In this document: in pieces, positions 1 through 64,000 of the stretch
How positions within the stretch are numbered: the stretch's first letter is position 1
How the letters are laid out: every line of letters starts with the position of its first letter
Notes under the pieces: model-generated
What the model was told of the DNA's origin: nothing
What the model saw: the letters and a program-made list of their open reading frames with translations, nothing else
The model's database searches: none
Translations under genes and position numbers: made by a program
Origin: Sulfurimonas sp.
Lineage (GTDB): Bacteria > Campylobacterota > Campylobacteria > Campylobacterales > Sulfurimonadaceae
Length of the DNA stretch: 64,000 bases
Assembly: GCF_029027405.1 (NCBI RefSeq)
Contig: NZ_CP093396.1
Coordinates: 620,001 to 684,000 of the forward strand
Direction: 5' to 3'

Positions 1-358
1 ATCGAACTCCAGTCCGAAACCACGCTACTCCTGACATCTACATGCTTAGAAAAGCCGTTAAAGTTTAATCCTGCTTCACACAACTTGCAAAGCTACACAG
101 AACGAGCCTCAAGGTTCATTTTAAGCTGAGACAGACTTAAAATATATCTACATAGGGGTTATACTTCGAATCCGACTTATCTAGAGTCCATCGGTGAAGC
201 AGCCCGTCCTCTAAGAGGGGGTAAAACTTAAGCTACTGCTAAAGCTGGGCGATAATTTGTATTGTTTGCGTTTAAGCAATTTTAAGCCGTATAACGGAAA
301 TGCTCAGTCCGACATGCAGTCAAAAGCTACTTGATCCCGTCGAAACCAGGTCAGCCCC
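1..358 (-). ncRNA. ssrA: tmRNA (transfer-messenger RNA), 3' end cut by the window edge
   Basis: tmRNA rescues stalled ribosomes by acting first as alanyl-tRNA and then as a short mRNA for a degradation tag. Read on the minus strand from 358, the sequence begins GGGGCTGACCTGGTTTCGA, the highly conserved 5' end of one-piece tmRNA. The T-arm side (TGGTTTCGGACTGGAGTTCGAT) lies at positions 1-25. The last bases of the acceptor stem lie outside the window. A tag reading frame sits where expected (see 228-269). The identification rests on sequence and is secure; the exact 5' processing site is inferred from the acceptor sequence. Confidence 0.95.
228..269 (-). other. tmRNA proteolysis-tag reading frame
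   Basis: On the minus strand, the 13 codons from 269 to the TAA at 228-230 read ANNTNYRPALAVA. This resembles the ANN...A(Y/L)A-type tags of Campylobacterota. The resume codon is GCA (Ala), as is normal. The hydrophobic end (LAVA) is the expected ClpXP-type degron. The stop is followed by the pseudoknot-rich region of the RNA. Confidence 0.88.
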
Positions 359-368
359 ATATATTCGA

Positions 369-374
369 AGTATA
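369..374 (-). promoter_or_regulatory. Probable -10 box of ssrA
   Basis: On the minus strand the hexamer TATACT lies 10 bases upstream of the conserved GGGGCTGA start at 358. No -35 box is obvious, which is common in Campylobacterota, where an AT-rich periodic upstream region replaces it. Assigned by position and similarity to TATAAT only. Confidence 0.5.
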
Positions 375-413
375 ACATATAGTTTGTAAAAATATGACTA
401 TTATTTTTTGAAT

Positions 414-451
414 TTGTCCTAGTCCTCTAGTAGAGGCACTAGTTAGGACAA
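414..451 (-). terminator. Stem-loop between the chemoreceptor gene and ssrA
   Basis: TTGTCCTA at 414-421 pairs with TAGGACAA at 444-451, and CCTCT at 424-428 pairs with AGAGG at 432-436, giving a long imperfect hairpin. It lies just past the stop of the chemoreceptor gene (stop at 456, minus strand). No clear U-tract follows on the minus strand, so intrinsic termination is only likely. It could also be an mRNA 3'-end stabiliser. Confidence 0.45.
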
Positions 452-455
452 TCTT

Positions 456-2504
456 TTAAGTACGAAATGTTTCAAGTTTTGAATTAAGCTCATTTGTCAG
501 TGTATTTAAATGTTCAGCTGCCGAAGCAATTTCTTCAACACTTCTAGCATTTGTAGATGAGAGTACGTTTATTTTTTCTACTTTACCTACAATTACTTTT
601 ACATTCTTACCAGTATTTTCAAAGTCTTTTACAGTTCTATCACTTGCATCAACTGCTTCATTCACTATAACAACTGTTGAGTTGATTCTATCTTCAACTG
701 TTTGTGCGATATTTGCAAGTTTTTGTATCTCATTTGAATTTGCACTCATTTGAGTAGAAGCGTCACTGATAGATTGAACAACAACATTTATAGTTGCATT
801 TATCTCTGCTAATGTTTTTTGAGTTCTCTCAGCCAGTTTTCTAACTTCATCTGCAACAACTGCAAAACCTCTTCCGTGTTCTCCCGCCCTTGCAGCTTCT
901 ATAGCAGCATTTAAAGCAAGTAAATTAGTTTGATCTGCTATATCTCCTATGATAACTAACACATTTTTGACTTCTTCTGCATCTTTTGAAAGAGTTTCCA
1001 TATTTTGGGAGAGTTCCGCCTCTGTTTGTGCAGTGATTTGAACTTTTGATGTTAAAGATATGATGTCATTTCTTGCAGTTCCTAGATTTTCATTCGCTTC
1101 AACAATATCATTTTTAGATTTTTGAGCATCAGAAATGGCATTTGTTATTTCATCTTGAACTGATTTTGCTTGGACTGTTGCTTCTTCTACTATGGTAACA
1201 GAATTTTCAACATTATTTCCAACACTTACGGCAGTAGTTGAAAGCTCATGAGATATGGAAGAATTTTCAGTAGAAGAATTTTTAGCAGTAGCTATTAGTT
1301 CTTGTAATGAGTTAAGTAAAGTATTGAGGCTTTTACCCATATCCATAATCTCTTGTGGAGCGTTTATGTCTACTCTTTGCTTTAAATCATGATTAGAAGA
1401 GATTTCAAGTATCTTTATTTTAAATGCATCTAATGGTTTAATAATACTTATTGAGATAACAAAAAATGCAATAGCAATAACAATGAGTAAAATAATGGAA
1501 GCACCTATAATAAGAGTATTCCTAATATTATTTGGAGTTATTAAAACTTCTGCTTCATCTATTTCACTTAATATTGCCCAATTTAAATCTTGGCCTACTT
1601 TAATTGGAGCATAAGAAGATAACACAGGATTACCATTATAGTCCATAATTACTTTTGTGTCTTTTTGACCACTTAAGGCATTTCTACTTGCTTGTGTATC
1701 ACAACTACCTGTAGTTGGATTGGCGAATGAAGCTTGTAAAGAGTGAGCTTTAGGGTCTAAGAAGCTATCGCTTCTCATAAGCTTATCTTGACCGACTAAA
1801 TAATCTTCTTGAGAGTATCCGTAACCACTTCTAAATTGCATGATTTTATTTATCGCAGCATCTGAGATTTGAAATACTAAAATTCCTTCTAATTGTCCAT
1901 CTTTATCAAGTACAGGAGCACCTAAAAACATAGCTGGAGCACCATTGCTTGGGGCATAAGGTTTCATGTCTACAAATACAGCTCTTTTTAGCTCTTTTAC
2001 TTTTTTAAATATTTCTGCAAGTCCACTATTTTTTAAACTTCCTGTTATAAGATTTTTACCATAATCAGATTCTTTTGCTACTGTATAGATAACATGACCA
2101 TCTTCTGGATCAATCAAAAATAAATCATAATAACCATATTCTTTTATATATTTATTAAAGAACTTTTCATGTGGAGCTGTTGCTTTTTTAACTTCTGGGT
2201 TAGTTATAGGAAAGGCACCTTGTGGATCTATAAATAGCTTATTATCTAAGCTAGTTAAACTATTCACTAAAGCTTTTACATTATCGCTCTGTACAATTAT
2301 ATTTATATCACCAATTCTTTCTCTAAAGAAGTTTTGAATCTGTTCAGCTTTAGAATCCCTTGCTGAGGTTAAGCTACTGTAACTTTTTTCCATTAAAGCG
2401 TCTTTGCTTTTAGCAATTGAAACAAAGGTCAGGATTGTAGATAAAGTAATTAAAGAAATAATTACGAGGGTCAAAACTTGTGTTCTTATAGATAGGTTCT
2501 TCAT
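456..2504 (-). CDS. Methyl-accepting chemotaxis protein with a periplasmic Cache-type sensor
   Basis: A 682-aa transmembrane chemoreceptor that would signal through CheA/CheW to the flagellar motor. TM1 is at about residues 9-30. A long periplasmic region follows (about 35-325, with a [11 protein letters not shown] segment near 125) that looks like a double-Cache ligand domain. TM2 is at about 332-357, then HAMP, then a coiled-coil signalling domain whose hairpin tip contains [20 protein letters not shown]. The ligand cannot be read from the sequence. It is transcribed alone, divergently from the hydrogenase operon, with a 103-bp gap between them. Its last 250 residues closely resemble those of the second receptor at 53673-55391. 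Confidence 0.93.
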
Positions 2505-2607
2505 ATTGTAGTCTCCAAATTAAAATATATTTTATTATAGCGAAGAATTTCTTTAAACTTAAATCATTTATAGTGTAAACTTGTTCTAAACAATACTAGG
2601 AATATAT

Positions 2608-5025
2608 ATGAGAGTCATAATCGTTGGTGGTGGCATCGTTGCTGTGTATTTAGCAAATAACTTAAAACGACTTAGTTCGCATTTAGAAATTACTATCTTA
2701 AGTGATGAAAAGTATTTGCCTTATGACAGGATTCATCTTTGTCGTTTAATAGATGGCTCACAAATAACTTCGGATATTTCTTTAACTCTTGACCCTATGG
2801 TAAAAGTAGAGTTAAATCAAAAGATAATTAAGATAGATAAAAAAGCTAAACGAGTATTTTCTCATAATTCAATGTTTACTTATGACAAACTTATCATGGC
2901 AACAGGCTCACTTCCTATCTCATTATTTAATAATGAGGGTATTTCAAATGTAGCCATTTTTAGAAGTGCAGATGATTGTACTCTCATAAAAGATGGCATA
3001 AAGAGTAGGGAAGTTGTTATAGTTGGTAGTGGTCCGATTTCTCTTGAGCTTTTAGAAACTCTAAGCAAGATGCCAAATGTCTTAAAAATCACATTACTCA
3101 TACGAGCTAAGCATCTATACTCTAAACATCTAAGCATAGATGCTATAAAAATCATACAAGACTGTTATATAAGTAGTGGAAAAATCAACATATCTTATGA
3201 AGATGAGATAGTTGATAAAGTTATAACAAATGGTGAAGTCACACTTCTTAAAACTAAAAAACTAAATATACGAAACCCTTTTATTATATTTGGTATTGGG
3301 ATTAAACCAAATATACAAGAGTTTAGAGATGAGCTTAGGTGTAACAGAGGTATCTTAACAAACAGGTATATGCAAAGTGAAGATGAAAATATATATGCTG
3401 TTGGTGAATGTGCTGAGGTAGAAAAGTTTGGCTTTGTTGCTGGACATGTTAAAGAGTGTACTTCTCAAGCTGATTGTGCGATTTCACATATTTTACAAAG
3501 AGAAGTCAAAGAGTTTGAACTTGAAGTTAGCATAGATATGTTAAAAGTTGGAGAGTTTGATTTGGTAGAAGTTAACTCTGCTAAGTTTACAAATGAGTAT
3601 GAAAAGATACTGATAAGTTCTAAAAAAGACAATAGAATTGATGAATATTTTGTAAATGATGATAAATTAACAAGGTTTATAGGAATAAACTCAAATGTAG
3701 ATATTGCATATATACAAACTCTCATAGATAGTGGTGAAAAAGTTGATATTAACTATCTTTATGAGAACAGACTAATTGGTGAGAGGGGAAGACTTGTTTG
3801 TAGTTGTGAGCATGTATATGTCCTAGATTTAGTAGATATAGTAAAACAAACAGGAATCACTTCCTTTGGAGAGCTTTCAGACTTTAGTGAGGCTGGACGA
3901 GTTTGTGGTAGATGTAAAATAATGGTTCAAGATATTATAAAAGAATCTCAACATTTAATAGACCCAAATATGCTACGAAAAACTCCAGAGGATTTAAAAA
4001 GAGAAAAAGAGATAGCTAAAGTTCAAAAACGACTAGATAAGTTTAATGCACTAAATCCCATAAATAAATTGACTACAAAAAATTTAGAAGCAGCCATTAG
4101 TTCTATTGATATTGCAAAGTCAGAAGTAAATAGTTGGGTGTCAATGGTAACAGCAAATATGCAACTGCATCCAAATTTTGAACAGGTTGTAGATGCTGGA
4201 GTGACAATGCTTAATAAGATTCCTATTATTTGGTTAGAGTTAAGTGATTGTAGTGGAAATTCAGAAGCATTTATAAAATCAGCAAACCCAAGCATAGAAG
4301 AGCTGATATTTGATTATATCTCACTTGATTATCATGAACTTTTGATGAGTGCAAGTGGTGAGCAGAGTGAAACAATTTTACAAGATATAGTTAAAAATCA
4401 AAAGGGTGAGTATATTTTAATAGTAGAAGGTGCTGTTCCTTTAGCAATGGATGGAAAGTTTTTAAGAATAGGTCCAGATGCTAAAACAGGCATAGAACTT
4501 TTACGAGAGTGTGCTAAAGATGCTGCGTTAGTGTTAGCTGTTGGAAGTTGTGCTTTAGATGGAGGCATCGTAGCTGCCGCGCCAAACCCAACAGGAGCAG
4601 TCGGAGTAAGTGAAGCTCTAAAAAGAGATGACATCATAAACCTTCCTGGATGTCCTGTAAACCCAACAAATATAGTGGGAACATTATTATCCTACATAAT
4701 GTTTGAAGAGTTGCCAGTTTTAGATAAGTTTAACCGACCTTTATGGGTTTATGAAGGTAGAGTTCATGACAACTGTGAGAGAAGAGGTCACTATGAACTA
4801 GGAGAGTTTGTAGAGGAGTGGGGAGATGAAGGTGCAAAAAAAGGTTACTGTCTTTTTGAGATGGGATGTAAAGGCCCTTATGCAAATGTAAACTGCCCAA
4901 CTATGAAGTTTAACCAAGGTACGAGTTGGTCTGTTCAAGCAGGTCACGGCTGTATGGCATGTACAGAGATGGGCTTTGTCGATAAGTTTGCAAATGAGCG
5001 AGTTTACAAAGAGGATGAAGAGTAA
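2608..5025 (+). CDS. Fusion of FAD-dependent oxidoreductase, BFD-like [2Fe-2S] domain and [NiFe]-hydrogenase small subunit
   Basis: An 805-aa three-part protein. Residues 1 to about 385 are a pyridine-nucleotide-disulfide-type FAD oxidoreductase resembling NirB or rubredoxin reductase (GGGIVAVYLA start, ATGSLP, GIKPN and YAVGECAE motifs). Residues about 395-445 are a BFD-like [2Fe-2S] domain with C398-x-C400 and C433-x2-C436. Residues about 520-805 are the hydrogenase small subunit, with C648, C682, H720, C723, C748, C754, C763, C782 and C785 as cluster ligands. There is no Tat signal, so it is cytoplasmic. The first proximal-cluster motif reads C548-S-G-N551, where CxGC is usual. The stop overlaps the start of the large subunit by one base (TAATG). 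The likely role is H2 oxidation with electrons passed via Fe-S and FAD to a soluble acceptor such as NAD(P)+. It resembles group 2d-type enzymes of Aquificota and Campylobacterota, an assignment from memory rather than from a search. Confidence 0.88.
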   Translation: MRVIIVGGGIVAVYLANNLKRLSSHLEITILSDEKYLPYDRIHLCRLIDGSQITSDISLTLDPMVKVELNQKIIKIDKKAKRVFSHNSMFTYDKLIMATGSLPISLFNNEGISNVAIFRSADDCTLIKDGIKSREVVIVGSGPISLELLETLSKMPNVLKITLLIRAKHLYSKHLSIDAIKIIQDCYISSGKINISYEDEIVDKVITNGEVTLLKTKKLNIRNPFIIFGIGIKPNIQEFRDELRCNRGILTNRYMQSEDENIYAVGECAEVEKFGFVAGHVKECTSQADCAISHILQREVKEFELEVSIDMLKVGEFDLVEVNSAKFTNEYEKILISSKKDNRIDEYFVNDDKLTRFIGINSNVDIAYIQTLIDSGEKVDINYLYENRLIGERGRLVCSCEHVYVLDLVDIVKQTGITSFGELSDFSEAGRVCGRCKIMVQDIIKESQHLIDPNMLRKTPEDLKREKEIAKVQKRLDKFNALNPINKLTTKNLEAAISSIDIAKSEVNSWVSMVTANMQLHPNFEQVVDAGVTMLNKIPIIWLELSDCSGNSEAFIKSANPSIEELIFDYISLDYHELLMSASGEQSETILQDIVKNQKGEYILIVEGAVPLAMDGKFLRIGPDAKTGIELLRECAKDAALVLAVGSCALDGGIVAAAPNPTGAVGVSEALKRDDIINLPGCPVNPTNIVGTLLSYIMFEELPVLDKFNRPLWVYEGRVHDNCERRGHYELGEFVEEWGDEGAKKGYCLFEMGCKGPYANVNCPTMKFNQGTSWSVQAGHGCMACTEMGFVDKFANERVYKEDEE

Positions 5026-6683
5026 TGAAAAAAATTGTAATAGACCCCATAACAAGAATAGAAGGGCATCTAAGAGTTGAAGTAGAAGTTGATGAAGATG
5101 GCGTAGTTCAAGACGCATTTGTAAGTGGACAACTTTTTCGTGGAATAGAGATGATTTTAAAAAATCGTGACCCTAGAGATGCGGGACTATTAGCTGGAAG
5201 AATTTGTGGTGTTTGTACAAACTCTCATTTTCGTGCAGCTGTTAGTAGTGTTGAAGATGCTTACTCTCTAAAACTTCCTAAAAATGCCGAAATTATTCGT
5301 GACTTGATGGCGATGGCTCTTTTCATTCAAGACCATGTTGTTCATTTTTATCATCTTCATTCATTGGACTTTGTGGATATTACATCCGCTTTAAGTGCAG
5401 ATGCAAAACTAACCTCAAAAGAAGCACTCAAGTATCACGATAAGCCATTTAGAAATTCTCACTCACATTATGATGCTGTTTTAGATAAGTTGACTAAGTT
5501 TGTAGATGCTGGAAAACTTGGACCATTTGCAAATGCTTACTGGGGACATAGTTCATATAAATTAACACCAGAGCAAAATCTTATTATGATTTCACATTAT
5601 TTTGAAGCTTTAAAATTTCAAACAAAAATCAGTAAGGCAGTAGCTATTTTTGGTGGTAAAACTCCACATCCACAAAGTATAGTTGTTGGAGGAATTACAA
5701 GTGTAGCTGACATGTTAAATCCACAAAGACTTAATGATTATCTATTTATAATTAAAGAAGCTAAGGAGTTTATAGATAGAGCGTATTTACCAGATGCTAA
5801 ACTTTTAACTATCGCTTATAGAGATGAGATAAAAGCAGCAGACGGTAGAGCAAATGGTAACTTTTTATCTGTAGGTGGTTATGAGTTTGACGATAAAAGT
5901 TTGTTTAGTTCTGGTGTGATTTATAATCATGATTTTGAAAATATTTCAGAGTTTAATGAAAGTAAAATTACCGAAGAAATAGACCGAGCTTGGTATAAAA
6001 ATAAACCGCTTGATAATGAAGTAGAATATACAGACTTAAATCCAGATGCTACTTTAAAAACGGCAAAAAATGATGATAAATACTCATGGATAAAAGCTCC
6101 TAGATATGACGGTAAAGTTATGGAAACAGGACCATTGGCTAGAGTAATTATAAGTTATAAAAAAGACAACACTCTTATAAAATCTTTTGTAGATGAGTTT
6201 TTAGCATCTACAGACTTGGAACTTATGGACTTATCTTCTAGTGTTGGACGAAATGCAGCAAGAGCGATTGAAACCACTTATATTTGTGAATATATTTTTA
6301 AATTGGTTTCAAACTTGATACAAAATATAAAATATTATGACACAGAAACTTGGGTAAAATTTGATTTTGATTCTATGAAAAAAGAGACAAAAGGTAGAGC
6401 ATTTTTTGAAGTACCAAGAGGTACTCTGTCTCATTTTGTAAATATCAAAGATGCTAAGATTGAAAACTTCTCAGTAATTGCTCCAACAACATGGAATGCA
6501 ACTCCTAAAAACTTTGATGGAGTTAGAGGAGCTTATGAGGAAGCTTTGGTTGGCTTAAAGATACAAGACACTTCCAAACCACTAGAGGTTTTAAGAGTTC
6601 TTCATTCATTTGACCCATGTTTAGCATGTGCAGTGCATGTTATGGACTTTGGTAGTGCAAATTTAAATAAGTTTAAGGTTTAG
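5025..6683 (+). CDS. [NiFe]-hydrogenase large (catalytic) subunit, cytoplasmic uptake type
   Basis: 552 aa carrying the NiFe(CN)2CO active site. The N-terminal ligand motif is R59-I-C61-G-V-C64 and the C-terminal motif is D530-P-C532-L-A-C535-A-V-H538. Fourteen residues follow H538, so a maturation endopeptidase should trim the tail; no hyp or protease gene lies in this window. It is translationally coupled to the small-subunit fusion (TAATG overlap). The length and lack of an export partner fit the group 2 family. Together the two genes form a compact H2-oxidising unit that could feed reductant to carbon fixation. Confidence 0.95.
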   Translation: MKKIVIDPITRIEGHLRVEVEVDEDGVVQDAFVSGQLFRGIEMILKNRDPRDAGLLAGRICGVCTNSHFRAAVSSVEDAYSLKLPKNAEIIRDLMAMALFIQDHVVHFYHLHSLDFVDITSALSADAKLTSKEALKYHDKPFRNSHSHYDAVLDKLTKFVDAGKLGPFANAYWGHSSYKLTPEQNLIMISHYFEALKFQTKISKAVAIFGGKTPHPQSIVVGGITSVADMLNPQRLNDYLFIIKEAKEFIDRAYLPDAKLLTIAYRDEIKAADGRANGNFLSVGGYEFDDKSLFSSGVIYNHDFENISEFNESKITEEIDRAWYKNKPLDNEVEYTDLNPDATLKTAKNDDKYSWIKAPRYDGKVMETGPLARVIISYKKDNTLIKSFVDEFLASTDLELMDLSSSVGRNAARAIETTYICEYIFKLVSNLIQNIKYYDTETWVKFDFDSMKKETKGRAFFEVPRGTLSHFVNIKDAKIENFSVIAPTTWNATPKNFDGVRGAYEEALVGLKIQDTSKPLEVLRVLHSFDPCLACAVHVMDFGSANLNKFKV

Positions 6684-6698
6684 AATTGGTAAGAAAAA

Positions 6699-7172
6699 AT
6701 GATTAATATATATGTAGATGGTGATGCTTTCCCAAATCTTCTAAAGCCGATTTTATATCGAGCCATTAAAAGACTAAAAATATATACTTTTGTTATAGCC
6801 AATAAAAAAATAAATATTGGTAAAAGTGATTTTATAAGTTACCTGATAGTAGATGCAGGAGCTGATGAGGCAGATGATAAAATAGTAGAAATGCTTAAAA
6901 AAGGTGATTTAGTAATTACTGCGGATATTCCACTTGCAGATAGAGTTATCACAAAAAATGCTCATGCAATAGACCATAGAGGTGAACTATATAGTGTAGA
7001 CAATATAAAGCAATACCTTGCCATGAGAGATTTGATGGCACAGATAAGGGATAGTGGAGAGCTTACAAAAGGACCAAAACCATTTAACACAAAAGATGCA
7101 CAACAGTTTGCAAATCAATTAAACTCTTTTTTAAGCAAATTAAATAAGGTTAAGCATTCTCCCAGTTTTTAG
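6699..7172 (+). CDS. YaiI/YqxD family protein (UPF0178, DUF188)
   Basis: 157 aa, full length for the family. The start INIYVDGDAFPNLLKPIL matches the conserved opening (I/V)xVDADACPN of YaiI-type proteins. The family has a PIN-like fold with conserved acidic residues (D7, D9, and the DADEADD-type cluster near 52-58, here DAGADEADD). Biochemical function is not established. It follows the hydrogenase large subunit by 15 bp, so it may be co-transcribed by read-through. Its 3' end overlaps the convergent membrane-protein gene by 4 bp. Confidence 0.85.
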   Translation: MINIYVDGDAFPNLLKPILYRAIKRLKIYTFVIANKKINIGKSDFISYLIVDAGADEADDKIVEMLKKGDLVITADIPLADRVITKNAHAIDHRGELYSVDNIKQYLAMRDLMAQIRDSGELTKGPKPFNTKDAQQFANQLNSFLSKLNKVKHSPSF

Positions 7173-7900
7173 TTACAATCTCTTACTTTTATTTCCCCTC
7201 CCCAATCAAATGTATCTTTAGCCCATTTGATGGTACTTTCATTATCATCCCAAGTGAAAACAGTATCAGAGTTAAAAAAAATAATGTCCCCCTTATTTTC
7301 AAAACTGCATCTTTTTAATGTAGCTTTAAAAAAGCTCTTTTCATCTACAAGATATATTTGATGAGTACAACTGTTAGCTAAACAGCTCTCTTGAGTAAAA
7401 AATAACAATTTTCCTGAAGGTGATTTTGAAAATTCTTGCGCATTTGAACCAAATACCATAAAAATAAATAAAATAAAATGAGTGGCTAATACCAATATAA
7501 AAATAAGTATAATTCCACTCTTCTTCCAAATATTTTTTTTAATTTTTATAGTGAGTTGTTTCATTCTTTTTATTTGATAAAAGCGAAGCAATAAAGGAAA
7601 AAATAGATTAAAAGGAAGCAATAGTATGACAAGTTCAGTAAAAATATAAGATTGCATCACAAAAGGCATTAAACCGACAAAAAAACTTATTATTATACTA
7701 AGAATAAGTCCTAAAAAAAGACTTCTCAATAGTCGTCGTGTTAAATTAAAACTTATATACCAAAACAAGAAACTTACTATAAAAGAAAAAATACCTATTG
7801 AGGTCAAATCCACTTTGGGTTCTATTTCCCAAAAGACCCAACAAATATATATAAAGTAAATACTTGAAAATTGTAAAGCATTCTTAAAGCGAAGAGTCAA
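7169..7900 (-). CDS. Unrecognised membrane protein with a cysteine-containing C-terminal domain
   Basis: 243 aa that I do not recognise. Five hydrophobic segments are visible in the first 150 residues (about 12-28, 35-53, 62-83, 87-107 and 128-149). A soluble tail of about 90 residues follows, with four cysteines (SCLANSC, RCSF and the C-terminal RDCN) that could form disulfides outside the membrane. The tail has WDD and YLVDE segments reminiscent of a beta-rich domain. The start is TTG at 7898-7900 with an AAGGAC ribosome site just upstream; the nearby ATG at 7905 is out of frame. It is divergent from the effector array and borders it, so it may be the last resident gene before the accessory region. 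Confidence 0.6.
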   Translation of the reverse strand: MTLRFKNALQFSSIYFIYICWVFWEIEPKVDLTSIGIFSFIVSFLFWYISFNLTRRLLRSLFLGLILSIIISFFVGLMPFVMQSYIFTELVILLLPFNLFFPLLLRFYQIKRMKQLTIKIKKNIWKKSGIILIFILVLATHFILFIFMVFGSNAQEFSKSPSGKLLFFTQESCLANSCTHQIYLVDEKSFFKATLKRCSFENKGDIIFFNSDTVFTWDDNESTIKWAKDTFDWGGEIKVRDCN

Positions 7901-8034
7901 AGCATGTCCTTCTAGTTTTTTTTTAATATAGCCAATTCAAGTTTAAAATGCAACATTCTTAATAAACAGATTGTATTAAGAGTAAACAGTTACAATCATT
8001 AAAACTATTTATTTTAAAAACTAGAGGGACTAAA

Positions 8035-11000
8035 ATGGCAGGAGCTAGTATTGTAATTGAAGATGGTGTAATATTGTGTGCACATGGTGGAAAGGTTGTT
8101 TTAAAATCTAGTGTAGCTAACCATGTTATAGCTGGAAAAAAACCTCTTCATAATATAGACATTATCGGTGCAGCAATCTCAGGATGTCCTCATAGAGTCT
8201 CAAAAGGTGGACAGTGTACTAAAGTTGCTTCTATCAGTTCTGCTACTACAGAGTCAAATGTAACCTCACAGGGAAAAAACTACCTACTACGAGTAGATGG
8301 ATGTAAAACTGACAAAGGAGCCGCTCTTGTCTTAGCTAGTCCAGGACAAACACAGAGTAAAATAGGTGTAAAGTCTGGAGGAAGTGCTGCAAATATCATT
8401 ACTAAAGAACTTGAAACTGCAAAAGTAGATACTAAAGAAAATATAAAAAAAGAGAAATATCAAATTTATCCACTAAGACTAAGTGGGGAGTACATAAGAG
8501 CACTAAGAGGAGCAAGAGACTTTAGAGTTCTTAAAGACTATTATCAAACAAATACTAGTGACTATACTCAAGATAAAGTTGTCACAAAAACCGATGCTTA
8601 TTTATATGTTACAGATGCTATTAAAACTACAGAGTATAAGGTTATAAATAGAGGTGACTATTCTAACCCTAAGGTTGAGAAGGTACAGTTTAAAGATACA
8701 GATACACAAGTAATTCGTAAATATATACCCTGCTATGAAGAAGATGGAAAACTTGAAATCATCTACTCAAATGTAAAACTCACTAAAGAGCAACTGAGTA
8801 AGTTCACTCCAGTTTCTGTAACACTTACTGATAAAAAGAATCTTCATTGTATAAACCATAAAGATTATTCAAAGTCCATAAAACATACAAATAAAGAGAT
8901 GAAAGATATTTTAATCTCAAACAAAGAAGCTAAAAAACTAAACAAGTCACACTTAAACATAGTAGTTGAAATAGATGACCCTATCGGTGAAATAGAAGAT
9001 TTGTATGAAGAGCTAGAATGTTCTTTTCATACTGCTTATGCACATAACAAACCTTTAATAGACAGGATTAAACAACGCAATGCTTATGCCTATAGCGTAG
9101 CAAACTTTATGGATGAACTTGAAGTAAACTCAAACGAGAAACAAGAAAGAAAAAAGACAAAGAAAAAACTCCAAAAGGCTTACTATACTTTAGTTGAAGG
9201 GATGAAAGAAGATTTTATACCTTATATTATAGATACTTGTAAAGATAGAGGTTTTTCATGGAGCATCAAAGATAGTAATGCTTCTTTTATAAGACTTAAT
9301 ATTTTTGTTGAACATGATGTAGCTATGAGTTACTTAAATGAAGTAAAACTAAATGCTTCGTTTTTACTCAACACACAACATAACTATAATACCTTTGATG
9401 GGAGAAAAATAGAGCATCTTAATGAAAAATGTATCATTGAAAGTAAAAGTCATGACTATTTGTGTTTAGGTGTAAGAGCACATATCAATGGTAGTAAAAC
9501 ATCACACAAGTATGAGATGAGTACTAGAGAGAGTTATACAGAGATAACAGCATTAACACTTTTTAGTCTCTACTTTAGTGGTAAACATAATGATGCTATC
9601 GGTACTAAATATAAAGATGCTATAGAAGAGTTTCATTATAATTTAAAGAAGCTATCTGCTCATCCAGAGTTTGATGAAGATATTCAAGAAGAGATTAATG
9701 ATAAGCTTAAAGACAGTCCTTACACTAAACTCTTTAAAGATAAAAATGGTGACCGTACTGATAACTTCATTGATGATTATGAAAACTTAGAGACTATAGC
9801 TAAAGACTGCGCTTTTGAGTGGGAAGGAAATGATAAGACACAGCTTTTAAAGTTTGCTACTTTAATCCCCGCAAAAGAGACCTTTGAGTTTTTTTACGAA
9901 ATCCCAAAACATAGAGAATCCCCTCAAAATCTAAGTGAAACACTCTCCAAAGAACTTAAAAGTTCACAGCTCAAAGAACTACTAGAAAAGTACAGTAGTC
10001 TAAAAGATACAAGTTTAGAGAGAATAGGCCTACTTTTAAATATAGCTTACTCACTTACTGCAAGTAGAACTATGTTTGATGAAGAAGTAAATCAAACTTC
10101 TCCTTTTAATACAAAGAGTGCAGTTATGGACTTTTTAATCTCCATCTCAAAAAAACTTCAAGTACTCAAAGCAGATGAACATGAAAAGCTTTATAAAGAG
10201 GATATATTTCAACTTTATCATAAAAGCTTACACAGTTTAATCCTTCACTCACTTGTTAAAGGAAGCTATAACGAAAAAGAGTTTTTAAGCCGTCAAGATA
10301 ATGTAACGAAAAAATTTCTTGATGTCATAGCTCCAGAGACAGCAAAAGAGTACCAACTAGATTTAACAAAACTAGATGATGGAAGTATAGACAAAAACCT
10401 AGAAGTCAAAAAAACTCATGAAAAACTATTTGCACAGTTAAAAGCACTAGATGGGATAACTAGTCAGATTCATGCGGCTGAGGATAAGCAGAGCAAAAAT
10501 AAAAAAGCTGATGATGGACTTACGACCAAAGTGCAAAAGACTACTATTATTAAACAACTTAGAAACTCCCAACCCTATAAAATAACCATCCCAGCCCTAA
10601 AAGGACTAAGTTTCTTTGTAGCTCTCTATCAAACAGGTAAGATACTCAAAGATTACCAAAAAATGACCTTAAGCTCACTCCTAGAACTTTCAGTCTCCAT
10701 CAATGTCTTATCTAAGATTACAGGAGAAGCCGCACAAGCAACTAAGTTATTATCCTCCAAGGCAATAGCATATAATATGTTTAAAGCTATGAAAGAGGAA
10801 AAGCTTGTTTTTCAAAAAGTACTTACTAAACTTGCTATCCCTATTGTTATCTTTGGGGCTTACCATGAGATAGCTTCTTTGAATGATAAAGATTATGATG
10901 CAGTTGTTGCTCTCAGTGTTAAAACGGGGCTTACCATAGCTTTAATGCTCTTTGCCTCAGGTATAGGAGAAATCTTGATTATAGGTATAGCTATTGAGCT

Positions 11001-11718
11001 TATTTGGATGTCGATATCAAGCTATATTATTGATACTAATGTCGAAGTTATGATAGAGAAATCTCTCTTTTACCAAAATGGGCGTAAACCTTATATCTTA
11101 GAGAGTTTAAGTAGTGATACTAAAGAGTATCTTTATAAAGATAATTCTAAAAGTATTAAAGAAATTCCTTTTATGCAAAAACCTAAAGATATGAGAGACT
11201 TTATCTATGCAAACTATAGTTCTCATAAAAAAGAGTTTAATGCTGCGTTTAGTTATGAGCTAAGTTCTTTTTATGCCACTTTAAAAGGGGTGAATATTGA
11301 AAAATCTGGGCGTTCAAAACAATACAAATCAAGTAAAGCAACTTATGCTATATGTAGTTATGTCTCTATCTCTAAAGATTTTTATAAAGATATAAAACGC
11401 ATTGTACTTCTTGAAGATGATAAAGAGATAGAGATAGATATCTCACAACATGAACTGAAAAATGGTAAGGAGTATATAGACCTTTTAAGCCATTTAGATA
11501 TAAGTGACAGTTCGATTATACAAGAGTACTCTAAAAAAGATACCAAGTTATTACTTCATAGTGATGCAATTAGTCTGAAATATGATGTCGTTTATTACTA
11601 TGATGATGCAAGTAAGTATCTAAAGAGGCTAACAGGTGGTGCGTTAAAGATTATAGATATAAAATCTTTGCCTTTAACTAAAGATGATTGTAAAATACTA
11701 AATATTCAAATGAGTTAA
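8035..11718 (+). CDS. Effector copy A: PAAR-like domain + VasX-like N-terminal region + class I membrane module (intact)
   Basis: 1227 aa, the only copy with a full N-terminus. Residues 1 to about 115 look like a PAAR-like spike-tip domain (ILCAHGGKVVLKSS, ISGCPHRV, LASPGQTQSKIG). Residues about 142-565 resemble the N-terminal region of VasX/BTH_I2691-type type VI effectors: YPLRL...RALRGARDF, TDAYLYVTDA, and the DDPIGEIEDLYEEL motif at 313-326. From about 570 the protein is class-specific and helical. Hydrophobic segments lie near 848-868, 930-947 and 955-998, followed by a soluble 210-aa tail. This layout suits a colicin-like inner-membrane toxin. A Sel1-repeat gene starts 2 bp after its stop. 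The PAAR and VasX assignments come from motif memory, not a profile search. No type VI apparatus genes are nearby. Confidence 0.7.
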   Translation: MAGASIVIEDGVILCAHGGKVVLKSSVANHVIAGKKPLHNIDIIGAAISGCPHRVSKGGQCTKVASISSATTESNVTSQGKNYLLRVDGCKTDKGAALVLASPGQTQSKIGVKSGGSAANIITKELETAKVDTKENIKKEKYQIYPLRLSGEYIRALRGARDFRVLKDYYQTNTSDYTQDKVVTKTDAYLYVTDAIKTTEYKVINRGDYSNPKVEKVQFKDTDTQVIRKYIPCYEEDGKLEIIYSNVKLTKEQLSKFTPVSVTLTDKKNLHCINHKDYSKSIKHTNKEMKDILISNKEAKKLNKSHLNIVVEIDDPIGEIEDLYEELECSFHTAYAHNKPLIDRIKQRNAYAYSVANFMDELEVNSNEKQERKKTKKKLQKAYYTLVEGMKEDFIPYIIDTCKDRGFSWSIKDSNASFIRLNIFVEHDVAMSYLNEVKLNASFLLNTQHNYNTFDGRKIEHLNEKCIIESKSHDYLCLGVRAHINGSKTSHKYEMSTRESYTEITALTLFSLYFSGKHNDAIGTKYKDAIEEFHYNLKKLSAHPEFDEDIQEEINDKLKDSPYTKLFKDKNGDRTDNFIDDYENLETIAKDCAFEWEGNDKTQLLKFATLIPAKETFEFFYEIPKHRESPQNLSETLSKELKSSQLKELLEKYSSLKDTSLERIGLLLNIAYSLTASRTMFDEEVNQTSPFNTKSAVMDFLISISKKLQVLKADEHEKLYKEDIFQLYHKSLHSLILHSLVKGSYNEKEFLSRQDNVTKKFLDVIAPETAKEYQLDLTKLDDGSIDKNLEVKKTHEKLFAQLKALDGITSQIHAAEDKQSKNKKADDGLTTKVQKTTIIKQLRNSQPYKITIPALKGLSFFVALYQTGKILKDYQKMTLSSLLELSVSINVLSKITGEAAQATKLLSSKAIAYNMFKAMKEEKLVFQKVLTKLAIPIVIFGAYHEIASLNDKDYDAVVALSVKTGLTIALMLFASGIGEILIIGIAIELIWMSISSYIIDTNVEVMIEKSLFYQNGRKPYILESLSSDTKEYLYKDNSKSIKEIPFMQKPKDMRDFIYANYSSHKKEFNAAFSYELSSFYATLKGVNIEKSGRSKQYKSSKATYAICSYVSISKDFYKDIKRIVLLEDDKEIEIDISQHELKNGKEYIDLLSHLDISDSSIIQEYSKKDTKLLLHSDAISLKYDVVYYYDDASKYLKRLTGGALKIIDIKSLPLTKDDCKILNIQMS

Positions 11719-11719
11719 G

Positions 11720-12448
11720 ATGAAATACAAACTATTAAAATTACTATTTTTAGCATTTCTGTTTATAGGACAAAGTGCTTATGCGATAGAACCTCTTTCG
11801 ATCAAGTATGTTGACCCTAAGGCTAGTGAGAAAGCGGATAGTCTTTATAATAAGGCGCATAGAGCGTACTCTCAAGGAAACTATGAAAAAGCAATTGAAC
11901 TTTACAGGTCATCATATGAATATAAAATCTCTGCGGATGTTCTAAATAACTTAGCTGCTACTTTTGAAAAAGTTAAAGACTACGATAATGCTATTAAATG
12001 GTATAAAATAACTATTAATAAGTATCAAGATAAGGATGCAATATTTAATTTAGCGTTCTTATATGATGATAAACTTGCTAAGTATAATAAAGCTATTGAA
12101 TTATATCAACAAGCTTTTGCAAAAGGTATTGTAACTGGGGGGGTGAATTTGGGGATACTGTATGAAGAGAAATTACACAAAATAAAAAAATCTATTTACT
12201 GGTACAAAAAAGCCATAAAAAAAGGTGATATAGATGCAAGAAAAAATCTAGGATTACTTTACCATCAACAAAAAGACAAGCTAAACAGTGCAACTTACAT
12301 GATAGGTATGATAGGACATCCTTACACAAAAGAAAGAGTTTTAGGCTTGTTACGAGATGACTGGAAAATCGACGAACCAACCCTAAAAAAAGCCTACGAA
12401 CTCCAAAAAACTCTAGTTCCAAATCCATATACAGGTGGAATAGAATAG
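11720..12448 (+). CDS. Exported Sel1/TPR-repeat protein, class I (copy A), candidate immunity protein
   Basis: 242 aa. A signal peptide spans residues 1 to about 22 (KLLKLLFLAFLFIGQSAYA), so the protein should be periplasmic. The remainder is tandem Sel1/TPR-like helical repeats (A(I/V)xWYxxAxxxG, NLGxLY). The start lies one base after the effector stop (TAAGATG), which implies translational coupling. The class I leader occurs only behind class I effectors (A, C, D). The C-terminal block from LGLLYHQQKDKLNSAT to NPYTGGIE is shared with copies D, E and F. The repeat loop is coded by a G7 run at 12137-12143 that is in frame here. Immunity is inferred from pairing and location; an adaptor or chaperone role is possible. 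Confidence 0.72.
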   Translation: MKYKLLKLLFLAFLFIGQSAYAIEPLSIKYVDPKASEKADSLYNKAHRAYSQGNYEKAIELYRSSYEYKISADVLNNLAATFEKVKDYDNAIKWYKITINKYQDKDAIFNLAFLYDDKLAKYNKAIELYQQAFAKGIVTGGVNLGILYEEKLHKIKKSIYWYKKAIKKGDIDARKNLGLLYHQQKDKLNSATYMIGMIGHPYTKERVLGLLRDDWKIDEPTLKKAYELQKTLVPNPYTGGIE

Positions 12449-12481
12449 ATGCTAGAGTATCCAAAAGTATAAATTGAGTTC

Positions 12482-15400
12482 ATGTCAGCACTCCCACCAT
12501 ATATAAACTTAACCTTTTTAAGAGCACTAAGAGGAGCAAGAGACTTTAGAGTTCTTAAAGACTATTATCAAACAAATACTAGTGACTATACTCAAGATAA
12601 AGTTGTCACAAAAACCGATGCTTATTTATATGTTACAGATGCTATTAAAACTACAGAGTATAAGGTTATAAATAGAGGTGACTATTCTAACCCTAAGGTT
12701 GAGAAGGTACAGTTTAAAGATACAGATACACAAGTAATTCGTAAATATATACCCTGCTATGAAGAAGATGGAAAACTTGAAATCATCTACTCAAATGTAA
12801 AACTCACTAAAGAGCAACTGAGTAAGTTCACTCCAGTTTCTGTAACACTAAGTGATAAAAAGAATCTTCATTGTATAAACCATAAAGATTATTCAAAGTC
12901 CATAAAACATACAAATAAAGAGATGAAAGATATTTTAATCTCAAACAAAGAAGCTAAAAAACTAAACAAGTCACACTTAAACATAGTAATTGAAATAGAT
13001 GACCCTATCGGTGAAATAGAAGATTTGTATGAAGAGTTAGAATGTTCTTTTCATACTGCTTATGCACATAACAAACCTTTAATAGACAGGATTAAACAAC
13101 GCAATGCTTATGCCTATAGCGTAGCAAACTTTATGGATGAACTTGAAGTAAACTCAAAAGAGAAACAAGAAAGAAAAAAGACAAAGAAAAAACTCAAAGA
13201 TGCTTACTATACTTTAGTTGAAGGGATGAAAGAAGATTTTATACCTTATATTATAGATACTTGTAAAGATAGAGGTTTTTCATGGAGCATCAAAGATAGT
13301 AGTTCTTCTTTTATAAGACTTAATATTTTTGTTGAACATGATGTAGCTATGAGTTACTTAAATGAAGTAAAACTAAATGCTTCGTTTTTACTCAACACAC
13401 AACATAACTATAATACCTTTGATGGAAGAAGGATAGAGCATCTTAATGAAAAGTGTATCATTGAAAGTAAAAGTCATGACTATTTGTGTTTAGGCGTAAG
13501 AGCACATATCAATGGTAGTAAAACATCTCACAAGTATGAGATGAGTACTAGAGAGAGTTATACAGAGATAACAGCATTAACACTTTTTAGCCTCTATTTT
13601 AGTGGTAAACATAATGATGTTATCGGTACTAAATATAAAGATGCTATTGAAGAGTTTCATTATAATTTAAAGAAGCTATCTGCTCATCCAGAGTTTGAAG
13701 AGAGTGTGCAAGAAGAGATTAATGATAAGCTTAAAGACAGTCCTTACACTAAACTCTTTCAAGATAAAAATGGCAAACGCAGTGATACTTTTATAGATGA
13801 GTATTCAGATTTAGATACTACTGCTAAATATTGTGCTTATGATTGGAAAGAAAAAGGACATATTAAAGAGTTTAAGTCTCTTATTCCTAAAGAGGAAACA
13901 TTTAAGTTCTTTTATGACAAATACAGAAAGACTCCCAAAACATTGAGTGAAGAACTCTCTAAACAACTAATAAATCCAGAGCTAAAAACATTATTAAAAA
14001 ATTATAGTGATTTAAAAGATACAGGGTTTGAGAGAATGGACTTACTTTTAAATATAGCTTACTCACTAACTGCAAGTAGAACTATGTTTGATGATGAAGT
14101 TACACAGACTTCAGCGTTTAACACTAATAGTGCTGTCTTAGAGTTTATGAAAGAGATTTCTATTAAACTTCAAAGTATAGATGAGAGTGAACATGAAAAA
14201 CTTTACAAAGAAGATATCTTTACTCTTTATCATCAAAATCTTCATGGCATAATATTGCACGCTTTAGTTAAGGGAGAATATAATGAAAATGAGTTTAGTT
14301 CAAGAAAAAGCAATGCTAACAAATTCTTAGATGAACTCGCACCTGAGATAGAAAAAGAGTACAAGCTTGTCCTCTCCAACTTAAACGATGGCAATATCAG
14401 TAAAGACCTAAAAGTAAAAAAAGCTCATGAAAAACTCTTTGAACAACTCAAAGCACTAGATGGGATAACTAGTAAGATTCATGAGGCTGAGGATAAGCAG
14501 AAAGAAGCAGATAAAGATGCAAGAGGAAGAGGAATAGAGACTACAAAAACTAAAGAAAAGCTAACTATATTAAGAAAATCCAAACCCTATAAACTCTCAA
14601 TCTCAACAATGAAAGGTCTAAGCTTTTTCATAACCTTATTTACAACAGGAGATGCTCTTAAAACCTACAAGAAAAACGACCTAAAAGCTCTACTAGAGAT
14701 AACAACAGGCATAAACTCAATCACAAAAACAGTAGTAGAAACAGGAACAAAAGTTTTACCTAGAACTAAACAAGCTATGATAATGGTAGATTTTTTACTA
14801 GCAGAACACTCTGTCCCTCAAAAGATTATTGCTAAACTTGCAATACCTGCTGTTGTAGTAGGTGCTTACTATGAGATGGTATCCTTAGAGGATGAAGATT
14901 ATGATGCTATGCTTATGATTGGTACTAAAGCAGCTATAATAGTAGCCTTGGCGTTTGTATCAGGTATGTGGATAGCCGCAATAGGATATATAGCTCTTGA
15001 AATACTTTGGTATATCTTCTCTGGTTACTTTATAGACTCAAGAGTTGAAGTTATGATTGAGAAGTCTCTCTTCTATCAAGATGGACGCAAACCATATATC
15101 TTAGAGAGTCTAAGTACAACTACTGGAAACTACTATATTCGTCGTGGTTCAAGAGATGCTCTAATGCAGGCAAAAGATATAACAAAAATTGGCGGAACTA
15201 AAGAGGTAAGAGAGTTTATTTATAAAAACTACTCAGATAATAAACAAGCATTGCAAGCAGCAGCAAGGTATGAGTTTAGTGAGATATATAGAGCCTTAAA
15301 AAACATCAGTATAGAAGTAGAAAAAGTTCCTACTTACTTCCTTAACTTTACAAAAACAATGAATCTTAACCTTAATGGTTACCTTCGTGTTAATAAAGAT

Positions 15401-15748
15401 TACTATGAAGAAATGGAAGGTCTAATCTATCTTATAAAAGATGATAACTATACAGACTATATACTTATAGATGCAACTGAAGCTATAGACAAAGAGAATG
15501 ATAAACTTATAGATATATTTACAAGTTTTAAAGAAGAACTTTCAGAAGCTAAACTAGATGAGGATAGAAAAAAGAATTATACTATTTTAATAGCTAGTGG
15601 TATTACTTCTGTAAAATACAAACTTGATATAAAATATAACAGTAAAAATGACTGGTTAGGAACTAAACTAGTTAAAGAAATCAATTATTATCTAAATGAA
15701 CTTATACCTATGCCTTTAAGTCCACGAGATTTAGAACTGTTGAAGTAA
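12482..15748 (+). CDS. Effector copy B: lacks PAAR region, class II membrane module (intact frame)
   Basis: 1088 aa. It starts MSALPPYINLTF and joins the family exactly at RALRGARDFRV, so the PAAR-like part and linker are missing. Residues about 15-425 are nearly identical to copy A. After PYTKLFQDKNG the sequence switches to class II (KRSDTFIDEYSDLD). The class II membrane region runs from KLSISTMKGLSFFITLF through KLAIPAVVVGAYYEM to ALAFVSGMWIAAIGYIALEILW. VEVMIEKSLFY is common to both classes. Without PAAR it could ride on another spike protein, be a silent donor for recombination, or be inactive. The upstream 33-bp spacer is nearly identical to the one before copy D. Confidence 0.65.
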   Translation: MSALPPYINLTFLRALRGARDFRVLKDYYQTNTSDYTQDKVVTKTDAYLYVTDAIKTTEYKVINRGDYSNPKVEKVQFKDTDTQVIRKYIPCYEEDGKLEIIYSNVKLTKEQLSKFTPVSVTLSDKKNLHCINHKDYSKSIKHTNKEMKDILISNKEAKKLNKSHLNIVIEIDDPIGEIEDLYEELECSFHTAYAHNKPLIDRIKQRNAYAYSVANFMDELEVNSKEKQERKKTKKKLKDAYYTLVEGMKEDFIPYIIDTCKDRGFSWSIKDSSSSFIRLNIFVEHDVAMSYLNEVKLNASFLLNTQHNYNTFDGRRIEHLNEKCIIESKSHDYLCLGVRAHINGSKTSHKYEMSTRESYTEITALTLFSLYFSGKHNDVIGTKYKDAIEEFHYNLKKLSAHPEFEESVQEEINDKLKDSPYTKLFQDKNGKRSDTFIDEYSDLDTTAKYCAYDWKEKGHIKEFKSLIPKEETFKFFYDKYRKTPKTLSEELSKQLINPELKTLLKNYSDLKDTGFERMDLLLNIAYSLTASRTMFDDEVTQTSAFNTNSAVLEFMKEISIKLQSIDESEHEKLYKEDIFTLYHQNLHGIILHALVKGEYNENEFSSRKSNANKFLDELAPEIEKEYKLVLSNLNDGNISKDLKVKKAHEKLFEQLKALDGITSKIHEAEDKQKEADKDARGRGIETTKTKEKLTILRKSKPYKLSISTMKGLSFFITLFTTGDALKTYKKNDLKALLEITTGINSITKTVVETGTKVLPRTKQAMIMVDFLLAEHSVPQKIIAKLAIPAVVVGAYYEMVSLEDEDYDAMLMIGTKAAIIVALAFVSGMWIAAIGYIALEILWYIFSGYFIDSRVEVMIEKSLFYQDGRKPYILESLSTTTGNYYIRRGSRDALMQAKDITKIGGTKEVREFIYKNYSDNKQALQAAARYEFSEIYRALKNISIEVEKVPTYFLNFTKTMNLNLNGYLRVNKDYYEEMEGLIYLIKDDNYTDYILIDATEAIDKENDKLIDIFTSFKEELSEAKLDEDRKKNYTILIASGITSVKYKLDIKYNSKNDWLGTKLVKEINYYLNELIPMPLSPRDLELLK

Positions 15749-15754
15749 AGGAAA

Positions 15755-16555
15755 ATGAAAATGAAAAGAATGTTTAAAATATTTATATTACTGTTTGTCT
15801 TTGCTTCGCAGTCTCTCCTTGCAGAACAAGATATAAGTGATGAAGCTTTCAAGGCTTATAAAAAAGGTGAAAAACTTTATCAAACCAAGAAATATGATGA
15901 AGCCTTAAAATGGTTTAAAATTTCCTTTGATGAAGATTCATCTAAAGATTTAGCCTTTAACATCGGTTTAACTTATGATGAACTGAAAGATTACCCTAAT
16001 GCTATAAAATGGTATAGAAAAGCTTTTGAGATGGGAGACAAAAAAGGGGGAGCAAACTTAGGACTCCTATACGACGAAAAATTGAAGGATTATCCTAAAG
16101 CTATAAAATGGTATAAAAAAGCCATAAAAAAAGGTAATGTTAGTGCTATAAATAATCTAGCTATATTATATAAACAACAAAAAGATTATCCAAATGCGAT
16201 AAAATGGTATAAAAAAGCTTTTGAGATGGGGAATCTGGATGGTGCATATAACTTAGGTTGTTTATATGATGTAAATAAAAAAGATTTTAAAAATGCCATT
16301 ATTTGGTACAAAAAAGCAGCCAAGAAAGGACATAAAAAAGCTATAAATAATCTTGGTGAAGTTTACCATGATTTAAAAGACAACATCACTGCATCTGCAT
16401 ATGTTTTAGCTGGAATTGTATATGGATATGATAAACAAGAAACTTTTAAGTATTTAAATAAAACTTGGAAAATAGATGAGCCAACCATGATAAAAGCCTA
16501 CAAACTACAACAAACCCTAGACATCCCAAAACACTACATAGGTGACATTGACTAA
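15755..16555 (+). CDS. Exported Sel1-repeat protein, class II (copy B), candidate immunity protein
   Basis: 266 aa, the longest Sel1 copy. A signal peptide spans about residues 1-22 (FILLFVFASQSLLAEQ). About five Sel1-type repeats follow with the consensus YPNAIKWYKKAFEMG and NNLAILYKQQKD. It follows effector B by 6 bp with an AAAGGA ribosome site. It has its own C-terminus (YKLQQTLDIPKHYIGDID), unlike the NPYTGGI end of the other copies. The leader and first repeat match copy E, which also sits behind a class II effector. Periplasmic location would suit neutralising an incoming membrane toxin; this function is inferred. Confidence 0.7.
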   Translation: MKMKRMFKIFILLFVFASQSLLAEQDISDEAFKAYKKGEKLYQTKKYDEALKWFKISFDEDSSKDLAFNIGLTYDELKDYPNAIKWYRKAFEMGDKKGGANLGLLYDEKLKDYPKAIKWYKKAIKKGNVSAINNLAILYKQQKDYPNAIKWYKKAFEMGNLDGAYNLGCLYDVNKKDFKNAIIWYKKAAKKGHKKAINNLGEVYHDLKDNITASAYVLAGIVYGYDKQETFKYLNKTWKIDEPTMIKAYKLQQTLDIPKHYIGDID

Positions 16556-16558
16556 TAA

Positions 16559-16594
16559 ATGTTAGCCATTCACAAAACATTATTTATAAAATAA
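16559..16594 (+). other. Mini-ORF / cassette-start remnant upstream of the DUF805 gene
   Basis: Eleven codons reading MLAIHKTLFIK then TAA. An almost identical one (MSAIHKTLFIK) lies at 27431-27466 before the second DUF805 gene. The opening resembles the MSAIP start of other cassettes, so it may be the stump of a lost effector copy or a short leader peptide. It ends just before the AAGGGGG ribosome site of the DUF805 gene. Confidence 0.4.
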
Positions 16595-16603
16595 GGGGGA
16601 AAA

Positions 16604-17542
16604 TTGGAAAAAGAATCAAATAACATAATTTCTAAATGTGAATCAAGTGTTCTATCATTAAAAGGTTGTTACAATCGAATTCAATGGTGGCAAACCACGA
16701 TAATGATTTGGTTTATTATCGCTATGCTTTTTAACTCATATAATATATTACATTATGAAGTTAACCATCCAAAAAAAGTGATAGTTGAAAAAATTTCAAC
16801 ACAACAAACATCAAATTTTATGTACTTGCAAGAAAATATGCCATCTGAATTAGATTTAACATCTCTTATAAAACAAGGAAATCCTATCCAGCATATTCAA
16901 GGAGTGTTACTCTTTATAACTCTTATGTTAATGTCTTGGATAAGTATTACTTCATCAGTTAAGCGTTTGCATGACATTGATAAATCTGGTTTTTGGTGGT
17001 ATGTAAATTTTATTCCTATAGTTGGTTCGATAATAGTATTTGTTATGAATGTTTTTATTCCATCTAAGAATACACGATATTGTCAATATAAAATTAAAGA
17101 AGACAAAACACAATGGCTTTTTACTCTAGCGGGGATATTATTACTTATCCCCATCTTAATAAATATTATTGATATAACGGATCGCTATGGGACATGGTAT
17201 GTTCAAGCAAGTTTATGGACTCAATACTATATGAAAGATTATATATTTTTTATACTATTATTACTACTTATGGCATTGAGTTTGAACTTTGATAAATTTA
17301 TTAATATATCTTATTCGAAAAAGATGAAAGTGATTCAATATATTTCATTTGCTTATGTTGCTTGGTTGTTTTATAATATCAGTCACTTATTTTTTAATTT
17401 TGAAAGTAATAGTATAATGAGTTATTTTATTTATTATTTTTCATTATTTTTAGAATATGGTATTCAGTTTTCAGCATTATGTATACTTATTTTGAATACA
17501 AATAAAGAACTAAAGAAAGTACAGAATCAAAAAGTATCTTAA
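16604..17542 (+). CDS. DUF805-like integral membrane protein (array unit B)
   Basis: 312 aa, TTG start with AAGGGGG just upstream. The DUF805 signature is visible: a short KGCYNRIQWWQTTIM opening, a TM segment, then SVKRLHDIDKSGFWWYVNFIPIVGSIIVFVMN split over about residues 123-155. Further TM pairs follow near 172-192, 213-231 and 245-303, making six or more. Its first 34 and last 24 residues are nearly identical to the copy at 27476-28417 while the middle has diverged. A membrane protein beside a membrane-acting effector is a typical immunity arrangement, so it may be a second immunity factor. DUF805 has no proven general function. Confidence 0.7.
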   Translation: MEKESNNIISKCESSVLSLKGCYNRIQWWQTTIMIWFIIAMLFNSYNILHYEVNHPKKVIVEKISTQQTSNFMYLQENMPSELDLTSLIKQGNPIQHIQGVLLFITLMLMSWISITSSVKRLHDIDKSGFWWYVNFIPIVGSIIVFVMNVFIPSKNTRYCQYKIKEDKTQWLFTLAGILLLIPILINIIDITDRYGTWYVQASLWTQYYMKDYIFFILLLLLMALSLNFDKFINISYSKKMKVIQYISFAYVAWLFYNISHLFFNFESNSIMSYFIYYFSLFLEYGIQFSALCILILNTNKELKKVQNQKVS

Positions 17543-17571
17543 AAAAAGCCTATGAACTTCAAAAGATATAG
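17542..17571 (+). pseudogene. Scar of a Sel1-gene 3' end behind the DUF805 gene
   Basis: After the DUF805 stop the bases code for KKAYELQKI then TAG, matching the conserved KKAYELQKTL near the C-terminus of the Sel1 genes. A Sel1 gene therefore once ended here. The DUF805 gene appears to have replaced or been inserted into its body. The same scar is present at 28417-28446. Confidence 0.65.
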
Positions 17572-17572
17572 T

Positions 17573-17598
17573 TTAACACCTCTACATACGAGGCTTAA
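17573..17598 (+). repeat. Small hairpin at the cassette junction before effector copy C
   Basis: TTAA-CA-CCTC, a 7-base loop, then GAGG-C-TTAA. It is repeated exactly at 28448-28473 before copy E, and both lie a few bases before the ATG of an effector. There is no U-tract, so it is more likely an mRNA structure or a recombination footprint than a terminator. Confidence 0.4.
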
Positions 17599-17605
17599 CT
17601 AAAAA

Positions 17606-18179
17606 ATGTCAGTTCTTCCCTTAAACATAAAAAACTACCTACTACGAGTAGATGGATGTAAAACTGACAAAGGAGCCGCTCTTGTCTTAGCTAGTCCAGG
17701 ACAAACACAGAGTAAAATAGGTGTAAAGTCTGGAGGAAGTGCTGCAAATATCATTACTAAAGAACTTGAAATTGCAAAAGTAGATACTAAAGAAAATATA
17801 AAAAAAGAGAAATATCAAATTTATCCACTAAGACTAAGTGGGGAGTACATAAGAGCACTAAGAGGAGCAAGAGACTTTAGAGTTCTTAAAGACTATTATC
17901 AAACAAATACTAGTGACTATACTCAAGATAAAATTGTCACAAAAACCGATGCTTATTTATATGTTACAGATGCTATTAAAACTACAGAGTATAAGGTTAT
18001 AAATAGAGGTGACTATTCTAACCCTAAGGTTGAGAAGGTACAGTTTAAAGATACAGATACACAAGTCATTCGTAAATATATACCCTGCTATGAAGAAGAT
18101 GGAAAACTTGAAATCATCTACTCAAATGTAAAACTCACTAAAGAGCAACAGAGTAAGTTCACTCCAGTTTCTGTAACAC
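17606..18179 (+). pseudogene. Effector copy C, 5' part (interrupted by insertion sequences)
   Basis: The first 191 codons of a third effector copy. It starts MSVLPLNIKNYLLRV, keeping only the last part of the PAAR-like domain plus linker (DGCKTDKGAALVLASPG), and then enters the shared N-terminal region. The frame runs into insertion-sequence DNA at 18180 after SVTL and stops at 18262. The rest of the gene resumes at 19869. The two halves would rejoin almost cleanly if the insertion were removed. Confidence 0.8.
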
Positions 18180-18532
18180 TATACTACCCCAATATGTCAA
18201 GACAACTTTTTCAAAAATCTAATTCCCTAAATACCTGTTACCCTATGCTACATTTTCACTAGATTTAGTGTAATTCTCATCATTGATTTTTAAACTATCA
18301 TAATAAACATTCATAGGTTTTTTATATTTCAATGTCTCATGAAATCTTCTGTGATTATAAAATTCTATATAATCCTTAACATCACTTTTGAGAATTGATA
18401 CTCTCTCATATTCATTGAGGTATATTTTTTCAACTTTAGCACTTCTCCAGAACCTCTCAATACAAATATTATCTGTTGCTCTACCTTTGCCATCCATAGA
18501 GATAATTATGTCATTATCTTTTAATGTTTGAG
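18180..18532 (-). mobile_element. Truncated inverted copy of the 1336-bp IS3-family element (right 353 bp)
   Basis: This stretch is the reverse complement of the last 353 bp of the intact element beside it (19516-19868). It includes the terminal sequence TATACTACCCC at 18180 and the last 84 codons of the transposase (18243-18497, minus strand). It stops abruptly where the left end of the intact element begins. The remnant carries the ERVSIL variant found in the copy at 30086-31421, not the ERVSVL variant of its neighbour, so it is not a local duplication of that neighbour. Confidence 0.85.
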
Positions 18533-19868
18533 TATACTACCCCAAGAAAATCAAACAACTATTTCTAAAGTTTAATTCTTAAAAGAGTAAAATTAAACAA
18601 TAAAAATAGAAGGTAATCTTATGAGTCGAAAAAGAACAACATATACAGCAGAATTCAAGACAAAGTTAGTTTTAGAAGTTTTAAAAGAAGATAAGACACT
18701 AAATGAAATAGCAAGTGTAAATAATATCACACCAAAAAACTTACAAAATTGGAAGAAGATATTTTTGGAAAATGCAGAAGTTGCGATGGAACCTGCAAAA
18801 GTAATTAAAGAGTACAAAGAAGAGAATGTAAGATTACAAGCTAAACTTGATGAATATGCAAAGGTTGTAGGTCAACTAACAGTAGAGAAGGACTGGGCGG
18901 TGGGAAAGTTAAGCAGCTTGGACTCTAGCTATAAAAAGGAGTTGATTGATAGAGATGAAAATAAGGCATTATCAGTTGTAAAACAATGTAATCTTATTAA
19001 CTATAACAGAAGTAATTTGTTCTATGCACCAATGGTAAATCTTGCTAAAAATGTAATTAAAAAACATATAGAAAAAGTATTTGAAGAGATACCAAGCTAT
19101 GGCTATATGAAAGTGTATCATCAACTACTAGAGGATGGTTTTCGTGTCAGTCCCAACACAGTGCTGGCATACCGTAGAGAGTTAGGTTTACAGGCTGTTT
19201 TAGCTGTAAGACCACCAAATACAAGCTGGGCGGACAAGCAACATCATAAATACTCTTACAAAATAAGAGGATTAGATATCGTAAGAGCAAACCAAGTATG
19301 GTCAACAGATATAACCTATATTAAAATTAAAGGTGGTATGGTCTATATGGCTGCCATAATTGATTGGTATTCTAAAGCAATATTATCTTGGCGAATATCC
19401 AACACAATGGATACAGATTTAGTCATAGGTGTACTAGATGAAGCACTCGCACTCTATGGTAAGCCTGAAATATTTAATACTGATCAAGGATCACAATATA
19501 CAAGCTGTATCCACACTCAAACATTAAAAGATAATGACATAATTATCTCTATGGATGGCAAAGGTAGAGCAACAGATAATATTTGTATTGAGAGGTTCTG
19601 GAGAAGTGCTAAAGTTGAAAAAATATACCTCAATGAATATGAGAGAGTATCAGTTCTCAAAAGTGATGTTAAGGATTATATAGAATTTTATAATCACAGA
19701 AGATTTCATGAGACATTGAAATATAAAAAACCTATGAATGTTTATTATGATAGTTTAAAAATCAATGATGAGAATTACACTAAATCTAGTGAAAATGTAG
19801 CATAGGGTAACAGGTATTTAGGGAATTAGATTTTTGAAAAAGTTGTCTTGACATATTGGGGTAGTATA
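18533..19868 (+). mobile_element. IS3-family insertion sequence, copy 1 (complete, 1336 bp)
   Basis: Bounded by imperfect inverted repeats of about 30 bp, beginning TATACTACCCCAA on the left and ending TTGGGGTAGTATA on the right. Its length is identical to the copy at 30086-31421. It carries one transposase ORF. No clean target duplication exists, because its left neighbour is the inverted IS remnant and its right neighbour is effector C. This points to a deletion or IS-IS recombination after insertion. The right end carries an outward-facing TTGACA. Confidence 0.9.
18621..19805 (+). CDS. IS3-family transposase (single ORF)
   Basis: 394 aa. The N-terminal helix-turn-helix (YTAEFKTKLVLEVLKEDKTL) is of OrfA type. 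A coiled-coil linker follows near 70-95, then the integrase core with D in VWSTDIT, D in NTDQGSQYTS and E in IERFWRSAK. In many IS3 elements OrfA and OrfB are separate and joined by frameshift; here they form one continuous frame. It differs from the copy at 30174-31358 by one residue near the end (ERVSVL against ERVSIL). It appears intact and probably active or recently active. Confidence 0.92.
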   Translation: MSRKRTTYTAEFKTKLVLEVLKEDKTLNEIASVNNITPKNLQNWKKIFLENAEVAMEPAKVIKEYKEENVRLQAKLDEYAKVVGQLTVEKDWAVGKLSSLDSSYKKELIDRDENKALSVVKQCNLINYNRSNLFYAPMVNLAKNVIKKHIEKVFEEIPSYGYMKVYHQLLEDGFRVSPNTVLAYRRELGLQAVLAVRPPNTSWADKQHHKYSYKIRGLDIVRANQVWSTDITYIKIKGGMVYMAAIIDWYSKAILSWRISNTMDTDLVIGVLDEALALYGKPEIFNTDQGSQYTSCIHTQTLKDNDIIISMDGKGRATDNICIERFWRSAKVEKIYLNEYERVSVLKSDVKDYIEFYNHRRFHETLKYKKPMNVYYDSLKINDENYTKSSENVA

Positions 19869-22751
19869 CTAAGTGGTAAAAAAAATCTTCATTGTATAAA
19901 CCATAAAGATTATTCAAAGTCCATAAAACATATAAATAAAGAGATGAAAGATATTTTAATCTCAAATAAAGAAGCTAAAAAACTAAACAAGTCACACTTA
20001 AACATAGTAGTTGAAATAGATGACCCTATCGGTGAAATAGAAGATTTGTATGAAGAGCTAGAATGTTCTTTTCATACTGCTTATGCACATAACAAACCTT
20101 TAATAGACAGGATTAAAGAACGCAATGCTTATGCCTATAGCGTAGCAAACTTTATGGATGAACTTGAAGTAAACTCAAACGAGAAACAAGAAAGAAAAAA
20201 CACAAAGAAAAAACTCCAAAAGGCTTACTATACTTTAGTTGAAGGGATGAAAGAAGATTTTATACCTTATATTATAGATACTTGTAAAGATAGAGGTTTT
20301 TCATGGAGCATCAAAGATAGTAATTCTTCTTTTATAAGACTAAATGCTTTTGTTGAACATAATGTAGCTATGAGTTACTTAAATGAAGTAAAACTAAATG
20401 CTTCGTTTTTACTCAACACACAACATAACTATAATACCTTTGATGGGAGAAAGATAGAGCATCTTAATGAAAAATGTATCATTGAAAGTAAAAGTCATGA
20501 CTATTTGTGTTTGGGTGTAAGAGCACATATCGATGGTAGTAAAACATCACACAAGTATGCAACAAGTACTAGAGAGAGTTATACAGAGATAACAGCATTA
20601 ACACTTTTTAGCCTCTACTTTAGTGGTAAACATAATGATGTTATCGGTACTAAATATAAAGATGCTATTGAAGACTTTCATTATAATTTAAAGAAGCTAT
20701 CTGCTCATCCAGAGTTTGAGGAAGATATTCAAGAAGAGATTAATGATAAGCTTAAAGACAGTCCTTACACTAAACTCTTTAAAGATAAGAATGGTGACCG
20801 TACTGATAACTTTATTGATGATTATGAAAACTTAGAGACTATCGCTAAAGACTGCGCTTTTGAGTGGGAAGGAAATGATAAAACACAGCTTTTAAAGTTT
20901 GCTACTTTAATCCCTAAAAAAGAGACTTTTAAGTTTTTTTACGAAATCCCAAAACATAGAGAATCCCCTCAAAAGATAAGTGAAACACTCTCCAAAGAAC
21001 TTAAAAGTTCACAGCTAAAAGAACTACTAGAAAAGTACAGTAGTCTAAAAGATACAAGTTTAGAGAGAATAGGCTTACTTTTAAATATAGCTTACTCACT
21101 TACTGCAAGTAGAACTATGTTTGATGAAGAAGTAAATCAAACTTCTCCTTTTAATACAGATAGTGCAGTTATGGACTTTTTAATCTCCATCTCAAAAAAA
21201 CTTCAAGTACTCAAAGCAGATGAACATGAAAAGCTTTATAAAGAGGATATATTTCAACTTTATCATAAAAGCTTACACAGTTTAATCCTTCACTCACTTG
21301 TTAAAGGAAGCTATAACGAAAAAGAGTTTTTAATCCGTCAAGATAATGTAACGAAAAAATTTCTTGATGTCATAGCTCCAGAGACAGCAAAAGAGTACCA
21401 ACTAGATTTAACGAAGCTAGATGATGGAAGTATAGACAAAAACCTACAAGTCAAAAAAACTCATGAAAAACTATTTGCACAGTTAAAAGCACTAGATGGG
21501 ATTACTAGTCAGATTCATGCGGCTGCGGATAAGCAGAGAAAAGTTGATGAGTTTTCAAGTGATAAAGATATTGTAAAAGTACAAAATGCAATCAGAAACT
21601 CCAACCCCTATAAAATAACAATCCCAGCCCTAAAAGGACTAAGTTTCTTTGTAGCTCTCTACCAAACAGGAAAGATACTCAAAGATTACCAAAAAATGAC
21701 TTTAAGCTCACTCCTAGAACTTTCAGTCTCCATCAATGTCTTATCTAAAATTACAGGAGAAGCCGCACAAGCAACTAAGTTATTGTCCTCCAAGGCAATA
21801 GCATATAATATGTTTAAAGCTATGAAAGAGGAGAAGCTTGTTTTTCAAAAAGTGCTTACTAAACTTGCTATCCCTATTGTTATCTTTGGGGCTTACCATG
21901 AGATAGCTTCTTTGAATGATAAAGATTATGATGCAGTTGTTGCTCTTAGTGTTAAAACGGGGCTTACCTTAGCTTTAATGCTCTTTGCCTCAGGTATAGG
22001 AGAAATCTTGATTATAGGTATAGCTATTGAGCTTATTTGGATGTCGATATCAAGCTATATTATTGATACTAATGTCGAAGTTATGATAGAAAAATCTCTC
22101 TTTTACCAAAATGGGCGTAAACCTTATATCTTAGAGAGTTTAAGTAGTGATACTAAAGAGTATCTTTATAAAGGCAATTCTAAAGAGATTCAAAACATCA
22201 CACTTCCTCAAAAAGCTAAAGATGTTAGAGACTTTATCTATGCAAACTACAGTACTCATAAAAAAGAGTTTAATGCTGCGTTTAGTTATGAGCTAAGTTC
22301 TTTTTATGCCACTCTAAAAGGGGTGAATATTGAAAAATCTGGGCGTTCAAAACAATACAAATCAAGTAAAGCAACTTATGCTGTATGTAGTTATGTCTCT
22401 ATCTCTAAAGATTTTTATAAAGATATAAAACGCATTGTACTTCTTGAAGATGATAAAGAGATAGAGATAGATATCTCACAACATGAACTGAAAAATGCTA
22501 AAGAGTATATAGACCTTTTAAGCCATCTTGATATAAGTGACAGTTCGGTTATACAAGAGTATCCTAAAAAAGATACCAAGTTATTACTTCATAGTGATGC
22601 GATTAGTCTAAAATATGATGTTGTCTATTACTATGATGATGCAGGTAAGTATCTAGCTAGAGCGACAGGCGGTGCGTTAAAGATTATAGATATAAAATCT
22701 TTACCTTTAACTAAAGATGATTGTAAAATACTAAATATTCAAATGAGTTAA
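19848..22751 (+). pseudogene. Effector copy C, 3' part: class I membrane module
   Basis: The frame opens with a TTG inside the IS right end (MTYWGSILSG) and becomes effector sequence at 19869. It contains the shared region from KKNLHCINHKDYSKSI, the DDPIGEIEDLYEEL motif, and the class I module with hydrophobic stretches like those of copy A. The C-terminus ILNIQMS is intact and a class I Sel1 gene follows one base later. It might be expressed as a 967-aa fragment if the IS supplies a promoter or start. As it stands it lacks the N-terminal delivery region. Confidence 0.8.
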
Positions 22752-22752
22752 G

Positions 22753-23481
22753 ATGAAATACAAACTATTAAAATTACTGTTTTTAGCATCTCTGTTTATA
22801 GGACAAAGTGCTTATGCGATAGAACCTCTTTCGATTAAATATGTTGACCCTAAGGCTAGTGAGAAAGCGGATAGTCTTTATAATGAGGCACACAGGTTAA
22901 GCGAACAAGGAAAATATGAAAAAGCAATTGAACTTTATAAATCATCGTATGAATATAAAATCTCTGCGGATGTTCTAAATAACTTAGCTGCTACCTTTGA
23001 AAAAATAAAAGATTATGATAACGCTATTAAATGGTATAGAAAAGCGATTAATGAGGGTTCAAGTTTAGGTGCACTAAATTTAGGACTCTTATTCGATGAA
23101 AAATTATCTGATATAAAAAATGCTAAAGTTAACTATCAAATAGCTTATAATCTTGGGAATAGTGATGCAGCTTATAACTTAGCCCTTTTATATGAAGAGA
23201 AACTACATGATATCCCAAACGCAATAAAATGGTACAAAAAAGCAATTCAAAAAGGACATATTTCAGCCATCAAAAATCTAGGTTATCTTTATAGAACAGA
23301 AAAAAAAGATAATCTTTTAGGCTCTGCTTATATGATAGGGTTGATTGATAAAAAATATTCAAAAGAAAAAGTTTTTGATTACCTTCGCAATACACTTAAA
23401 ATCGACGAACCAACCCTAAAAAAAGCCTATGAACTCCAAAAAACTCTAGTTCCAAATCCATACACAGGTGGAATAGAATAG
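22753..23481 (+). CDS. Exported Sel1-repeat protein, class I (copy C), candidate immunity protein
   Basis: 242 aa with the class I signal peptide (KLLKLLFLASLFIGQSAYA). It is coupled to the effector stop exactly as in copies A and D (TAAGATG). The middle repeats differ from copy A (RKAINEGSSLGALNLGLLFDEKL, then YNLGNSDAAYNLALLYEEKL). The last repeat differs too (YRTEKKDNLLGSAYMIG), before the common end YELQKTLVPNPYTGGIE. It remains intact although its effector is broken, as expected if immunity is still useful against sister cells or neighbouring copies. Confidence 0.7.
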   Translation: MKYKLLKLLFLASLFIGQSAYAIEPLSIKYVDPKASEKADSLYNEAHRLSEQGKYEKAIELYKSSYEYKISADVLNNLAATFEKIKDYDNAIKWYRKAINEGSSLGALNLGLLFDEKLSDIKNAKVNYQIAYNLGNSDAAYNLALLYEEKLHDIPNAIKWYKKAIQKGHISAIKNLGYLYRTEKKDNLLGSAYMIGLIDKKYSKEKVFDYLRNTLKIDEPTLKKAYELQKTLVPNPYTGGIE

Positions 23482-23514
23482 ATGCTAGAGTATCTAAAAG
23501 TATAAATTAAGTTT

Positions 23515-26500
23515 ATGTCAGCACTCCCTCCATATATAAACTTAACCTTTTTAAGAGCACTAAGAGGAGCAAGAGACTTTAGAGTTCTTAAAGACTATTA
23601 TCAAACAAATACTAGTGACTATACTCAAGATAAAGTTGTCACAAAAACCGATGCTTATTTATATGTTACAGATGCTATTAAAACTACAGAATATAAGGTT
23701 GTAAATAGAGGTGACTATTCTAACCCTAAGGTTGAGAAAGTACAGTTTAAAGATACAGATACACAAGTAATTCGTAAATATATACCCTGCTATGAAGAAG
23801 ATGGAAAACTTGAAATCATCTACTCAAATGTAAAACTCACTAAAGAACAACAGAGTAAGTTCACTCCAGTTTCTGTAACACTAAGTGATAAAAAGAATCT
23901 TCATTGTATAAACCATAAAGATTATTCAAAGTCCATAAAACATATAAATAAAGAGATGAAAGATATTTTAATCTCAAACAAAGAAGCTAAAAAACTAAAC
24001 AAGTCACACTTAAACATAGTAATTGAAATAGATGACCCTATCGGTGAAATAGAAGATTTGTATGAAGAGCTAGAATGTTCTTTTCATACTGCTTATGCAC
24101 ATAACAAACCTTTAATAGACAGGATTAAAGAACGCAATGCTTATGCCTATAGCGTTGCAAACTTTATGGATGAACTTGAAGTAAACTCAAAAGAGAAACA
24201 AGAAAGAAAAAACACAAAGAAAAAACTCAAAGATGCTTACTATACTTTAGTTGAAGGGATGAAAGAAGATTTTATACCTTATATTATAGATGTTTGTAAA
24301 GATAGAGGTTTTTCATGGAGCATCAAAGATAGTAATGCTTCTTTTATAAGACTTAATATTTTTGTTGAACATGATGTAGCTATGAGTTACTTAAATGAAG
24401 TAAAACTAAATGCTTCGTTTTTACTCAACACACAACATAAAAATGTTCGTAGAGGAACTATAAACTCTCAGTACTATAATGTCTTTGATGGGAGAAAAAT
24501 AGAGCATCTTAATGAAAAATGTATCATTGAAAGTAAAAGTCATGACTATTTGTGTTTGGGTGTAAGAGCACATATCGATGGTAGTAAAACATCACACAAG
24601 TATGCAACAAGTACTAGAGAGAGTTATACAGAGATAACAGCATTAACACTTTTTAGCCTCTACTTTAGTGGTAAACATAATGATGTTATCGGTACTAAAT
24701 ATAAAGATGCTATTGAAGACTTTCATTATAATTTAAAGAAGCTATCTGCTCATCCAGAGTTTGAGGAAGATATTCAAGAAGAGATTAATGATAAGCTTAA
24801 AGACAGTCCTTACACTAAACTCTTTAAAGATAAGAATGGTGACCGTACTGATAACTTTATTGATGATTATGAAAACTTAGAGACTATAGCTAAAGACTGC
24901 GCTTTTGAGTGGGAAGGAAATGATAAGACACAGCTTTTAAAGTTTGCTACTTTAATCCCTAAAAAAGAGACCTTTGAGTTTTTTTACGAAATCCCAAAAC
25001 ATAGAGAATCCCCTCAAAAGATAAGTGAAACACTCTCCAAAGAACTTAAAAGTTCACAGCTAAAAGAACTACTAGAAAAGTACAGTAGTCTAAAAGATAC
25101 AAGTTTAGAGAGAATAGGCTTACTTTTAAATATAGCTTACTCACTTACTGCAAGTAGAACTATGTTTGATGAAGAAGTAAATCAAACTTCTCCTTTTAAT
25201 ACAGATAGTGCAGTTATGGACTTTTTAATCTCCATCTCAAAAAAACTTCAAGTACTCAAAGCAGATGAACATGAAAAGCTTTATAAAGAGGATATATTTC
25301 AACTTTATCATAAAAGCTTACACAGTTTAATCCTTCACTCACTTGTTAAAGGAAGCTATAACGAAAAAGAGTTTTTAATCCGTCAAGATAATGTAACGAA
25401 AAAATTTCTTGATGTCATAGCTCCAGAGACAGCAAAAGAGTACCAACTAGATTTAACGAAGCTAGATGATGGAAGTATAGACAAAAACCTACAAGTCAAA
25501 AAAACTCATGAAAAACTATTTGCACAGTTAAAAGCACTAGATGGGATTACTAGTCAGATTCATGCGGCTGCGGATAAGCAGAGAAAAGTTGATGAGTTTT
25601 CAAGTGATAAAGATATTGTAAAAGTACAAAATGCAATCAGAAACTCCAACCCCTATAAAATAACAATCCCAGCCCTAAAAGGACTAAGTTTCTTTGTAGC
25701 TCTCTACCAAACAGGAAAGATACTCAAAGATTACCAAAAAATGACTTTAAGCTCACTCCTAGAACTTTCAGTCTCCATCAATGTCTTATCTAAAATTACA
25801 GGAGAAGCCGCACAAGCAACTAAGTTATTGTCCTCCAAGGCAATAGCATATAATATGTTTAAAGCTATGAAAGAGGAGAAGCTTGTTTTTCAAAAAGTGC
25901 TTACTAAACTTGCTATCCCTATTGTTATCTTTGGGGCTTACCATGAGATAGCTTCTTTGAATGATAAAGATTATGATGCAGTTGTTGCTCTTAGTGTTAA
26001 AACGGGGCTTACCTTAGCTTTAATGCTCTTTGCCTCAGGTATAGGAGAAATCTTGATTATAGGTATAGCTATTGAGCTTATTTGGATGTCGATATCAAGC
26101 TATATTATTGATACTAATGTCGAAGTTATGATAGAAAAATCTCTCTTTTACCAAAATGGGCGTAAACCTTATATCTTAGAGAGTTTAAGTAGTGATACTA
26201 AAGAGTATCTTTATAAAGATAATTCTAAAAGTATTAAAGAAATTCCTTTTATGCAAAAACCTAAAGATATGAGAGACTTTATCTATGCAAACTATAGTTC
26301 TCATAAAAAAGAGTTTAATGCTGCGTTTAGTTATGAGCTAAGTTCTTTTTATGCCACTTTAAAAGGGGTAAATATTGAAAAGTCTGGGCGTTCAAAGCAA
26401 TACAAATCAAGTAAAGCAACTTATGCTGTATGTAGTTATGTCTCTATCTCTAAAGATTTTTATAAAGATATAAAACGCATTGTACTGCTTGAAGATGACA

Positions 26501-26796
26501 AAGAGATAGAGATAGATATCTCACAACATGAACTGAAAAATGGTAAGGAGTATATAGACCTTTTAAGCCATTTAGATATTAGTGACAGTTCGGTTATACA
26601 AGAGTACTCTAAAAAAGATACCAAGTTATTACTTCATAGTGATGCAATTAGTCTGAAATATGATGTCATATATTACTATGATGATGCAAGTAAGTATCTA
26701 AAGAGGCTTACAGGCGGTGCGTTAAAGATTATAGATATAAAATCTTTACCTTTAACTAAAGATGATTGTAAAATACTAAATATTCAAATGAGTTAA
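23515..26796 (+). CDS. Effector copy D: lacks PAAR region, class I membrane module (intact frame)
   Basis: 1093 aa. It starts MSALPPYINLTF like copy B but carries the class I C-terminus of copies A and C. This shows that N-terminal type and C-terminal class assort independently. It has a unique short insertion after LLNTQH (KNVRRGTINSQYYNV in place of NYNT). The class I hydrophobic segments and the tail ending ILNIQMS are complete. Its stop overlaps the spacer of the class I Sel1 gene in the usual TAAGATG arrangement. Delivery without PAAR is unexplained. Confidence 0.65.
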   Translation: MSALPPYINLTFLRALRGARDFRVLKDYYQTNTSDYTQDKVVTKTDAYLYVTDAIKTTEYKVVNRGDYSNPKVEKVQFKDTDTQVIRKYIPCYEEDGKLEIIYSNVKLTKEQQSKFTPVSVTLSDKKNLHCINHKDYSKSIKHINKEMKDILISNKEAKKLNKSHLNIVIEIDDPIGEIEDLYEELECSFHTAYAHNKPLIDRIKERNAYAYSVANFMDELEVNSKEKQERKNTKKKLKDAYYTLVEGMKEDFIPYIIDVCKDRGFSWSIKDSNASFIRLNIFVEHDVAMSYLNEVKLNASFLLNTQHKNVRRGTINSQYYNVFDGRKIEHLNEKCIIESKSHDYLCLGVRAHIDGSKTSHKYATSTRESYTEITALTLFSLYFSGKHNDVIGTKYKDAIEDFHYNLKKLSAHPEFEEDIQEEINDKLKDSPYTKLFKDKNGDRTDNFIDDYENLETIAKDCAFEWEGNDKTQLLKFATLIPKKETFEFFYEIPKHRESPQKISETLSKELKSSQLKELLEKYSSLKDTSLERIGLLLNIAYSLTASRTMFDEEVNQTSPFNTDSAVMDFLISISKKLQVLKADEHEKLYKEDIFQLYHKSLHSLILHSLVKGSYNEKEFLIRQDNVTKKFLDVIAPETAKEYQLDLTKLDDGSIDKNLQVKKTHEKLFAQLKALDGITSQIHAAADKQRKVDEFSSDKDIVKVQNAIRNSNPYKITIPALKGLSFFVALYQTGKILKDYQKMTLSSLLELSVSINVLSKITGEAAQATKLLSSKAIAYNMFKAMKEEKLVFQKVLTKLAIPIVIFGAYHEIASLNDKDYDAVVALSVKTGLTLALMLFASGIGEILIIGIAIELIWMSISSYIIDTNVEVMIEKSLFYQNGRKPYILESLSSDTKEYLYKDNSKSIKEIPFMQKPKDMRDFIYANYSSHKKEFNAAFSYELSSFYATLKGVNIEKSGRSKQYKSSKATYAVCSYVSISKDFYKDIKRIVLLEDDKEIEIDISQHELKNGKEYIDLLSHLDISDSSVIQEYSKKDTKLLLHSDAISLKYDVIYYYDDASKYLKRLTGGALKIIDIKSLPLTKDDCKILNIQMS

Positions 26797-26797
26797 G

Positions 26798-27427
26798 ATG
26801 AAATACAAACTATTAAAATTACTGTTTTTAGCATTTCTGTTTATAGGACAAAGTGCTTATGCGATAGAACCTCTTTCGATTAAGTATGTTGACCCTAAGG
26901 CTAGTGAGAAAGCGGATAGTCTTTATAATAAGGCACAAAGACTTTATGCACAAAAAAAATATCAAGAAGCTATCCTCTTATATGAAGAATCATATGAATA
27001 TAAACCAAGTAAGGATATTCCTGCTAATACAGGAATATCCTATAAGCATATTGGCGAATATGACAAAGCTTGTAGCTGGTATGAGATAGGTGTTAAAAAA
27101 TTCAATGACAATAAGTCAGCACTAAACTTAGCTTTATTGTATGAAGAAAAGCTAAATGATATTGATAAATCAATCATGTGGTATTTGACCTCAATAAAAC
27201 TGGGTAATATTGATGCGAGAAAAGGATTAGGACTACTTTACCATCAACAAAAAGACAAGCTAAATAGTGCAACCTACATGATAGGAATGATAGGACACCC
27301 TTACACAAAAGAAAGAGTTTTAGGCTTGTTACGAAATGACTGGAAAATAGACGAACCAACCCTAAAAAAAGCCTACGAACTCCAAAAAACTCTAGTTCCA
27401 AACCCATACACAGGTGGCATTGACTAA
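26798..27427 (+). CDS. Exported Sel1-repeat protein, class I (copy D), candidate immunity protein
   Basis: 209 aa, one repeat shorter than copies A and C. It has the class I signal peptide (LAFLFIGQSAYA) and a conserved mature start (EPLSIKYVDPKASEKAD). Its repeats are divergent: YAQKKYQEAILLYEESYEYK and ISYKHIGEYDKACSWYEIG. The C-terminal block HQQKDKLNSATYMIGMIGH to NPYTGGID is shared across classes. The variable centre between constant ends suggests selection or recombination focused on the binding surface. Confidence 0.7.
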   Translation: MKYKLLKLLFLAFLFIGQSAYAIEPLSIKYVDPKASEKADSLYNKAQRLYAQKKYQEAILLYEESYEYKPSKDIPANTGISYKHIGEYDKACSWYEIGVKKFNDNKSALNLALLYEEKLNDIDKSIMWYLTSIKLGNIDARKGLGLLYHQQKDKLNSATYMIGMIGHPYTKERVLGLLRNDWKIDEPTLKKAYELQKTLVPNPYTGGID

Positions 27428-27430
27428 ACC

Positions 27431-27466
27431 ATGTCTGCCATTCACAAAACATTATTTATAAAATAA
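27431..27466 (+). other. Mini-ORF / cassette-start remnant upstream of the second DUF805 gene
   Basis: Reads MSAIHKTLFIK then TAA, the counterpart of 16559-16594. It starts 3 bases after the Sel1 stop, at the position where the fragment copy F begins behind Sel1 E (MSAIPKND). It is probably the residue of a former cassette start, or a leader peptide. Confidence 0.4.
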
Positions 27467-27475
27467 GGGAAAAAA

Positions 27476-28417
27476 TTGGAAAAAGAATCAAATAACATAA
27501 TTTCTAAATGTGAATCAAGTGTTCTATCATTAAAAGGTTGTTACAATCGAATTCAATGGTGGCAAACTACAATAATGGTTTCATTTATTATTTCTATACT
27601 TTTTGGGTTATATAACACACTGCTTGATAAAGTTATCCATTCAAAGGAAGAAATGGTTGGCAAAACTTTAACATATCCAATACCAGATAATATGTTTGTT
27701 CAAATAAATTATCCATTTGATATCAGAGACTCAACATATGATATTGCACCAATAATAAAGTACGGAAATACTTTTGAACATATTGTAGCAATATTACTGT
27801 TTATGGTTCTTATATTAGTGTCTTGGATAAGCATTAGTGCCTCTGTTAAGCGTTTTCATGACATTGATAAATCTGGTTTTTGGTGGTGGATTAATTTTAT
27901 CCCTATAGTTGGTCAGATAACAGTGTTTTTTATGAACTCTTTTCTCTTATCTAAAGATACACAATATTGCGAATGTCAAACTAAAGAAAAAAAAGCACAA
28001 TGGCTTTTTGCTGTAGCAGGGATTTTATTACTTATACCTTTGATAATAGATATTGTAAATTTATACGATTGGAATGTGGGAGCAATGTTTTTTTCTTACG
28101 CTTTTACAGTAGAGAATGTATTTTATATATTATTATTACTACTTATGACATTGATTTTGAATTTTGATAAACTTATTTCTATATCATATTTAAAAAAGAT
28201 GAAAATAACTCGGTATATTTCATATACATATGTTATCTGGTTAGTGTATAATATCATTGAATATATTCTTATACTATACAATGATATACAAATGTTTAAT
28301 TTTACTTTTTGCTTTTGGTTTTCCATAAAATGTGGTATTCAGTTTTCAGCATTATGTATACTTATTTTGAATACAAATAAAGAACTAAAGAAAGTACAGA
28401 ATCAAAAAGTATCCTAA
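27476..28417 (+). CDS. DUF805-like integral membrane protein (array unit D)
   Basis: 313 aa, TTG start behind AAGGGAAAAAA. It has the same opening (KGCYNRIQWWQTTIM) and the DUF805 core SVKRFHDIDKSGFWWWINF with IPIVGQITVFFMN. The periplasmic loop after TM1 (about 50-100) and the later TM segments differ strongly from the sister gene at 16604-17542. The last 24 residues (FSALCILILNTNKELKK...) are the same. It is again followed by a Sel1 3' scar. It follows a class I effector here and a class II effector in the other unit, so it is not class-specific. Confidence 0.7.
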   Translation: MEKESNNIISKCESSVLSLKGCYNRIQWWQTTIMVSFIISILFGLYNTLLDKVIHSKEEMVGKTLTYPIPDNMFVQINYPFDIRDSTYDIAPIIKYGNTFEHIVAILLFMVLILVSWISISASVKRFHDIDKSGFWWWINFIPIVGQITVFFMNSFLLSKDTQYCECQTKEKKAQWLFAVAGILLLIPLIIDIVNLYDWNVGAMFFSYAFTVENVFYILLLLLMTLILNFDKLISISYLKKMKITRYISYTYVIWLVYNIIEYILILYNDIQMFNFTFCFWFSIKCGIQFSALCILILNTNKELKKVQNQKVS

Positions 28418-28446
28418 AAAAAGCCTATGAACTTCAAAAGATATAG
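28417..28446 (+). pseudogene. Scar of a Sel1-gene 3' end behind the second DUF805 gene
   Basis: The bases after the DUF805 stop code for KKAYELQKI and a TAG, as at 17542-17571. Here the overlap is clearer: the TCCTAAAAAAAGCC around the DUF805 stop matches the Sel1 CCCTAAAAAAAGCC. This marks the crossover point. Confidence 0.65.
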
Positions 28447-28447
28447 T

Positions 28448-28473
28448 TTAACACCTCTACATACGAGGCTTAA
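28448..28473 (+). repeat. Small hairpin at the cassette junction before effector copy E
   Basis: Identical in sequence and position to the hairpin at 17573-17598 (TTAA-CA-CCTC ... GAGG-C-TTAA). It lies 7 bases before the MSVLPLNI start. Confidence 0.4.
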
Positions 28474-28480
28474 CTAAAAA

Positions 28481-30085
28481 ATGTCAGTTCTTCCCTTAAA
28501 CATAAATAACTACCTACTACGAGTAGATGGATGTAAAACTGACAAAGGAGCCGCTCTTGTCTTAGCTAGTCCAGGACAAACACAGAGTAAAATAGGTGTA
28601 AAGTCTGGAGGAAGTGCTGCAAATATCATTACTGAAGAACTTGAAACTGCAAAAGTAGATACTAAAGAAAATATAAAAAAAGAGAAATATAAAATTTATC
28701 CACTAAGACTAAGTGGAGAATACATAAGAGCATTAAGAGGAGCAAGAGACTTTAGAGTTCTTAAAGACTATTATCAAACAAATACTAGTGACTATACTCA
28801 AGATAAAGTTGTCACAAAAACTGATGCTTATTTATATGTTACAGATGCTATTAAAACTACAGAATATAAGGTTGTAAATAGAGGTGACTATTCTAACCCT
28901 AAGGTTGAGAAGGTACAGTTTAAAGATACAGATACACAAGTAATTCGTAAATATATACCCTGCTATGAAGAAGAGGGAAAACTTGAAATCATCTACTCAA
29001 ATGTAAAACTCACTAAAGAACAACTGAGTAAGTTCACTCCAGTTTCTGTAACACTTACTGATAAAAAGAATCTTCATTGTATAAACCATAAAGATTATTC
29101 AAAGTCCATAAAACATATAAATAAAGAGATGAAAGATATTTTAATCTCAAACAAAGAAGCTAAAAAACTAAACAAGTCACACTTAAACATAGTAGTTGAA
29201 ATAGATGACCCTATCGGTGAAATAGAAGATTTGTATGAAGAGCTAGAATGTTCTTTTCATACTGCTTATGCACATAACAAACCTTTAATAGACAGGATTA
29301 AAGAACGCAATGCTTATGCCTATAGCGTTGCAAACTTTATGGATGAACTTGAAGTAAACTCAAAAGAGAAACAAGAAAGAAAAAACACAAAGAAAAAACT
29401 CAAAGATGCTTACTATACTTTAGTTGAAGGGATGAAAGAAGATTTTATACCTTATATTATAGATACTTGTAAAGATAGAGGTTTTTCATGGAGCATCAAA
29501 GATAGTAATTCTTCTTTTATAAGACTTAATATTTTTGTTGAACATGATGTAGCTATGAGTTACTTAAATGAAGTAAAACTAAATGCTTCGTTTTTACTCA
29601 ACACACAACATAACTATAATACCTTTGATGGAAGAAAGATAGAGCATCTTAATGAAAAATGTATCATTGAAAGTAAAAGTCATGACTATTTGTGTTTAGG
29701 TGTAAGAGCACATATCAATGGTAGTAAAACATCACACAAGTATGCGACAAGTACTAGAGAGAGTTATACAGAGATAACAGCATTAACACTTTTTAGCCTC
29801 TACTTTAGTGGTAAACATAATGATGTTATCGGTACTAAATATAAAGATGCTATTGAAGACTTTCATTATAATTTAAAGAAACTATCTGCTCATCCAGAGT
29901 TTGATGAAGATATTCAAGAAGAGATTAACGATAAGTTCGAAGGCAGTGCTTATGCTAGACTCTTTCAAGATAAAAATGGCAAACGCAGTGATACTTTTAT
30001 AGATGAGTATTCAGATTTAGATACTACTGCTAAATATTGTGCTTATGATTGGAAAGAAAAAGGACATATTAAAGAGTTTAAGTCT
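28481..30085 (+). pseudogene. Effector copy E, 5' part (interrupted by IS copy 2)
   Basis: 535 codons starting MSVLPLNINNYLLRV, the same odd-position N-terminal type as copy C. It includes the full shared region with DDPIGEIEDLYEEL and then enters the class II sequence (QDKNGKRSDTFIDEYSDLD). It is cut at EFKS by the insertion sequence; the open frame runs on to a stop at 30121. A local variant (NDKFEGSAYARLF) distinguishes it from copy B. The remainder resumes at 31422. Confidence 0.8.
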
Positions 30086-31421
30086 TATACTACCCCAAGA
30101 AAATCAAACAACTATTTCTAAAGTTTAATTCTTAAAAGAGTAAAATTAAACAATAAAAATAGAAGGTAATCTTATGAGTCGAAAAAGAACAACATATACA
30201 GCAGAATTCAAGACAAAGTTAGTTTTAGAAGTTTTAAAAGAAGATAAGACACTAAATGAAATAGCAAGTGTAAATAATATCACACCAAAAAACTTACAAA
30301 ATTGGAAGAAGATATTTTTGGAAAATGCAGAAGTTGCGATGGAACCTGCAAAAGTAATTAAAGAGTACAAAGAAGAGAATGTAAGATTACAAGCTAAACT
30401 TGATGAATATGCAAAGGTTGTAGGTCAACTAACAGTAGAGAAGGACTGGGCGGTGGGAAAGTTAAGCAGCTTGGACTCTAGCTATAAAAAGGAGTTGATT
30501 GATAGAGATGAAAATAAGGCATTATCAGTTGTAAAACAATGTAATCTTATTAACTATAACAGAAGTAATTTGTTCTATGCACCAATGGTAAATCTTGCTA
30601 AAAATGTAATTAAAAAACATATAGAAAAAGTATTTGAAGAGATACCAAGCTATGGCTATATGAAAGTGTATCATCAACTACTAGAGGATGGTTTTCGTGT
30701 CAGTCCCAACACAGTGCTGGCATACCGTAGAGAGTTAGGTTTACAGGCTGTTTTAGCTGTAAGACCACCAAATACAAGCTGGGCGGACAAGCAACATCAT
30801 AAATACTCTTACAAAATAAGAGGATTAGATATCGTAAGAGCAAACCAAGTATGGTCAACAGATATAACCTATATTAAAATTAAAGGTGGTATGGTCTATA
30901 TGGCTGCCATAATTGATTGGTATTCTAAAGCAATATTATCTTGGCGAATATCCAACACAATGGATACAGATTTAGTCATAGGTGTACTAGATGAAGCACT
31001 CGCACTCTATGGTAAGCCTGAGATATTTAATACTGATCAAGGGTCACAATATACAAGCTGTATCCACACTCAAACATTAAAAGATAATGACATAATTATC
31101 TCTATGGATGGCAAAGGTAGAGCAACAGATAATATTTGTATTGAGAGGTTCTGGAGAAGTGCTAAAGTTGAAAAAATATACCTCAATGAATATGAGAGAG
31201 TATCAATTCTCAAAAGTGATGTTAAGGATTATATAGAATTTTATAATCACAGAAGATTTCATGAGACATTGAAATATAAAAAACCTATGAATGTTTATTA
31301 TGATAGTTTAAAAATCAATGATGAGAATTACACTAAATCTAGTGAAAATGTAGCATAGGGTAACAGGTATTTAGGGAATTAGATTTTTGAAAAAGTTGTC
31401 TTGACATATTGGGGTAGTATA
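30086..31421 (+). mobile_element. IS3-family insertion sequence, copy 2 (complete, 1336 bp)
   Basis: Same terminal repeats (TATACTACCCCAA ... TTGGGGTAGTATA) and the same length as copy 1. Here the target site is clean: TCT at 30083-30085 is repeated at 31422-31424, a 3-bp duplication of the kind IS3 elements make. The uninterrupted target is seen in copy B (AAGTCTCTTATTCC). It inserted in the same direction as the effector gene. Confidence 0.93.
30174..31358 (+). CDS. IS3-family transposase (single ORF), copy 2
   Basis: 394 aa, near-identical to the ORF at 18621-19805 (ERVSIL here, ERVSVL there). Helix-turn-helix at the N-terminus, integrase core with the DDE residues in STDIT, NTDQGS and CIERFW. 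Intact frame, GAAGGT ribosome site 6 bases ahead of the ATG. An adjacent element end with a fresh 3-bp target duplication suggests recent movement. Confidence 0.92.
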   Translation: MSRKRTTYTAEFKTKLVLEVLKEDKTLNEIASVNNITPKNLQNWKKIFLENAEVAMEPAKVIKEYKEENVRLQAKLDEYAKVVGQLTVEKDWAVGKLSSLDSSYKKELIDRDENKALSVVKQCNLINYNRSNLFYAPMVNLAKNVIKKHIEKVFEEIPSYGYMKVYHQLLEDGFRVSPNTVLAYRRELGLQAVLAVRPPNTSWADKQHHKYSYKIRGLDIVRANQVWSTDITYIKIKGGMVYMAAIIDWYSKAILSWRISNTMDTDLVIGVLDEALALYGKPEIFNTDQGSQYTSCIHTQTLKDNDIIISMDGKGRATDNICIERFWRSAKVEKIYLNEYERVSILKSDVKDYIEFYNHRRFHETLKYKKPMNVYYDSLKINDENYTKSSENVA

Positions 31422-33287
31422 TCTCTTATTCCTAAAGAGGAAACATTTAAGTTCTTTTATGACAAATACAGAAAAACTCCCAAAACATTGAGTGAAGAAC
31501 TCTCTAAACAACTGACAAATCCAGAGCTAAAAACATTATTAAAAAATTATAGTGATTTAAAAGATACAGAGTTTGAGAGAATGGATTTACTTTTAAATAT
31601 AGCTTACTCACTAACTGCTAGTAGAACTATGTTTGATGATGAAGTTACACAGACTTCAGCGTTTAACACTAAGAGTGCTGTCTTAGAGTTTATGAAAGAG
31701 ATTTCTATTAAACTTCAAAGTATAGATGAGAGTGAACATGAAAAACTTTACAAAGAAGATATCTTTACTCTTTATCATCAAAATCTTCATGGCATAATAT
31801 TGCACGCTTTAGTTAAGGGAGAATATAATGAAGATGAGTTTAGTTCAAGAAAAAGCAATGCTAACAAATTCTTAGATGACCTCGCACCTGAGATAGAAAA
31901 AGAGTACAAGCTTGTCCTCTCCAACTTAAACGATGGCAATATCAGTAAAGACCTAAAAGTAAAAAAAGCTCATGAAAAACTCTTTGAACAACTCAAAGCA
32001 CTAGATGGGATAACTAGTAAGATTCATGAGGCTGAGGATAAGCAGAAGAAAGTTGATGATGGACTAACAACAGATAATAATACAGAGACTAAAGAAAAGT
32101 GGGATATAATCCGAAAATCCAAACCCTATAAACTCTCAATCTCAACAATGAAAGGTCTAAGCTTTTTCATAACCTTATTTACAACAGGAGATGCTCTTAA
32201 AACCTACAAGAAAAACGACCTAAAAGCTCTACTAGAAATAACAACAGGCATAAACTCAATCACAAAAACAGTAGTAGAAACAGGAACAAAAGTTTTACCT
32301 AGAACTAAACAAGCTATGTTAATGGTAGATTTTTTACTAGCAGAGCACTCTATCCCTCAAAAGATTATTGCTAAACTTGCAATACCTGCTGTTGTAGTAG
32401 GTGCTTACTATGAGATGGTATCCTTAGAGGATGAAGATTATGATGCTATGCTTATGATTGGTACTAAAGCAGCTATAATAGTAGCCTTGGCATTTGTATC
32501 AGGTATGTGGATAGCCGCAATAGGATATATAGCTCTTGAAATACTTTGGTATATATTCTCTGGTTACTTTATAGACTCAAGAGTTGAAGTTATGATTGAG
32601 AAGTCTCTCTTTTATCAAGATGGACGCAAACCATATATCTTAGAGAGTCTAAGTACAACTACTGGAAACTACTATATTCGTCGTGGTTCAAGAGATGCTC
32701 TAATGCAGGCAAAAGATATAACAAAAATTGGCGGAACTAAAGAGGTAAGAGAGTTTATTTATAAAAACTACTCAGATAATAAACAAGCATTGCAAGCAGC
32801 AGCAAGATATGAGTTTAGTGAGATATATAGAGCCTTGAAAAACATTAGTATAGAAGTAGAAAAAGTTCCTACTTACTTCCTTAACTTTACAAAAACAATG
32901 AATCTTAACCTTAATGGTTACCTTCGTGTTAATAAAGATTACTATGAAGAAATGGAAGGTCTAATCTATCTTATAAAAGATGATAACTATACAGACTATA
33001 TACTCATAGATGCAACTGAAGCTATAGACAAAGAGAATGATAAACTTATAGATATATTTACAAGTTTTAAAGAAGAACTTTCAGAAGCTAAACTAGATGA
33101 GGATAGAAAAAAGAATTATACTATTTTAATAGCTAGTGGTATTACTTCTGTAAAATACAAACTTGATATAAAATATAACAGTAAAAGTGACTGGTTAGGA
33201 ACTAAACTAGTTAAAGAAATCAATTATTATCTAAATGAACTTATACCTATGCCTTTAAGTCCACGAGATTTAGAACTGTTGAAGTAA
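31401..33287 (+). pseudogene. Effector copy E, 3' part: class II membrane module
   Basis: Opens from a TTG within the IS right end (MTYWGSIS) and continues as class II effector from LIPKEETFKFFYDKYRKTP. Hydrophobic segments (KGLSFFITLFTTGD, KLAIPAVVVGAYYEM, ALAFVSGMWIAAIGY) and the tail ending PLSPRDLELLK are intact. A short hypervariable stretch near 32041-32105 (KKVDDGLTTDNNTETK) differs from copy B. A class II Sel1 gene follows after 12 bp. Confidence 0.8.
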
Positions 33288-33299
33288 AGGATTACACTT

Positions 33300-33989
33300 A
33301 TGAAAAAATTATTTAAAATATTTGTACTACTGTTTATATTTGCTTCGCAGTCTCTCCTTGCAGAACAAGATATAAGTGATGAAGCTTTCAAGGCTTATAA
33401 AAAAGGTGAAAAACTTTATCAAACCAAGAAATATGATGAAGCCTTAAAATGGTTGAAAATTTCCTTTGATGAAGACCAATCTAAAGAAGTGGCTTTTAAC
33501 CTTGGTTTAACTTATGATGAACTGAAAGATTACCCTAATGCTATAAAATGGTATAGAAAAGCTTTTGAGATGGGAAATAAAAAGGGGGGAGCAAATTTAG
33601 GACTGTTATATAAAGAACAAAAAGATTATCCAAATGCTATAAAATGGTATAAAAAAGCCATAAAAAAAGGTAATGTTAGTGCTATAAATAATCTAGCTAT
33701 ATTATATAAACAACAAAAAGATTATCCAAATGCTATAAAATGGTATAAAAAAGCCATAAAAAAAGGGCATATTGATGCAAGAAAAAACCTAGGATTACTT
33801 TTTCATCAACAAAAAGACAAGCTAAATAGTGCAACCTACATGATAGGAATGATAGGACACCCTTACACAAAAGAAAGAGTTTTAGGCTTGTTACGAGATG
33901 ACTGGAAAATCGACGAACCAACCCTAAAAAAAGCCTACAAACTCCAAAAAACTCTAGTTCCAAACCCATACACAGGTGGCATTGACTAA
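33300..33989 (+). CDS. Exported Sel1-repeat protein, class II (copy E), candidate immunity protein
   Basis: 229 aa. It has the class II signal peptide (FVLLFIFASQSLLAEQDIS) and repeats of YPNAIKWYKKAIKKG, several almost identical to each other at DNA level (repeated CCAAATGCTATAAAATGG). The C-terminal block is the shared HQQKDKLNSATYMIGMIGH to NPYTGGID. A G6 run at the GGAN codons is in frame. The protein is a chimera: class II front and the same back end as class I copies A and D, evidence of recombination inside the gene. Confidence 0.7.
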   Translation: MKKLFKIFVLLFIFASQSLLAEQDISDEAFKAYKKGEKLYQTKKYDEALKWLKISFDEDQSKEVAFNLGLTYDELKDYPNAIKWYRKAFEMGNKKGGANLGLLYKEQKDYPNAIKWYKKAIKKGNVSAINNLAILYKQQKDYPNAIKWYKKAIKKGHIDARKNLGLLFHQQKDKLNSATYMIGMIGHPYTKERVLGLLRDDWKIDEPTLKKAYKLQKTLVPNPYTGGID

Positions 33990-33992
33990 ACA

Positions 33993-35084
33993 ATGTCTGC
34001 CATCCCTAAAAACGACCTAAAAGCTCTACTAGAGATAACAACAGGCATAAACTCAATCACAAAAACAGTAGTAGAAACAGGAACAAAAGTTTTACCTAGA
34101 ACTAAACAAGCTATGATAATGGTAGATTTTTTACTAGCAGAACACTCTGTCCCTCAAAAGATTATTGCTAAACTTGCAATACCTGCTGTTGTAGTAGGTG
34201 CTTACTATGAGATGGTATCCTTAGAGGATGAAGATTATGATGCTATGCTTATGATTGGTACTAAAGCAGCTATAATAGTAGCCTTGGCGTTTGTATCAGG
34301 TATGTGGATAGCCGCAATAGGATATATAGCTCTTGAAATACTTTGGTATATCTTCTCTGGTTACTTTATAGACTCAAGAGTTGAAGTTATGATTGAGAAG
34401 TCTCTCTTCTATCAAGATGGACGCAAACCATATATCTTAGAGAGTCTAAGTACAACTACTGGAAACTACTATATTCGTCGTGGTTCAAGAGATGCTCTAA
34501 TGCAGGCAAAAGATATAACAAAAATTGGCGGAACTAAAGAGGTAAGAGAGTTTATTTATAAAAACTACTCAGATAATAAACAAGCATTGCAAGCAGCAGC
34601 AAGGTATGAGTTTAGTGAGATATATAGAGCCTTAAAAAACATCAGTATAGAAGTAGAAAAAGTTCCTACTTACTTCCTTAACTTTACAAAAACAATGAAT
34701 CTTAACCTTAATGGTTACCTTCGTGTTAATAAAGAGTACTATGAAGAAATGGAAGGTCTAATCTATCTTATAAAAGATGATAACTATACAGACTATATAC
34801 TTATAGATGCAACTGAAGTTATAGACAAAGAGAATGATAAACTTATAGATATATTTACAAGTTTTAAAGAAGAACTTTCAGAAGCTAAACTAGATAAAGA
34901 TAGAAAAAAGAATTATACTATTTTAATAGCTAGTGGTATTACTTCTGTAAAATACAAACTTGATATAAAATATAACAGTAAAAGTGACTGGGTAGGAACT
35001 AAACTAGTTAAAGAAATCAATTATTATCTAAATGAACTTATACCTATGCCTTTAAGTCCACAAGATTTAGAACTGTTGAAGTAA
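33993..35084 (+). CDS. Effector copy F: C-terminal fragment with class II membrane module only
   Basis: 363 aa. It starts MSAIPKNDLKALLEITTG 3 bases after the Sel1 stop and joins the class II sequence inside the membrane module. All VasX-like N-terminal sequence is missing, while the last hydrophobic segments and the soluble tail are complete. The DNA is closest to copy B, with a few later differences (KEYYEEMEG, EVIDKEN, SPQDLELLK). The preserved start and long open frame argue for expression or recent formation. It may be a donor cassette, a decoy or an unused remnant. Confidence 0.55.
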   Translation: MSAIPKNDLKALLEITTGINSITKTVVETGTKVLPRTKQAMIMVDFLLAEHSVPQKIIAKLAIPAVVVGAYYEMVSLEDEDYDAMLMIGTKAAIIVALAFVSGMWIAAIGYIALEILWYIFSGYFIDSRVEVMIEKSLFYQDGRKPYILESLSTTTGNYYIRRGSRDALMQAKDITKIGGTKEVREFIYKNYSDNKQALQAAARYEFSEIYRALKNISIEVEKVPTYFLNFTKTMNLNLNGYLRVNKEYYEEMEGLIYLIKDDNYTDYILIDATEVIDKENDKLIDIFTSFKEELSEAKLDKDRKKNYTILIASGITSVKYKLDIKYNSKSDWVGTKLVKEINYYLNELIPMPLSPQDLELLK

Positions 35085-35096
35085 AGGATTACACTT

Positions 35097-35779
35097 ATGA
35101 AAAAATTATTTAAAATATTGTTATTAGTTAATTTACTCTCAATTCAAATACTGTTTGCGAACAGTGCATCTGAAGATGCCTCAGACAAAGCAACAATATA
35201 TTATGAAAAACAAGACTATAAAGAAGCATTAAAATGGTCAAAAAAATCATTTGACGAAGAAGCATCTAAAGAAGTGGCTTTCAATATTGGGTTGGCTTAT
35301 AAAAGATTAAAAGATTACCAGAACGCTATCAAGTGGTATGAAAAAGCTTTTGAAATGGGAAATACTGATGGGGGGGGGCTAATCTAGGATTATTGTATGA
35401 CGAAGTTTTAAAAGATTATCCAAATGCTATAAAATGGTATAAAAAAGCTATCCAAAAAGGTGATGTTGATGCTATAAATAATCTAGCTATATTATATAAA
35501 GAACAAAAAGATTATCCAAATGCTATAAAATGGTATAAAAAAGCCATAAAAAAAGGGCATATTGATGCAAGAAAAAGCCTAGGCTTACTTTACCATCAAC
35601 AAAAAGACAAGCTAAACAGTGCAACCTACATGATGGGAATGATAGGACATCCTTACACAAAAGAAAGAGTTTTAGGCTTGTTACGAGATGACTGGAAAAT
35701 CGACGAACCAACCCTAAAAAAAGCCTACAAACTCCAAAAAACTCTAGTTCCAAACCCATACACAGGTGGCATTGACTAA
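35097..35779 (+). pseudogene. Exported Sel1-repeat gene, class II-like (copy F), frame broken at a G9 tract
   Basis: It begins MKKLFKILLLVNLLSIQILFA, a signal peptide related to class II but with its own mature start (SASEDASDKAT). The frame reads to NTDGGGLI and stops at 35387. The second half (35393-35779) carries on the normal repeats to NPYTGGID in another frame. The break is at nine Gs (35370-35378). Seven or ten Gs would restore DGGANLGLLYDE. It is either a phase-variable gene caught in the off state, a true pseudogene, or a homopolymer sequencing error. Confidence 0.7.
35370..35378 (+). repeat. Homopolymer G9 tract inside Sel1 copy F
   Basis: Nine consecutive Gs at the GGAN codons of a Sel1 repeat. 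The same codons hold G7 in copy A (12137-12143), G6 in copy E and G5 in copy B, all in frame. Poly-G tracts of this length are classic phase-variation sites in Campylobacter and Helicobacter; action here is inferred. Confidence 0.7.
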
Positions 35780-35782
35780 ACC

Positions 35783-35848
35783 ATGTCTGCCATCCCTAAA
35801 AATGACTCAATTACAAAACTCCGTATGAAGTATTTTTTAGTGAAATGA
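35783..35848 (+). pseudogene. Short remnant of a further cassette start
   Basis: Begins ATGTCTGCCATCCCTAAAAA like copy F and reads MSAIPKNDSITKLRMKYFLVK before a TGA. The first eight codons match the start of copy F, then homology fades. It is the last trace of the array before the tRNA genes. Confidence 0.55.
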
Positions 35849-35944
35849 GTAGAAAGTTAGCTAGTTAATTTAGGTGGAAATTGCACTTATTTTTAGAATT
35901 TGGGTTTGATTTATAAAAAAAGTAATATTTGGAAGGATTTAAAA

Positions 35945-36021
35945 ATGGTGGCCAATCTCGGAATTGAACCAAGGACACACTGATTTTCAGTCAGTTGCTC
36001 TACCGACTGAGCTAATTGGCC
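35945..36021 (-). tRNA. tRNA-Phe (GAA), copy 1
   Basis: Read on the minus strand from 36021, the sequence starts GGCCAATTAGCTCAGTCGG and ends ATTGGCC-A-CCA with CCA encoded. The anticodon loop CTGAAAA gives anticodon GAA (Phe). It is 77 bases, one longer than its neighbour because of an extra A in the D-loop (GGTAAGAGC), and it has TTCAATT in the T-loop. Its 3' end faces the effector array. Confidence 0.95.
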
Positions 36022-36051
36022 ACGCTAATAATTGTAAGTTGCTTTAAAAGG

Positions 36052-36127
36052 TGGTGGCCAATCTCGGAATCGAACCAAGGACACACTGATTTTCAGTCAG
36101 TTGCTCTACCGACTGAGCTAATTGGCC
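36052..36127 (-). tRNA. tRNA-Phe (GAA), copy 2
   Basis: 76 bases, minus strand, the same acceptor (GGCCAAT/ATTGGCC), anticodon GAA, TTCGATT T-loop and GGTAGAGC D-arm. It lies 30 bp upstream of copy 1 and is probably in the same transcript. This is the more standard of the two sequences. Confidence 0.96.
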
Positions 36128-36168
36128 ATCTTTTAAAGAGCGAAATTATATCTTTGTCGTACTGAAAG

Positions 36169-37371
36169 TTAGCTTATATTTTTAACAGCTTTTTTGAATT
36201 CGTTTCCGCGCTTGGCATAAGAGCTAAATTCATCAAGGCTAGACGCGGCTGGAGAGAGTAGAGCAACTTCATTTATATTTAAAACAGCATCTATTTTAGA
36301 TATAGCATCTGTTAAGTTTAAACATTTTTTTGAGTTAATTTTATGTTTTTTCCCTAGAGCAAAAAGTTTATCTTTGTTTGAACCAATTGTATAGATGCTA
36401 GCATCTATATTAATCAGGTATTGGAAAAGTTCATCAAGTTCTACTCCCTTATCATCACCACCTAAAATAAGGTGAATATGTAAGTCTTTGTATCTATTTA
36501 GAGCAGCCTTCGTCGCATCTATATTTGTTGCTTTTGTATCATTTACCCAAAGACGATTTTTGGAGTCTTTTAGCTCCTCTTGTCTATGTGGGTCAAGTTT
36601 AAAAGAGTTTATTTTTGTATAATCAATTCTATCAAATAGTATTTTATCTACTGCCATCCCAAGAATAGCATCTGCTAAAAAAGCACCTTTAAAGTTGACT
36701 TTTTTTATATTTATATCAAAATGCTCGGCTAAAGAATTCTCATCCTCATAGCTTATGATGTGAGCGTTTGTTTTGATATCTTTATATTTATGTGGAACTA
36801 TCGCAATTTCACCTTCTTGCATGCTTAACAGAGGTTTAAGTTTGGCATCTTCATACTCTTTCATACTTCCATGCCAACTTAAGTGGTCTGGATGTATAGG
36901 AAGTAAAACATATATATTAGGTCTTGCTATATTTGTATAGTGCATTGTAAAAGAACTAGTTTCTAATATCCATACTTTAGCATCTATGCTTAACTCAGCT
37001 AAAGGAGTTCCAATATTTCCACCTGCTTGTGAGCCTTTGTCTTTTAAAAGATGTTGCATCATCTGTGTTGTAGTTGTTTTACCATTTGTTCCACTTATCC
37101 ATATTTTAAGAGGTGGAGTGTCATTAAAATAGTCATATTCACTGATAAGATTTTTAGCTTTTTTGATAAGTGAATTTGAAGGAGAAATACCTGGAGAAGG
37201 GATTTCAAGTGAGGAGTATTTTGCATTAAACTCACTAGATGGATTTACTTTAAAACCATTTGAATCACGAAAAGGTTTAGTGCATTTATCATCATAAAAA
37301 ACAGCATTTATTGCTACTTTTGCAATAGCTTTTGTTGTTCTTCCATAACCAAAAAGAGATATCTTTTGCAT
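36169..37371 (-). CDS. murD: UDP-N-acetylmuramoyl-L-alanine:D-glutamate ligase
   Basis: 400 aa cytoplasmic ATP-dependent ligase adding D-Glu to UDP-MurNAc-L-Ala. It shows the P-loop of Mur ligases (WISGTNGKTTTTQMM), the HPDHLSWHGS motif that binds Mg and substrate, and the DPHRQE and NDTKATNIDA motifs typical of MurD. It is shorter than the enteric enzyme (about 440), as is usual in this phylum. The ATG follows the mraY stop directly (TAGATG), so the pair is translationally coupled. Confidence 0.93.
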   Translation of the reverse strand: MQKISLFGYGRTTKAIAKVAINAVFYDDKCTKPFRDSNGFKVNPSSEFNAKYSSLEIPSPGISPSNSLIKKAKNLISEYDYFNDTPPLKIWISGTNGKTTTTQMMQHLLKDKGSQAGGNIGTPLAELSIDAKVWILETSSFTMHYTNIARPNIYVLLPIHPDHLSWHGSMKEYEDAKLKPLLSMQEGEIAIVPHKYKDIKTNAHIISYEDENSLAEHFDINIKKVNFKGAFLADAILGMAVDKILFDRIDYTKINSFKLDPHRQEELKDSKNRLWVNDTKATNIDATKAALNRYKDLHIHLILGGDDKGVELDELFQYLINIDASIYTIGSNKDKLFALGKKHKINSKKCLNLTDAISKIDAVLNINEVALLSPAASSLDEFSSYAKRGNEFKKAVKNIS

Positions 37372-38433
37372 CTAGCGAATCTTTAAAGTGATAAGTGCTA
37401 TAAGATTTGAAAGTATGGCTATAATCCAAAATCTTACAATGATTTTATTTTCCGCCCATTTTTTCATCTCAAAATGATGATGTATTGGAGCCATTAAAAA
37501 AACTCTTTTTTTACGAAGCTTATAGCTACCAACTTGTAAAATTACAGAAACAGTTTCTATAACAAAGATTGACCCAATAAGAAGAAGTAAAATCTCACTT
37601 TTTGATATGATGGCAAGATAACCAAGAAAAGCACCAATTGTAAGTGAGCCACTATCGCCCATAAAAACTTCTGCTGGATGACAGTTATGCCATAAGAAGC
37701 CAGTTAAAGCACCCATTAAAGCACTGGCGACTATTGCAACTTCTCCAACATTAAAGTTGGGCATCAATAAGTAAGATGAGATAGTTGCATTCCCTGTAAT
37801 GTAGATAATAACACTAAAAGAACTAAGTGCTGCAAGAGAAGGAACCGTTGCTAAACCATCTAACCCATCTGTAAGGTTTACAGCATTAGAGGTTGATATA
37901 ATTACTAGAGACCAAAAAGCAATAGAGTAAACTCCCATGTCAAATATAGGTGTTTTAATAAATGGAAGATACAGGTCTGTGTTGAAATTTGAAAATATAC
38001 ACAAAAAAGATGTAACTATTAGGGATGCTAATAGTTGAAGTGCTAATTTTGTTTTTGCTTTTAATCCTGCAAGATTTTCACTCTTTTTTATCTTTGCAAA
38101 ATCATCTTGAAATCCAATAAGGGCAAAAAGTATAAGTGTTAAAATTGCTCCGAGTGCAAACATATTTGAAAATTTTATTGTAAGTAGTGAAGCTAATATG
38201 GTAGAGCCAATAAAAACAATACCACCCATGGTCGGAGTCTTCGCTTTTTGTTGGTGTGACTCTGGTGCCAACTCGTTAATAGGCTGTACACTTGATGTTC
38301 TTTGTGCCCACTTAATAAAACGAGGGAGTAAAAATAGTGTGAAAAGTAGAGCTATAAAAAATGAAATACCAGCTCTAATAGTGATATATCCAAGTATGTG
38401 AATGTTTAAGAGTTCATGAAGAGTGTAGAGCAA
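37372..38433 (-). CDS. mraY: Phospho-N-acetylmuramoyl-pentapeptide transferase
   Basis: 353 aa polytopic enzyme that makes lipid I on the inner membrane. Signature motifs are GFQDDFAK (Mg-binding aspartates), NAVNLTDGLDGLA, and the HHHFEMKKW loop near the end. About ten hydrophobic segments are present. It is first of a two-gene mraY-murD operon read on the minus strand. Start at 38433 (ATG, MLYTLHELL). Confidence 0.95.
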   Translation of the reverse strand: MLYTLHELLNIHILGYITIRAGISFFIALLFTLFLLPRFIKWAQRTSSVQPINELAPESHQQKAKTPTMGGIVFIGSTILASLLTIKFSNMFALGAILTLILFALIGFQDDFAKIKKSENLAGLKAKTKLALQLLASLIVTSFLCIFSNFNTDLYLPFIKTPIFDMGVYSIAFWSLVIISTSNAVNLTDGLDGLATVPSLAALSSFSVIIYITGNATISSYLLMPNFNVGEVAIVASALMGALTGFLWHNCHPAEVFMGDSGSLTIGAFLGYLAIISKSEILLLLIGSIFVIETVSVILQVGSYKLRKKRVFLMAPIHHHFEMKKWAENKIIVRFWIIAILSNLIALITLKIR

Positions 38434-38608
38434 ATGTTTTCCTAGTAATATAAATAACCATGTAAAATTTTAAAAACACATTATAGTATAACTTATTTAA
38501 ATCTTAGTAAAGTTATCAAAATATAATCACAGCTTATTAATTAAAAAAGATACAATGTTTAAAAATATAATTAATAATTATATTTAAGCTCTATGTAATA
38601 TAATAAAA

Positions 38609-38614
38609 TATAAT
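38609..38614 (+). promoter_or_regulatory. Probable -10 box of the sulfur-redox operon
   Basis: TATAAT at 38609-38614 (a second one at 38599-38604) in a very AT-rich leader upstream of the flavoprotein gene. The predicted transcript would start close to the hairpin at 38620. No -35 box is apparent. Confidence 0.5.
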
Positions 38615-38619
38615 ATCTT

Positions 38620-38640
38620 CTTTAGATAAAAAATCTAAAG
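38620..38640 (+). promoter_or_regulatory. Perfect 8-bp inverted repeat in the 5' leader of the flavoprotein gene
   Basis: CTTTAGAT-AAAAA-ATCTAAAG, immediately followed by the GGGGAAG ribosome site. It may be a 5' mRNA-stabilising hairpin, or an operator overlapping the transcription start. It could also tune access to the ribosome site, as the last G belongs to both. Confidence 0.45.
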
Positions 38641-38648
38641 GGGAAGAA

Positions 38649-40055
38649 ATGAATATAAATCGTAGAGATGCACTTAAAATGGGTGCTGTTAGTGTTGTTG
38701 CTGCTGCAACTGCTTTAAGTGTAACAGGATGTGGTAAGGCTGAGGCTGTTCCAGCAGCGGCTTGTTCTAATAAAAATATTCTTGGCAAACATCAAGTTGT
38801 AATTATTGGTGGAGGTTTTGGTGGTTTAACAGTTGCTAAAAACTTAAAGAAAAAAGATAAAAATATTGATGTTCTTGTGATAGAAAAAAATGATACATTT
38901 ATGTCTTGTCCATTTTCAAATGCATACTTAGGCAAGCTTGATGGTGTTAATTTAGGAACTTTTGTACACGATTATGCTCAACCTACTCAAAAATATGGTT
39001 ATGGCATGTTACGCTCTGAAGTTGTAAGCATAAATGCTAAAGCAAAAGAGGTTACAACTGCACACGGTGTAGTTGGGTATGATACTTTAGTTCTTTCTCC
39101 AGGTATTGCATATAATTATGAACAACAATTTCCTACATTCTCAAAAGAAAAAATCGCTGAAATCCAAAGAACTGCACCAGGGGCATTGATTCCAGGTAGT
39201 GAACATGTTATTTTAGAGAGAAGTTTATCTAATATGGAAGATGGTGATGTTGTTATTACTGTTCCATCAGGAAAATTTCGTTGTCCACCTGCTCCATTTG
39301 AAAGAGCTTGTATGATAGCTTCATATATGAAAAAAGAAGATATCCAAGGTAAAGTAATCATTCTTAACCCTAGTGCTAAGATAGCCAAAGGTGCTGCGTT
39401 TAAAGAAGCATGGAAAGAGCTATATGGCAATAGAATTATTCATATGGATAATTGTAAAATTGATGATGTTGATGTTAATGGAAAATCTATTTCTTTCACT
39501 CAGCAAGTTTCAACAGGTAAAAAAGATTCAGATGGCTTAGCAATAACTAAAGCTGTTAAAAAATCTCATAAATATGAAGTTCTTAACCTTATCCCTAACA
39601 ACAAAGCAAATGCTGTTGTAGCTATGTCAGGTGTTGCAACTACACAAGATTCTTTTGGTAAAGTTCTTATGAATGGTTGTTCTTTTAGAACAAAATCAGA
39701 TGAAAATATTTATGCTGTTGGTGATGTTGTAGGTCATGGTATCCCACCAAGTGGTCAAACTGCAGTATGGGCTGGTAAACAGTGTGCAGATGAAATCGTT
39801 AATAGAATTCAGAAAAAATCATTTACTTTAGCTGTTAAATCTAAATCAGTTACTGCCGGTAATGTTTGTTACTCAATGGTTGGTGATAACCCAGAAGAAG
39901 CGATTATGGTAACACATGATTTTTCTTGGACAGGAAAAATAATCAAAGGTAAAGGAAATGTACCTAAAGCTCCTAGTGGTAAATTCCGTTCAAAAGGAAC
40001 TGCTAAAGCTACTCGTGATTGGTATAGTGGAATAATGAGAGATTTATTTAGTTAA
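38649..40055 (+). CDS. Tat-exported FAD flavoprotein of the flavocytochrome c sulfide dehydrogenase / SoxF family
   Basis: 468 aa. The twin-arginine leader is NINRRDALKMG, with a lipobox-like VTGC ending at C28, so it may be a Tat-exported lipoprotein. The FAD fold starts at VVIIGGGFGGLTVAKNL. The active-site region GKFRCPPAPFERACM holds C212, equivalent to one redox cysteine of FccB. The region where FccB has its second cysteine reads YAVGDVVGHGIPPSG, with no cysteine; C344 (NGCSF) is the nearest. The C-terminal FCSD flavin-binding domain (CYSMVGDNPEEAIMV) is present. A likely role is periplasmic sulfide or related sulfur oxidation. The partners downstream are a Rieske protein and a cytochrome rather than FccA. 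Confidence 0.82.
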   Translation: MNINRRDALKMGAVSVVAAATALSVTGCGKAEAVPAAACSNKNILGKHQVVIIGGGFGGLTVAKNLKKKDKNIDVLVIEKNDTFMSCPFSNAYLGKLDGVNLGTFVHDYAQPTQKYGYGMLRSEVVSINAKAKEVTTAHGVVGYDTLVLSPGIAYNYEQQFPTFSKEKIAEIQRTAPGALIPGSEHVILERSLSNMEDGDVVITVPSGKFRCPPAPFERACMIASYMKKEDIQGKVIILNPSAKIAKGAAFKEAWKELYGNRIIHMDNCKIDDVDVNGKSISFTQQVSTGKKDSDGLAITKAVKKSHKYEVLNLIPNNKANAVVAMSGVATTQDSFGKVLMNGCSFRTKSDENIYAVGDVVGHGIPPSGQTAVWAGKQCADEIVNRIQKKSFTLAVKSKSVTAGNVCYSMVGDNPEEAIMVTHDFSWTGKIIKGKGNVPKAPSGKFRSKGTAKATRDWYSGIMRDLFS

Positions 40056-40058
40056 TCA

Positions 40059-40087
40059 AATAGAAGAGTTCTAAACTCTTCTATTTT
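40059..40087 (+). terminator. Intrinsic terminator or attenuator after the flavoprotein gene
   Basis: AATAGAAGAGTT, loop CTA, AACTCTTCTATT, then TT: a perfect 12-bp stem with 3-base loop ending in a short T run. It lies between the flavoprotein and Rieske genes. It probably lowers transcription of the downstream pair relative to the flavoprotein, or protects the upstream mRNA. Confidence 0.65.
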
Positions 40088-40103
40088 CAAGTAAAGGATT
40101 TTT

Positions 40104-40832
40104 GTGGATAGAAGAAATTTTTTAAAAATAGTAGGTACCACGGGGGTGCTTATGGCAGTGTCTCCCTCCTGTATAAACTCCAAATTGTATGCGGATAATG
40201 GAACTCTTTTTATATCTTATGAAAGAGTACAGCTCTTAGATGCAAATGGAAAACCAATCAAAGCAAGCTCTTTAAAGAAAGAAACAAACTATGTTTTTAA
40301 TTATCCTTTTGTCTCAACACCAGTAATTTTATTAGATCTTGATGAACCAACACTTAAAGATGTAAAATTAAAATCAGAAGACGGTGAAGAGTATATTTGG
40401 AAAGGTGGAGTAGGTTCAAAAGGCACGATAGTTGCCTATGTAGCTATTTGTTCTCATCAGTTAGCACATCCAACTCCAGAGGATAGTTTCTTGCAGTATT
40501 GTCAAAAAGATAAAAAAACAATGTCATATAAAGAGGGTGGAGTTATGGTTTGCTCTTCACATTTGTCTGCTTTTGATGTAAAAAGTGGCTGTAAAAATCT
40601 TTCAGGACCAGCTGAAGAACCTTTAGCTAGTGTTATTTTGGAGATTGATAAAGATGATACAATTTGGGCAAGTGCAGTTTTAGGACCAGATAAGTTTCAT
40701 GAATATTTTAAAGCTTTCAAGCCGGAACTAAAAAAATTCTATGGTGGAAAAAGAAAAGGCAAGAAAAAAATTAAAAATTCTGCAACTCTTTTGCCATTAA
40801 CAGAGTACACAAAAGAAATAGTTCAATATTAA
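40104..40832 (+). CDS. Tat-exported Rieske [2Fe-2S] protein
   Basis: 242 aa, GTG start with AAAGGA upstream. The leader MDRRNFLKIVGTTGVLM is a twin-arginine signal. Rieske cluster ligands are C116-S-H118 and C150-S-S-H153 (VMVCSSHLSAFD). The region between holds an extra cysteine (QYCQK). A lysine-rich stretch lies near the C-terminus (GGKRKGKKKIK). Operon position suggests it carries electrons between the flavoprotein and the cytochrome. It is not the Rieske of a bc1 complex, as no cytochrome b is present. Confidence 0.82.
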   Translation: MDRRNFLKIVGTTGVLMAVSPSCINSKLYADNGTLFISYERVQLLDANGKPIKASSLKKETNYVFNYPFVSTPVILLDLDEPTLKDVKLKSEDGEEYIWKGGVGSKGTIVAYVAICSHQLAHPTPEDSFLQYCQKDKKTMSYKEGGVMVCSSHLSAFDVKSGCKNLSGPAEEPLASVILEIDKDDTIWASAVLGPDKFHEYFKAFKPELKKFYGGKRKGKKKIKNSATLLPLTEYTKEIVQY

Positions 40833-40840
40833 GGGGTAAT

Positions 40841-41254
40841 ATGAAAATAGTTAAATTTTTATTGATTTGGGCTTTAGTCGCTACATCGCTACTTGGTTCT
40901 AAAGTAGAACAAGATGAACTTAAATCAGATATGAGAACAATGCTTAGTGCTATGGAAGACTTACAAAGAGCAGGTTTTTATAACAATAAAAAAGGTGTTC
41001 GAGAATCTGCAAAAAAGTTGATTGATAATTTGGATTCTTTAATAACCTCTGATGCAAGAGCATATCTTCCAGATGCCGTAGCTGATGCAGGAAAATTTGC
41101 TAAAAAAAGAGAAAAAATGATTAAAATGTATGCAAATGATTTAGTTGAATCAATACAAAATGGCAATTATGATGACGCAATAGAAGATTATGCTCAAATA
41201 CTTACTCAATGTACATCTTGTCATAGTCGTATTAGAAAAAGAGTTTGGAAATAA
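40841..41254 (+). CDS. Periplasmic cytochrome c'-like protein
   Basis: 137 aa with a signal peptide (residues 1 to about 19, LLIWALVATSLLGS). The body is helical and the single heme-binding motif C124-T-S-C127-H128 lies at the extreme C-terminus. That is the layout of four-helix cytochromes c'/c556. It begins 8 bp after the Rieske gene, so it is co-transcribed. Probable electron acceptor of the flavoprotein/Rieske pair; the heme environment (NO/CO binding or electron transfer) cannot be told from sequence. Confidence 0.8.
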   Translation: MKIVKFLLIWALVATSLLGSKVEQDELKSDMRTMLSAMEDLQRAGFYNNKKGVRESAKKLIDNLDSLITSDARAYLPDAVADAGKFAKKREKMIKMYANDLVESIQNGNYDDAIEDYAQILTQCTSCHSRIRKRVWK

Positions 41255-41268
41255 ATCTAAAATAATTG

Positions 41269-41274
41269 TATAAT
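41269..41274 (+). promoter_or_regulatory. -10 box upstream of gpmI
   Basis: TATAAT preceded by TG-like bases (TTGTATAAT), 31 bp ahead of the TTG start of gpmI. It marks a new transcription unit after the cytochrome gene. Confidence 0.6.
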
Positions 41275-41305
41275 CTCAAAACTTTATTTTATATAAGGAA
41301 TCACA

Positions 41306-42781
41306 TTGAGTAAAAAAGTTGTTTTAGTTATAACAGATGGAATAGGATATAGTAGTAAAACAGAGCATAATGCATTTTATAATGCTTTAAAACCTACTTA
41401 CGATAGACTGTTTGAGAAAACACCTCACTCTTTAGTTGATACTTCTGGTTTAAGCGTTGGCTTGCCAGAAGGTCAAATGGGTAACTCTGAAGTTGGTCAT
41501 ATGAGTATTGGAAGTGGGCGTATTTTATACCAAAATTTAGTAAAAATTTCATTGGCTCTAAGTGAGAATAGATTAGAAAAAAATGAAGTACTTCAAGATA
41601 TATTAAATTCTTCTCAAAGACTACATCTTATAGGACTTATGAGTGATGGTGGTGTACATTCTCATATTGATCATTTTATGGGAATTGCAAAAATTGCTGC
41701 AAAAAATGGAAAAAAAGTTTTTTTGCATCTTATAACTGATGGACGAGATGTTTCTCCAACTTCTGCTCAAAAATATTTAAAAATTGTTGAATCACACTTA
41801 AGCGAAAATATTCAAATAGCAACTATTTCAGGTCGTTTTTATGCGATGGATAGAGATAACCGTTGGACAAGACTTCAAAGAGCTTACGAAGCTATTGTAG
41901 AAGCAACTCCTAAAACAGACTTTGAGCCAGCAGGCTATATTGGCTCATCATATGCTCTTGGTGAAACAGATGAGTTTGTAGAACCAACTGCTTTTGAAGG
42001 GTATGACGGACTTAAAGAAGGGGATAGCGTTTTAACTATTAACTTTAGAAGTGATAGAATGAGAGAGTTAGTTACTGCTCTCGGGAGTGCTAACTTTTCA
42101 CATTTTACGAGAAAAACTTTAAATATAAATCTAGCAACAATGACAGAGTATGATAAAAGTTTTTCATATCCTGTTTTATTCTCTAATGATGCCCCCCCCA
42201 ATACACTGGCAGAAGTTATTTCAGCAAATGGATTAAAACAACTTCATACTGCTGAAACCGAAAAGTATGCTCATGTGACATTCTTTTTAAATGGTGGTAT
42301 AGATGAACCTTATGCAAATGAAACTAGAGTTCTCATCCCATCGCCTGATGTGAAAACTTATGATATGAAACCAGAGATGAGTGCAGATGCAGTAGCAGAT
42401 ACAGTGTTAGGGGCAATGGATGAAGATTATGACTTTATAGTAGTAAACTTTGCCAATGGCGATATGGTAGGTCATACTGGTGATGTAGAAGCCGCAAAAA
42501 TAGCTGTAAATACGGTAGACCAGCAACTTGGAAAAATATTAGAAAAAGCAAAAGAGAATAATTATGCTGTTGTTATCACTTCTGACCATGGAAATTGTGA
42601 AGAGATGAAAGATGATGATGGTAATATTTTAACAAATCATACCGTTGGAAAAGTTTGGTGTTTTGTAGTTGCAAATGGAGTAACAAAAGTTAAAGAAGGT
42701 GGTTTAAATAATATTGCACCAACAGTTTTAAAATTAATGGGTCTACAAATTCCATCTGAGATGGATGCTAGTTTAATCTGA
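41306..42781 (+). CDS. gpmI: 2,3-bisphosphoglycerate-independent phosphoglycerate mutase
   Basis: 491 aa cytoplasmic Mn-dependent enzyme interconverting 3- and 2-phosphoglycerate. TTG start with ATAAGGAA upstream. Metal and nucleophile motifs: VITDGIGY, MGNSEVGHMSIGSGR (phospho-serine), LHLITDGRDVSP, GRFYAMDRDNRW, and SDHGNCEEM near the end. A C8 run at 42192-42199 encodes part of NDAPPNT and is in frame. Confidence 0.96.
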   Translation: MSKKVVLVITDGIGYSSKTEHNAFYNALKPTYDRLFEKTPHSLVDTSGLSVGLPEGQMGNSEVGHMSIGSGRILYQNLVKISLALSENRLEKNEVLQDILNSSQRLHLIGLMSDGGVHSHIDHFMGIAKIAAKNGKKVFLHLITDGRDVSPTSAQKYLKIVESHLSENIQIATISGRFYAMDRDNRWTRLQRAYEAIVEATPKTDFEPAGYIGSSYALGETDEFVEPTAFEGYDGLKEGDSVLTINFRSDRMRELVTALGSANFSHFTRKTLNINLATMTEYDKSFSYPVLFSNDAPPNTLAEVISANGLKQLHTAETEKYAHVTFFLNGGIDEPYANETRVLIPSPDVKTYDMKPEMSADAVADTVLGAMDEDYDFIVVNFANGDMVGHTGDVEAAKIAVNTVDQQLGKILEKAKENNYAVVITSDHGNCEEMKDDDGNILTNHTVGKVWCFVVANGVTKVKEGGLNNIAPTVLKLMGLQIPSEMDASLI

Positions 42782-42802
42782 ATAAAATAAGGAATAATAT
42801 AA

Positions 42803-43549
42803 ATGAAGTTTTCAGGAAAAAATGTTTTAGTTACAGGTTCAAGTCGTGGTATTGGTGCAGAAATTGCAAAAACTTTAGCTTCTTTTGGTTTAAAGGTTTG
42901 GGTAAATTATAGAAACGGTGCTGATAAAGCAGATGCAGTTAAAGAAGCCATTGAAAAAGAAGGTGGTAAAGCAGCAGTAATTGGTTTTGATGTTAGTGAT
43001 GAAGCCGCATTCGCGGATGCGATAAAAACAATTGTATCCAGTGATGGAGAACTTTCTTATCTTGTAAATAATGCAGGAATTACAAATGACAAGTTGGCTC
43101 TTAGAATGAAAGAAGCAGATTTTATGAGTGTTATAAATGCAAATTTAACTTCATGTTTTGTTGGTTGTAGAGAATCTATGAAAGTGATGAGAAAGAAAAA
43201 ATTTGGAGCAGTTGTAAATATAGCTTCAATTGTTGGTGAAACAGGTAATGCTGGCCAAACAAACTATGCCGCATCTAAGGGTGGAATTATCGCAATGAGT
43301 AAAAGTTTTGCAAAAGAAGCAGGAACAAGTGGAATTCGTTACAACACTGTCACTCCTGGTTTTATAGCGACCCAAATGACAGATGCTTTAAGTGATGAAA
43401 TAAAAGATAATTTCACTTCAAATATTCCAATGAAACGCTTTGGAAATGCAAGTGAAGTTGCAGAAGCAACTGCATTTTTACTTTCAGACCATGCAAGTTA
43501 TATAACAGGGGAAACCTTAAAAGTTAATGGCGGATTAAATATGGCGTAA
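42803..43549 (+). CDS. fabG: 3-oxoacyl-[acyl-carrier-protein] reductase
   Basis: 248 aa NADPH-dependent short-chain dehydrogenase of fatty-acid elongation. Rossmann motif TGSSRGIGAEIAK, NNAGIT, and catalytic S-Y-K in NIASIVGETGNAGQTNYAASK. The C-terminal part (YITGETLKVNGGLNM) is typical of FabG. It is the first gene of the local fatty-acid block, followed by acpP, fabF and accA. The 22-bp gap after gpmI suggests read-through. Confidence 0.95.
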   Translation: MKFSGKNVLVTGSSRGIGAEIAKTLASFGLKVWVNYRNGADKADAVKEAIEKEGGKAAVIGFDVSDEAAFADAIKTIVSSDGELSYLVNNAGITNDKLALRMKEADFMSVINANLTSCFVGCRESMKVMRKKKFGAVVNIASIVGETGNAGQTNYAASKGGIIAMSKSFAKEAGTSGIRYNTVTPGFIATQMTDALSDEIKDNFTSNIPMKRFGNASEVAEATAFLLSDHASYITGETLKVNGGLNMA

Positions 43550-43581
43550 ATTTTAATAGGGCAATATTAAGGTATATATGT

Positions 43582-43587
43582 TATAAT
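43582..43587 (+). promoter_or_regulatory. -10 box of acpP
   Basis: TATAAT in the 71-bp gap between fabG and acpP, 33 bp before the acpP ATG. A separate strong promoter is expected because acyl carrier protein is abundant. Confidence 0.6.
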
Positions 43588-43620
43588 TTCGCGATTTTAT
43601 ACTAAAAAATAGGAGCTATA

Positions 43621-43848
43621 ATGGCACTTTTAGAAGATATTAAAGAAGTAGTAGTTGAGCAATTAAGCGTTAACCCAGATGAAGTAAAAGAAGATGCTAA
43701 GTTTGTTGAAGATTTAGGTGCAGATAGCCTTGATGTAGTTGAATTAGTAATGGCTCTTGAAGAGAAGTTTGATATTGAAATTCCTGATGATGAAGCAGAA
43801 AAAATTCAAACAGTTAAAGATGTAGTTGAGTATATAGAAAATAAATAA
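43621..43848 (+). CDS. acpP: Acyl carrier protein
   Basis: 75 aa, acidic. The phosphopantetheine attachment site is the serine in [17 protein letters not shown]. Standard length; AGGAG ribosome site. Carries growing acyl chains between the fatty-acid synthase enzymes encoded on both sides. Confidence 0.98.
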
Positions 43849-43869
43849 TCAACGATAAAATGTTTTTTG

Positions 43870-43902
43870 AATGCAGTGAAGCTTATAGCTTTGTTGCATT
43901 TT
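43870..43902 (+). terminator. Weak stem-loop between acpP and fabF
   Basis: AATGCA ... TGCATT with an inner AAGC/GCTT pairing and TT following. It may partly terminate the short acpP transcript, giving more acpP than fabF mRNA. The inner bulges make it imperfect. Confidence 0.4.
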
Positions 43903-43939
43903 ATAAAGTATTTTATAAGTTTATCATGGAGGTTTTTAG

Positions 43940-45157
43940 ATGAAAAGAGTAGTAGTAACTGGTATGGGCATGATAAATGCAGTAGGAAATGATAAAGAGA
44001 GCTCTTTTAAAGCTATCTGTGAAGGTGAATGTGGAATAGATATCATAACAGCATTTGATACTGAAAAGTATAGTGTTAAAATTGCTGGAGAAGTAAAAGA
44101 TTTTGACCCATCAACTGTTATGGCACCAAAAGAAGTTAAAAAAGCTGACAGATTTATTCATTTAGGTTTAAAAGCAGCACAAGAAGCTATGTTAGATGCT
44201 GATTTACCTGAAGATACAGATATGGAAAGGTTTGGAATTAGTGCAGGTTCAGGCATTGGTGGTCTTCCATCAATAGAGAGAAACTCAATAATTTTAGAAA
44301 ATCGTGGTCCCCGTAGAATAAGCCCATTTTTTATTCCTGGTGCTTTAGTTAATATGCTTGGTGGATTTGTTTCTATTGAACATGGAACAAAAGGTCCAAA
44401 TCTCTCAAGTGTTACAGCTTGTGCAGCTGGAACTCATGCTATAAGTGAAGCTTGCAAAACTATTATGTGTGGTGGTGCTGATAAGATGTTAGTTGTTTCT
44501 GCAGAATGTGCTGTGACTGGCGTTGGTGTTGGTGGTTTTGCAGCTATGAAAGCATTATCAACAAACAATGAAAACCCTAAAGGAGCTTCTCGTCCATTTG
44601 ATGCGAATCGTGATGGTTTTGTTATGGGTGAAGGTGCAGCTTCTTTAGTAGTAGAAGATTATGAATCAGCAAAAGCACGCGGTGCTAAAATTTATGGAGA
44701 GATTATAGGTTTTGGTGAAAGTGGAGATGCAAATCATATTACCACTCCAAGTTTAGATGGTCCTGCTCGTGCGATGAAAGCTGCGTATAAGATGGCAGGT
44801 GAGCCAAAGTTAGATTATGTAAATGCTCATGGAACTAGTACTCCTATTAATGATAAAAATGAAACTGCTGCAGTTAAAGACCTGCTAGGTGGAAAAGAAA
44901 ATTGTCCTCCTATGAGTTCTATAAAAGGTCAAATAGGGCACTGTTTAGGAGCTGCTGGTGGAATCGAAGCTGTAACATGCTTAATGGCAATGAGAGATGG
45001 AATTATTCCTCCAACAATAAACTATAATACACCTGATGAAAACTGTGATTTGGATATTGTTCCTAATGTTTCTAGAAAAGCAGACTTAAATGTAGTTATG
45101 AGTAACTCTTTTGGTTTCGGCGGAACTAATGGCGTTTTAATTTTTAAAAGGATTTAA
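43940..45157 (+). CDS. fabF: 3-oxoacyl-[acyl-carrier-protein] synthase II
   Basis: 405 aa condensing enzyme. Catalytic Cys in [13 protein letters not shown], and the two catalytic histidines in [14 protein letters not shown] and [12 protein letters not shown]. Ends [14 protein letters not shown] as usual. ATG preceded by GGAGG. accA starts 1 bp after the stop. Confidence 0.97.
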
Positions 45158-45158
45158 T

Positions 45159-46094
45159 TTGGCAACATTTTTAAACTTTGAGGAAAAAATCAAAGGTATT
45201 CAAGAGGATATAATTTCTGCTCGTGTTAGACATGATGAAAAAGCTGTAAAAACTCTTGAAGCAGACTTAGATAAAGCAGTATCAAAAATATTTAATAATT
45301 TAACACCTTTTCAAAAACTTCAATTAGCTCGTCATACTGATAGACCATACGCCTTAGACTATATAAATTTAATAATGCGAGATAAGTATGAGATACATGG
45401 AGATAGACATTTTCGTGATGATGCTGCAATACTTTGCTACTTAGGTTATATAGGTGATGAAAAAGTTATGGTTATTGGTGAACAAAAAGGTCGTGGTACT
45501 AAAAATAAAATAAGAAGAAATTTTGGTATGCCGCATCCTGAAGGGTATAGAAAAGCCCTTCGTGCTGCAAAAATGGCAGAAAAATTTAACATACCTGTTT
45601 TGATGTTAGTTGACACACCTGGTGCATATCCAGGACTTGGAGCAGAAGAAAGAAATCAAAGTGAAGCAATTGCTAGAAACCTTTTAGAATTTTCACAACT
45701 AAATACACAAACAGTAGCTATCGTTATTGGGGAAGGTGGTAGTGGTGGTGCTTTAGCTATAAGTGTTGCTGACAAGTTTGCAATGATGCGTTATTCTGTG
45801 TTTAGTGTTATTTCTCCAGAAGGTTGTTCCGCGATTTTATGGAGTGATCCTACAAAAATTGAAGCAGCTACAAATGCGATGAAAATAACAAGTGAAGACT
45901 TAAAAGGGTTGAATCTTATAGATGATATTGTTAATGAACCACTGATTGGAGCACATAGAGATAAAGAAAAAGCAGCTAATGCTATTTCAGATTACTTTTT
46001 ACAAAGTTTAGAATCTCTTAGAAGTTTGACAGATGAAGAAAGACTTGAAGCTAGATACAACAAACTAACAAGCGTCGGAGCTTACTCAGAGTAA
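45159..46094 (+). CDS. accA: Acetyl-CoA carboxylase carboxyltransferase subunit alpha
   Basis: 311 aa, TTG start directly after the fabF stop, with AAAGGA inside the end of fabF. Shows [55 protein letters not shown] and [11 protein letters not shown], the standard AccA landmarks. Works with AccB, C and D (not in the window) to make malonyl-CoA. Its 3' end overlaps the convergent exonuclease gene by 9 bp. Confidence 0.97.
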
Positions 46095-46889
46095 GTCTTC
46101 TTCCTTGATTTTTAAAGGATCAAATTTTGGTCTCTTAAGTCTTTTTGATTCTTTAGAATATTTTATTAAATCCTCAACATATCTTATACTTTTTCCAACA
46201 TTTTTTAGTGACAGCATAAATAATTCATAAGTAGTTAAAACATCACTCATCGCTCTATGGTGCGTAGCATCAGGATGCAAGTTTAGTGCTTCATTTAGAT
46301 AAGATAATGCGTATCTATATGATTCAATAGTCCTTTCAGCTAAAGCTAGTGAACAAAGAGAACGATTTAAAAGAGGTTCTTGCCCGATTTTTTGCATACT
46401 CAAAGAAATAAACTTATAATCAAATTTTACATCATGTGCAATAAAAATACTATCACCTAAAAAAAGCTTAAATTCTGCTAGAACATTCTTTAAAGTTGGA
46501 GCATTTTTTGTATCTTTTGCTGAGATTCCTGTTATTAAAGTTATATGCTCATTTATATCTTTACACTTTACAAGTGATTCAAATCTTTGTATTATTACAC
46601 CATTTACAACTTTAACAGCAGCTATTTCTATGATTTGGTGTTTATCAATTTTAGAACCATTTGTTTCTATATCAACTATGCAAAATTCAGCTTTTTTAAG
46701 AGATATAAACTTTGTTTCAAAGTAAAAATAACCATTTTGTTTAATGATTTTCAAACCTTGTGCATGCCAAAGTTCAAGTGACAGGTCTATATCTTCATTT
46801 ATTTGCCGTTTAAGAGTTTCTAGGCATAAACCTTTAGACTCTAGTTTATGTATGCTTTTTGCGTCTAGGTGCAAATCATTACTTAGCAT
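46086..46889 (-). CDS. DnaQ-like 3'-5' exonuclease (DNA polymerase III epsilon-type)
   Basis: 267 aa. Exo I motif VDIETNGS, Exo II in HDVKFDYKF, and Exo [17 protein letters not shown] (HxAxxD) form a DEDDh nuclease. An N-terminal stretch of about 60 residues precedes the nuclease domain. It may be the polymerase III proofreading subunit or a related RNase T-like nuclease. The start overlaps the end of trpF by 11 bp. Confidence 0.85.
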
Positions 46890-47463
46890 TTGTTATGAAG
46901 TCTTTTACTTTATTTTTGTCTTTAACACCTTTTGAAAGCTCAACACCACTACTAACATCCACGCCATAAAATCCATAACTTTTAAGAGATTCTACATTCA
47001 AAGAATCTAAGCCACCAGCAAGAATAATTTTAGAACAATCAATATTTTTAAACCACTCTAAATTTAATCTTTTACCTTCTCCACCATAAGATTCACAGTA
47101 AGCATCTATGAGCCTGTATTCATCACTAAAGTTTAAAATATCTTGAGCATTTTTTGCTCTAATTACTTTGATATAGGGAACAAAAAGTTGTTCGTAAACT
47201 GAAGAAGGCACTTCAAAATGAAGTTGAGCTAAGGTACATCCTGATTCTTGCATAAAGGAGTTTATAATTTGAGCATCTACATTAACAAAGAGAGCAACTT
47301 TTTCCACAAATGGTGGAAGTTTTGAAATGATTTGTTTAGCATCTAGTGGGGAGATATACCTAGGCGATTTTTCATAAAAAACAAAACCAAGAGCATCCAC
47401 TCCAGCACTTATTGCATCCATAGCATCTTTATATGAGGTAATACCACAGATTTTAACTTTCAT
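46879..47463 (-). CDS. trpF: Phosphoribosylanthranilate isomerase
   Basis: 194 aa TIM-barrel enzyme of tryptophan synthesis. Conserved KICGITSYKDA with the catalytic Cys, DALGFVFYEKSPRYIS, the late ILAGGLDSLNV phosphate site and VDVSSGVE. It stands apart from other trp genes, a dispersed arrangement. Expressed with the exonuclease gene downstream. Confidence 0.94.
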   Translation of the reverse strand: MKVKICGITSYKDAMDAISAGVDALGFVFYEKSPRYISPLDAKQIISKLPPFVEKVALFVNVDAQIINSFMQESGCTLAQLHFEVPSSVYEQLFVPYIKVIRAKNAQDILNFSDEYRLIDAYCESYGGEGKRLNLEWFKNIDCSKIILAGGLDSLNVESLKSYGFYGVDVSSGVELSKGVKDKNKVKDFITNAK

Positions 47464-47552
47464 GATTGCGCCTCATTTTTTAGCAACAAAGTCACTAAAA
47501 AATTCCTATCACTAAAGCTACGGCTATTGCCGTGAGGTTATTATATGTCATA

Positions 47553-48197
47553 TTAAATTTGTAAACTTTTTATAGCTTCTTTTTTAGAGTTATGTTTAAA
47601 TATATAATTTCCAGCAACAACAATATCAACACCAACATCTTTAAGTCCTTGAATATTTTTATCGTTTACTCCGCCATCAACTTCTATGAGACAATTTGGA
47701 TTAAGTTTATTTCTCATATCGTTTAATTTAGATGCTTTTGGTATTACACTTTCTATGAAACTTTGTCCACCAAAACCAGGATTAACACTCATAAGTAAAA
47801 CCATATCTAAGTCTTGTAGTAAGTATTCTATAGATTCTGGTGGCGTGTGAGGATTTAAAACAATTGCAGGTTTAATGCCAAGTGAACGGATTTTTTGTAT
47901 CAGTCTGTGAGGATGTTTTTCTTCTTCTATATGAAAAGATATATACTTTGGTTTTAAGGGTGCAAAAAGTTCAACAAAAAAAGTATTGTTTTGAACCATA
48001 AGGTGAATATCGAGAGGTTTAGTTGCACATTTAGCTATGGAGGAAACTACAATTGGACCAATTGTTAAGTTAGGCACAAAATGGCCATCCATAACATCTA
48101 CATGAACTAAATCACAACCTGAATTACAGATTTCTTCAACATCTCTTTGAAGATTACCAAAGTCTGCCGATAAAACACTAGGAGCTACTTTTATCAT
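47553..48197 (-). CDS. rpe: Ribulose-phosphate 3-epimerase
   Basis: 214 aa TIM-barrel metal enzyme. Motifs VAPSVLSADFGNL, HVDVMDGHFVPNLTIGP, SFHIEEEKHP, MSVNPGFGGQSF and EVDGGVND are all present. Acts in the pentose phosphate route. Minus-strand group with the signalling genes upstream. Confidence 0.96.
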   Translation of the reverse strand: MIKVAPSVLSADFGNLQRDVEEICNSGCDLVHVDVMDGHFVPNLTIGPIVVSSIAKCATKPLDIHLMVQNNTFFVELFAPLKPKYISFHIEEEKHPHRLIQKIRSLGIKPAIVLNPHTPPESIEYLLQDLDMVLLMSVNPGFGGQSFIESVIPKASKLNDMRNKLNPNCLIEVDGGVNDKNIQGLKDVGVDIVVAGNYIFKHNSKKEAIKSLQI

Positions 48198-48244
48198 TAC
48201 ATTACCTCTATATTTAATAAGCGAATTATATCAAAAAATAGCCT

Positions 48245-49639
48245 TTATCTAGTTAAGAAAAATAAAAACTTATCGTTATTAAATTCTAAATCTACTTGCA
48301 CACCTTTCCTATCTTCTATTACTTCCAATAAACTATCAACATCATTATAAGTTCTTGGCAGTGTAATATCAACACTAATATTTTCATTAGAGAGCATAGT
48401 TTTGATTTTACCACCAATAATATTTACAAGTTCTGCAAGTGTATCAAGAATAAGTTCAATATCATCAGTCTTTTCACTAATAAGAAGTTCACAAGCTTTT
48501 TTGGCAATATCTTTTGGAAAAATCAAAATGACCATGCCGTCTAAATCTCCATAATAACCAATAGAACTTGCTATCTTGTTGTCTTTTTCGATTATTTTTA
48601 TCTCATTTATTTGAGCAGATTGTTTAACTGCTTTTGAGTTTGTCATCATCTCTATTGTTTGGACTGTAGCATCTATAAATCTTGGTAGTTCGGTAACTAA
48701 TTGTTTAGTAAGTACTCTTATCTTTGGGTTATTTGCGGCACTACTAGCCCCGAGTTCTTTTAAGAGCTCTTTATTTTGTAAAATATCATCCATTTGATTA
48801 TAAAAAAGAATACCGGAGTCTTCAAGATTTTCTTTAAAAGTATTAGGTGTTTTTTCAAAAGACAGACCTACAAAACAAACAGAAGCATTAAATTCTGCAG
48901 CTGAACTAGCGAGTCTTGAAAAAAAGTTCATTGCATGAACATTCATACTAATCACTTTATAGGCATCAAATATAAATAGTCTAAAGCCAACATTTAAAGA
49001 GTTGTTATGATATTCTATGTTGAATTTGTTCCCAATTTCTGCATCTAAAAAGGATGATATTGTATAGATTATAGCATTCCCTGTTACTCTTGTTGCAATT
49101 TTTTGCCCCATTTGCCCAAGAAAAGTATTTTCTATTATAAGGTCATAAGCTTCTTTATTTTGTGCTTTTTCTATGAATTCTTTTTCACTTTGCGCTATAA
49201 CTGGGTTGTGTCCATTATCATGAAGTTCAATAGCCATTGCCGAGCGTTGTGATTTATCGTCGCTGTAAAGTAAAATATTTTTACTTTTATTTTTAAAACT
49301 AGAAGAAAAGAGTAAAGCAATTTCTTTTGATTTAAATAGAGAAAAATTTAACTCATCTTTGTAAAATACTTTAATAGCATTATATTTTTTTTCATCATAG
49401 TCACAAAAACCAACCGCTACATTATTAGCATGACGAACTTTGGCAAAAATTTTCATGAAAATATCAAGACCATTTTTATTGAAAAAAACAACTTTCTTAA
49501 GAGATACTAAAATCATATCTACTTTTAAATCAGTAGTTGCATTTATATCTTCTAAACTTAAAAATGATTCACCACTGCCACCATCTAAAAAGCCTTGTGG
49601 CGTGAATATACCTATTCCATCTTTGAGAAGTGCTCTCAT
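48245..49639 (-). CDS. STAS-like / CheX-like signalling protein
   Basis: 464 aa. Residues 1 to about 110 look like a STAS-type fold (GIGIFTPQGFLDG, MILVSLKKVVFFNKNGLDIF). The middle (about 115-300) has a receiver-like feel (NILLYSDDKSQRSAMAIELHDNG) but lacks clear phospho-acceptor features. The last 150 residues resemble CheX/CheC phosphatases, with the E-x2-N-x3-G pattern in ELVNIIGGKIK. A role in dephosphorylating CheY-P or in adaptation is plausible. It overlaps the HDOD gene by 4 bp, so the two act in one operon. Confidence 0.65.
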   Translation of the reverse strand: MRALLKDGIGIFTPQGFLDGGSGESFLSLEDINATTDLKVDMILVSLKKVVFFNKNGLDIFMKIFAKVRHANNVAVGFCDYDEKKYNAIKVFYKDELNFSLFKSKEIALLFSSSFKNKSKNILLYSDDKSQRSAMAIELHDNGHNPVIAQSEKEFIEKAQNKEAYDLIIENTFLGQMGQKIATRVTGNAIIYTISSFLDAEIGNKFNIEYHNNSLNVGFRLFIFDAYKVISMNVHAMNFFSRLASSAAEFNASVCFVGLSFEKTPNTFKENLEDSGILFYNQMDDILQNKELLKELGASSAANNPKIRVLTKQLVTELPRFIDATVQTIEMMTNSKAVKQSAQINEIKIIEKDNKIASSIGYYGDLDGMVILIFPKDIAKKACELLISEKTDDIELILDTLAELVNIIGGKIKTMLSNENISVDITLPRTYNDVDSLLEVIEDRKGVQVDLEFNNDKFLFFLTR

Positions 49640-50433
49640 GATACTTCCATTAGCGCTGCAAAGTCTTCATATATATCATCTATATAATCTACTTGAAAAT
49701 TAATAAAATCATTTAGTCCGGCTTCTATAAATATAGGTTTAGATAACTCATAAAATAGTAATAGATGCATCCATTTGCCAAGTTTGTTAAGCTCTTCGTT
49801 TTGAGATGGGTTTATTCCAGATGATGCTTGTATGATTTCTGCAATTTCTTGTGGCATCTCCCATTTTTTTGATATTTGTTCACAAATATCAAAAATTCCG
49901 ATTCCACTTAATCGTGTTAAGATTGTGTTGTAGTCGAGATTTTTTGCACTTCTTAAAATAGTGACATCTTGTATCTTTTCACAAAATAGAGCTTCGGTAA
50001 TAATGATGCTTGCAGGTAGTAAACTAATAGAAGCACTTATGTTTTTGTCTTCAATCTTCAGGTGCTTTAAAATAATTTCCCAGTTTATAGAAAGTCTAGC
50101 TTGAAGTTCATGAAAAACTCTAGTGTTTAATTTAAAAAGGATCCATTTAGCTGGACTTAATAGCGTAGTCATATAATTATAAACACTTTGTTGAGCGCCA
50201 GATAGACCGAGTATACCAAAAATTTGAGAAACATTATTTACTTTATTCGCAAAACCGTAAATAGGTTTATTTACTAAGTCCCTCAGATAGCAAGCAAGGG
50301 CATGGTCACTTTGTGCCATTTTTGAAGCTTTTGCAAGTTCGCCATTGTTTAAAAAAGTCAAGGTATCTCTTAGCACCTTGGGGCTTGGTGGAATTTTGTC
50401 TATATATGAATCAATTTGTTCTTGTGTAATCAT
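49636..50433 (-). CDS. HDOD-domain signalling protein
   Basis: 265 aa. The opening SYIDKIPPSPKVLRDTLTFLN and the helical core (LARDL-type helix, NNVSQIFGILGLSGAQQSV) fit the HDOD family, catalytically dead relatives of HD phosphohydrolases used in motility and c-di-GMP circuits. It is first in the minus-strand group and coupled to the CheX-like gene (ATGA overlap). Confidence 0.8.
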   Translation of the reverse strand: MITQEQIDSYIDKIPPSPKVLRDTLTFLNNGELAKASKMAQSDHALACYLRDLVNKPIYGFANKVNNVSQIFGILGLSGAQQSVYNYMTTLLSPAKWILFKLNTRVFHELQARLSINWEIILKHLKIEDKNISASISLLPASIIITEALFCEKIQDVTILRSAKNLDYNTILTRLSGIGIFDICEQISKKWEMPQEIAEIIQASSGINPSQNEELNKLGKWMHLLLFYELSKPIFIEAGLNDFINFQVDYIDDIYEDFAALMEVS

Positions 50434-50527
50434 AAATGCATTTTAGCTTTTATATAATAAAATAATTATTAAAAAAGCATAATTGGTTAAAAAAGTACCT
50501 TTAAGCTGAAGTTTTGCTTCAAGTAGA

Positions 50528-50533
50528 TATAAT
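50528..50533 (+). promoter_or_regulatory. -10 box of rpmB
   Basis: TATAAT located 36 bp before the rpmB ATG. A small inverted repeat (TGAAG-TTTTG-CTTCA) sits just upstream at 50507-50521. Confidence 0.6.
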
Positions 50534-50569
50534 TCGCAACTTTAAAAACCTAAACTAAGGAAGCTGATT

Positions 50570-50758
50570 ATGGCAAGAAGATGTGCTATTAGTGGCAAAG
50601 GCCCTATGAGTGGAAACAATGTTTCTCATGCAAAAAACAGAACAAAGCGTCGTTTTTTATTAAACCTAAGAACAGTGCGTATCACATTAGAAGATGGTAC
50701 TACGAAAAAAATTAAAATCTCTGCAAGAGAGTTACGCACACTTAAGAAGAACTCGTAA
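50570..50758 (+). CDS. rpmB: 50S ribosomal protein L28
   Basis: 62 aa, basic, starting [20 protein letters not shown] and containing [12 protein letters not shown], the family hallmark. Normal length for this phylum. AAGGAA ribosome site. Followed after 18 bp by the potassium-channel gene. Confidence 0.97.
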
Positions 50759-50776
50759 CGAGAATAGGAAACTAAA

Positions 50777-51907
50777 TTGGATCTTTTACAAAGGATTCGC
50801 ACCTTCCTACATTGGGAGTCATCTCCCGAACCAGAGGTAAAGCTTCTTCCTGAACTTTACTCTCACCTCAAAGCATTTCGTTTACCCCTAATTTTAACAG
50901 TACTTATAATGCTCGCCGGAACAATGGGCTATGTAATTATCGATGATTTTACATTGATGGACGCTATTTATCAAACAGGTATTACGTTTACTACCGTAGG
51001 ATTTGGGGAGATGGCTCCGATTTCAAATGCAGGTAGAATTTTTACTATTACATTAGTTATTGCAGGGTTTGCCATTTTTTCTAGTGCTATAGGTATTTTA
51101 GTAGCAGAGTTAAATAGAGGGACAATAGTTGCCATTTTAAAGGAGCGAAGAATGTTATATAAAATAGCAAGGTTAAAAAAGCATTTTGTTGTTTGTTATC
51201 ATAACGATTATACTCTTGAAGTTACAAAACAGTTAAAAGCCAATCATATTCCTTTTGTTGTAGTTGACCCAAGAGAAGAGATTCATGAGTGGGCGATTGA
51301 GCATAATTATCCTCAATACTTAAAAGCAGAGCCACATGCTGAACTCTCTATGTTAAAAGCTCACTTAGCATCTGCAAAGGGTCTAATAACTCTTTCTGAT
51401 TCAATAGCAGATAACATTGCTTTGATAGCATCAGTAAGACTTTTTGAAAAAGAGCATTTTTTACCAAGACCATATTATGTTATCTCAGCTGCTGAGTCTA
51501 TGAGTGATGTAGAAAAACTAAAAAAACTTGGTGCTGATACAGTTGTTTCTCCAACTAAACTTACCGCTCAAAGAGTTAGTGCTGTTGCCGCAAGACCAGA
51601 TATGCAAAATCTTTTAGAAGAGTTTCTATATAAGAGTGATAATCCACTTGACATGGAAGAGGTAGAAGTTCCAAAGTACAGTTGGGCAGTTCTTAAAAAG
51701 CTAAAAGAGACACATATTCGTCAAATAACAAATACTTCTGTGATTGGTATAACTAAAAAAGATGGTAAATTTGTATCGATGCCAAAGGGTGATGTCCTGA
51801 TTACAAGTGAGTGTAAGTTACTTATCATTGGAACACAGCGTGACATAACTACAACTAAAGAATTACTCAGAAGAAGAGATAAACCTAGAGAGATGAGATT
51901 TGTATAA
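50777..51907 (+). CDS. Potassium channel protein with RCK (TrkA-N) domain
   Basis: 376 aa, TTG start. Two TM helices (about residues 35-56 and 84-110) flank the selectivity filter TTVGFGE. This is followed by a Rossmann-type RCK domain ([27 protein letters not shown]) and a C-terminal RCK_C-like lobe. The filter is TVGFG, the ordinary K+ signature. Likely K+ flux regulated by a nucleotide or ion. The end overlaps argJ by 8 bp. Confidence 0.9.
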
Positions 51908-53075
51908 GATTGTTCAAACAACTGCTGGTGTATGCTCTTCAAAAGGTTTTTTTGCGGATGGTGTAAGCGCAGGGCTAAAGTCAGAGAATGCACTTGATAT
52001 AGCTTTTATATATAGTGATACTGAGTGTGAAGTGGCATCTGTATTTACAACAAATAAAATGTATGCAGCTCCTATAAAACACTTTAGAGCAAAGGGTAAC
52101 TTTAAAACAAATTTTGTTTTAATAAATTCTAAAAATGCAAATGCAATGACAGGAAAAGCTGGGTTTGATGATATTGATGAAATATTAAGTAATTGTTCTA
52201 GTATGATTAATCCGATTATGAGTTCAACTGGTGTTATCGGTGTTAGACTTCCAAAACAAAAAATTATAGATGGAATTAAGCTTTTTGATTTTACAAAGAA
52301 AGAGTCAAGTCGAGCGTCTAGAGCCATAATGACAACAGATTCTTTTTCAAAAGAAATTGCTTTAGAAGTTGAACTTGATGATGGTAGTTCTTTTTCTATT
52401 GGTGCTATGGCGAAAGGTGCGGGTATGATAAACCCAGCAATGGCGACTATGTTATGTTTTATAAGCACAGATGCAGATGTTCACAAAGGAGAGATGCAAG
52501 AGATACTAGATGAAGTTACAAAAACAACTTTTAATGCTATAAGCGTTGATGGAGACACTTCTACTAATGATACCGTTTTGCTACTAAGCAATGCAAAAAG
52601 TGGAGCGTATGATAAAGAAGCTTTTAAAGAAGCACTTTTTAAAGTTATGCATTTTTTAGCTCTGGAGATGCTAAGAGATGGAGAAGGTGCAACTAAACTT
52701 GTTACATATAAGGTAAGCGGTGCAAAAAATGATAAAGAAGCTGAAATAGTAGCAAAGACTCTTTCAGATTCATTACTTGTAAAAACGGCTCTTTATGGTG
52801 AAGACCCAAACTGGGGTAGAATAGCATCTACTGTTGGAGCAAGTGGAGTTGAGACTTATGAAGAAAAACTAAAAATTTCTTTTGATAATCATTGTGTTTA
52901 TGACAAAGGAGAACTTTATTTTGATGAAGAAATGGAGAAAAAATGTGCCATTGTTATGGGACATAAAAAATTTACAATATCATGCGATTTAGGTGTAGGT
53001 GAAGGAAGCTTTAAATCTTACGGTTGTGACTTAGGGCATGAGTATGTAAATATTAATGCCGATTATAGAACTTAG
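51900..53075 (+). CDS. argJ: Glutamate N-acetyltransferase / amino-acid N-acetyltransferase
   Basis: 391 aa. The self-cleavage and catalytic site is the threonine in [37 protein letters not shown]-like (DGEGATKL) and NWGRI motifs are all typical. It makes N-acetylglutamate by transfer from N-acetylornithine in arginine synthesis. The start is TTG at 51900, inside the end of the channel gene. Confidence 0.95.
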
Positions 53076-53161
53076 ATAAGAAAATTTGAATCTCCTCAAG
53101 CAAAAGAAAAATATAATATTGAATCCTCAAAAAACTAAGAAATAAAAAATTATTACTAAAG

Positions 53162-53379
53162 ATAAAAGAAGCCTGCAAAGAATCCAATGGAATTTATGTA
53201 TATAGAAATATTCATAAAGATTTATAAGAACATAATATTATTCTTAGCGTGAGTAGACGAGGTAATTGTTATGATAATGCAGTTGTAGAAAGCTTCTTGC
53301 GCGAAACCTGACCTTGGGTACAAGACAATTAAAAAAGTATTGTTAACTGACTGAATAAATGTCTCTAAAATAGGGGACA
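53162..53379 (+). pseudogene. Decayed IS3-family transposase fragment
   Basis: In the 597-bp gap between argJ and the next receptor. 53162-53227 reads KEACKESNGIYVYRNIHKDL then stop, and 53237-53311 reads SVSRRGNCYDNAVVESFLRET then stop. Both match the second ORF of IS3/IS51-type elements (the catalytic E is in VVESF), with a large internal deletion between them. A TGTCTCTAAAATAGGGGACA end-like sequence follows at 53360-53379. It is unrelated to the 1336-bp element of the array. The rest of the gap (53380-53672) is AT-rich leader with no gene that I can see. Confidence 0.75.
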
Positions 53380-53672
53380 TTTTAGATCGACTAAATATTT
53401 TTGCTTACATACTTATTGTTTTACTATTATATGCATAAACTAATAAAGTTGAATCTGATTTAAAGTAAAATATTTTAGGCTGAGAAGTACTTGAAAGTAC
53501 TGTATAGTAATGGTTAGAAAGGGTTAGAAAGGGTTTATTCATAAACTATGAATAGCAACTTTTAATTCTTATTTAGGTTATTCACGATATCTGTTAAATT
53601 AATCTTGTAAATATTTTTTTAAAATGTTAGAATGTATATGAGAAGAATCAGTTAGCTTGTTCAGCGAGTTCA

Positions 53673-55391
53673 ATGTTAAAAAAGGTTTTTTTGAAGTTTA
53701 ATAAAATAATTGTTATGAAGGATATTAAGTTGAAATTAGTTAGAAAAATACAAGTTAGTTTTATTGCAATAGTAATGATCGTCTCTGTGCAATCATGGGT
53801 TACTTACAATGGTATATCTTCTATTGGTTTAGAGATTGAAGAGATTGCTGATTATCAAGTTCCATTAAATACTTTAGTGATGGAACTTGAAAAAGATATA
53901 CTTAAAGAAGAAGTATTAACTTACAAACTTCTCTTTTATTCCAATAATATTCATTCTGAAGAATTTATTAAAATAGAGAATGAAATAGATGCTATTGAAA
54001 AAGAGACAGATAAAAATTTAAAAGATGTTTTAGTCGTTTTATCTAAAGCTATTTCTCATTCGCACGAAGAAGAAGTAAGAGTTAAATACCAAGAACTAAA
54101 GCATAAATTTAAGCAGATAAAGATGCAGCAAAAAAAGTTTGAAAGTATACTAAAAGAACTTGAACATGATCTTTCAAATACAAAACATGATAAAAAAGAT
54201 GAGCACATAAAAAGCATTGAGAATCTTCTTCATGAGATGGATAAAGAGATAACTAAAGTGACTTTTATAATGGAACATCTTTTAGAAAAATCAACTCATC
54301 AAGCGCTTGAAGATGAAAAGAGTGTCCTTAACATATTAAGTGTGATTTTTATTGCCATATTTATATTCTTATGTGTTGTTGGGTATCTTATTACATCTCA
54401 ATTTACAAGAGCTATATCAAGCATAGAAGTTTATATAAGGGATATATCTAAAAATAATGACTTAAGCAAAAAACTAGAGGTAGCAACAAATGATGAAGTT
54501 GGTATTATGGCACAACACCTTAATGCTTTAATCTTTTCTTTAAGAGATGTAATTAGTGATACTAAGAACACATCTGATGAGAATGCTTCTATAGCTCACG
54601 AACTCTCAACAACATCATTAAGTGTTGGAAATAAGGTCGAAGAATCGGTTATCATAGTTGAAAGTGTTACTTCTCATGCAAGAGAAGTTCAAAATGAGAT
54701 AGTAAGTGTTGTAGGAAAAGCACACGCTAGCAAAGAAGATATTATGAAGGCAAATGAAAACTTGGAATCTGCGAGAAATGATGTGATATCTTTAACTTCA
54801 AAAGTTAAAGAAACAGCTGAGACTGAAGCTGAACTTGCTCAAAGCATGGAAACTCTCTCCAGTGAAGCGGCTGAAGTAAAAAATATTTTAGTTGTTATTG
54901 TAGATATTGCCGAGCAAACAAATCTATTAGCATTAAATGCAGCTATTGAAGCAGCCCGTGCTGGTGAACATGGGCGTGGATTTGCTGTCGTTGCCGATGA
55001 AGTTAGAAAACTTGCAGAGAGAACGCAAAAAACTTTAAGTGAGATAAATGTGACTATCAGCGCAGTAGTTCAGTCAATTAATGATGCTTCTATTCAAATG
55101 AATACAAACTCTGAGGAGATTCAAGAACTTGCAACTCTTGCGCAAGGAGTAGAGAATAAAATTAATTCAACAGCAACAATAGTAAATAAAGCCGTTCATG
55201 CTATTGGAAGAACAGTGCACGATTTTGAATCTACAGGCAATAGTATTAAAATTATCACAACAAAAGTAGAAGAGATAAATAATCTCTCATCTAGCAACGC
55301 AAGAAGTGTAGAAGAAATAGCAACAGCGGCTGAACATTTAAATAGGATGACTGAAGAATTAAATGGGAAATTGGAAACATTTCGTATATAA
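53673..55391 (+). CDS. Methyl-accepting chemotaxis protein with a four-helix-type sensor
   Basis: 572 aa from the first ATG; a second ATG at 53715 ([16 protein letters not shown]) would give a more usual N-terminus, and neither has a strong ribosome site. TM1 at about 28-50. The charged helical periplasmic region (about 51-218) has His/Glu/Lys-rich stretches ([16 protein letters not shown]) and looks like a 4-helix bundle. TM2 at about 220-243, then HAMP, then the signalling hairpin ([20 protein letters not shown]). Histidine-rich patches might bind metal; this is speculative. Confidence 0.9.
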
Positions 55392-55411
55392 GTTATTTCA
55401 CTTTTTAGAAC

Positions 55412-56023
55412 TTAACTGAGTTTTGGAAGTTGCCACTCTTTTTTAAACGCTATTAGTCTTAATAGTATAGAAAAGATGGCTACTATTAAAATACTCATTT
55501 CATTTAAATAACCAAGCATCTCAAAACTAGCTAGGGCAAGTGCAACTATTACCGCTATAGAACCGTAAAAATCACTTATCAAAACTGTTGGAACTTGGTT
55601 TATCATTATATCTCTTGTTACTCCACCACCAACTGCGGTAATAAAACTAAGAACAACTATTCCAAAAAAATTATACTCTGCATTTATTGCTAAAAGTGCG
55701 CCCGTAATACTAAAAGCTACTAGACCTATGGTATCACTTACGACAAAAATTAACTTTTGTTCAATGGACGGTTTTTTATATATTTTAAATATATAAGCAA
55801 TAAAGATAGTGGATGTAAGTGTGAGAGCAGGGTATATAGAGCTAAAAGCAAAAGGAGTTGAGCTAAGTATGGCATCTCTTATAATCCCTCCACCAAGAGC
55901 AGTTAATGCAGAAGCTATGAACACACCTAAAATATCTAGTTTATTTTTAACACCAATCAAGAAGCCACTTATAGCAAAAGCAATTATCCCAATAATATCA
56001 GCAAATATGAAAAATTCTGGCAT
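55412..56023 (-). CDS. TRIC / UPF0126 family membrane protein (YicG-like)
   Basis: 203 aa with about seven hydrophobic segments and two internal repeats, each with the glycine signature: ALGGGIIRDAI near residue 43 and AVGGGVTRDIM near 127. Bacterial TRIC homologues form trimeric cation channels; the physiological ion here is unknown. Separated from the gamma carbonic anhydrase gene by 10 bp. Confidence 0.87.
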   Translation of the reverse strand: MPEFFIFADIIGIIAFAISGFLIGVKNKLDILGVFIASALTALGGGIIRDAILSSTPFAFSSIYPALTLTSTIFIAYIFKIYKKPSIEQKLIFVVSDTIGLVAFSITGALLAINAEYNFFGIVVLSFITAVGGGVTRDIMINQVPTVLISDFYGSIAVIVALALASFEMLGYLNEMSILIVAIFSILLRLIAFKKEWQLPKLS

Positions 56024-56033
56024 CTATATTAAG

Positions 56034-56561
56034 TTACTCAATATAACCATTCTTAAACTTTACATATCTTGAAGCAGATGCGTAAAGTTCTTTTACTTCT
56101 TCATCTGTTAATTCTCTGATGAGTTTAGCAGGACTTCCCATAATTAGTGAGCGTGGAGGGAAAACTTTGTTTTTAGTTACAAGCGCACTAGCACCAACTA
56201 TACTCTCTTTTCCTATAACAGCACCATCAAGAATAGTAGCACTCATCCCAATTAAACAAGCATCCCCAATTGTGCATCCATGGAGCATAACTCTATGCCC
56301 AACTGTTACATCATCTCCAATAATAGTTGGATTTCCATCACTTCTATCTTCTTTTTTATAGTGAGTAACATGTATCATGCTAAGATCCTGTATGCTTACT
56401 CTATCTCCTATCTTTATATAGTGAACATCACCCCTGACTACACATCCAAACCAGATAGAACAGTCACTTCCACAAACTACATCTCCTATAACATCTGCTG
56501 AAGGTGCTACCCAAGTTTTATCTCCAAGAGTAGGATTTATATTTTTATATTTTAGTATCAT
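56034..56561 (-). CDS. Gamma-class carbonic anhydrase family protein (YrdA-like)
   Basis: 175 aa left-handed beta-helix of hexapeptide repeats. Metal-binding histidines are recognisable in IHVTHYKKED and VGHRVMLHGCTIGD. The tail IMGSPAKLIRELTDEE is typical. It could be a true carbonic anhydrase supplying CO2/bicarbonate or a metal-binding homologue of uncertain activity. Lies directly downstream of ppk1. Confidence 0.88.
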   Translation of the reverse strand: MILKYKNINPTLGDKTWVAPSADVIGDVVCGSDCSIWFGCVVRGDVHYIKIGDRVSIQDLSMIHVTHYKKEDRSDGNPTIIGDDVTVGHRVMLHGCTIGDACLIGMSATILDGAVIGKESIVGASALVTKNKVFPPRSLIMGSPAKLIRELTDEEVKELYASASRYVKFKNGYIE

Positions 56562-56563
56562 TT

Positions 56564-58663
56564 TTAACTCTCCATAAATAGTTTTGAAGTTATTTGAGAA
56601 ACACTTCGTTGAGTCTCTTTTTTACTTGCTTTATATATTTTATTTACATATTCTTCCAAAAGCTTATGATTGTTTATACTTTTTTCATCTTCTTTAGCTT
56701 TAACTTTTATGTATGAACCATCACTTTGAAGTTCATGTGCTAAAACATTGTCTGAGCATTGAAGTTTTAGTATTTGAATGATTTGATTTTGTGATTCTTT
56801 ATCTTTAATTGCTGTTAAAAGTTCAATCCTTCTAACTAAGTTTCTTGGCATCCAGTCAGCAGAAGAAATATATATTTTCGCAGCATCATTTTTAAAGTAA
56901 AAAACTCTAGGATGTTCTAAGTATCTTCCTAAAATAGATATAACTCTAATATTTTCACTTATACCTTCGATGCCTGTTTTTAAACAACAGATGCCACGAA
57001 CAATTAAGTCAACCATTACACCTGCTTGACTTGCTTTATATAATGCTCGTATAACATCTTCATCTACTAAAGAGTTTACTTTTGCGATAATTTGTCCATC
57101 TACACCTTTTCTTGTTTCATTGTGAATCAGTGAGAGTATTTTTGGTTTAATTTGCGTTGGTGACATATAAAGTTCGTCAAGCTTACCTTTTTTACTAAAT
57201 CCAGTTAGAAAATGAAAAAACCTTGTTAAATCATTTGTGATTTCATCTTTAGAGGTCATATAGCTTATATCTGTATAAATTTTTGCGGTTGAAGGATTGT
57301 AGTTTCCTGTTCCTAAATGAGCATATTGTTTTAGTTTTCCATTTTTTCTTCTTGTAACAAGGGCTGCTTTTGCATGAACTTTAAATCCACGGATTCCGTA
57401 AATAACATGCGCTCCAGCTTTCTCAAGTGCCTTTGCCCAAACAAGATTTGTTTCTTCATCAAACCTTGCTTTAAGCTCAACCATAACTGTTACTTGCTTG
57501 CCACTTTCTGCCGCATAAATTAGTGCTTGGACAATTGGTGAGTTTGTACCTGAACGATAGAGTGTCATCTTTATAGAAACAACATCTGGGTCTTTTGAAG
57601 CAGTCTGAATAAGCCTTATTATAGGTTCAAAGCTATGATATGGATGATACATTGTAATATCTTGCTTTTCTAAAGTTAAGAAAATATTTTCTGCACTATC
57701 CATTGGTGGTATATTTTTTGGTTTAAATGGAGGTAATAAAAGATGAGCAAAAGATATATTTCCAACTATCTGCCAAAGACTAGAGAGGTTTAAAAAGGTA
57801 TGAAATTTATAAATATCATTTTTATAAACATTTGCATGACGATTAAAAAAGTTAATAATCTCTTCATCAGTATCACTACCAACTTCAAGTCTTACCATCT
57901 CCCCTTTACGACGAAGTTTTAGACCTTCTTCTAAAATTTCCATGAAGTCATCAGCTTCCTCTTCTTCTATTTCCATATCAGCATTTCTAGTTACTCTAAA
58001 AGATGCATATTTTAATAGAGCATAACCTGGGAAAAGATCTTCTATATGTTGCGCAACTAAAGATTCAATAGGAATATAAGTATCATGATTTAGTTCAACA
58101 AATCTGCTTAAAACTCTTGGAACTCTTACAATTCCAAATCTCTCAATGGAGTTGTCATCAATATCTTTTAGTTTTACAATAAGTCCAAAGCTAAGGTTAT
58201 TTAGGTTTGGAAAAGGGTGCGTAGCATCTATGGCAATTGGAATAATAACAGGGTATATATTTTCTCTAAAATATCTGTCTAAAGTATGCTTTTCACGCTG
58301 ATTTACATCATCATAGGACTTAACACTTATTCCCTCGCCTTCAAGTTTTTTTAAAATACCAACAAGACAATGCTCTAAGACTTGTTGCTCTTGATGAAGA
58401 TATTTTCTAATTTCTCGAAGTTGTTGTAAGGGTGTTAACCTATCTGCACCAGAAACAATAACTCCAGCAGCAAAAAGTTTTTTCAATCCTGCTATGCGTA
58501 TCATATAAAACTCATCTAAGTTTGTTCCATAAATAGCTAAAAATTTTAAACGCTCTAAAAGTGGAAGTGACTTATCTTGAGCTTGTTTTAAAACTCTTGT
58601 ATTAAATTGTAACCATGAAAGTTCACGATTATTATAAAGGTCTGGATTTTTTAGATTTAACAT
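56564..58663 (-). CDS. ppk1: Polyphosphate kinase 1
   Basis: 699 aa. N-terminal NRELSWLQFNTRVL, the KMTLYRSGTNSPIV region, the catalytic histidine region GFKVHAKAALVTRR, and IYISSADWMPRNLVRRIEL near the end are all diagnostic. Reversibly polymerises phosphate from ATP. Its stop is separated from the gamma carbonic anhydrase start by 2 bp, suggesting an operon. Confidence 0.96.
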   Translation of the reverse strand: MLNLKNPDLYNNRELSWLQFNTRVLKQAQDKSLPLLERLKFLAIYGTNLDEFYMIRIAGLKKLFAAGVIVSGADRLTPLQQLREIRKYLHQEQQVLEHCLVGILKKLEGEGISVKSYDDVNQREKHTLDRYFRENIYPVIIPIAIDATHPFPNLNNLSFGLIVKLKDIDDNSIERFGIVRVPRVLSRFVELNHDTYIPIESLVAQHIEDLFPGYALLKYASFRVTRNADMEIEEEEADDFMEILEEGLKLRRKGEMVRLEVGSDTDEEIINFFNRHANVYKNDIYKFHTFLNLSSLWQIVGNISFAHLLLPPFKPKNIPPMDSAENIFLTLEKQDITMYHPYHSFEPIIRLIQTASKDPDVVSIKMTLYRSGTNSPIVQALIYAAESGKQVTVMVELKARFDEETNLVWAKALEKAGAHVIYGIRGFKVHAKAALVTRRKNGKLKQYAHLGTGNYNPSTAKIYTDISYMTSKDEITNDLTRFFHFLTGFSKKGKLDELYMSPTQIKPKILSLIHNETRKGVDGQIIAKVNSLVDEDVIRALYKASQAGVMVDLIVRGICCLKTGIEGISENIRVISILGRYLEHPRVFYFKNDAAKIYISSADWMPRNLVRRIELLTAIKDKESQNQIIQILKLQCSDNVLAHELQSDGSYIKVKAKEDEKSINNHKLLEEYVNKIYKASKKETQRSVSQITSKLFMES

Positions 58664-58711
58664 TGAAGAACCTATGCTTAACTTATTTTTCTCATTATAT
58701 CTAATATATTA

Positions 58712-59947
58712 TTATCTAATTACCCCTGTACCTTCGTAGTTGGCTGAATGGTAGATAGTAACACCATTTTTTCTTGCATAATATCTCATAAGAAGTTTTT
58801 GAAGTGTAGGCTCTATTGATGGAGAGAACCAAGCATTGTTACTAGTTGCTATGACAAAATCAACTTCTCCTTCATATATTTCTTGACAAGTTGCCTCATA
58901 GCAGATTGCATTTCTAAATTTTACACCTTTGATAGTAAAGTCTGTTGGTGATGTTGCTGTAAGAAAGTCAGAAGCACCAGAGAAAAAAGTATCGTTTATA
59001 AACTTTTGTGCAAATTTTGGAAGTGGAATGTACTCACCAAATGGAACTAAAACTAGTTTTTTTGCCTTTGTATATGTGCCGTCTTCAAAAAGGTAAGTGA
59101 CATTGTAGTTCTTGGAATTTTCTCTAAAGAGTGAACCAGCAACAATACTTATTTCTTTTGATAAAATTAATAGTTGATTTATTAGTTTTGGGTTTTTGTT
59201 CATATATAGCGGGAAAACAGATTCTGGAAATACTATAAGGTCATAATCTTCATCTATTGCAGTTTGTATCTCTTTATAAATAAACAAAATAGTTGGTTTT
59301 AAACTCTCTCTTAGCCATTTTTTGTCTTGTTTTATGTCTGTATGAATAAGTTTTATTTTCAGAGGTGCGAGTTTTTGTATTGGAGGGTTAAAGTTAATAG
59401 CTATAAGAAGTAAAATAAGTGAAGCATATTTGTATGGTTTTTTTATGTAAGATACAAAAGATAAAGCTAATAGTACAGATGCCAATTGATACTTGTAGAT
59501 GCCAATATAGCTATCTGTAAAAATCAACTCTATTTGTAACCAGTTCCAATCAAAAGGCTCAAAAAAACTAAGAGAAAAAAGTAATAATGCCCTTATATAA
59601 ACTTTTTTTGTAAGAGCTAAAATACCAAAAAATAGCATATAAATAATGCCAAAAGCAAAGGTAATTATTGGTGTCATATAACCAACACCTTGGTACTCAA
59701 AACTATAGCCAACCCAGTAAAACCAAAGAAGTCCAATAGTAAATCCAGCGACTAAAACACCCCTTGAAGGTATGTACAATAGAAGTGCTAAAGCACTAAT
59801 ACTAAAGATTGTATTTAAAATCTTGATAGTAAAACCAAACTCTTCTAAGTATATAAAAGCACTAAATAAAAAGGCTGTTAATAGTCCTAAAATAAGTTCA
59901 TATAATAAGCTGTTGTTTTTTTTAAAATTTTTAATTGTTTTTAGCAT
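58712..59947 (-). CDS. lnt: Apolipoprotein N-acyltransferase
   Basis: 411 aa, with about seven hydrophobic segments in the first 190 residues and a nitrilase-like periplasmic domain. The catalytic triad is E in IVFPESVFP, K in KKLVLVPFGEYIP and C in NAICYEATC; SNNAWF is also conserved. Shorter than the enteric protein (about 510), as usual in this phylum. Adds the third acyl chain to lipoproteins. Confidence 0.93.
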   Translation of the reverse strand: MLKTIKNFKKNNSLLYELILGLLTAFLFSAFIYLEEFGFTIKILNTIFSISALALLLYIPSRGVLVAGFTIGLLWFYWVGYSFEYQGVGYMTPIITFAFGIIYMLFFGILALTKKVYIRALLLFSLSFFEPFDWNWLQIELIFTDSYIGIYKYQLASVLLALSFVSYIKKPYKYASLILLLIAINFNPPIQKLAPLKIKLIHTDIKQDKKWLRESLKPTILFIYKEIQTAIDEDYDLIVFPESVFPLYMNKNPKLINQLLILSKEISIVAGSLFRENSKNYNVTYLFEDGTYTKAKKLVLVPFGEYIPLPKFAQKFINDTFFSGASDFLTATSPTDFTIKGVKFRNAICYEATCQEIYEGEVDFVIATSNNAWFSPSIEPTLQKLLMRYYARKNGVTIYHSANYEGTGVIR

Positions 59948-59964
59948 GTGTAATTATAGTCAAT

Positions 59965-59998
59965 TTTCAGTCAACCCTTATAATATTTTATGTATAAT
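59965..59998 (+). promoter_or_regulatory. Promoter element of yajC-secD-secF
   Basis: A 34-bp block from TTTCAGTCA to TATAAT (59993-59998), 28 of 34 identical to the block at 62885-62918 upstream of the DUF6394/leuS genes. It is 26 bp before the yajC ATG. The shared upstream part TTTCAGTCA(A/C)CCCTTA lies roughly in the -35 region. Confidence 0.6.
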
Positions 59999-60024
59999 CG
60001 CCCAAATTTAACTAAAGGATTTCC

Positions 60025-60297
60025 ATGCCAATGGATATTATAACTCAATTAGCACCGTTTATATTTTTAATAGCGATCATGTATTTCGTGATTATTCGCC
60101 CACAACAAAAAGAGGCAAAAACAAGAAAAGCAATGTTAGCAGCTTTATCAAAAGGTGATAAAGTTTACACTAATGGTGGCTTTGTCGTAGTTATTCAAAA
60201 AGTTGAAGAAAATATTTTAAGCGTTAAATTAAATGATGATGTAATCGTTAGAATCTCAAGAGATGCAATAGCTAAGAAGTATGAGGATGAAGCTTAA
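60025..60297 (+). CDS. yajC: Preprotein translocase accessory subunit
   Basis: 90 aa with one N-terminal TM helix (ITQLAPFIFLIAIMYFVII) followed by RPQQKEAKTRKAML and a small beta domain (GDKVYTNGGFVVVI). Binds SecDF. The end overlaps secD by 17 bp. Confidence 0.95.
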   Translation: MPMDIITQLAPFIFLIAIMYFVIIRPQQKEAKTRKAMLAALSKGDKVYTNGGFVVVIQKVEENILSVKLNDDVIVRISRDAIAKKYEDEA

Positions 60298-61852
60298 TTA
60301 CCGTATAGTCATTTTTGCTTTAGCAATAATTTTTGGTCTGTTTTTCTCAGCACCATCTCTACTTCAACTCCAAGATGGCAAAAAAGTCACTTTAGGTCTT
60401 GATTTACAAGGTGGACTGCATATGCTTCTTGGTGTAAAAACTGAGGAGGCTACTAAATCTCGTATAAAATCAATCGCAGCAAGTATAAAACACTTTAGTG
60501 AAAGAAACGATATTTTAGTAGATGAGTTAAAATTTGACGAATCATCTATAACTTTTTCACTTTTAGACAGTGATGATGTAAAGCAGATGCAAGAATTTTT
60601 AAGCGAAATAGATGGCTCAGATATCTCCGTTAATGCTGAAACATTTTCTTTAAGCTTAACACCCCAAGAGATTGTAAGAACTGAAAAGTTAGCAATAGAT
60701 CAAGCGATAGAAACTATCAGAAATAGACTTGACCAATTTGGTCTAGCTGAACCAGTAGTCGCACGGCAAGGTGAAGAAAAAATCTTAGTTCAATTAGCTG
60801 GAATCAAAACTCAAGAAGAAGAACAACGAGCAAGAGAACTTATTTCTCGCGCAGCAAAGCTTGAACTAATGGCAATAGATGAAGCTAGAAATGCTAGGGT
60901 TGGTGTTATGAGTGTTTCAGATGCCGCTGCATATGGCGATATAATTTTAGAAGATGTAAAAGATTCAAATAGAAAATACTTAGTTCGTGAAATTCCTATC
61001 TTAGATGGAGGTATGCTAACAGATGCATCTATGGGATTTGATCAAAGTAATAGACCTCTTATTAACTTTAAATTAAATGCTGAGGGTGCTGAAATTTTTG
61101 GAGATTTTACAGGCAAAAATGTTGGAAATAGACTAGCAGTAGTTTTAGATGGTAAAGTTTATTCTGCTCCAAATATTAATGAGCGTATTGGTGGAGGAAG
61201 TGGTCAAATTTCTGGAAACTACACAGTTATGGAAGCAAAAGATTTAGCAATTGCTCTTCGTTCTGGTGCTCTATTAGCTCCTATTTATCTTATGGAAAAA
61301 CGCTCTGTTGGTCCAAGTTTGGGTTATGATAGTATTAAAGCTAGTATGATTGCTTTGATTGGTGGTTTTGTTTTAGTAATTATCTTTATGGTAGTTTATT
61401 ATCGTATGGCAGGTGTTATTGCAAATATTGCACTTATAGCAAACTTGTTTATTATCTTGTCAGTAATGAGTCTATTTGGTGCAACTCTTACTCTCCCTGG
61501 TATGGCTGGGATTGTCTTAACTGTCGGTATGGCGGTAGATGCTAATGTTATTATTTCTGAGAGGATAAGGGAGTTGATTTATCAAGGTAAATCAATTCAT
61601 AAGGCTATAGAAGAGGGTTATGCAAATGCAATGAGGGCTATCTTAGATGCTAACATTACAACTCTTATAGCAGCAGTTGTTCTTTATGCTTATGGAACTG
61701 GTGCTATTAAAGGTTTTGCAATAACTATTAGTATTGGTATCTTAGCATCTATGCTTACTGCAATTTTAGGTACTCATGGCATCTACGAAATGTTAGAATC
61801 AAAAATACAAAAATCAAAAAACAACCGTTTTTGGTTTGGGATTAAGGGTTAA
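60281..61852 (+). CDS. secD: Protein translocase subunit SecD
   Basis: 523 aa. TM1, then VTLGLDLQGGLHMLL, a periplasmic P1 domain and five further TM helices with GMAVDANVIISERIRE. The first ATG is at 60281 inside yajC; a second at 60287 is also possible (MKLNYRIVIF) and has AGG close upstream. Uses the proton-motive force to aid late stages of protein export. Followed after 2 bp by secF. Confidence 0.96.
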   Translation: MRMKLNYRIVIFALAIIFGLFFSAPSLLQLQDGKKVTLGLDLQGGLHMLLGVKTEEATKSRIKSIAASIKHFSERNDILVDELKFDESSITFSLLDSDDVKQMQEFLSEIDGSDISVNAETFSLSLTPQEIVRTEKLAIDQAIETIRNRLDQFGLAEPVVARQGEEKILVQLAGIKTQEEEQRARELISRAAKLELMAIDEARNARVGVMSVSDAAAYGDIILEDVKDSNRKYLVREIPILDGGMLTDASMGFDQSNRPLINFKLNAEGAEIFGDFTGKNVGNRLAVVLDGKVYSAPNINERIGGGSGQISGNYTVMEAKDLAIALRSGALLAPIYLMEKRSVGPSLGYDSIKASMIALIGGFVLVIIFMVVYYRMAGVIANIALIANLFIILSVMSLFGATLTLPGMAGIVLTVGMAVDANVIISERIRELIYQGKSIHKAIEEGYANAMRAILDANITTLIAAVVLYAYGTGAIKGFAITISIGILASMLTAILGTHGIYEMLESKIQKSKNNRFWFGIKG

Positions 61853-61854
61853 AG

Positions 61855-62826
61855 ATGGAATTTTTCAGATATACAAGAACCTTTAATTTTATGGGTAAGT
61901 CTAAGTTCGCAATGATTTTGTCAGTAGCAATTGTTTTAGCTTCTTTTGCTCTTTTAGCTACAAAAGGTCTTAATTACGGTGTTGATTTTGCTGGTGGTAC
62001 TATAGTACAAGTTAAGTATGATACACCTGCTCCAATCAAAGAGATGCGAGAGAAATTAAAGGGTAATAAAATCTTTAGTGGAGCGTCTATTACAGAATTT
62101 GGCTCTCCTGATGAAGTCATTATTCGCATGAAGAGTACAAGTGGAAGCGTTACGGTAGATATCGGTGATATGACAAGAGAGGCCCTAAAGGGGACAGGAA
62201 ACTTTGAGATTCGCCGTGTGGATATTGTTGGTCCAACAGTTGGAGCAGAGTTAAAAGAAAAAGGTATGATGTCTTTAGTATTAGCTATGTTTGGCATCTT
62301 GATTTATGTAGCCTTTAGATTTGAGTGGCGTTTTGCTGTTGCATCTATAATAGCACTAATACATGATATATCTTTAGCTTTAGGTGCTATTACATTGGTA
62401 GGCTTAGATGTAAACTTAGATGTATTAGCAGCACTTCTGACTATTTTAGGTTATTCACTTAACGATACTATCATTGTATTTGACCGTATTCGTGAAGGTG
62501 TTACAAGCTCAAAAAATACAGACCTAACGGAAATTATTAATGAGTCAGTCACAAGAACACTAGCAAGAACAACTCTAACTTCACTTACAACATTCTTTGT
62601 TGTATTTACGCTATTTATGTTTGGTGGTGAGATTATTCACGCTTTTGCATTTACACTTCTTGTAGGTGTTGTTGTAGGTACATACTCATCAGTTTTTGTT
62701 GCATCTCCTATACTTCTTTGGTTTGGATTTGATGTAAAAGCTTACCATGTTAAACTGGCAGCCAAAACAAAAAGAGAAGCAGAAAAACAGCGCATGCGTG
62801 ATCAGTACGAGTCTGGAGTGATGTAA
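61855..62826 (+). CDS. secF: Protein translocase subunit SecF
   Basis: 323 aa, six TM helices. GLNYGVDFAGGTIVQV and LTILGYSLNDTIIVFDRIRE are diagnostic. Partner of SecD; separate genes as in most Proteobacteria. Confidence 0.96.
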   Translation: MEFFRYTRTFNFMGKSKFAMILSVAIVLASFALLATKGLNYGVDFAGGTIVQVKYDTPAPIKEMREKLKGNKIFSGASITEFGSPDEVIIRMKSTSGSVTVDIGDMTREALKGTGNFEIRRVDIVGPTVGAELKEKGMMSLVLAMFGILIYVAFRFEWRFAVASIIALIHDISLALGAITLVGLDVNLDVLAALLTILGYSLNDTIIVFDRIREGVTSSKNTDLTEIINESVTRTLARTTLTSLTTFFVVFTLFMFGGEIIHAFAFTLLVGVVVGTYSSVFVASPILLWFGFDVKAYHVKLAAKTKREAEKQRMRDQYESGVM

Positions 62827-62884
62827 CCTCTTTAGTTCTCTCTCTCTTGAGATGGAACTAGATTCACTATCCACATAATTTTCC

Positions 62885-62918
62885 TTTCAGTCACCCCTTA
62901 AGATTCTTTTTGTATAAT
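62885..62918 (+). promoter_or_regulatory. Promoter element of the DUF6394-leuS unit
   Basis: Block from TTTCAGTCA to TATAAT (62913-62918), matching the yajC promoter block in sequence and spacing. It lies 26 bp before the ATG at 62945. It is the start of a new transcription unit after secF. Confidence 0.6.
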
Positions 62919-62944
62919 CACTTCAATAAAATTAAGGAATTGTG

Positions 62945-63283
62945 ATGGATTGGGGTAAAGTTATTTATGTGTTTTTCTCTTTAATGAGTTTAACATCAAT
63001 CGCGGGATTTTTATATGAGCATAGTGCTGTTGCACTTTTTGTTGCAGGAAGTTTAAATTTAGTTTCAACAGTATTAAAAATAGGAGTAAGAAATTTACTC
63101 TCAGCTGAACTTTTAGCTTCATCTTTAGTTGCAGATTTACACTTGATTCCAGCATTTATATATTTGGAAGTTATTGGAAACTTAGAATGGGCTATTGCTT
63201 TAACAATAGGAGCTTTAATTGCTAACTTATTTTCAGTAGGACTTATTTATATAGAGAGTTCAAAAATTCACGATGAGTATTAG
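62945..63283 (+). CDS. DUF6394-like small membrane protein
   Basis: 112 aa from the ATG at 62945 (a GTG at 62942 would add one residue). Three to four hydrophobic segments are visible (about 5-22, 28-45, 56-76 and 80-103). The ending [10 protein letters not shown] is charged. I recall this as a conserved Campylobacterota membrane family beside leuS; its function is unknown. AAGGAA ribosome site; leuS starts 8 bp after the stop. Confidence 0.7.
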
Positions 63284-63291
63284 GAGTAAAG

Positions 63292-64000
63292 TTGGAATAT
63301 AACTCACAACTTATAGAAAAAAAATGGCAAGATTATTGGGCAGAACATAAAAGTTTTGAGCCAAGCGAAGATTTTACAAAAGAAAAAAAATATATACTAA
63401 GTATGTTCCCTTTTCCAAGTGGAAGACTCCATATGGGGCATGTTAGAAATTATTCTATAAGTGATGCTTTTGCGCGTTTTCATCGTCAACTTGGAAAAAA
63501 TGTACTTCATCCGATTGGTTTTGATAGTTTTGGAATGCCTGCTGAAAATGCTGCTATTAAAAATAATGCTAATCCAAAAACATGGACTTATGACAACATA
63601 GATTATATGAAAGGTGAGTTTAAATCATTAGGTTTTTCCTTTTCAAAAACAAGAGAACTTGCGACTAGTGATGAACTTTACACTAAGTTTGAACAAGGTT
63701 TTATTATCGATATGTTTGAGAGTGGACTTCTTTATCGTGAAAAAGGTTTACTAAACTGGTGCCCACATGATCAAACAGTTTTAGCAAATGAGCAAGTAGT
63801 AGATGGTTGTTGTTGGAGATGTGACACGCCAATAGTCAAAAAAGATATGAATCAGTATTATTTTAAAATAACAAAGTATGCTGATGAACTTCTTGACTCG
63901 TTAAAAAAACTTGATGGCGGATGGCCAAAACAAGTTTTAACTATGCAAGAAAATTGGATAGGAAAATCAAATGGTCTCGCCTTTGATCTTTTCTTTGATG
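63292..64000 (+). CDS. leuS: Leucyl-tRNA synthetase, N-terminal part (runs off the window)
   Basis: 236 codons to the window edge. TTG start behind [23 protein letters not shown], then the class I HIGH-type motif in [31 protein letters not shown] and ALKN-like [11 protein letters not shown]. The start of the zinc/editing-linked segment has paired cysteines ([17 protein letters not shown]). Attaches Leu to tRNA-Leu. Confidence 0.96.

Follow-up and report, generated by a model that had tools for sequence, protein, structure and literature searches.

Constant expression of immunity genes is generally taken for granted, since losing one should be suicidal. A Sel1/TPR immunity-like gene of Sulfurimonas sp. 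that is out of frame at a run of nine guanines (copy F) raises the question of whether slippage of the run could turn such a gene on and off. Copy F lies in an array of effector and Sel1 cassettes within the window, the 64,000-nucleotide stretch that was analysed. The window covers positions 620001-684000 of the genome, which is closed, 2,827,517 bp long, and 99.99% complete.

Reading frames of copy F and a second broken paralogue

The original prediction held that G9 at 35370-35378 throws copy F out of frame, and the run was located at exactly this place, on the plus strand and at the Gly-Gly of a Sel1 repeat. The ORF that starts the gene (35097-35387) encodes 96 aa and ends a few codons past G9, and the homologous C-terminal portion stays open as far as 35779 in a different frame. 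Two of the three phases past the run stop at codon 0 and codon 2, and the third runs for 132 codons to its stop, which makes the run a clean all-or-nothing site. Pfam TPR/Sel1 was matched in both halves of the gene. The post-tract part contains 0 stops in its homologous frame, compared with 14 and 10 in the other two, and comparison with copy E gave a dN of 0.037 and a dS of 0.115. The post-tract sequence would fit a recent break or a reversible break alike, and gene conversion among the copies could be another way of keeping it fresh. Copy F is a mosaic relative to copy E, with an N-terminal part that is 64% identical and a C-terminal part that is 93% identical; together with the divergence of the Sel1 proteins described below, this suggests recombination or diversification among copies. 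A promoter scan around copy F revealed nothing distinctive and no terminator-like site, and an RNA family scan of the same region returned two tRNAs and no other RNA family.

A second G9, at G000:C1:719363-719371 on the minus strand (L048:7364-7372), breaks paralogue G (L048:6960-7687, minus strand) in the same way as copy F. Here, 133 open codons follow the run, in a post-tract frame that is homologous. The runs lie 40 and 43% into copy F and paralogue G, respectively, neither of them early in the gene or in a promoter, and no second lesion was seen in either gene. Sister gene H, whose downstream DNA is the same as that of G, carries an in-frame G7 after the same GAT codon that precedes G9 in G. 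This pair of runs in the same context is the best evidence that run length changes, and it is suggestive only.

Shorter runs were also reported in the original prediction, which assigned G7, G6, and G5 to the same codons of copies A, E, and B, all in frame. The three runs are real and in frame, but the claim of shared codons fails for copy A: the runs of B, E, and F occupy the same Sel1 repeat, and that of A occupies the corresponding Gly-Gly in another repeat. Nor could the series of lengths be retained as a sign of slippage. Among G5, G6, G7, and G8, the in-frame differences are accounted for by base changes in flanking codons or in the second Gly codon (AAA/AAG, GAT/GAG/ATG, and GGA/GGG) and not by indels. 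The G8 runs of array Sel1 genes are likewise in frame.

Effector and Sel1 cassettes

Sel1 genes directly behind large effectors form three arrays in the genome, that of the window (Table 1) and two others at 719-732 and 1217-1237 kb. A small Sel1 gene lies directly 3′ of each effector, and this pairing is kept in the window, in arrays 2 and 3, in genome G082, and in an Arcobacter metagenome-assembled genome (MAG).

Table 1. Features of the window array and its surroundings, and G7+ runs of the genome. Positions are those of the window except where genome positions are indicated.
Feature	Position	Strand	Remarks
Type I effector, 1227 aa	8035..11718	+	Paired with copy A; N-terminus PAAR-like on inspection; matches VasX_N weakly
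Sel1/TPR copy A, intact	11720..12448	+	G7 at 12137-12143, in another repeat than in B/E/F
Type II effector, 1088 aa	12482..15748	+	Paired with copy B; matches the BTH_I2691 family of T6SS effectors weakly
Sel1/TPR copy B, intact	15755..16555	+	G5
Protein behind copy B	16604-17542		DUF805 found; related to 27476-28417
Type I effector split by IS3-family element	17606..22751	+	Transposase 18621-19805; paired with copy C
Sel1/TPR copy C, intact	22753..23481	+	No G-run of 5 or more
Type I effector, 1093 aa	23515..26796	+	Paired with copy D
Sel1/TPR copy D, intact	26798..27427	+	No G-run of 5 or more
Protein behind copy D	27476-28417		Related to 16604-17542
Type II effector split by IS3-family element	28481..33287	+	Transposase 30174-31358; paired with copy E
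Sel1/TPR copy E, intact	33300..33989	+	G6 at 33584-33589
Type II effector C-terminal fragment, 363 aa	33993..35084	+	Paired with copy F
Sel1/TPR copy F, out of frame	35097..35779	+	G9
Remnant of cassette start	35782-35850		Begins MSAIPKND..., then stop
Tandem tRNA genes	35949-36021 and 36055-36127	−	Nearly identical; end the array
Gene with C8 run	41306-42781		491 aa, phosphoglycerate mutase-like by inspection; C8 at 42192-42199, in frame
G7+ runs (pattern search)	201824, 476814, 632137, 655370 (genome)		632137 in copy A; 655370 in copy F (G9)
G7+ run (pattern search)	662192 (genome)	−	G8, inside window gene 41306-42781
G7+ runs (pattern search)	719363, 723317, 728610, 1230924, 1232711, 1232810 (genome)		719363 is G9; 1230924 and 1232711 are G8

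The uninterrupted effector partners are 1088-1299 aa long, that of paralogue G being full length at 1096 aa. They match VasX_N and BTH_I2691, a T6SS effector family, at scores below the curated cut-offs, and the first effector has an N-terminus that appears PAAR-like on inspection of its sequence. A T6SS core operon encoding TssA, TssB, TssC, TssE, TssF, ClpV, and TssJ adjoins the end of array 2. No PDB relative of the effector was found by sequence, and no plasmid homologue was found.

Two types of effector are present. Over the last 360 aa, the type I effectors (partners of A, C, D, G, and H) are 94-99% identical and the type II effectors (partners of B, E, F, and I) are 97.5-100% identical; type I and type II are 36-37% identical to one another. 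The Sel1 partners are more diverse than the effectors, at 62-76% identity for those of type I and 57-80% for those of type II. Inspection of the Sel1 proteins revealed a hydrophobic N-terminal segment resembling a signal peptide. The structure model of copy E is a confident TPR superhelix (mean pLDDT of 91), and a fold search with this model returned generic TPR and Sel1 proteins only, with no specific immunity protein among them.

The Sel1/TPR proteins most likely neutralize the VasX/BTH_I2691-like T6SS effectors. This assignment is drawn from the gene pairing, the apparent export signal, and a precedent in Pseudomonas aeruginosa, in which the Tli5b immunity proteins of the effector PldB contain Sel1 repeats (PMC13133936). 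As judged from sequence, the intact copies A, C, D, and H could cover for the broken paralogue G, and B, E, and I for copy F. Since both broken genes have intact counterparts paired with near-identical effectors, losing F or G would not necessarily kill the cell, and the original caveat that other copies would have to cover the loss is borne out at this level.

Several smaller features accompany the arrays. The two IS3-family transposases of the window are nearly identical, and the Sel1 genes paired with the split effectors are intact. The related proteins behind copies B and D are possibly membrane immunity or accessory proteins, and a 312-aa ORF lies near copy I of array 2 at the matching place. 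The short remnant past copy F repeats the start of a cassette, a trace of a lost further cassette. Elsewhere, two Sel1 genes precede a gene for a Tle1-like phospholipase effector in the T6SS operon (L127:8472-13302; G000:C1:739472-744302), and near-identical Sel1 genes of 372-458 aa lie at G000:C1 ∼760-869 kb; these constitute a second large immunity-like family, which is without G7+ runs.

Distribution of G-runs in the genome and in relatives

The window contains one G9, against 0.01 expected from dinucleotide shuffles of the window, and six G7 matches (overlaps counted), against 0.34 expected. Pattern searches of the closed 2.83-Mb genome located 11 distinct G7+ runs. Effector-paired Sel1 genes hold 8 of these, together with four of the five G8+ runs and both G9 runs. 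The array Sel1 family makes up ∼0.3% of the genome, for which the naive binomial probability of 8 in 11 is 1e-18; the copies are related by descent, so the eight clustered runs are not independent events. A comparison at the level of codons is a fairer control: Gly-Gly is encoded as GGGGGG at 6 of 16 sites in the intact array Sel1 genes, compared with none of 45 in the remaining window genes and none of 23 in the effectors (Fisher p = 2e-5). Chance was ruled out as the origin of the runs by the dinucleotide shuffles and this codon control, and codon use was ruled out as their cause by the same counts at Gly-Gly. In the five other readable Sel1 genes of the genome, the G-run never exceeds 4; three further loci gave no usable gene frame. 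The C8 run in the phosphoglycerate mutase-like gene is the sole G/C run of at least eight outside the Sel1 family.

The effector was found in 3 of 135 genomes of the genus, its own included. The effector and Sel1 pair of G082 has no G6+ run, and none was seen on the gene strand in the loci read for Sel1 C-terminus homologues from a further 14 genomes of the order. A scan of 84,980 species genomes for G8+ running into the Sel1 N-L-G codons gave seven places, one of them in a Sel1 gene. This sole Sel1 match, in the Arcobacter sp. MAG (NORP14), has the same kind of effector adjoining it and carries an in-frame G8 at the same codons; none of the other G7+ runs examined in this MAG lies in a Sel1 gene. 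In the genus at large, G9 runs are frequent, with one present in 36 of 60 genomes.

Runs of more than seven guanines are classed as hypermutable, at 1e-5 to 1e-2 per division, with values of 4e-4 to 4e-3 for Campylobacter jejuni, which is without mismatch repair (PMC4235727). The G9 of copy F is above this limit. The MutL domain PF01119 was not found in the genome by a search that was positive in 11 of 14 control genomes; a MutS1-type gene is present (G000:C1:1101685-1102023; L126).

Explanations for the broken frames

The reading preferred here, with a probability of about 0.45, is that the run in copy F is prone to slippage and acts as a translational ON/OFF site within a set of redundant T6SS immunity genes. 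Copy F would be a member of an exported Sel1/TPR family that likely confers immunity to VasX/BTH_I2691-like T6SS effectors. The run at its Gly-Gly would slip in replication, in a genome without a detected MutL, and at a length of nine, translation would end within a few codons to leave the 96-aa stub. A later change in run length would restore the whole gene, such that each gene would switch at random between full-length and truncated forms, and intact paralogues with near-identical effectors would shield OFF cells from self-killing. Slippage in vivo, its reversibility, the immunity function, and cross-protection are thus presumed in this scheme.

The original proposal of phase-variable immunity stands in part. 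In its favor, the runs exceed chance in number and place and are clustered in one family, both G9 runs break genes of that family, the post-tract frames are intact and conserved, and the Arcobacter homologue has G8 at the same codons. Against it, the runs lie in mid-gene, the effector paired with copy F is a fragment, and the G5/G6/G7 series is not a product of slippage. Homopolymers within coding sequences tend to lie in the first fifth of the gene, where translational switches are expected (PMC2823697), so the positions of both G9 runs count against a switch; an early position is a usual rather than an absolute feature. The MutS1 homologue and the order homologues that have no G6+ run are further points against.

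A close likeness is to the poly-G contingency loci of C. jejuni and Helicobacter (PMC4965091, PMC2823697), where G7+ runs, which C. jejuni uses (PMC4965091), likewise occur in an AT-rich genome, coding runs are off frame with an intact frame behind them, and mismatch repair is incomplete. Those loci are established as phase-variable, encode mostly enzymes that modify surface structures, and typically carry the run near the 5′ end or promoter, whereas the present case is known from one genome sequence alone, concerns T6SS immunity-like genes with a run in mid-gene, and comes from a genome with few such runs. Tli5b resembles the present genes in that several Sel1-repeat immunity paralogues lie beside a T6SS effector (PMC13133936, PMC6684961). 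PldB is, however, a single effector and a phospholipase D, whereas here a VasX/BTH_I2691-like effector and its Sel1 gene are repeated as cassettes; no mention of a poly-G run was seen in the portions of the Tli5b reports consulted. Immunity arrays at T6SS loci, some beside displaced or truncated effectors, are also found in Vibrio cholerae (PMC5361080), but there unrelated modules were displaced, whereas the present arrays are built of closely related paralogues belonging to two types, many of them beside a complete effector, and carry G-runs.

Poly-G phase variation and immunity arrays (PMC5361080) are thus already known. A search of open-licence PMC papers, judged in part by title and abstract, turned up no poly-G switch in a T6SS immunity gene and no use of the terms “phase-variable immunity” or “phase-variable T6SS”, and toxins, immunity, and secretion systems go unmentioned in a consulted review of phase variation. 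If the preferred reading is true, hypermutable runs inside redundant immunity genes would be a route of phase variation into kin discrimination, and a direct question would be opened, namely whether sister cells kill each other once a copy switches off. The stronger proposal, that poly-G switches in several Sel1 genes directed against near-identical effectors cause a clone constantly to yield cells with differing immunity sets and make kin recognition or sibling killing stochastic, is considered unlikely.

The main rival, close behind the ON/OFF reading, is a tenable account in which recent slippage inactivated the gene without any adaptive switch, an event of mutation rather than bet-hedging after which the copy will decay. 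Slips at the Gly-Gly run would have been tolerated because redundancy relaxed selection, and redundant intact copies do exist. The fragmentary effector of copy F suggests a degenerate cassette, so copy F itself may be a relaxed, decaying copy, and the splitting of two effectors by IS3 copies indicates that the window array is decaying in places. Homologues without G6+ runs across the order and the mid-gene position of both runs also fit this account. It is opposed by the retention of runs in many paralogues and in the Arcobacter homologue, against the codon bias of the genome, by the lack of a second lesion in F and G, and by the full-length effector of paralogue G.

An error of assembly or base-calling, such that the gene would in fact be in frame with a run of different length, is improbable. 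G homopolymers are the most error-prone places on many platforms, breaks in Illumina contigs are frequent within G8+ runs (PMC4235727), and no other run of the genome is as long as the two affected. An under-called longer run that restored the frame would, however, mean an even longer and less stable tract, and siblings with the same preceding GAT carry G7, so that error from G7 would need the gain of two bases at two separate loci. The G8 runs, moreover, are in frame, and the assembly is closed and nearly complete.

RNA-level read-through of G9, in which slippage by RNA polymerase or the ribosome would give a fixed share of full-length protein and so set dosage rather than switching, is the least probable: it has a parallel in Citrobacter rodentium tssM1, a T6SS gene likewise put out of frame by a homopolymer, whose 11-A run yields two length variants by transcriptional slippage (PMC4256274), and it would accord with the conserved post-tract frame of copy F, but the tssM1 run is of A and lies in a structural gene, whereas here it is of G in an immunity-like gene, and the in-frame paralogues need no such device.

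Follow-up and report, generated by a model that had tools for sequence, protein, structure and literature searches.

We analyzed a trio of genes in Sulfurimonas sp. encoding an FccB-type flavoprotein, a Rieske protein and a small c-type cytochrome. The trio probably constitutes a periplasmic FccB-type sulfide dehydrogenase, in which electrons would run from FAD to the Rieske protein and then to a predicted His/Met cytochrome c, the pair replacing FccA. The interest of the locus is its unusual, conserved partner set, not its cysteine content. Coordinates are positions in the window, i.e., the whole 64,000-nt stretch analyzed (NZ_CP093396.1, 620,001-684,000, forward strand), and the features are the following:

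38649..40055, + strand: fccB-type flavoprotein (sulfide dehydrogenase flavin subunit), 468 aa, Tat signal (ORFs, Pfam, alignment, model)
38907..38909, + strand: codon of C87, equivalent of the FAD-linking Cys42 of 1FCD (1fcd alignment; 72/72 in the window's clade)
39282..39284, + strand: codon of C212, equivalent of redox Cys161 (1fcd alignment; Cys in 123/123 FccBs)
39867..39869, + strand: codon of C407, equivalent of redox Cys337 (1fcd alignment; Cys in 123/123 FccBs)
40104..40832, + strand: Rieske [2Fe-2S] protein, 242 aa, GTG start, twin-arginine signal (ORFs, Pfam, profile matches)
40449..40457, + strand: first Rieske ligand pair, C116-S-H118 (C and H in 96/96)
40551..40562, + strand: second Rieske ligand pair, C150-SS-H153 (C and H in 96/96)
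40841..41254, + strand: class II (four-helix) monohaem c-type cytochrome, 137 aa, signal peptide by eye (ORFs, Pfam, model, fold matches)
40931..40933, + strand: codon of M31, predicted distal haem ligand (Met in 47/47; fold match)
41210..41224, + strand: haem-binding CTSCH (C124, C127, H128) (ORF; conservation over relatives)

The three ORFs are co-directional, with intergenic gaps of 48 bp (fccB/Rieske) and 8 bp (Rieske/cytochrome). An earlier note on this DNA had read them as an FccB-type flavoprotein, a Tat-exported Rieske protein and a cytochrome, and the ORF positions, domain scores and twin-arginine start bear this out. No FccA-like gene adjoined fccB among the immediate neighbours inspected, and neither a sox gene nor a molybdopterin subunit was found beside the trio. 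A scan of the trio for promoters and terminators gave signal inside the spread of shuffled sequences, so no transcript limits are claimed.

The flavoprotein passed the cut-offs of both family domains in Pfam, FCSD_central (96.7 bits, cut-off 27) and FCSD-flav_bind (34 bits, cut-off 26). Among the best 25 of 74 curated families it failed the sulfide:quinone reductase (SQR) model SQR_III_seleno, with 77 bits against a cut-off of 525. Its structural model (pLDDT 92.1) ranked the FCSD flavin chains 5n1t, 3vrd and 1fcd first in the PDB, ahead of SQR. In the alignment to 1fcd, C87, C212 and C407 stood opposite Cys42, Cys161 and Cys337 (counted from the aligned rows), and E218, invariant in a 72-row alignment, opposite Glu167. 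The protein therefore has the same fold, FAD-linking Cys, redox Cys pair and active-site Glu as the FccB of FccAB (1FCD, 3VRD), but its gene is adjoined by those of the Rieske protein and class II cytochrome instead of the FccA subunit. The best fold match, FccB-CopC of Thioalkalivibrio paradoxus (5N1T), also has a partner other than FccA; that partner is a copper chaperone, unlike the Rieske protein and cytochrome found here. The FAD-linking Cys was present in 72/72 sequences of the window's clade and in 14/27 of a second Rieske-linked group. FccB lineages were labelled by a 46% identity cut that delimits the same group as the 72-row clade in the FccB tree; this was a quick tree of 123 sequences with long-branch warnings, skewed to Rieske-linked members (96/123) because most loci were fetched via the Rieske gene.

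The second protein matched the Pfam Rieske domain at 23.4 bits (cut-off 20.3), and 28 of 30 relatives matched the same model. All four cluster ligands (CxH plus CxxH) were invariant in 96/96 rows. Rieske proteins of the bc1 type carry a disulfide cysteine pair beside the ligands and a C-P-C-H motif. The window protein lacks those cysteines, having A121 and S152 (T/A/S and S/A/T, respectively, over the 96 rows), and the proline of the customary C-P-x-H motif is missing from it as well, its family being mostly C-S-S-H. The solved structures nearest to the Rieske profile were the Sulfolobus Rieske soxF and AioB. Record titles among the best 80 of 437 relatives were Campylobacterota or unplaced, except for a single record of Petrimonas, probably a binning error; the only plasmid matches were two Thermus records, annotated as arsenate reductase (azurin) small subunit.

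The third protein scored 23.0 bits against Pfam cytochrome c-prime (PF01322), under the cut-off of 26.5, and 21 of 47 relatives matched PF01322 at E 0.01 or better. Its model (pLDDT 87.3) was a four-helix bundle with CxxCH in the final helix, and its fold matches included c-prime, cb562 and Kusta0087/0088. All Foldseek matches, with PsbQ at their head, had E values above 0.001 and unrelated helical bundles scored alike, so the fold alone is weak evidence; the VIA fold list, crowded with unrelated four-helix bundles, backs the cytochrome fold and register only. In its row for b562 (256b_A; Z 12.5, rmsd 2.7, 104 aligned; residues 25-132 of the haem-free model on 1-106 of the chain), the end offsets put M31 and H128 on Met7 and His102, which we take to be the haem ligands of b562. 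Searches of the PDB gave chance-level matches only with the single sequence, and cytochrome c-prime at E 0.03 with the profile. M31 and H128 were invariant in 47/47 relatives, and such conservation of a Met at the predicted distal site suggests a six-coordinate haem that would carry electrons rather than bind gas. The earlier description as cytochrome c-prime-like holds for the fold, but the haem is probably of this other type.

In the proposed route, the Tat-exported flavoprotein would oxidize sulfide at the FAD with the C212-C407 disulfide, yielding zero-valent sulfur or polysulfide; the residues are observed and the FCSD-like reaction is argued from homology. Gene linkage (see below) suggests that the reduced FAD would then deliver single electrons to the [2Fe-2S] cluster of the Rieske protein. 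From there electrons may pass to the small class II cytochrome c, with its predicted His/Met ligation, by analogy with transfer from AioB to cytochrome c552, and could finally enter the cytochrome c pool and reach a terminal oxidase or reductase. Arsenite oxidase AioAB, in the excerpted text of PMC10071563, likewise passes electrons from a Rieske protein to a small c-type cytochrome; there, however, the donor is a molybdenum enzyme and AioB has C-P-x-H. With that proline absent, the window's Rieske protein departs from AioB exactly at the point where AioB hands electrons over to the cytochrome.

A partial precedent for such a cluster is already in print and, among the matches listed in a literature search with subscription journals and supplements outside its range, it was the only report of an FccB-Rieske-cytochrome unit (PMC3504083, in excerpt). 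There, recombinant, monomeric DhsU1, the FccB of an Aquificota bacterium, used horse cytochrome c as acceptor in oxidizing sulfide (Km 16.7 uM); sulfur, sulfite and thiosulfate gave no activity. Its cluster in the Sulfurihydrogenibium-like LSSB places genes for a Rieske protein and a cytochrome-like protein alongside fccB, as in our trio, but the order is cytochrome-dhsU1-Rieske-dhsU2-sox genes, and sox genes are absent beside the trio. The two Rieske genes resemble each other in their gene neighbourhood, and the excerpt of PMC3504083 gives no role for its Rieske protein.

Co-occurrence of the three genes, a survey called for in the earlier note, was scored in a sample of 397 Campylobacterota genomes. 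The Rieske family was represented by 40 genes in 39 genomes (a match in G079, 34 residues with stops, was excluded from the linkage counts). Thirty-nine of the 40 lay ≤1 kb from an fccB and the fortieth was near a contig end, which rules out a chance neighbourhood; the two genes shared a strand in 38 cases and were ≤150 bp apart in 33. A class II c-type cytochrome was close to 27/40 Rieske genes, and no relative was found near the other 13 in a search at E 1e-9. This count took in 27 of 53 cytochrome places; visual inspection of the remaining 26 showed none ≤2.5 kb from a Rieske gene. All 39 Rieske genomes were among the 87 with an fccB match at E 1e-25 (hypergeometric P ~5e-30, kinship ignored), i.e., 0/39 lacked one. 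The Rieske gene adjoined 18/20 FccBs at least 50% identical to the window's versus 21/94 under 50%, these FccB counts being lower bounds because at most four candidates per genome were scored (E 1e-25). Both genomes of the two remaining window-type FccBs have a Rieske gene beside another fccB. The neighbourhood display covered 83 of 86 loci (the script left the Rieske genes of L108, L109 and L142 unplaced). A separate protein family recurred as an extra neighbour at 17/86 loci, mostly of Sulfuricurvum and some of Sulfurimonas; its six full-length members listed were of 437-504 aa, and two that were tested had no Pfam match.

The Rieske protein and the cytochrome act as one inherited unit, which has been partnered by FccBs from two distant lineages. 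When loci whose FccBs belong to different lineages were compared (920 pairs), Rieske and cytochrome distances were correlated at 0.88, and the same pairs gave -0.10 for FccB-Rieske and -0.12 for FccB-cytochrome. Mapped onto the Rieske tree, FccB lineage switches at least four times (88 rows with known lineage; 8 rows with no labelled FccB left out). Together, the correlations and the switches rule out that one FccB lineage is bound to one Rieske lineage. More tentatively, and at somewhat less than even chances, this may be a third FccB architecture, in which a swappable exit of Rieske protein plus His/Met class II cytochrome would take electrons directly from a sulfide-oxidizing flavin on two distant lineages, the first acting on free sulfide and the other linked to SoxYZ.

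Paracoccus SoxF is an FccB-type flavoprotein with no tightly bound cytochrome, encoded in the sox cluster, whereas the window's FccB lies outside one. A comparable role here, as a Sox accessory that oxidizes or repairs SoxYZ-bound sulfur while the Rieske/cytochrome pair takes the electrons, seems unlikely to us, although sox genes do accompany some relatives. Either soxY or soxZ lay ≤2.5 kb from the Rieske gene at 16/28 loci of the second FccB lineage, at three different cluster positions (SoxY and SoxZ Pfam-confirmed in two locus kinds). The genome's other FccB gene has soxZ and soxY at a distance of ~3 kb; after these two come genes for a c-type cytochrome and a molybdopterin oxidoreductase, a soxCD-like arrangement. 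FccB matches also occurred in six plasmid records; in the two inspected, FccB was next to soxC and a cytochrome or flanked by YeeE/YedE and soxY. At loci of the window's own lineage, however, soxYZ was near the Rieske gene in 0/64 cases (some with only 1.5 kb of flank; one Rieske gene counted per locus, 98 distinct, with the second module of L106 left out), and none stands beside the trio. The DhsU1 cluster has sox genes too, but its assayed flavoprotein works on free sulfide (PMC3504083, in excerpt).

About as improbable is that FccB and the Rieske/cytochrome pair share a pathway and are not direct partners, FccB reducing general cytochrome c and the Rieske protein serving another donor, sensing or protection. 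DhsU1 alone reduces horse cytochrome c, meaning that transfer in vitro can do without a Rieske intermediary (PMC3504083, in excerpt), and 13/40 Rieske genes had no cytochrome found nearby. Direct partnership is favoured by the absence of Rieske genomes lacking an fccB match and by an adjacency kept through at least four exchanges of FccB lineage.

An enzyme for some other reduced compound, be it polysulfide, an organic thiol or a different element (e.g., arsenic), is a still poorer candidate. The partner set is unlike FccAB, and AioB and the soxF Rieske are the nearest solved Rieske structures; against this, the window's FccB has the complete FCSD active-site set, no molybdopterin subunit adjoins the trio, and DhsU1 was inactive with sulfur, sulfite and thiosulfate (PMC3504083, in excerpt). 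Suspicion of another substrate had rested mainly on a supposed loss of the second redox cysteine. In the FCSD family this cysteine (Cys337 of 1FCD) lies ~50 residues past YAVGD within an NxCYS motif, and the stretch GDVVGHGIPPSG, although it contains no Cys, was the wrong place to look. The alignment, named beforehand as the refuting check, located the canonical cysteine at C407, which is Cys in every FccB compared, and the supposed loss is left unsupported. That C344 or C221 stands in for a lost cysteine, as the lack of Cys in GDVVGHGIPPSG after YAVGD had suggested, is next to impossible given C407 and the variability of both (Cys in 29/72 and 10/72 of the window's own clade). Of the earlier alternatives, a variant sulfide dehydrogenase or an enzyme for another compound, the first is supported, as a sulfide-dehydrogenase type with Rieske protein and class II cytochrome replacing FccA, and the cysteine argument for the second falls.

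Among published accounts of Fcc in this phylum, here in excerpt, a 2015 review held FCC genes to be absent from known Sulfurimonas genomes (PMC4584964), and a 2023 paper termed one Sulfurimonas FCC non-canonical (PMC10066037). Campylobacterota Fcc, as in Sulfurimonas pluma and Thiomicrolovo, was described as non-canonical or as two copies on distinct branches, which cluster with Sulfurimonas, Sulfurovum, Aquificales and archaea; the excerpts mention no Rieske protein or class II cytochrome (PMC10066037, PMC12403661). Sulfide oxidation by Sulfurimonas, Sulfuricurvum and Sulfurovum is important in vents and redoxclines. If the reading as a third FccB architecture is true, a Rieske protein would be the direct acceptor of an FccB-type flavoprotein, which would explain how Campylobacterota run FCC without FccA. 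The conserved Rieske/cytochrome pair beside these FccBs offers a testable electron destination and an annotation marker.

The trio lies in a genome of 2.83 Mb, assembled as a single contig, with gaps of 48 bp (FccB-Rieske) and 8 bp (Rieske-cytochrome):

38649-40055, same direction as the other two: FccB flavoprotein (Pfam match)
40104-40832, same direction as the other two: Rieske protein (Pfam match)
40841-41254, same direction as the other two: cytochrome c-prime (Pfam score under the cut-off)

The earlier note's reading of an FccB, a Rieske and a c-prime-like gene in a row was borne out for the arrangement and the first two families, the c-prime match being below the cut-off. Downstream are gpmI-like and fabG-like genes. 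Elsewhere in the window, an array of large ORFs, similar by eye (up to 1227 aa; 8035-35084), is interrupted at 18621-19805 and 30174-31358 by transposase genes that by eye look nearly the same; the one member scanned, ORF 8035-11715, had no Pfam match. A TPR/Sel1-like gene (35097-35779) is broken across two frames at a nine-G run, which suggests either phase variation at this tract or an error in sequencing; its paralogue at 15755-16555 has an open frame with TPR matches. At 2608-6683, an 805-aa protein fuses the small subunit of a [NiFe] hydrogenase to a Pyr_redox_2 reductase and a BFD-like [2Fe-2S] domain; the large subunit follows directly.

Alignment with the flavocytochrome c sulfide dehydrogenase (FCSD) structure 1FCD placed its Cys42, Cys161, Glu167 and Cys337 at C87, C212, E218 and C407 of the window FccB. 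In DhsU1, an Aquificota FccB active on sulfide, the equivalents of C87, C212/C407 and E218 are the FAD link, the disulfide and the active-site Glu (PMC3504083). The second redox cysteine had been thought missing after YAVGD, with C344 or C221 as candidates for its place; FCSD places it elsewhere, here at C407, and C212 and C407 were Cys in all 123 FccBs from fetched loci, so that this central oddity was a misplacement. The proposed substitutes vary within the window's clade (C344 is Cys in 29/72 and C221 in 10/72). The best fold matches of a model built from the 72-row alignment (pLDDT 92.1) were three FCSD flavin chains (TM by target 0.91, 0.88 and 0.88), followed by sulfide:quinone reductases.

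The closest solved relatives of the Rieske profile were Sulfolobus Rieske soxF and AioB, the Rieske protein of arsenite oxidase. All 96 rows of the family alignment carried the CxH and CxxH ligands and none the bc1-type disulfide cysteines; AioB has C-P-x-H, whereas the trio family mostly has C-S-S-H. Position H+2 was Ser in 87/96 and H+4 was Phe in 62 and Tyr in 34; in Rieske proteins, Ser at H+2 and an aromatic at H+4 suit medium to high potential. The AioB cluster lies 7.5 Å from the cytochrome c552 haem (PMC10071563). The cytochrome model was a four-helix bundle for which no Foldseek hit reached E 0.001, PsbQ topping the list; VIA matched it, at Z values around 13, to Kusta0087/0088 and cytochrome b562 as well as to many unrelated bundles. 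In the b562 row (256b_A; Z 12.5, rmsd 2.7, 104 aligned, model 25-132 on chain 1-106), M31 fell on Met7 and H128 on His102, judged by end offsets. Both residues are invariant in 47/47 cytochromes; this points tentatively to a low-spin carrier, presumably with His/Met haem ligation, rather than a gas-binding c-prime. Electrons would pass from FAD to the Rieske protein and then to the cytochrome.

A Rieske query against 397 Campylobacterota genomes, a 34-residue fragment with stops (genome G079) being set aside, found 40 genes in 39 genomes. An fccB was present within 1 kb of 39 of them (same strand in 38, gap of at most 150 bp in 33), and a cytochrome relative near 27. The fortieth (genome G278, contig C18) starts 1288 bases from the contig end; in locus L148, with a Rieske match at the same position, an fccB-family ORF, soxY and soxZ precede the Rieske gene. 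Among at least 114 FccB places in 87 genomes, a Rieske gene adjoined 18/20 FccBs with 50% or more identity to that of the window vs 21/94 below 50%; the two window-type exceptions (G002 and G092) are in genomes with a Rieske gene beside another fccB. Across 86 neighbourhoods, FccB was present in 83, Rieske in 83, cytochrome in 65, soxY in 11 and soxZ in 10, the remaining flanking families, other than the exported-looking one below, seeming specific to one lineage by eye. Gene orders included F-R-c, R-c-F, R-F, F-soxYZ-R-c and F-R-soxYZ-c (F, FccB; R, Rieske; c, cytochrome). An exported-looking family (437-504 aa in six full-length members; no Pfam match in the two scanned) was near the module in 17/86 loci, including L099:2696-4084, L107:6850-8361 and 15 further. 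On one contig (L106), Rieske genes, cytochromes and FccB-family ORFs each occur twice, and the Rieske-adjacent fccB at L105:4586-5985 is frameshifted or misassembled, since it reads as two overlapping ORFs.

Co-inheritance and lineage exchange were observed within the trio. Rieske-linked FccBs fell in two groups of the FccB tree, about one third identical, and the FccB lineage switched at least four times on the Rieske tree (88 rows with labelled FccB). Among 66 complete-trio loci, Rieske and cytochrome distances correlated at 0.88 between loci of different lineages, vs near zero for FccB against either partner (-0.10 and -0.12; 920 non-independent pairs, descriptive only); within one lineage all three protein pairs correlated at 0.91 to 0.93 (1225 pairs, likewise non-independent). 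The Rieske protein and the cytochrome therefore appear to move as a unit, the adjacent dehydrogenase being swapped. In the second lineage, the FAD-linking cysteine was glycine in 13/27 Rieske-linked FccBs (L065, L114, L119, L129 and nine further loci), all retaining the redox pair; as the 13 form one Sulfuricurvum/Sulfurovum clade, the cysteine was probably lost once. These proteins would bind FAD without the covalent cysteine bond.

The gene trio already has precedent in print: the DhsU1 gene is clustered with a Rieske gene and a cytochrome-like gene, the results and discussion giving the Rieske protein no role (PMC3504083). Campylobacterota Fcc is described as forming distinct branches, whose companions include Aquificales and thermophilic archaea (PMC12403661), and the Sulfurimonas pluma Fcc is termed non-canonical (PMC10066037). 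Among the open-access papers listed, a literature search found no account of the trio as a conserved unit in Campylobacterota.

The only other FccB in the window's genome (Pfam) groups with the second lineage, likewise has glycine at the FAD-linking position and has no adjoining Rieske gene in its neighbourhood; soxZ and soxY lie some 3 kb away and are followed, as in soxCD, by genes for a c-type cytochrome and for a molybdopterin oxidoreductase. By tblastn (1e-5), soxY or soxZ was near 16/28 second-lineage loci vs 0/64 of the window's lineage, which suggests that the latter acts on free sulfide, not SoxYZ-bound sulfur. The window trio encodes an FccB sulfide dehydrogenase, presumably with sulfide as its substrate, whose active-site set is intact and whose electron exit is unusual and conserved.
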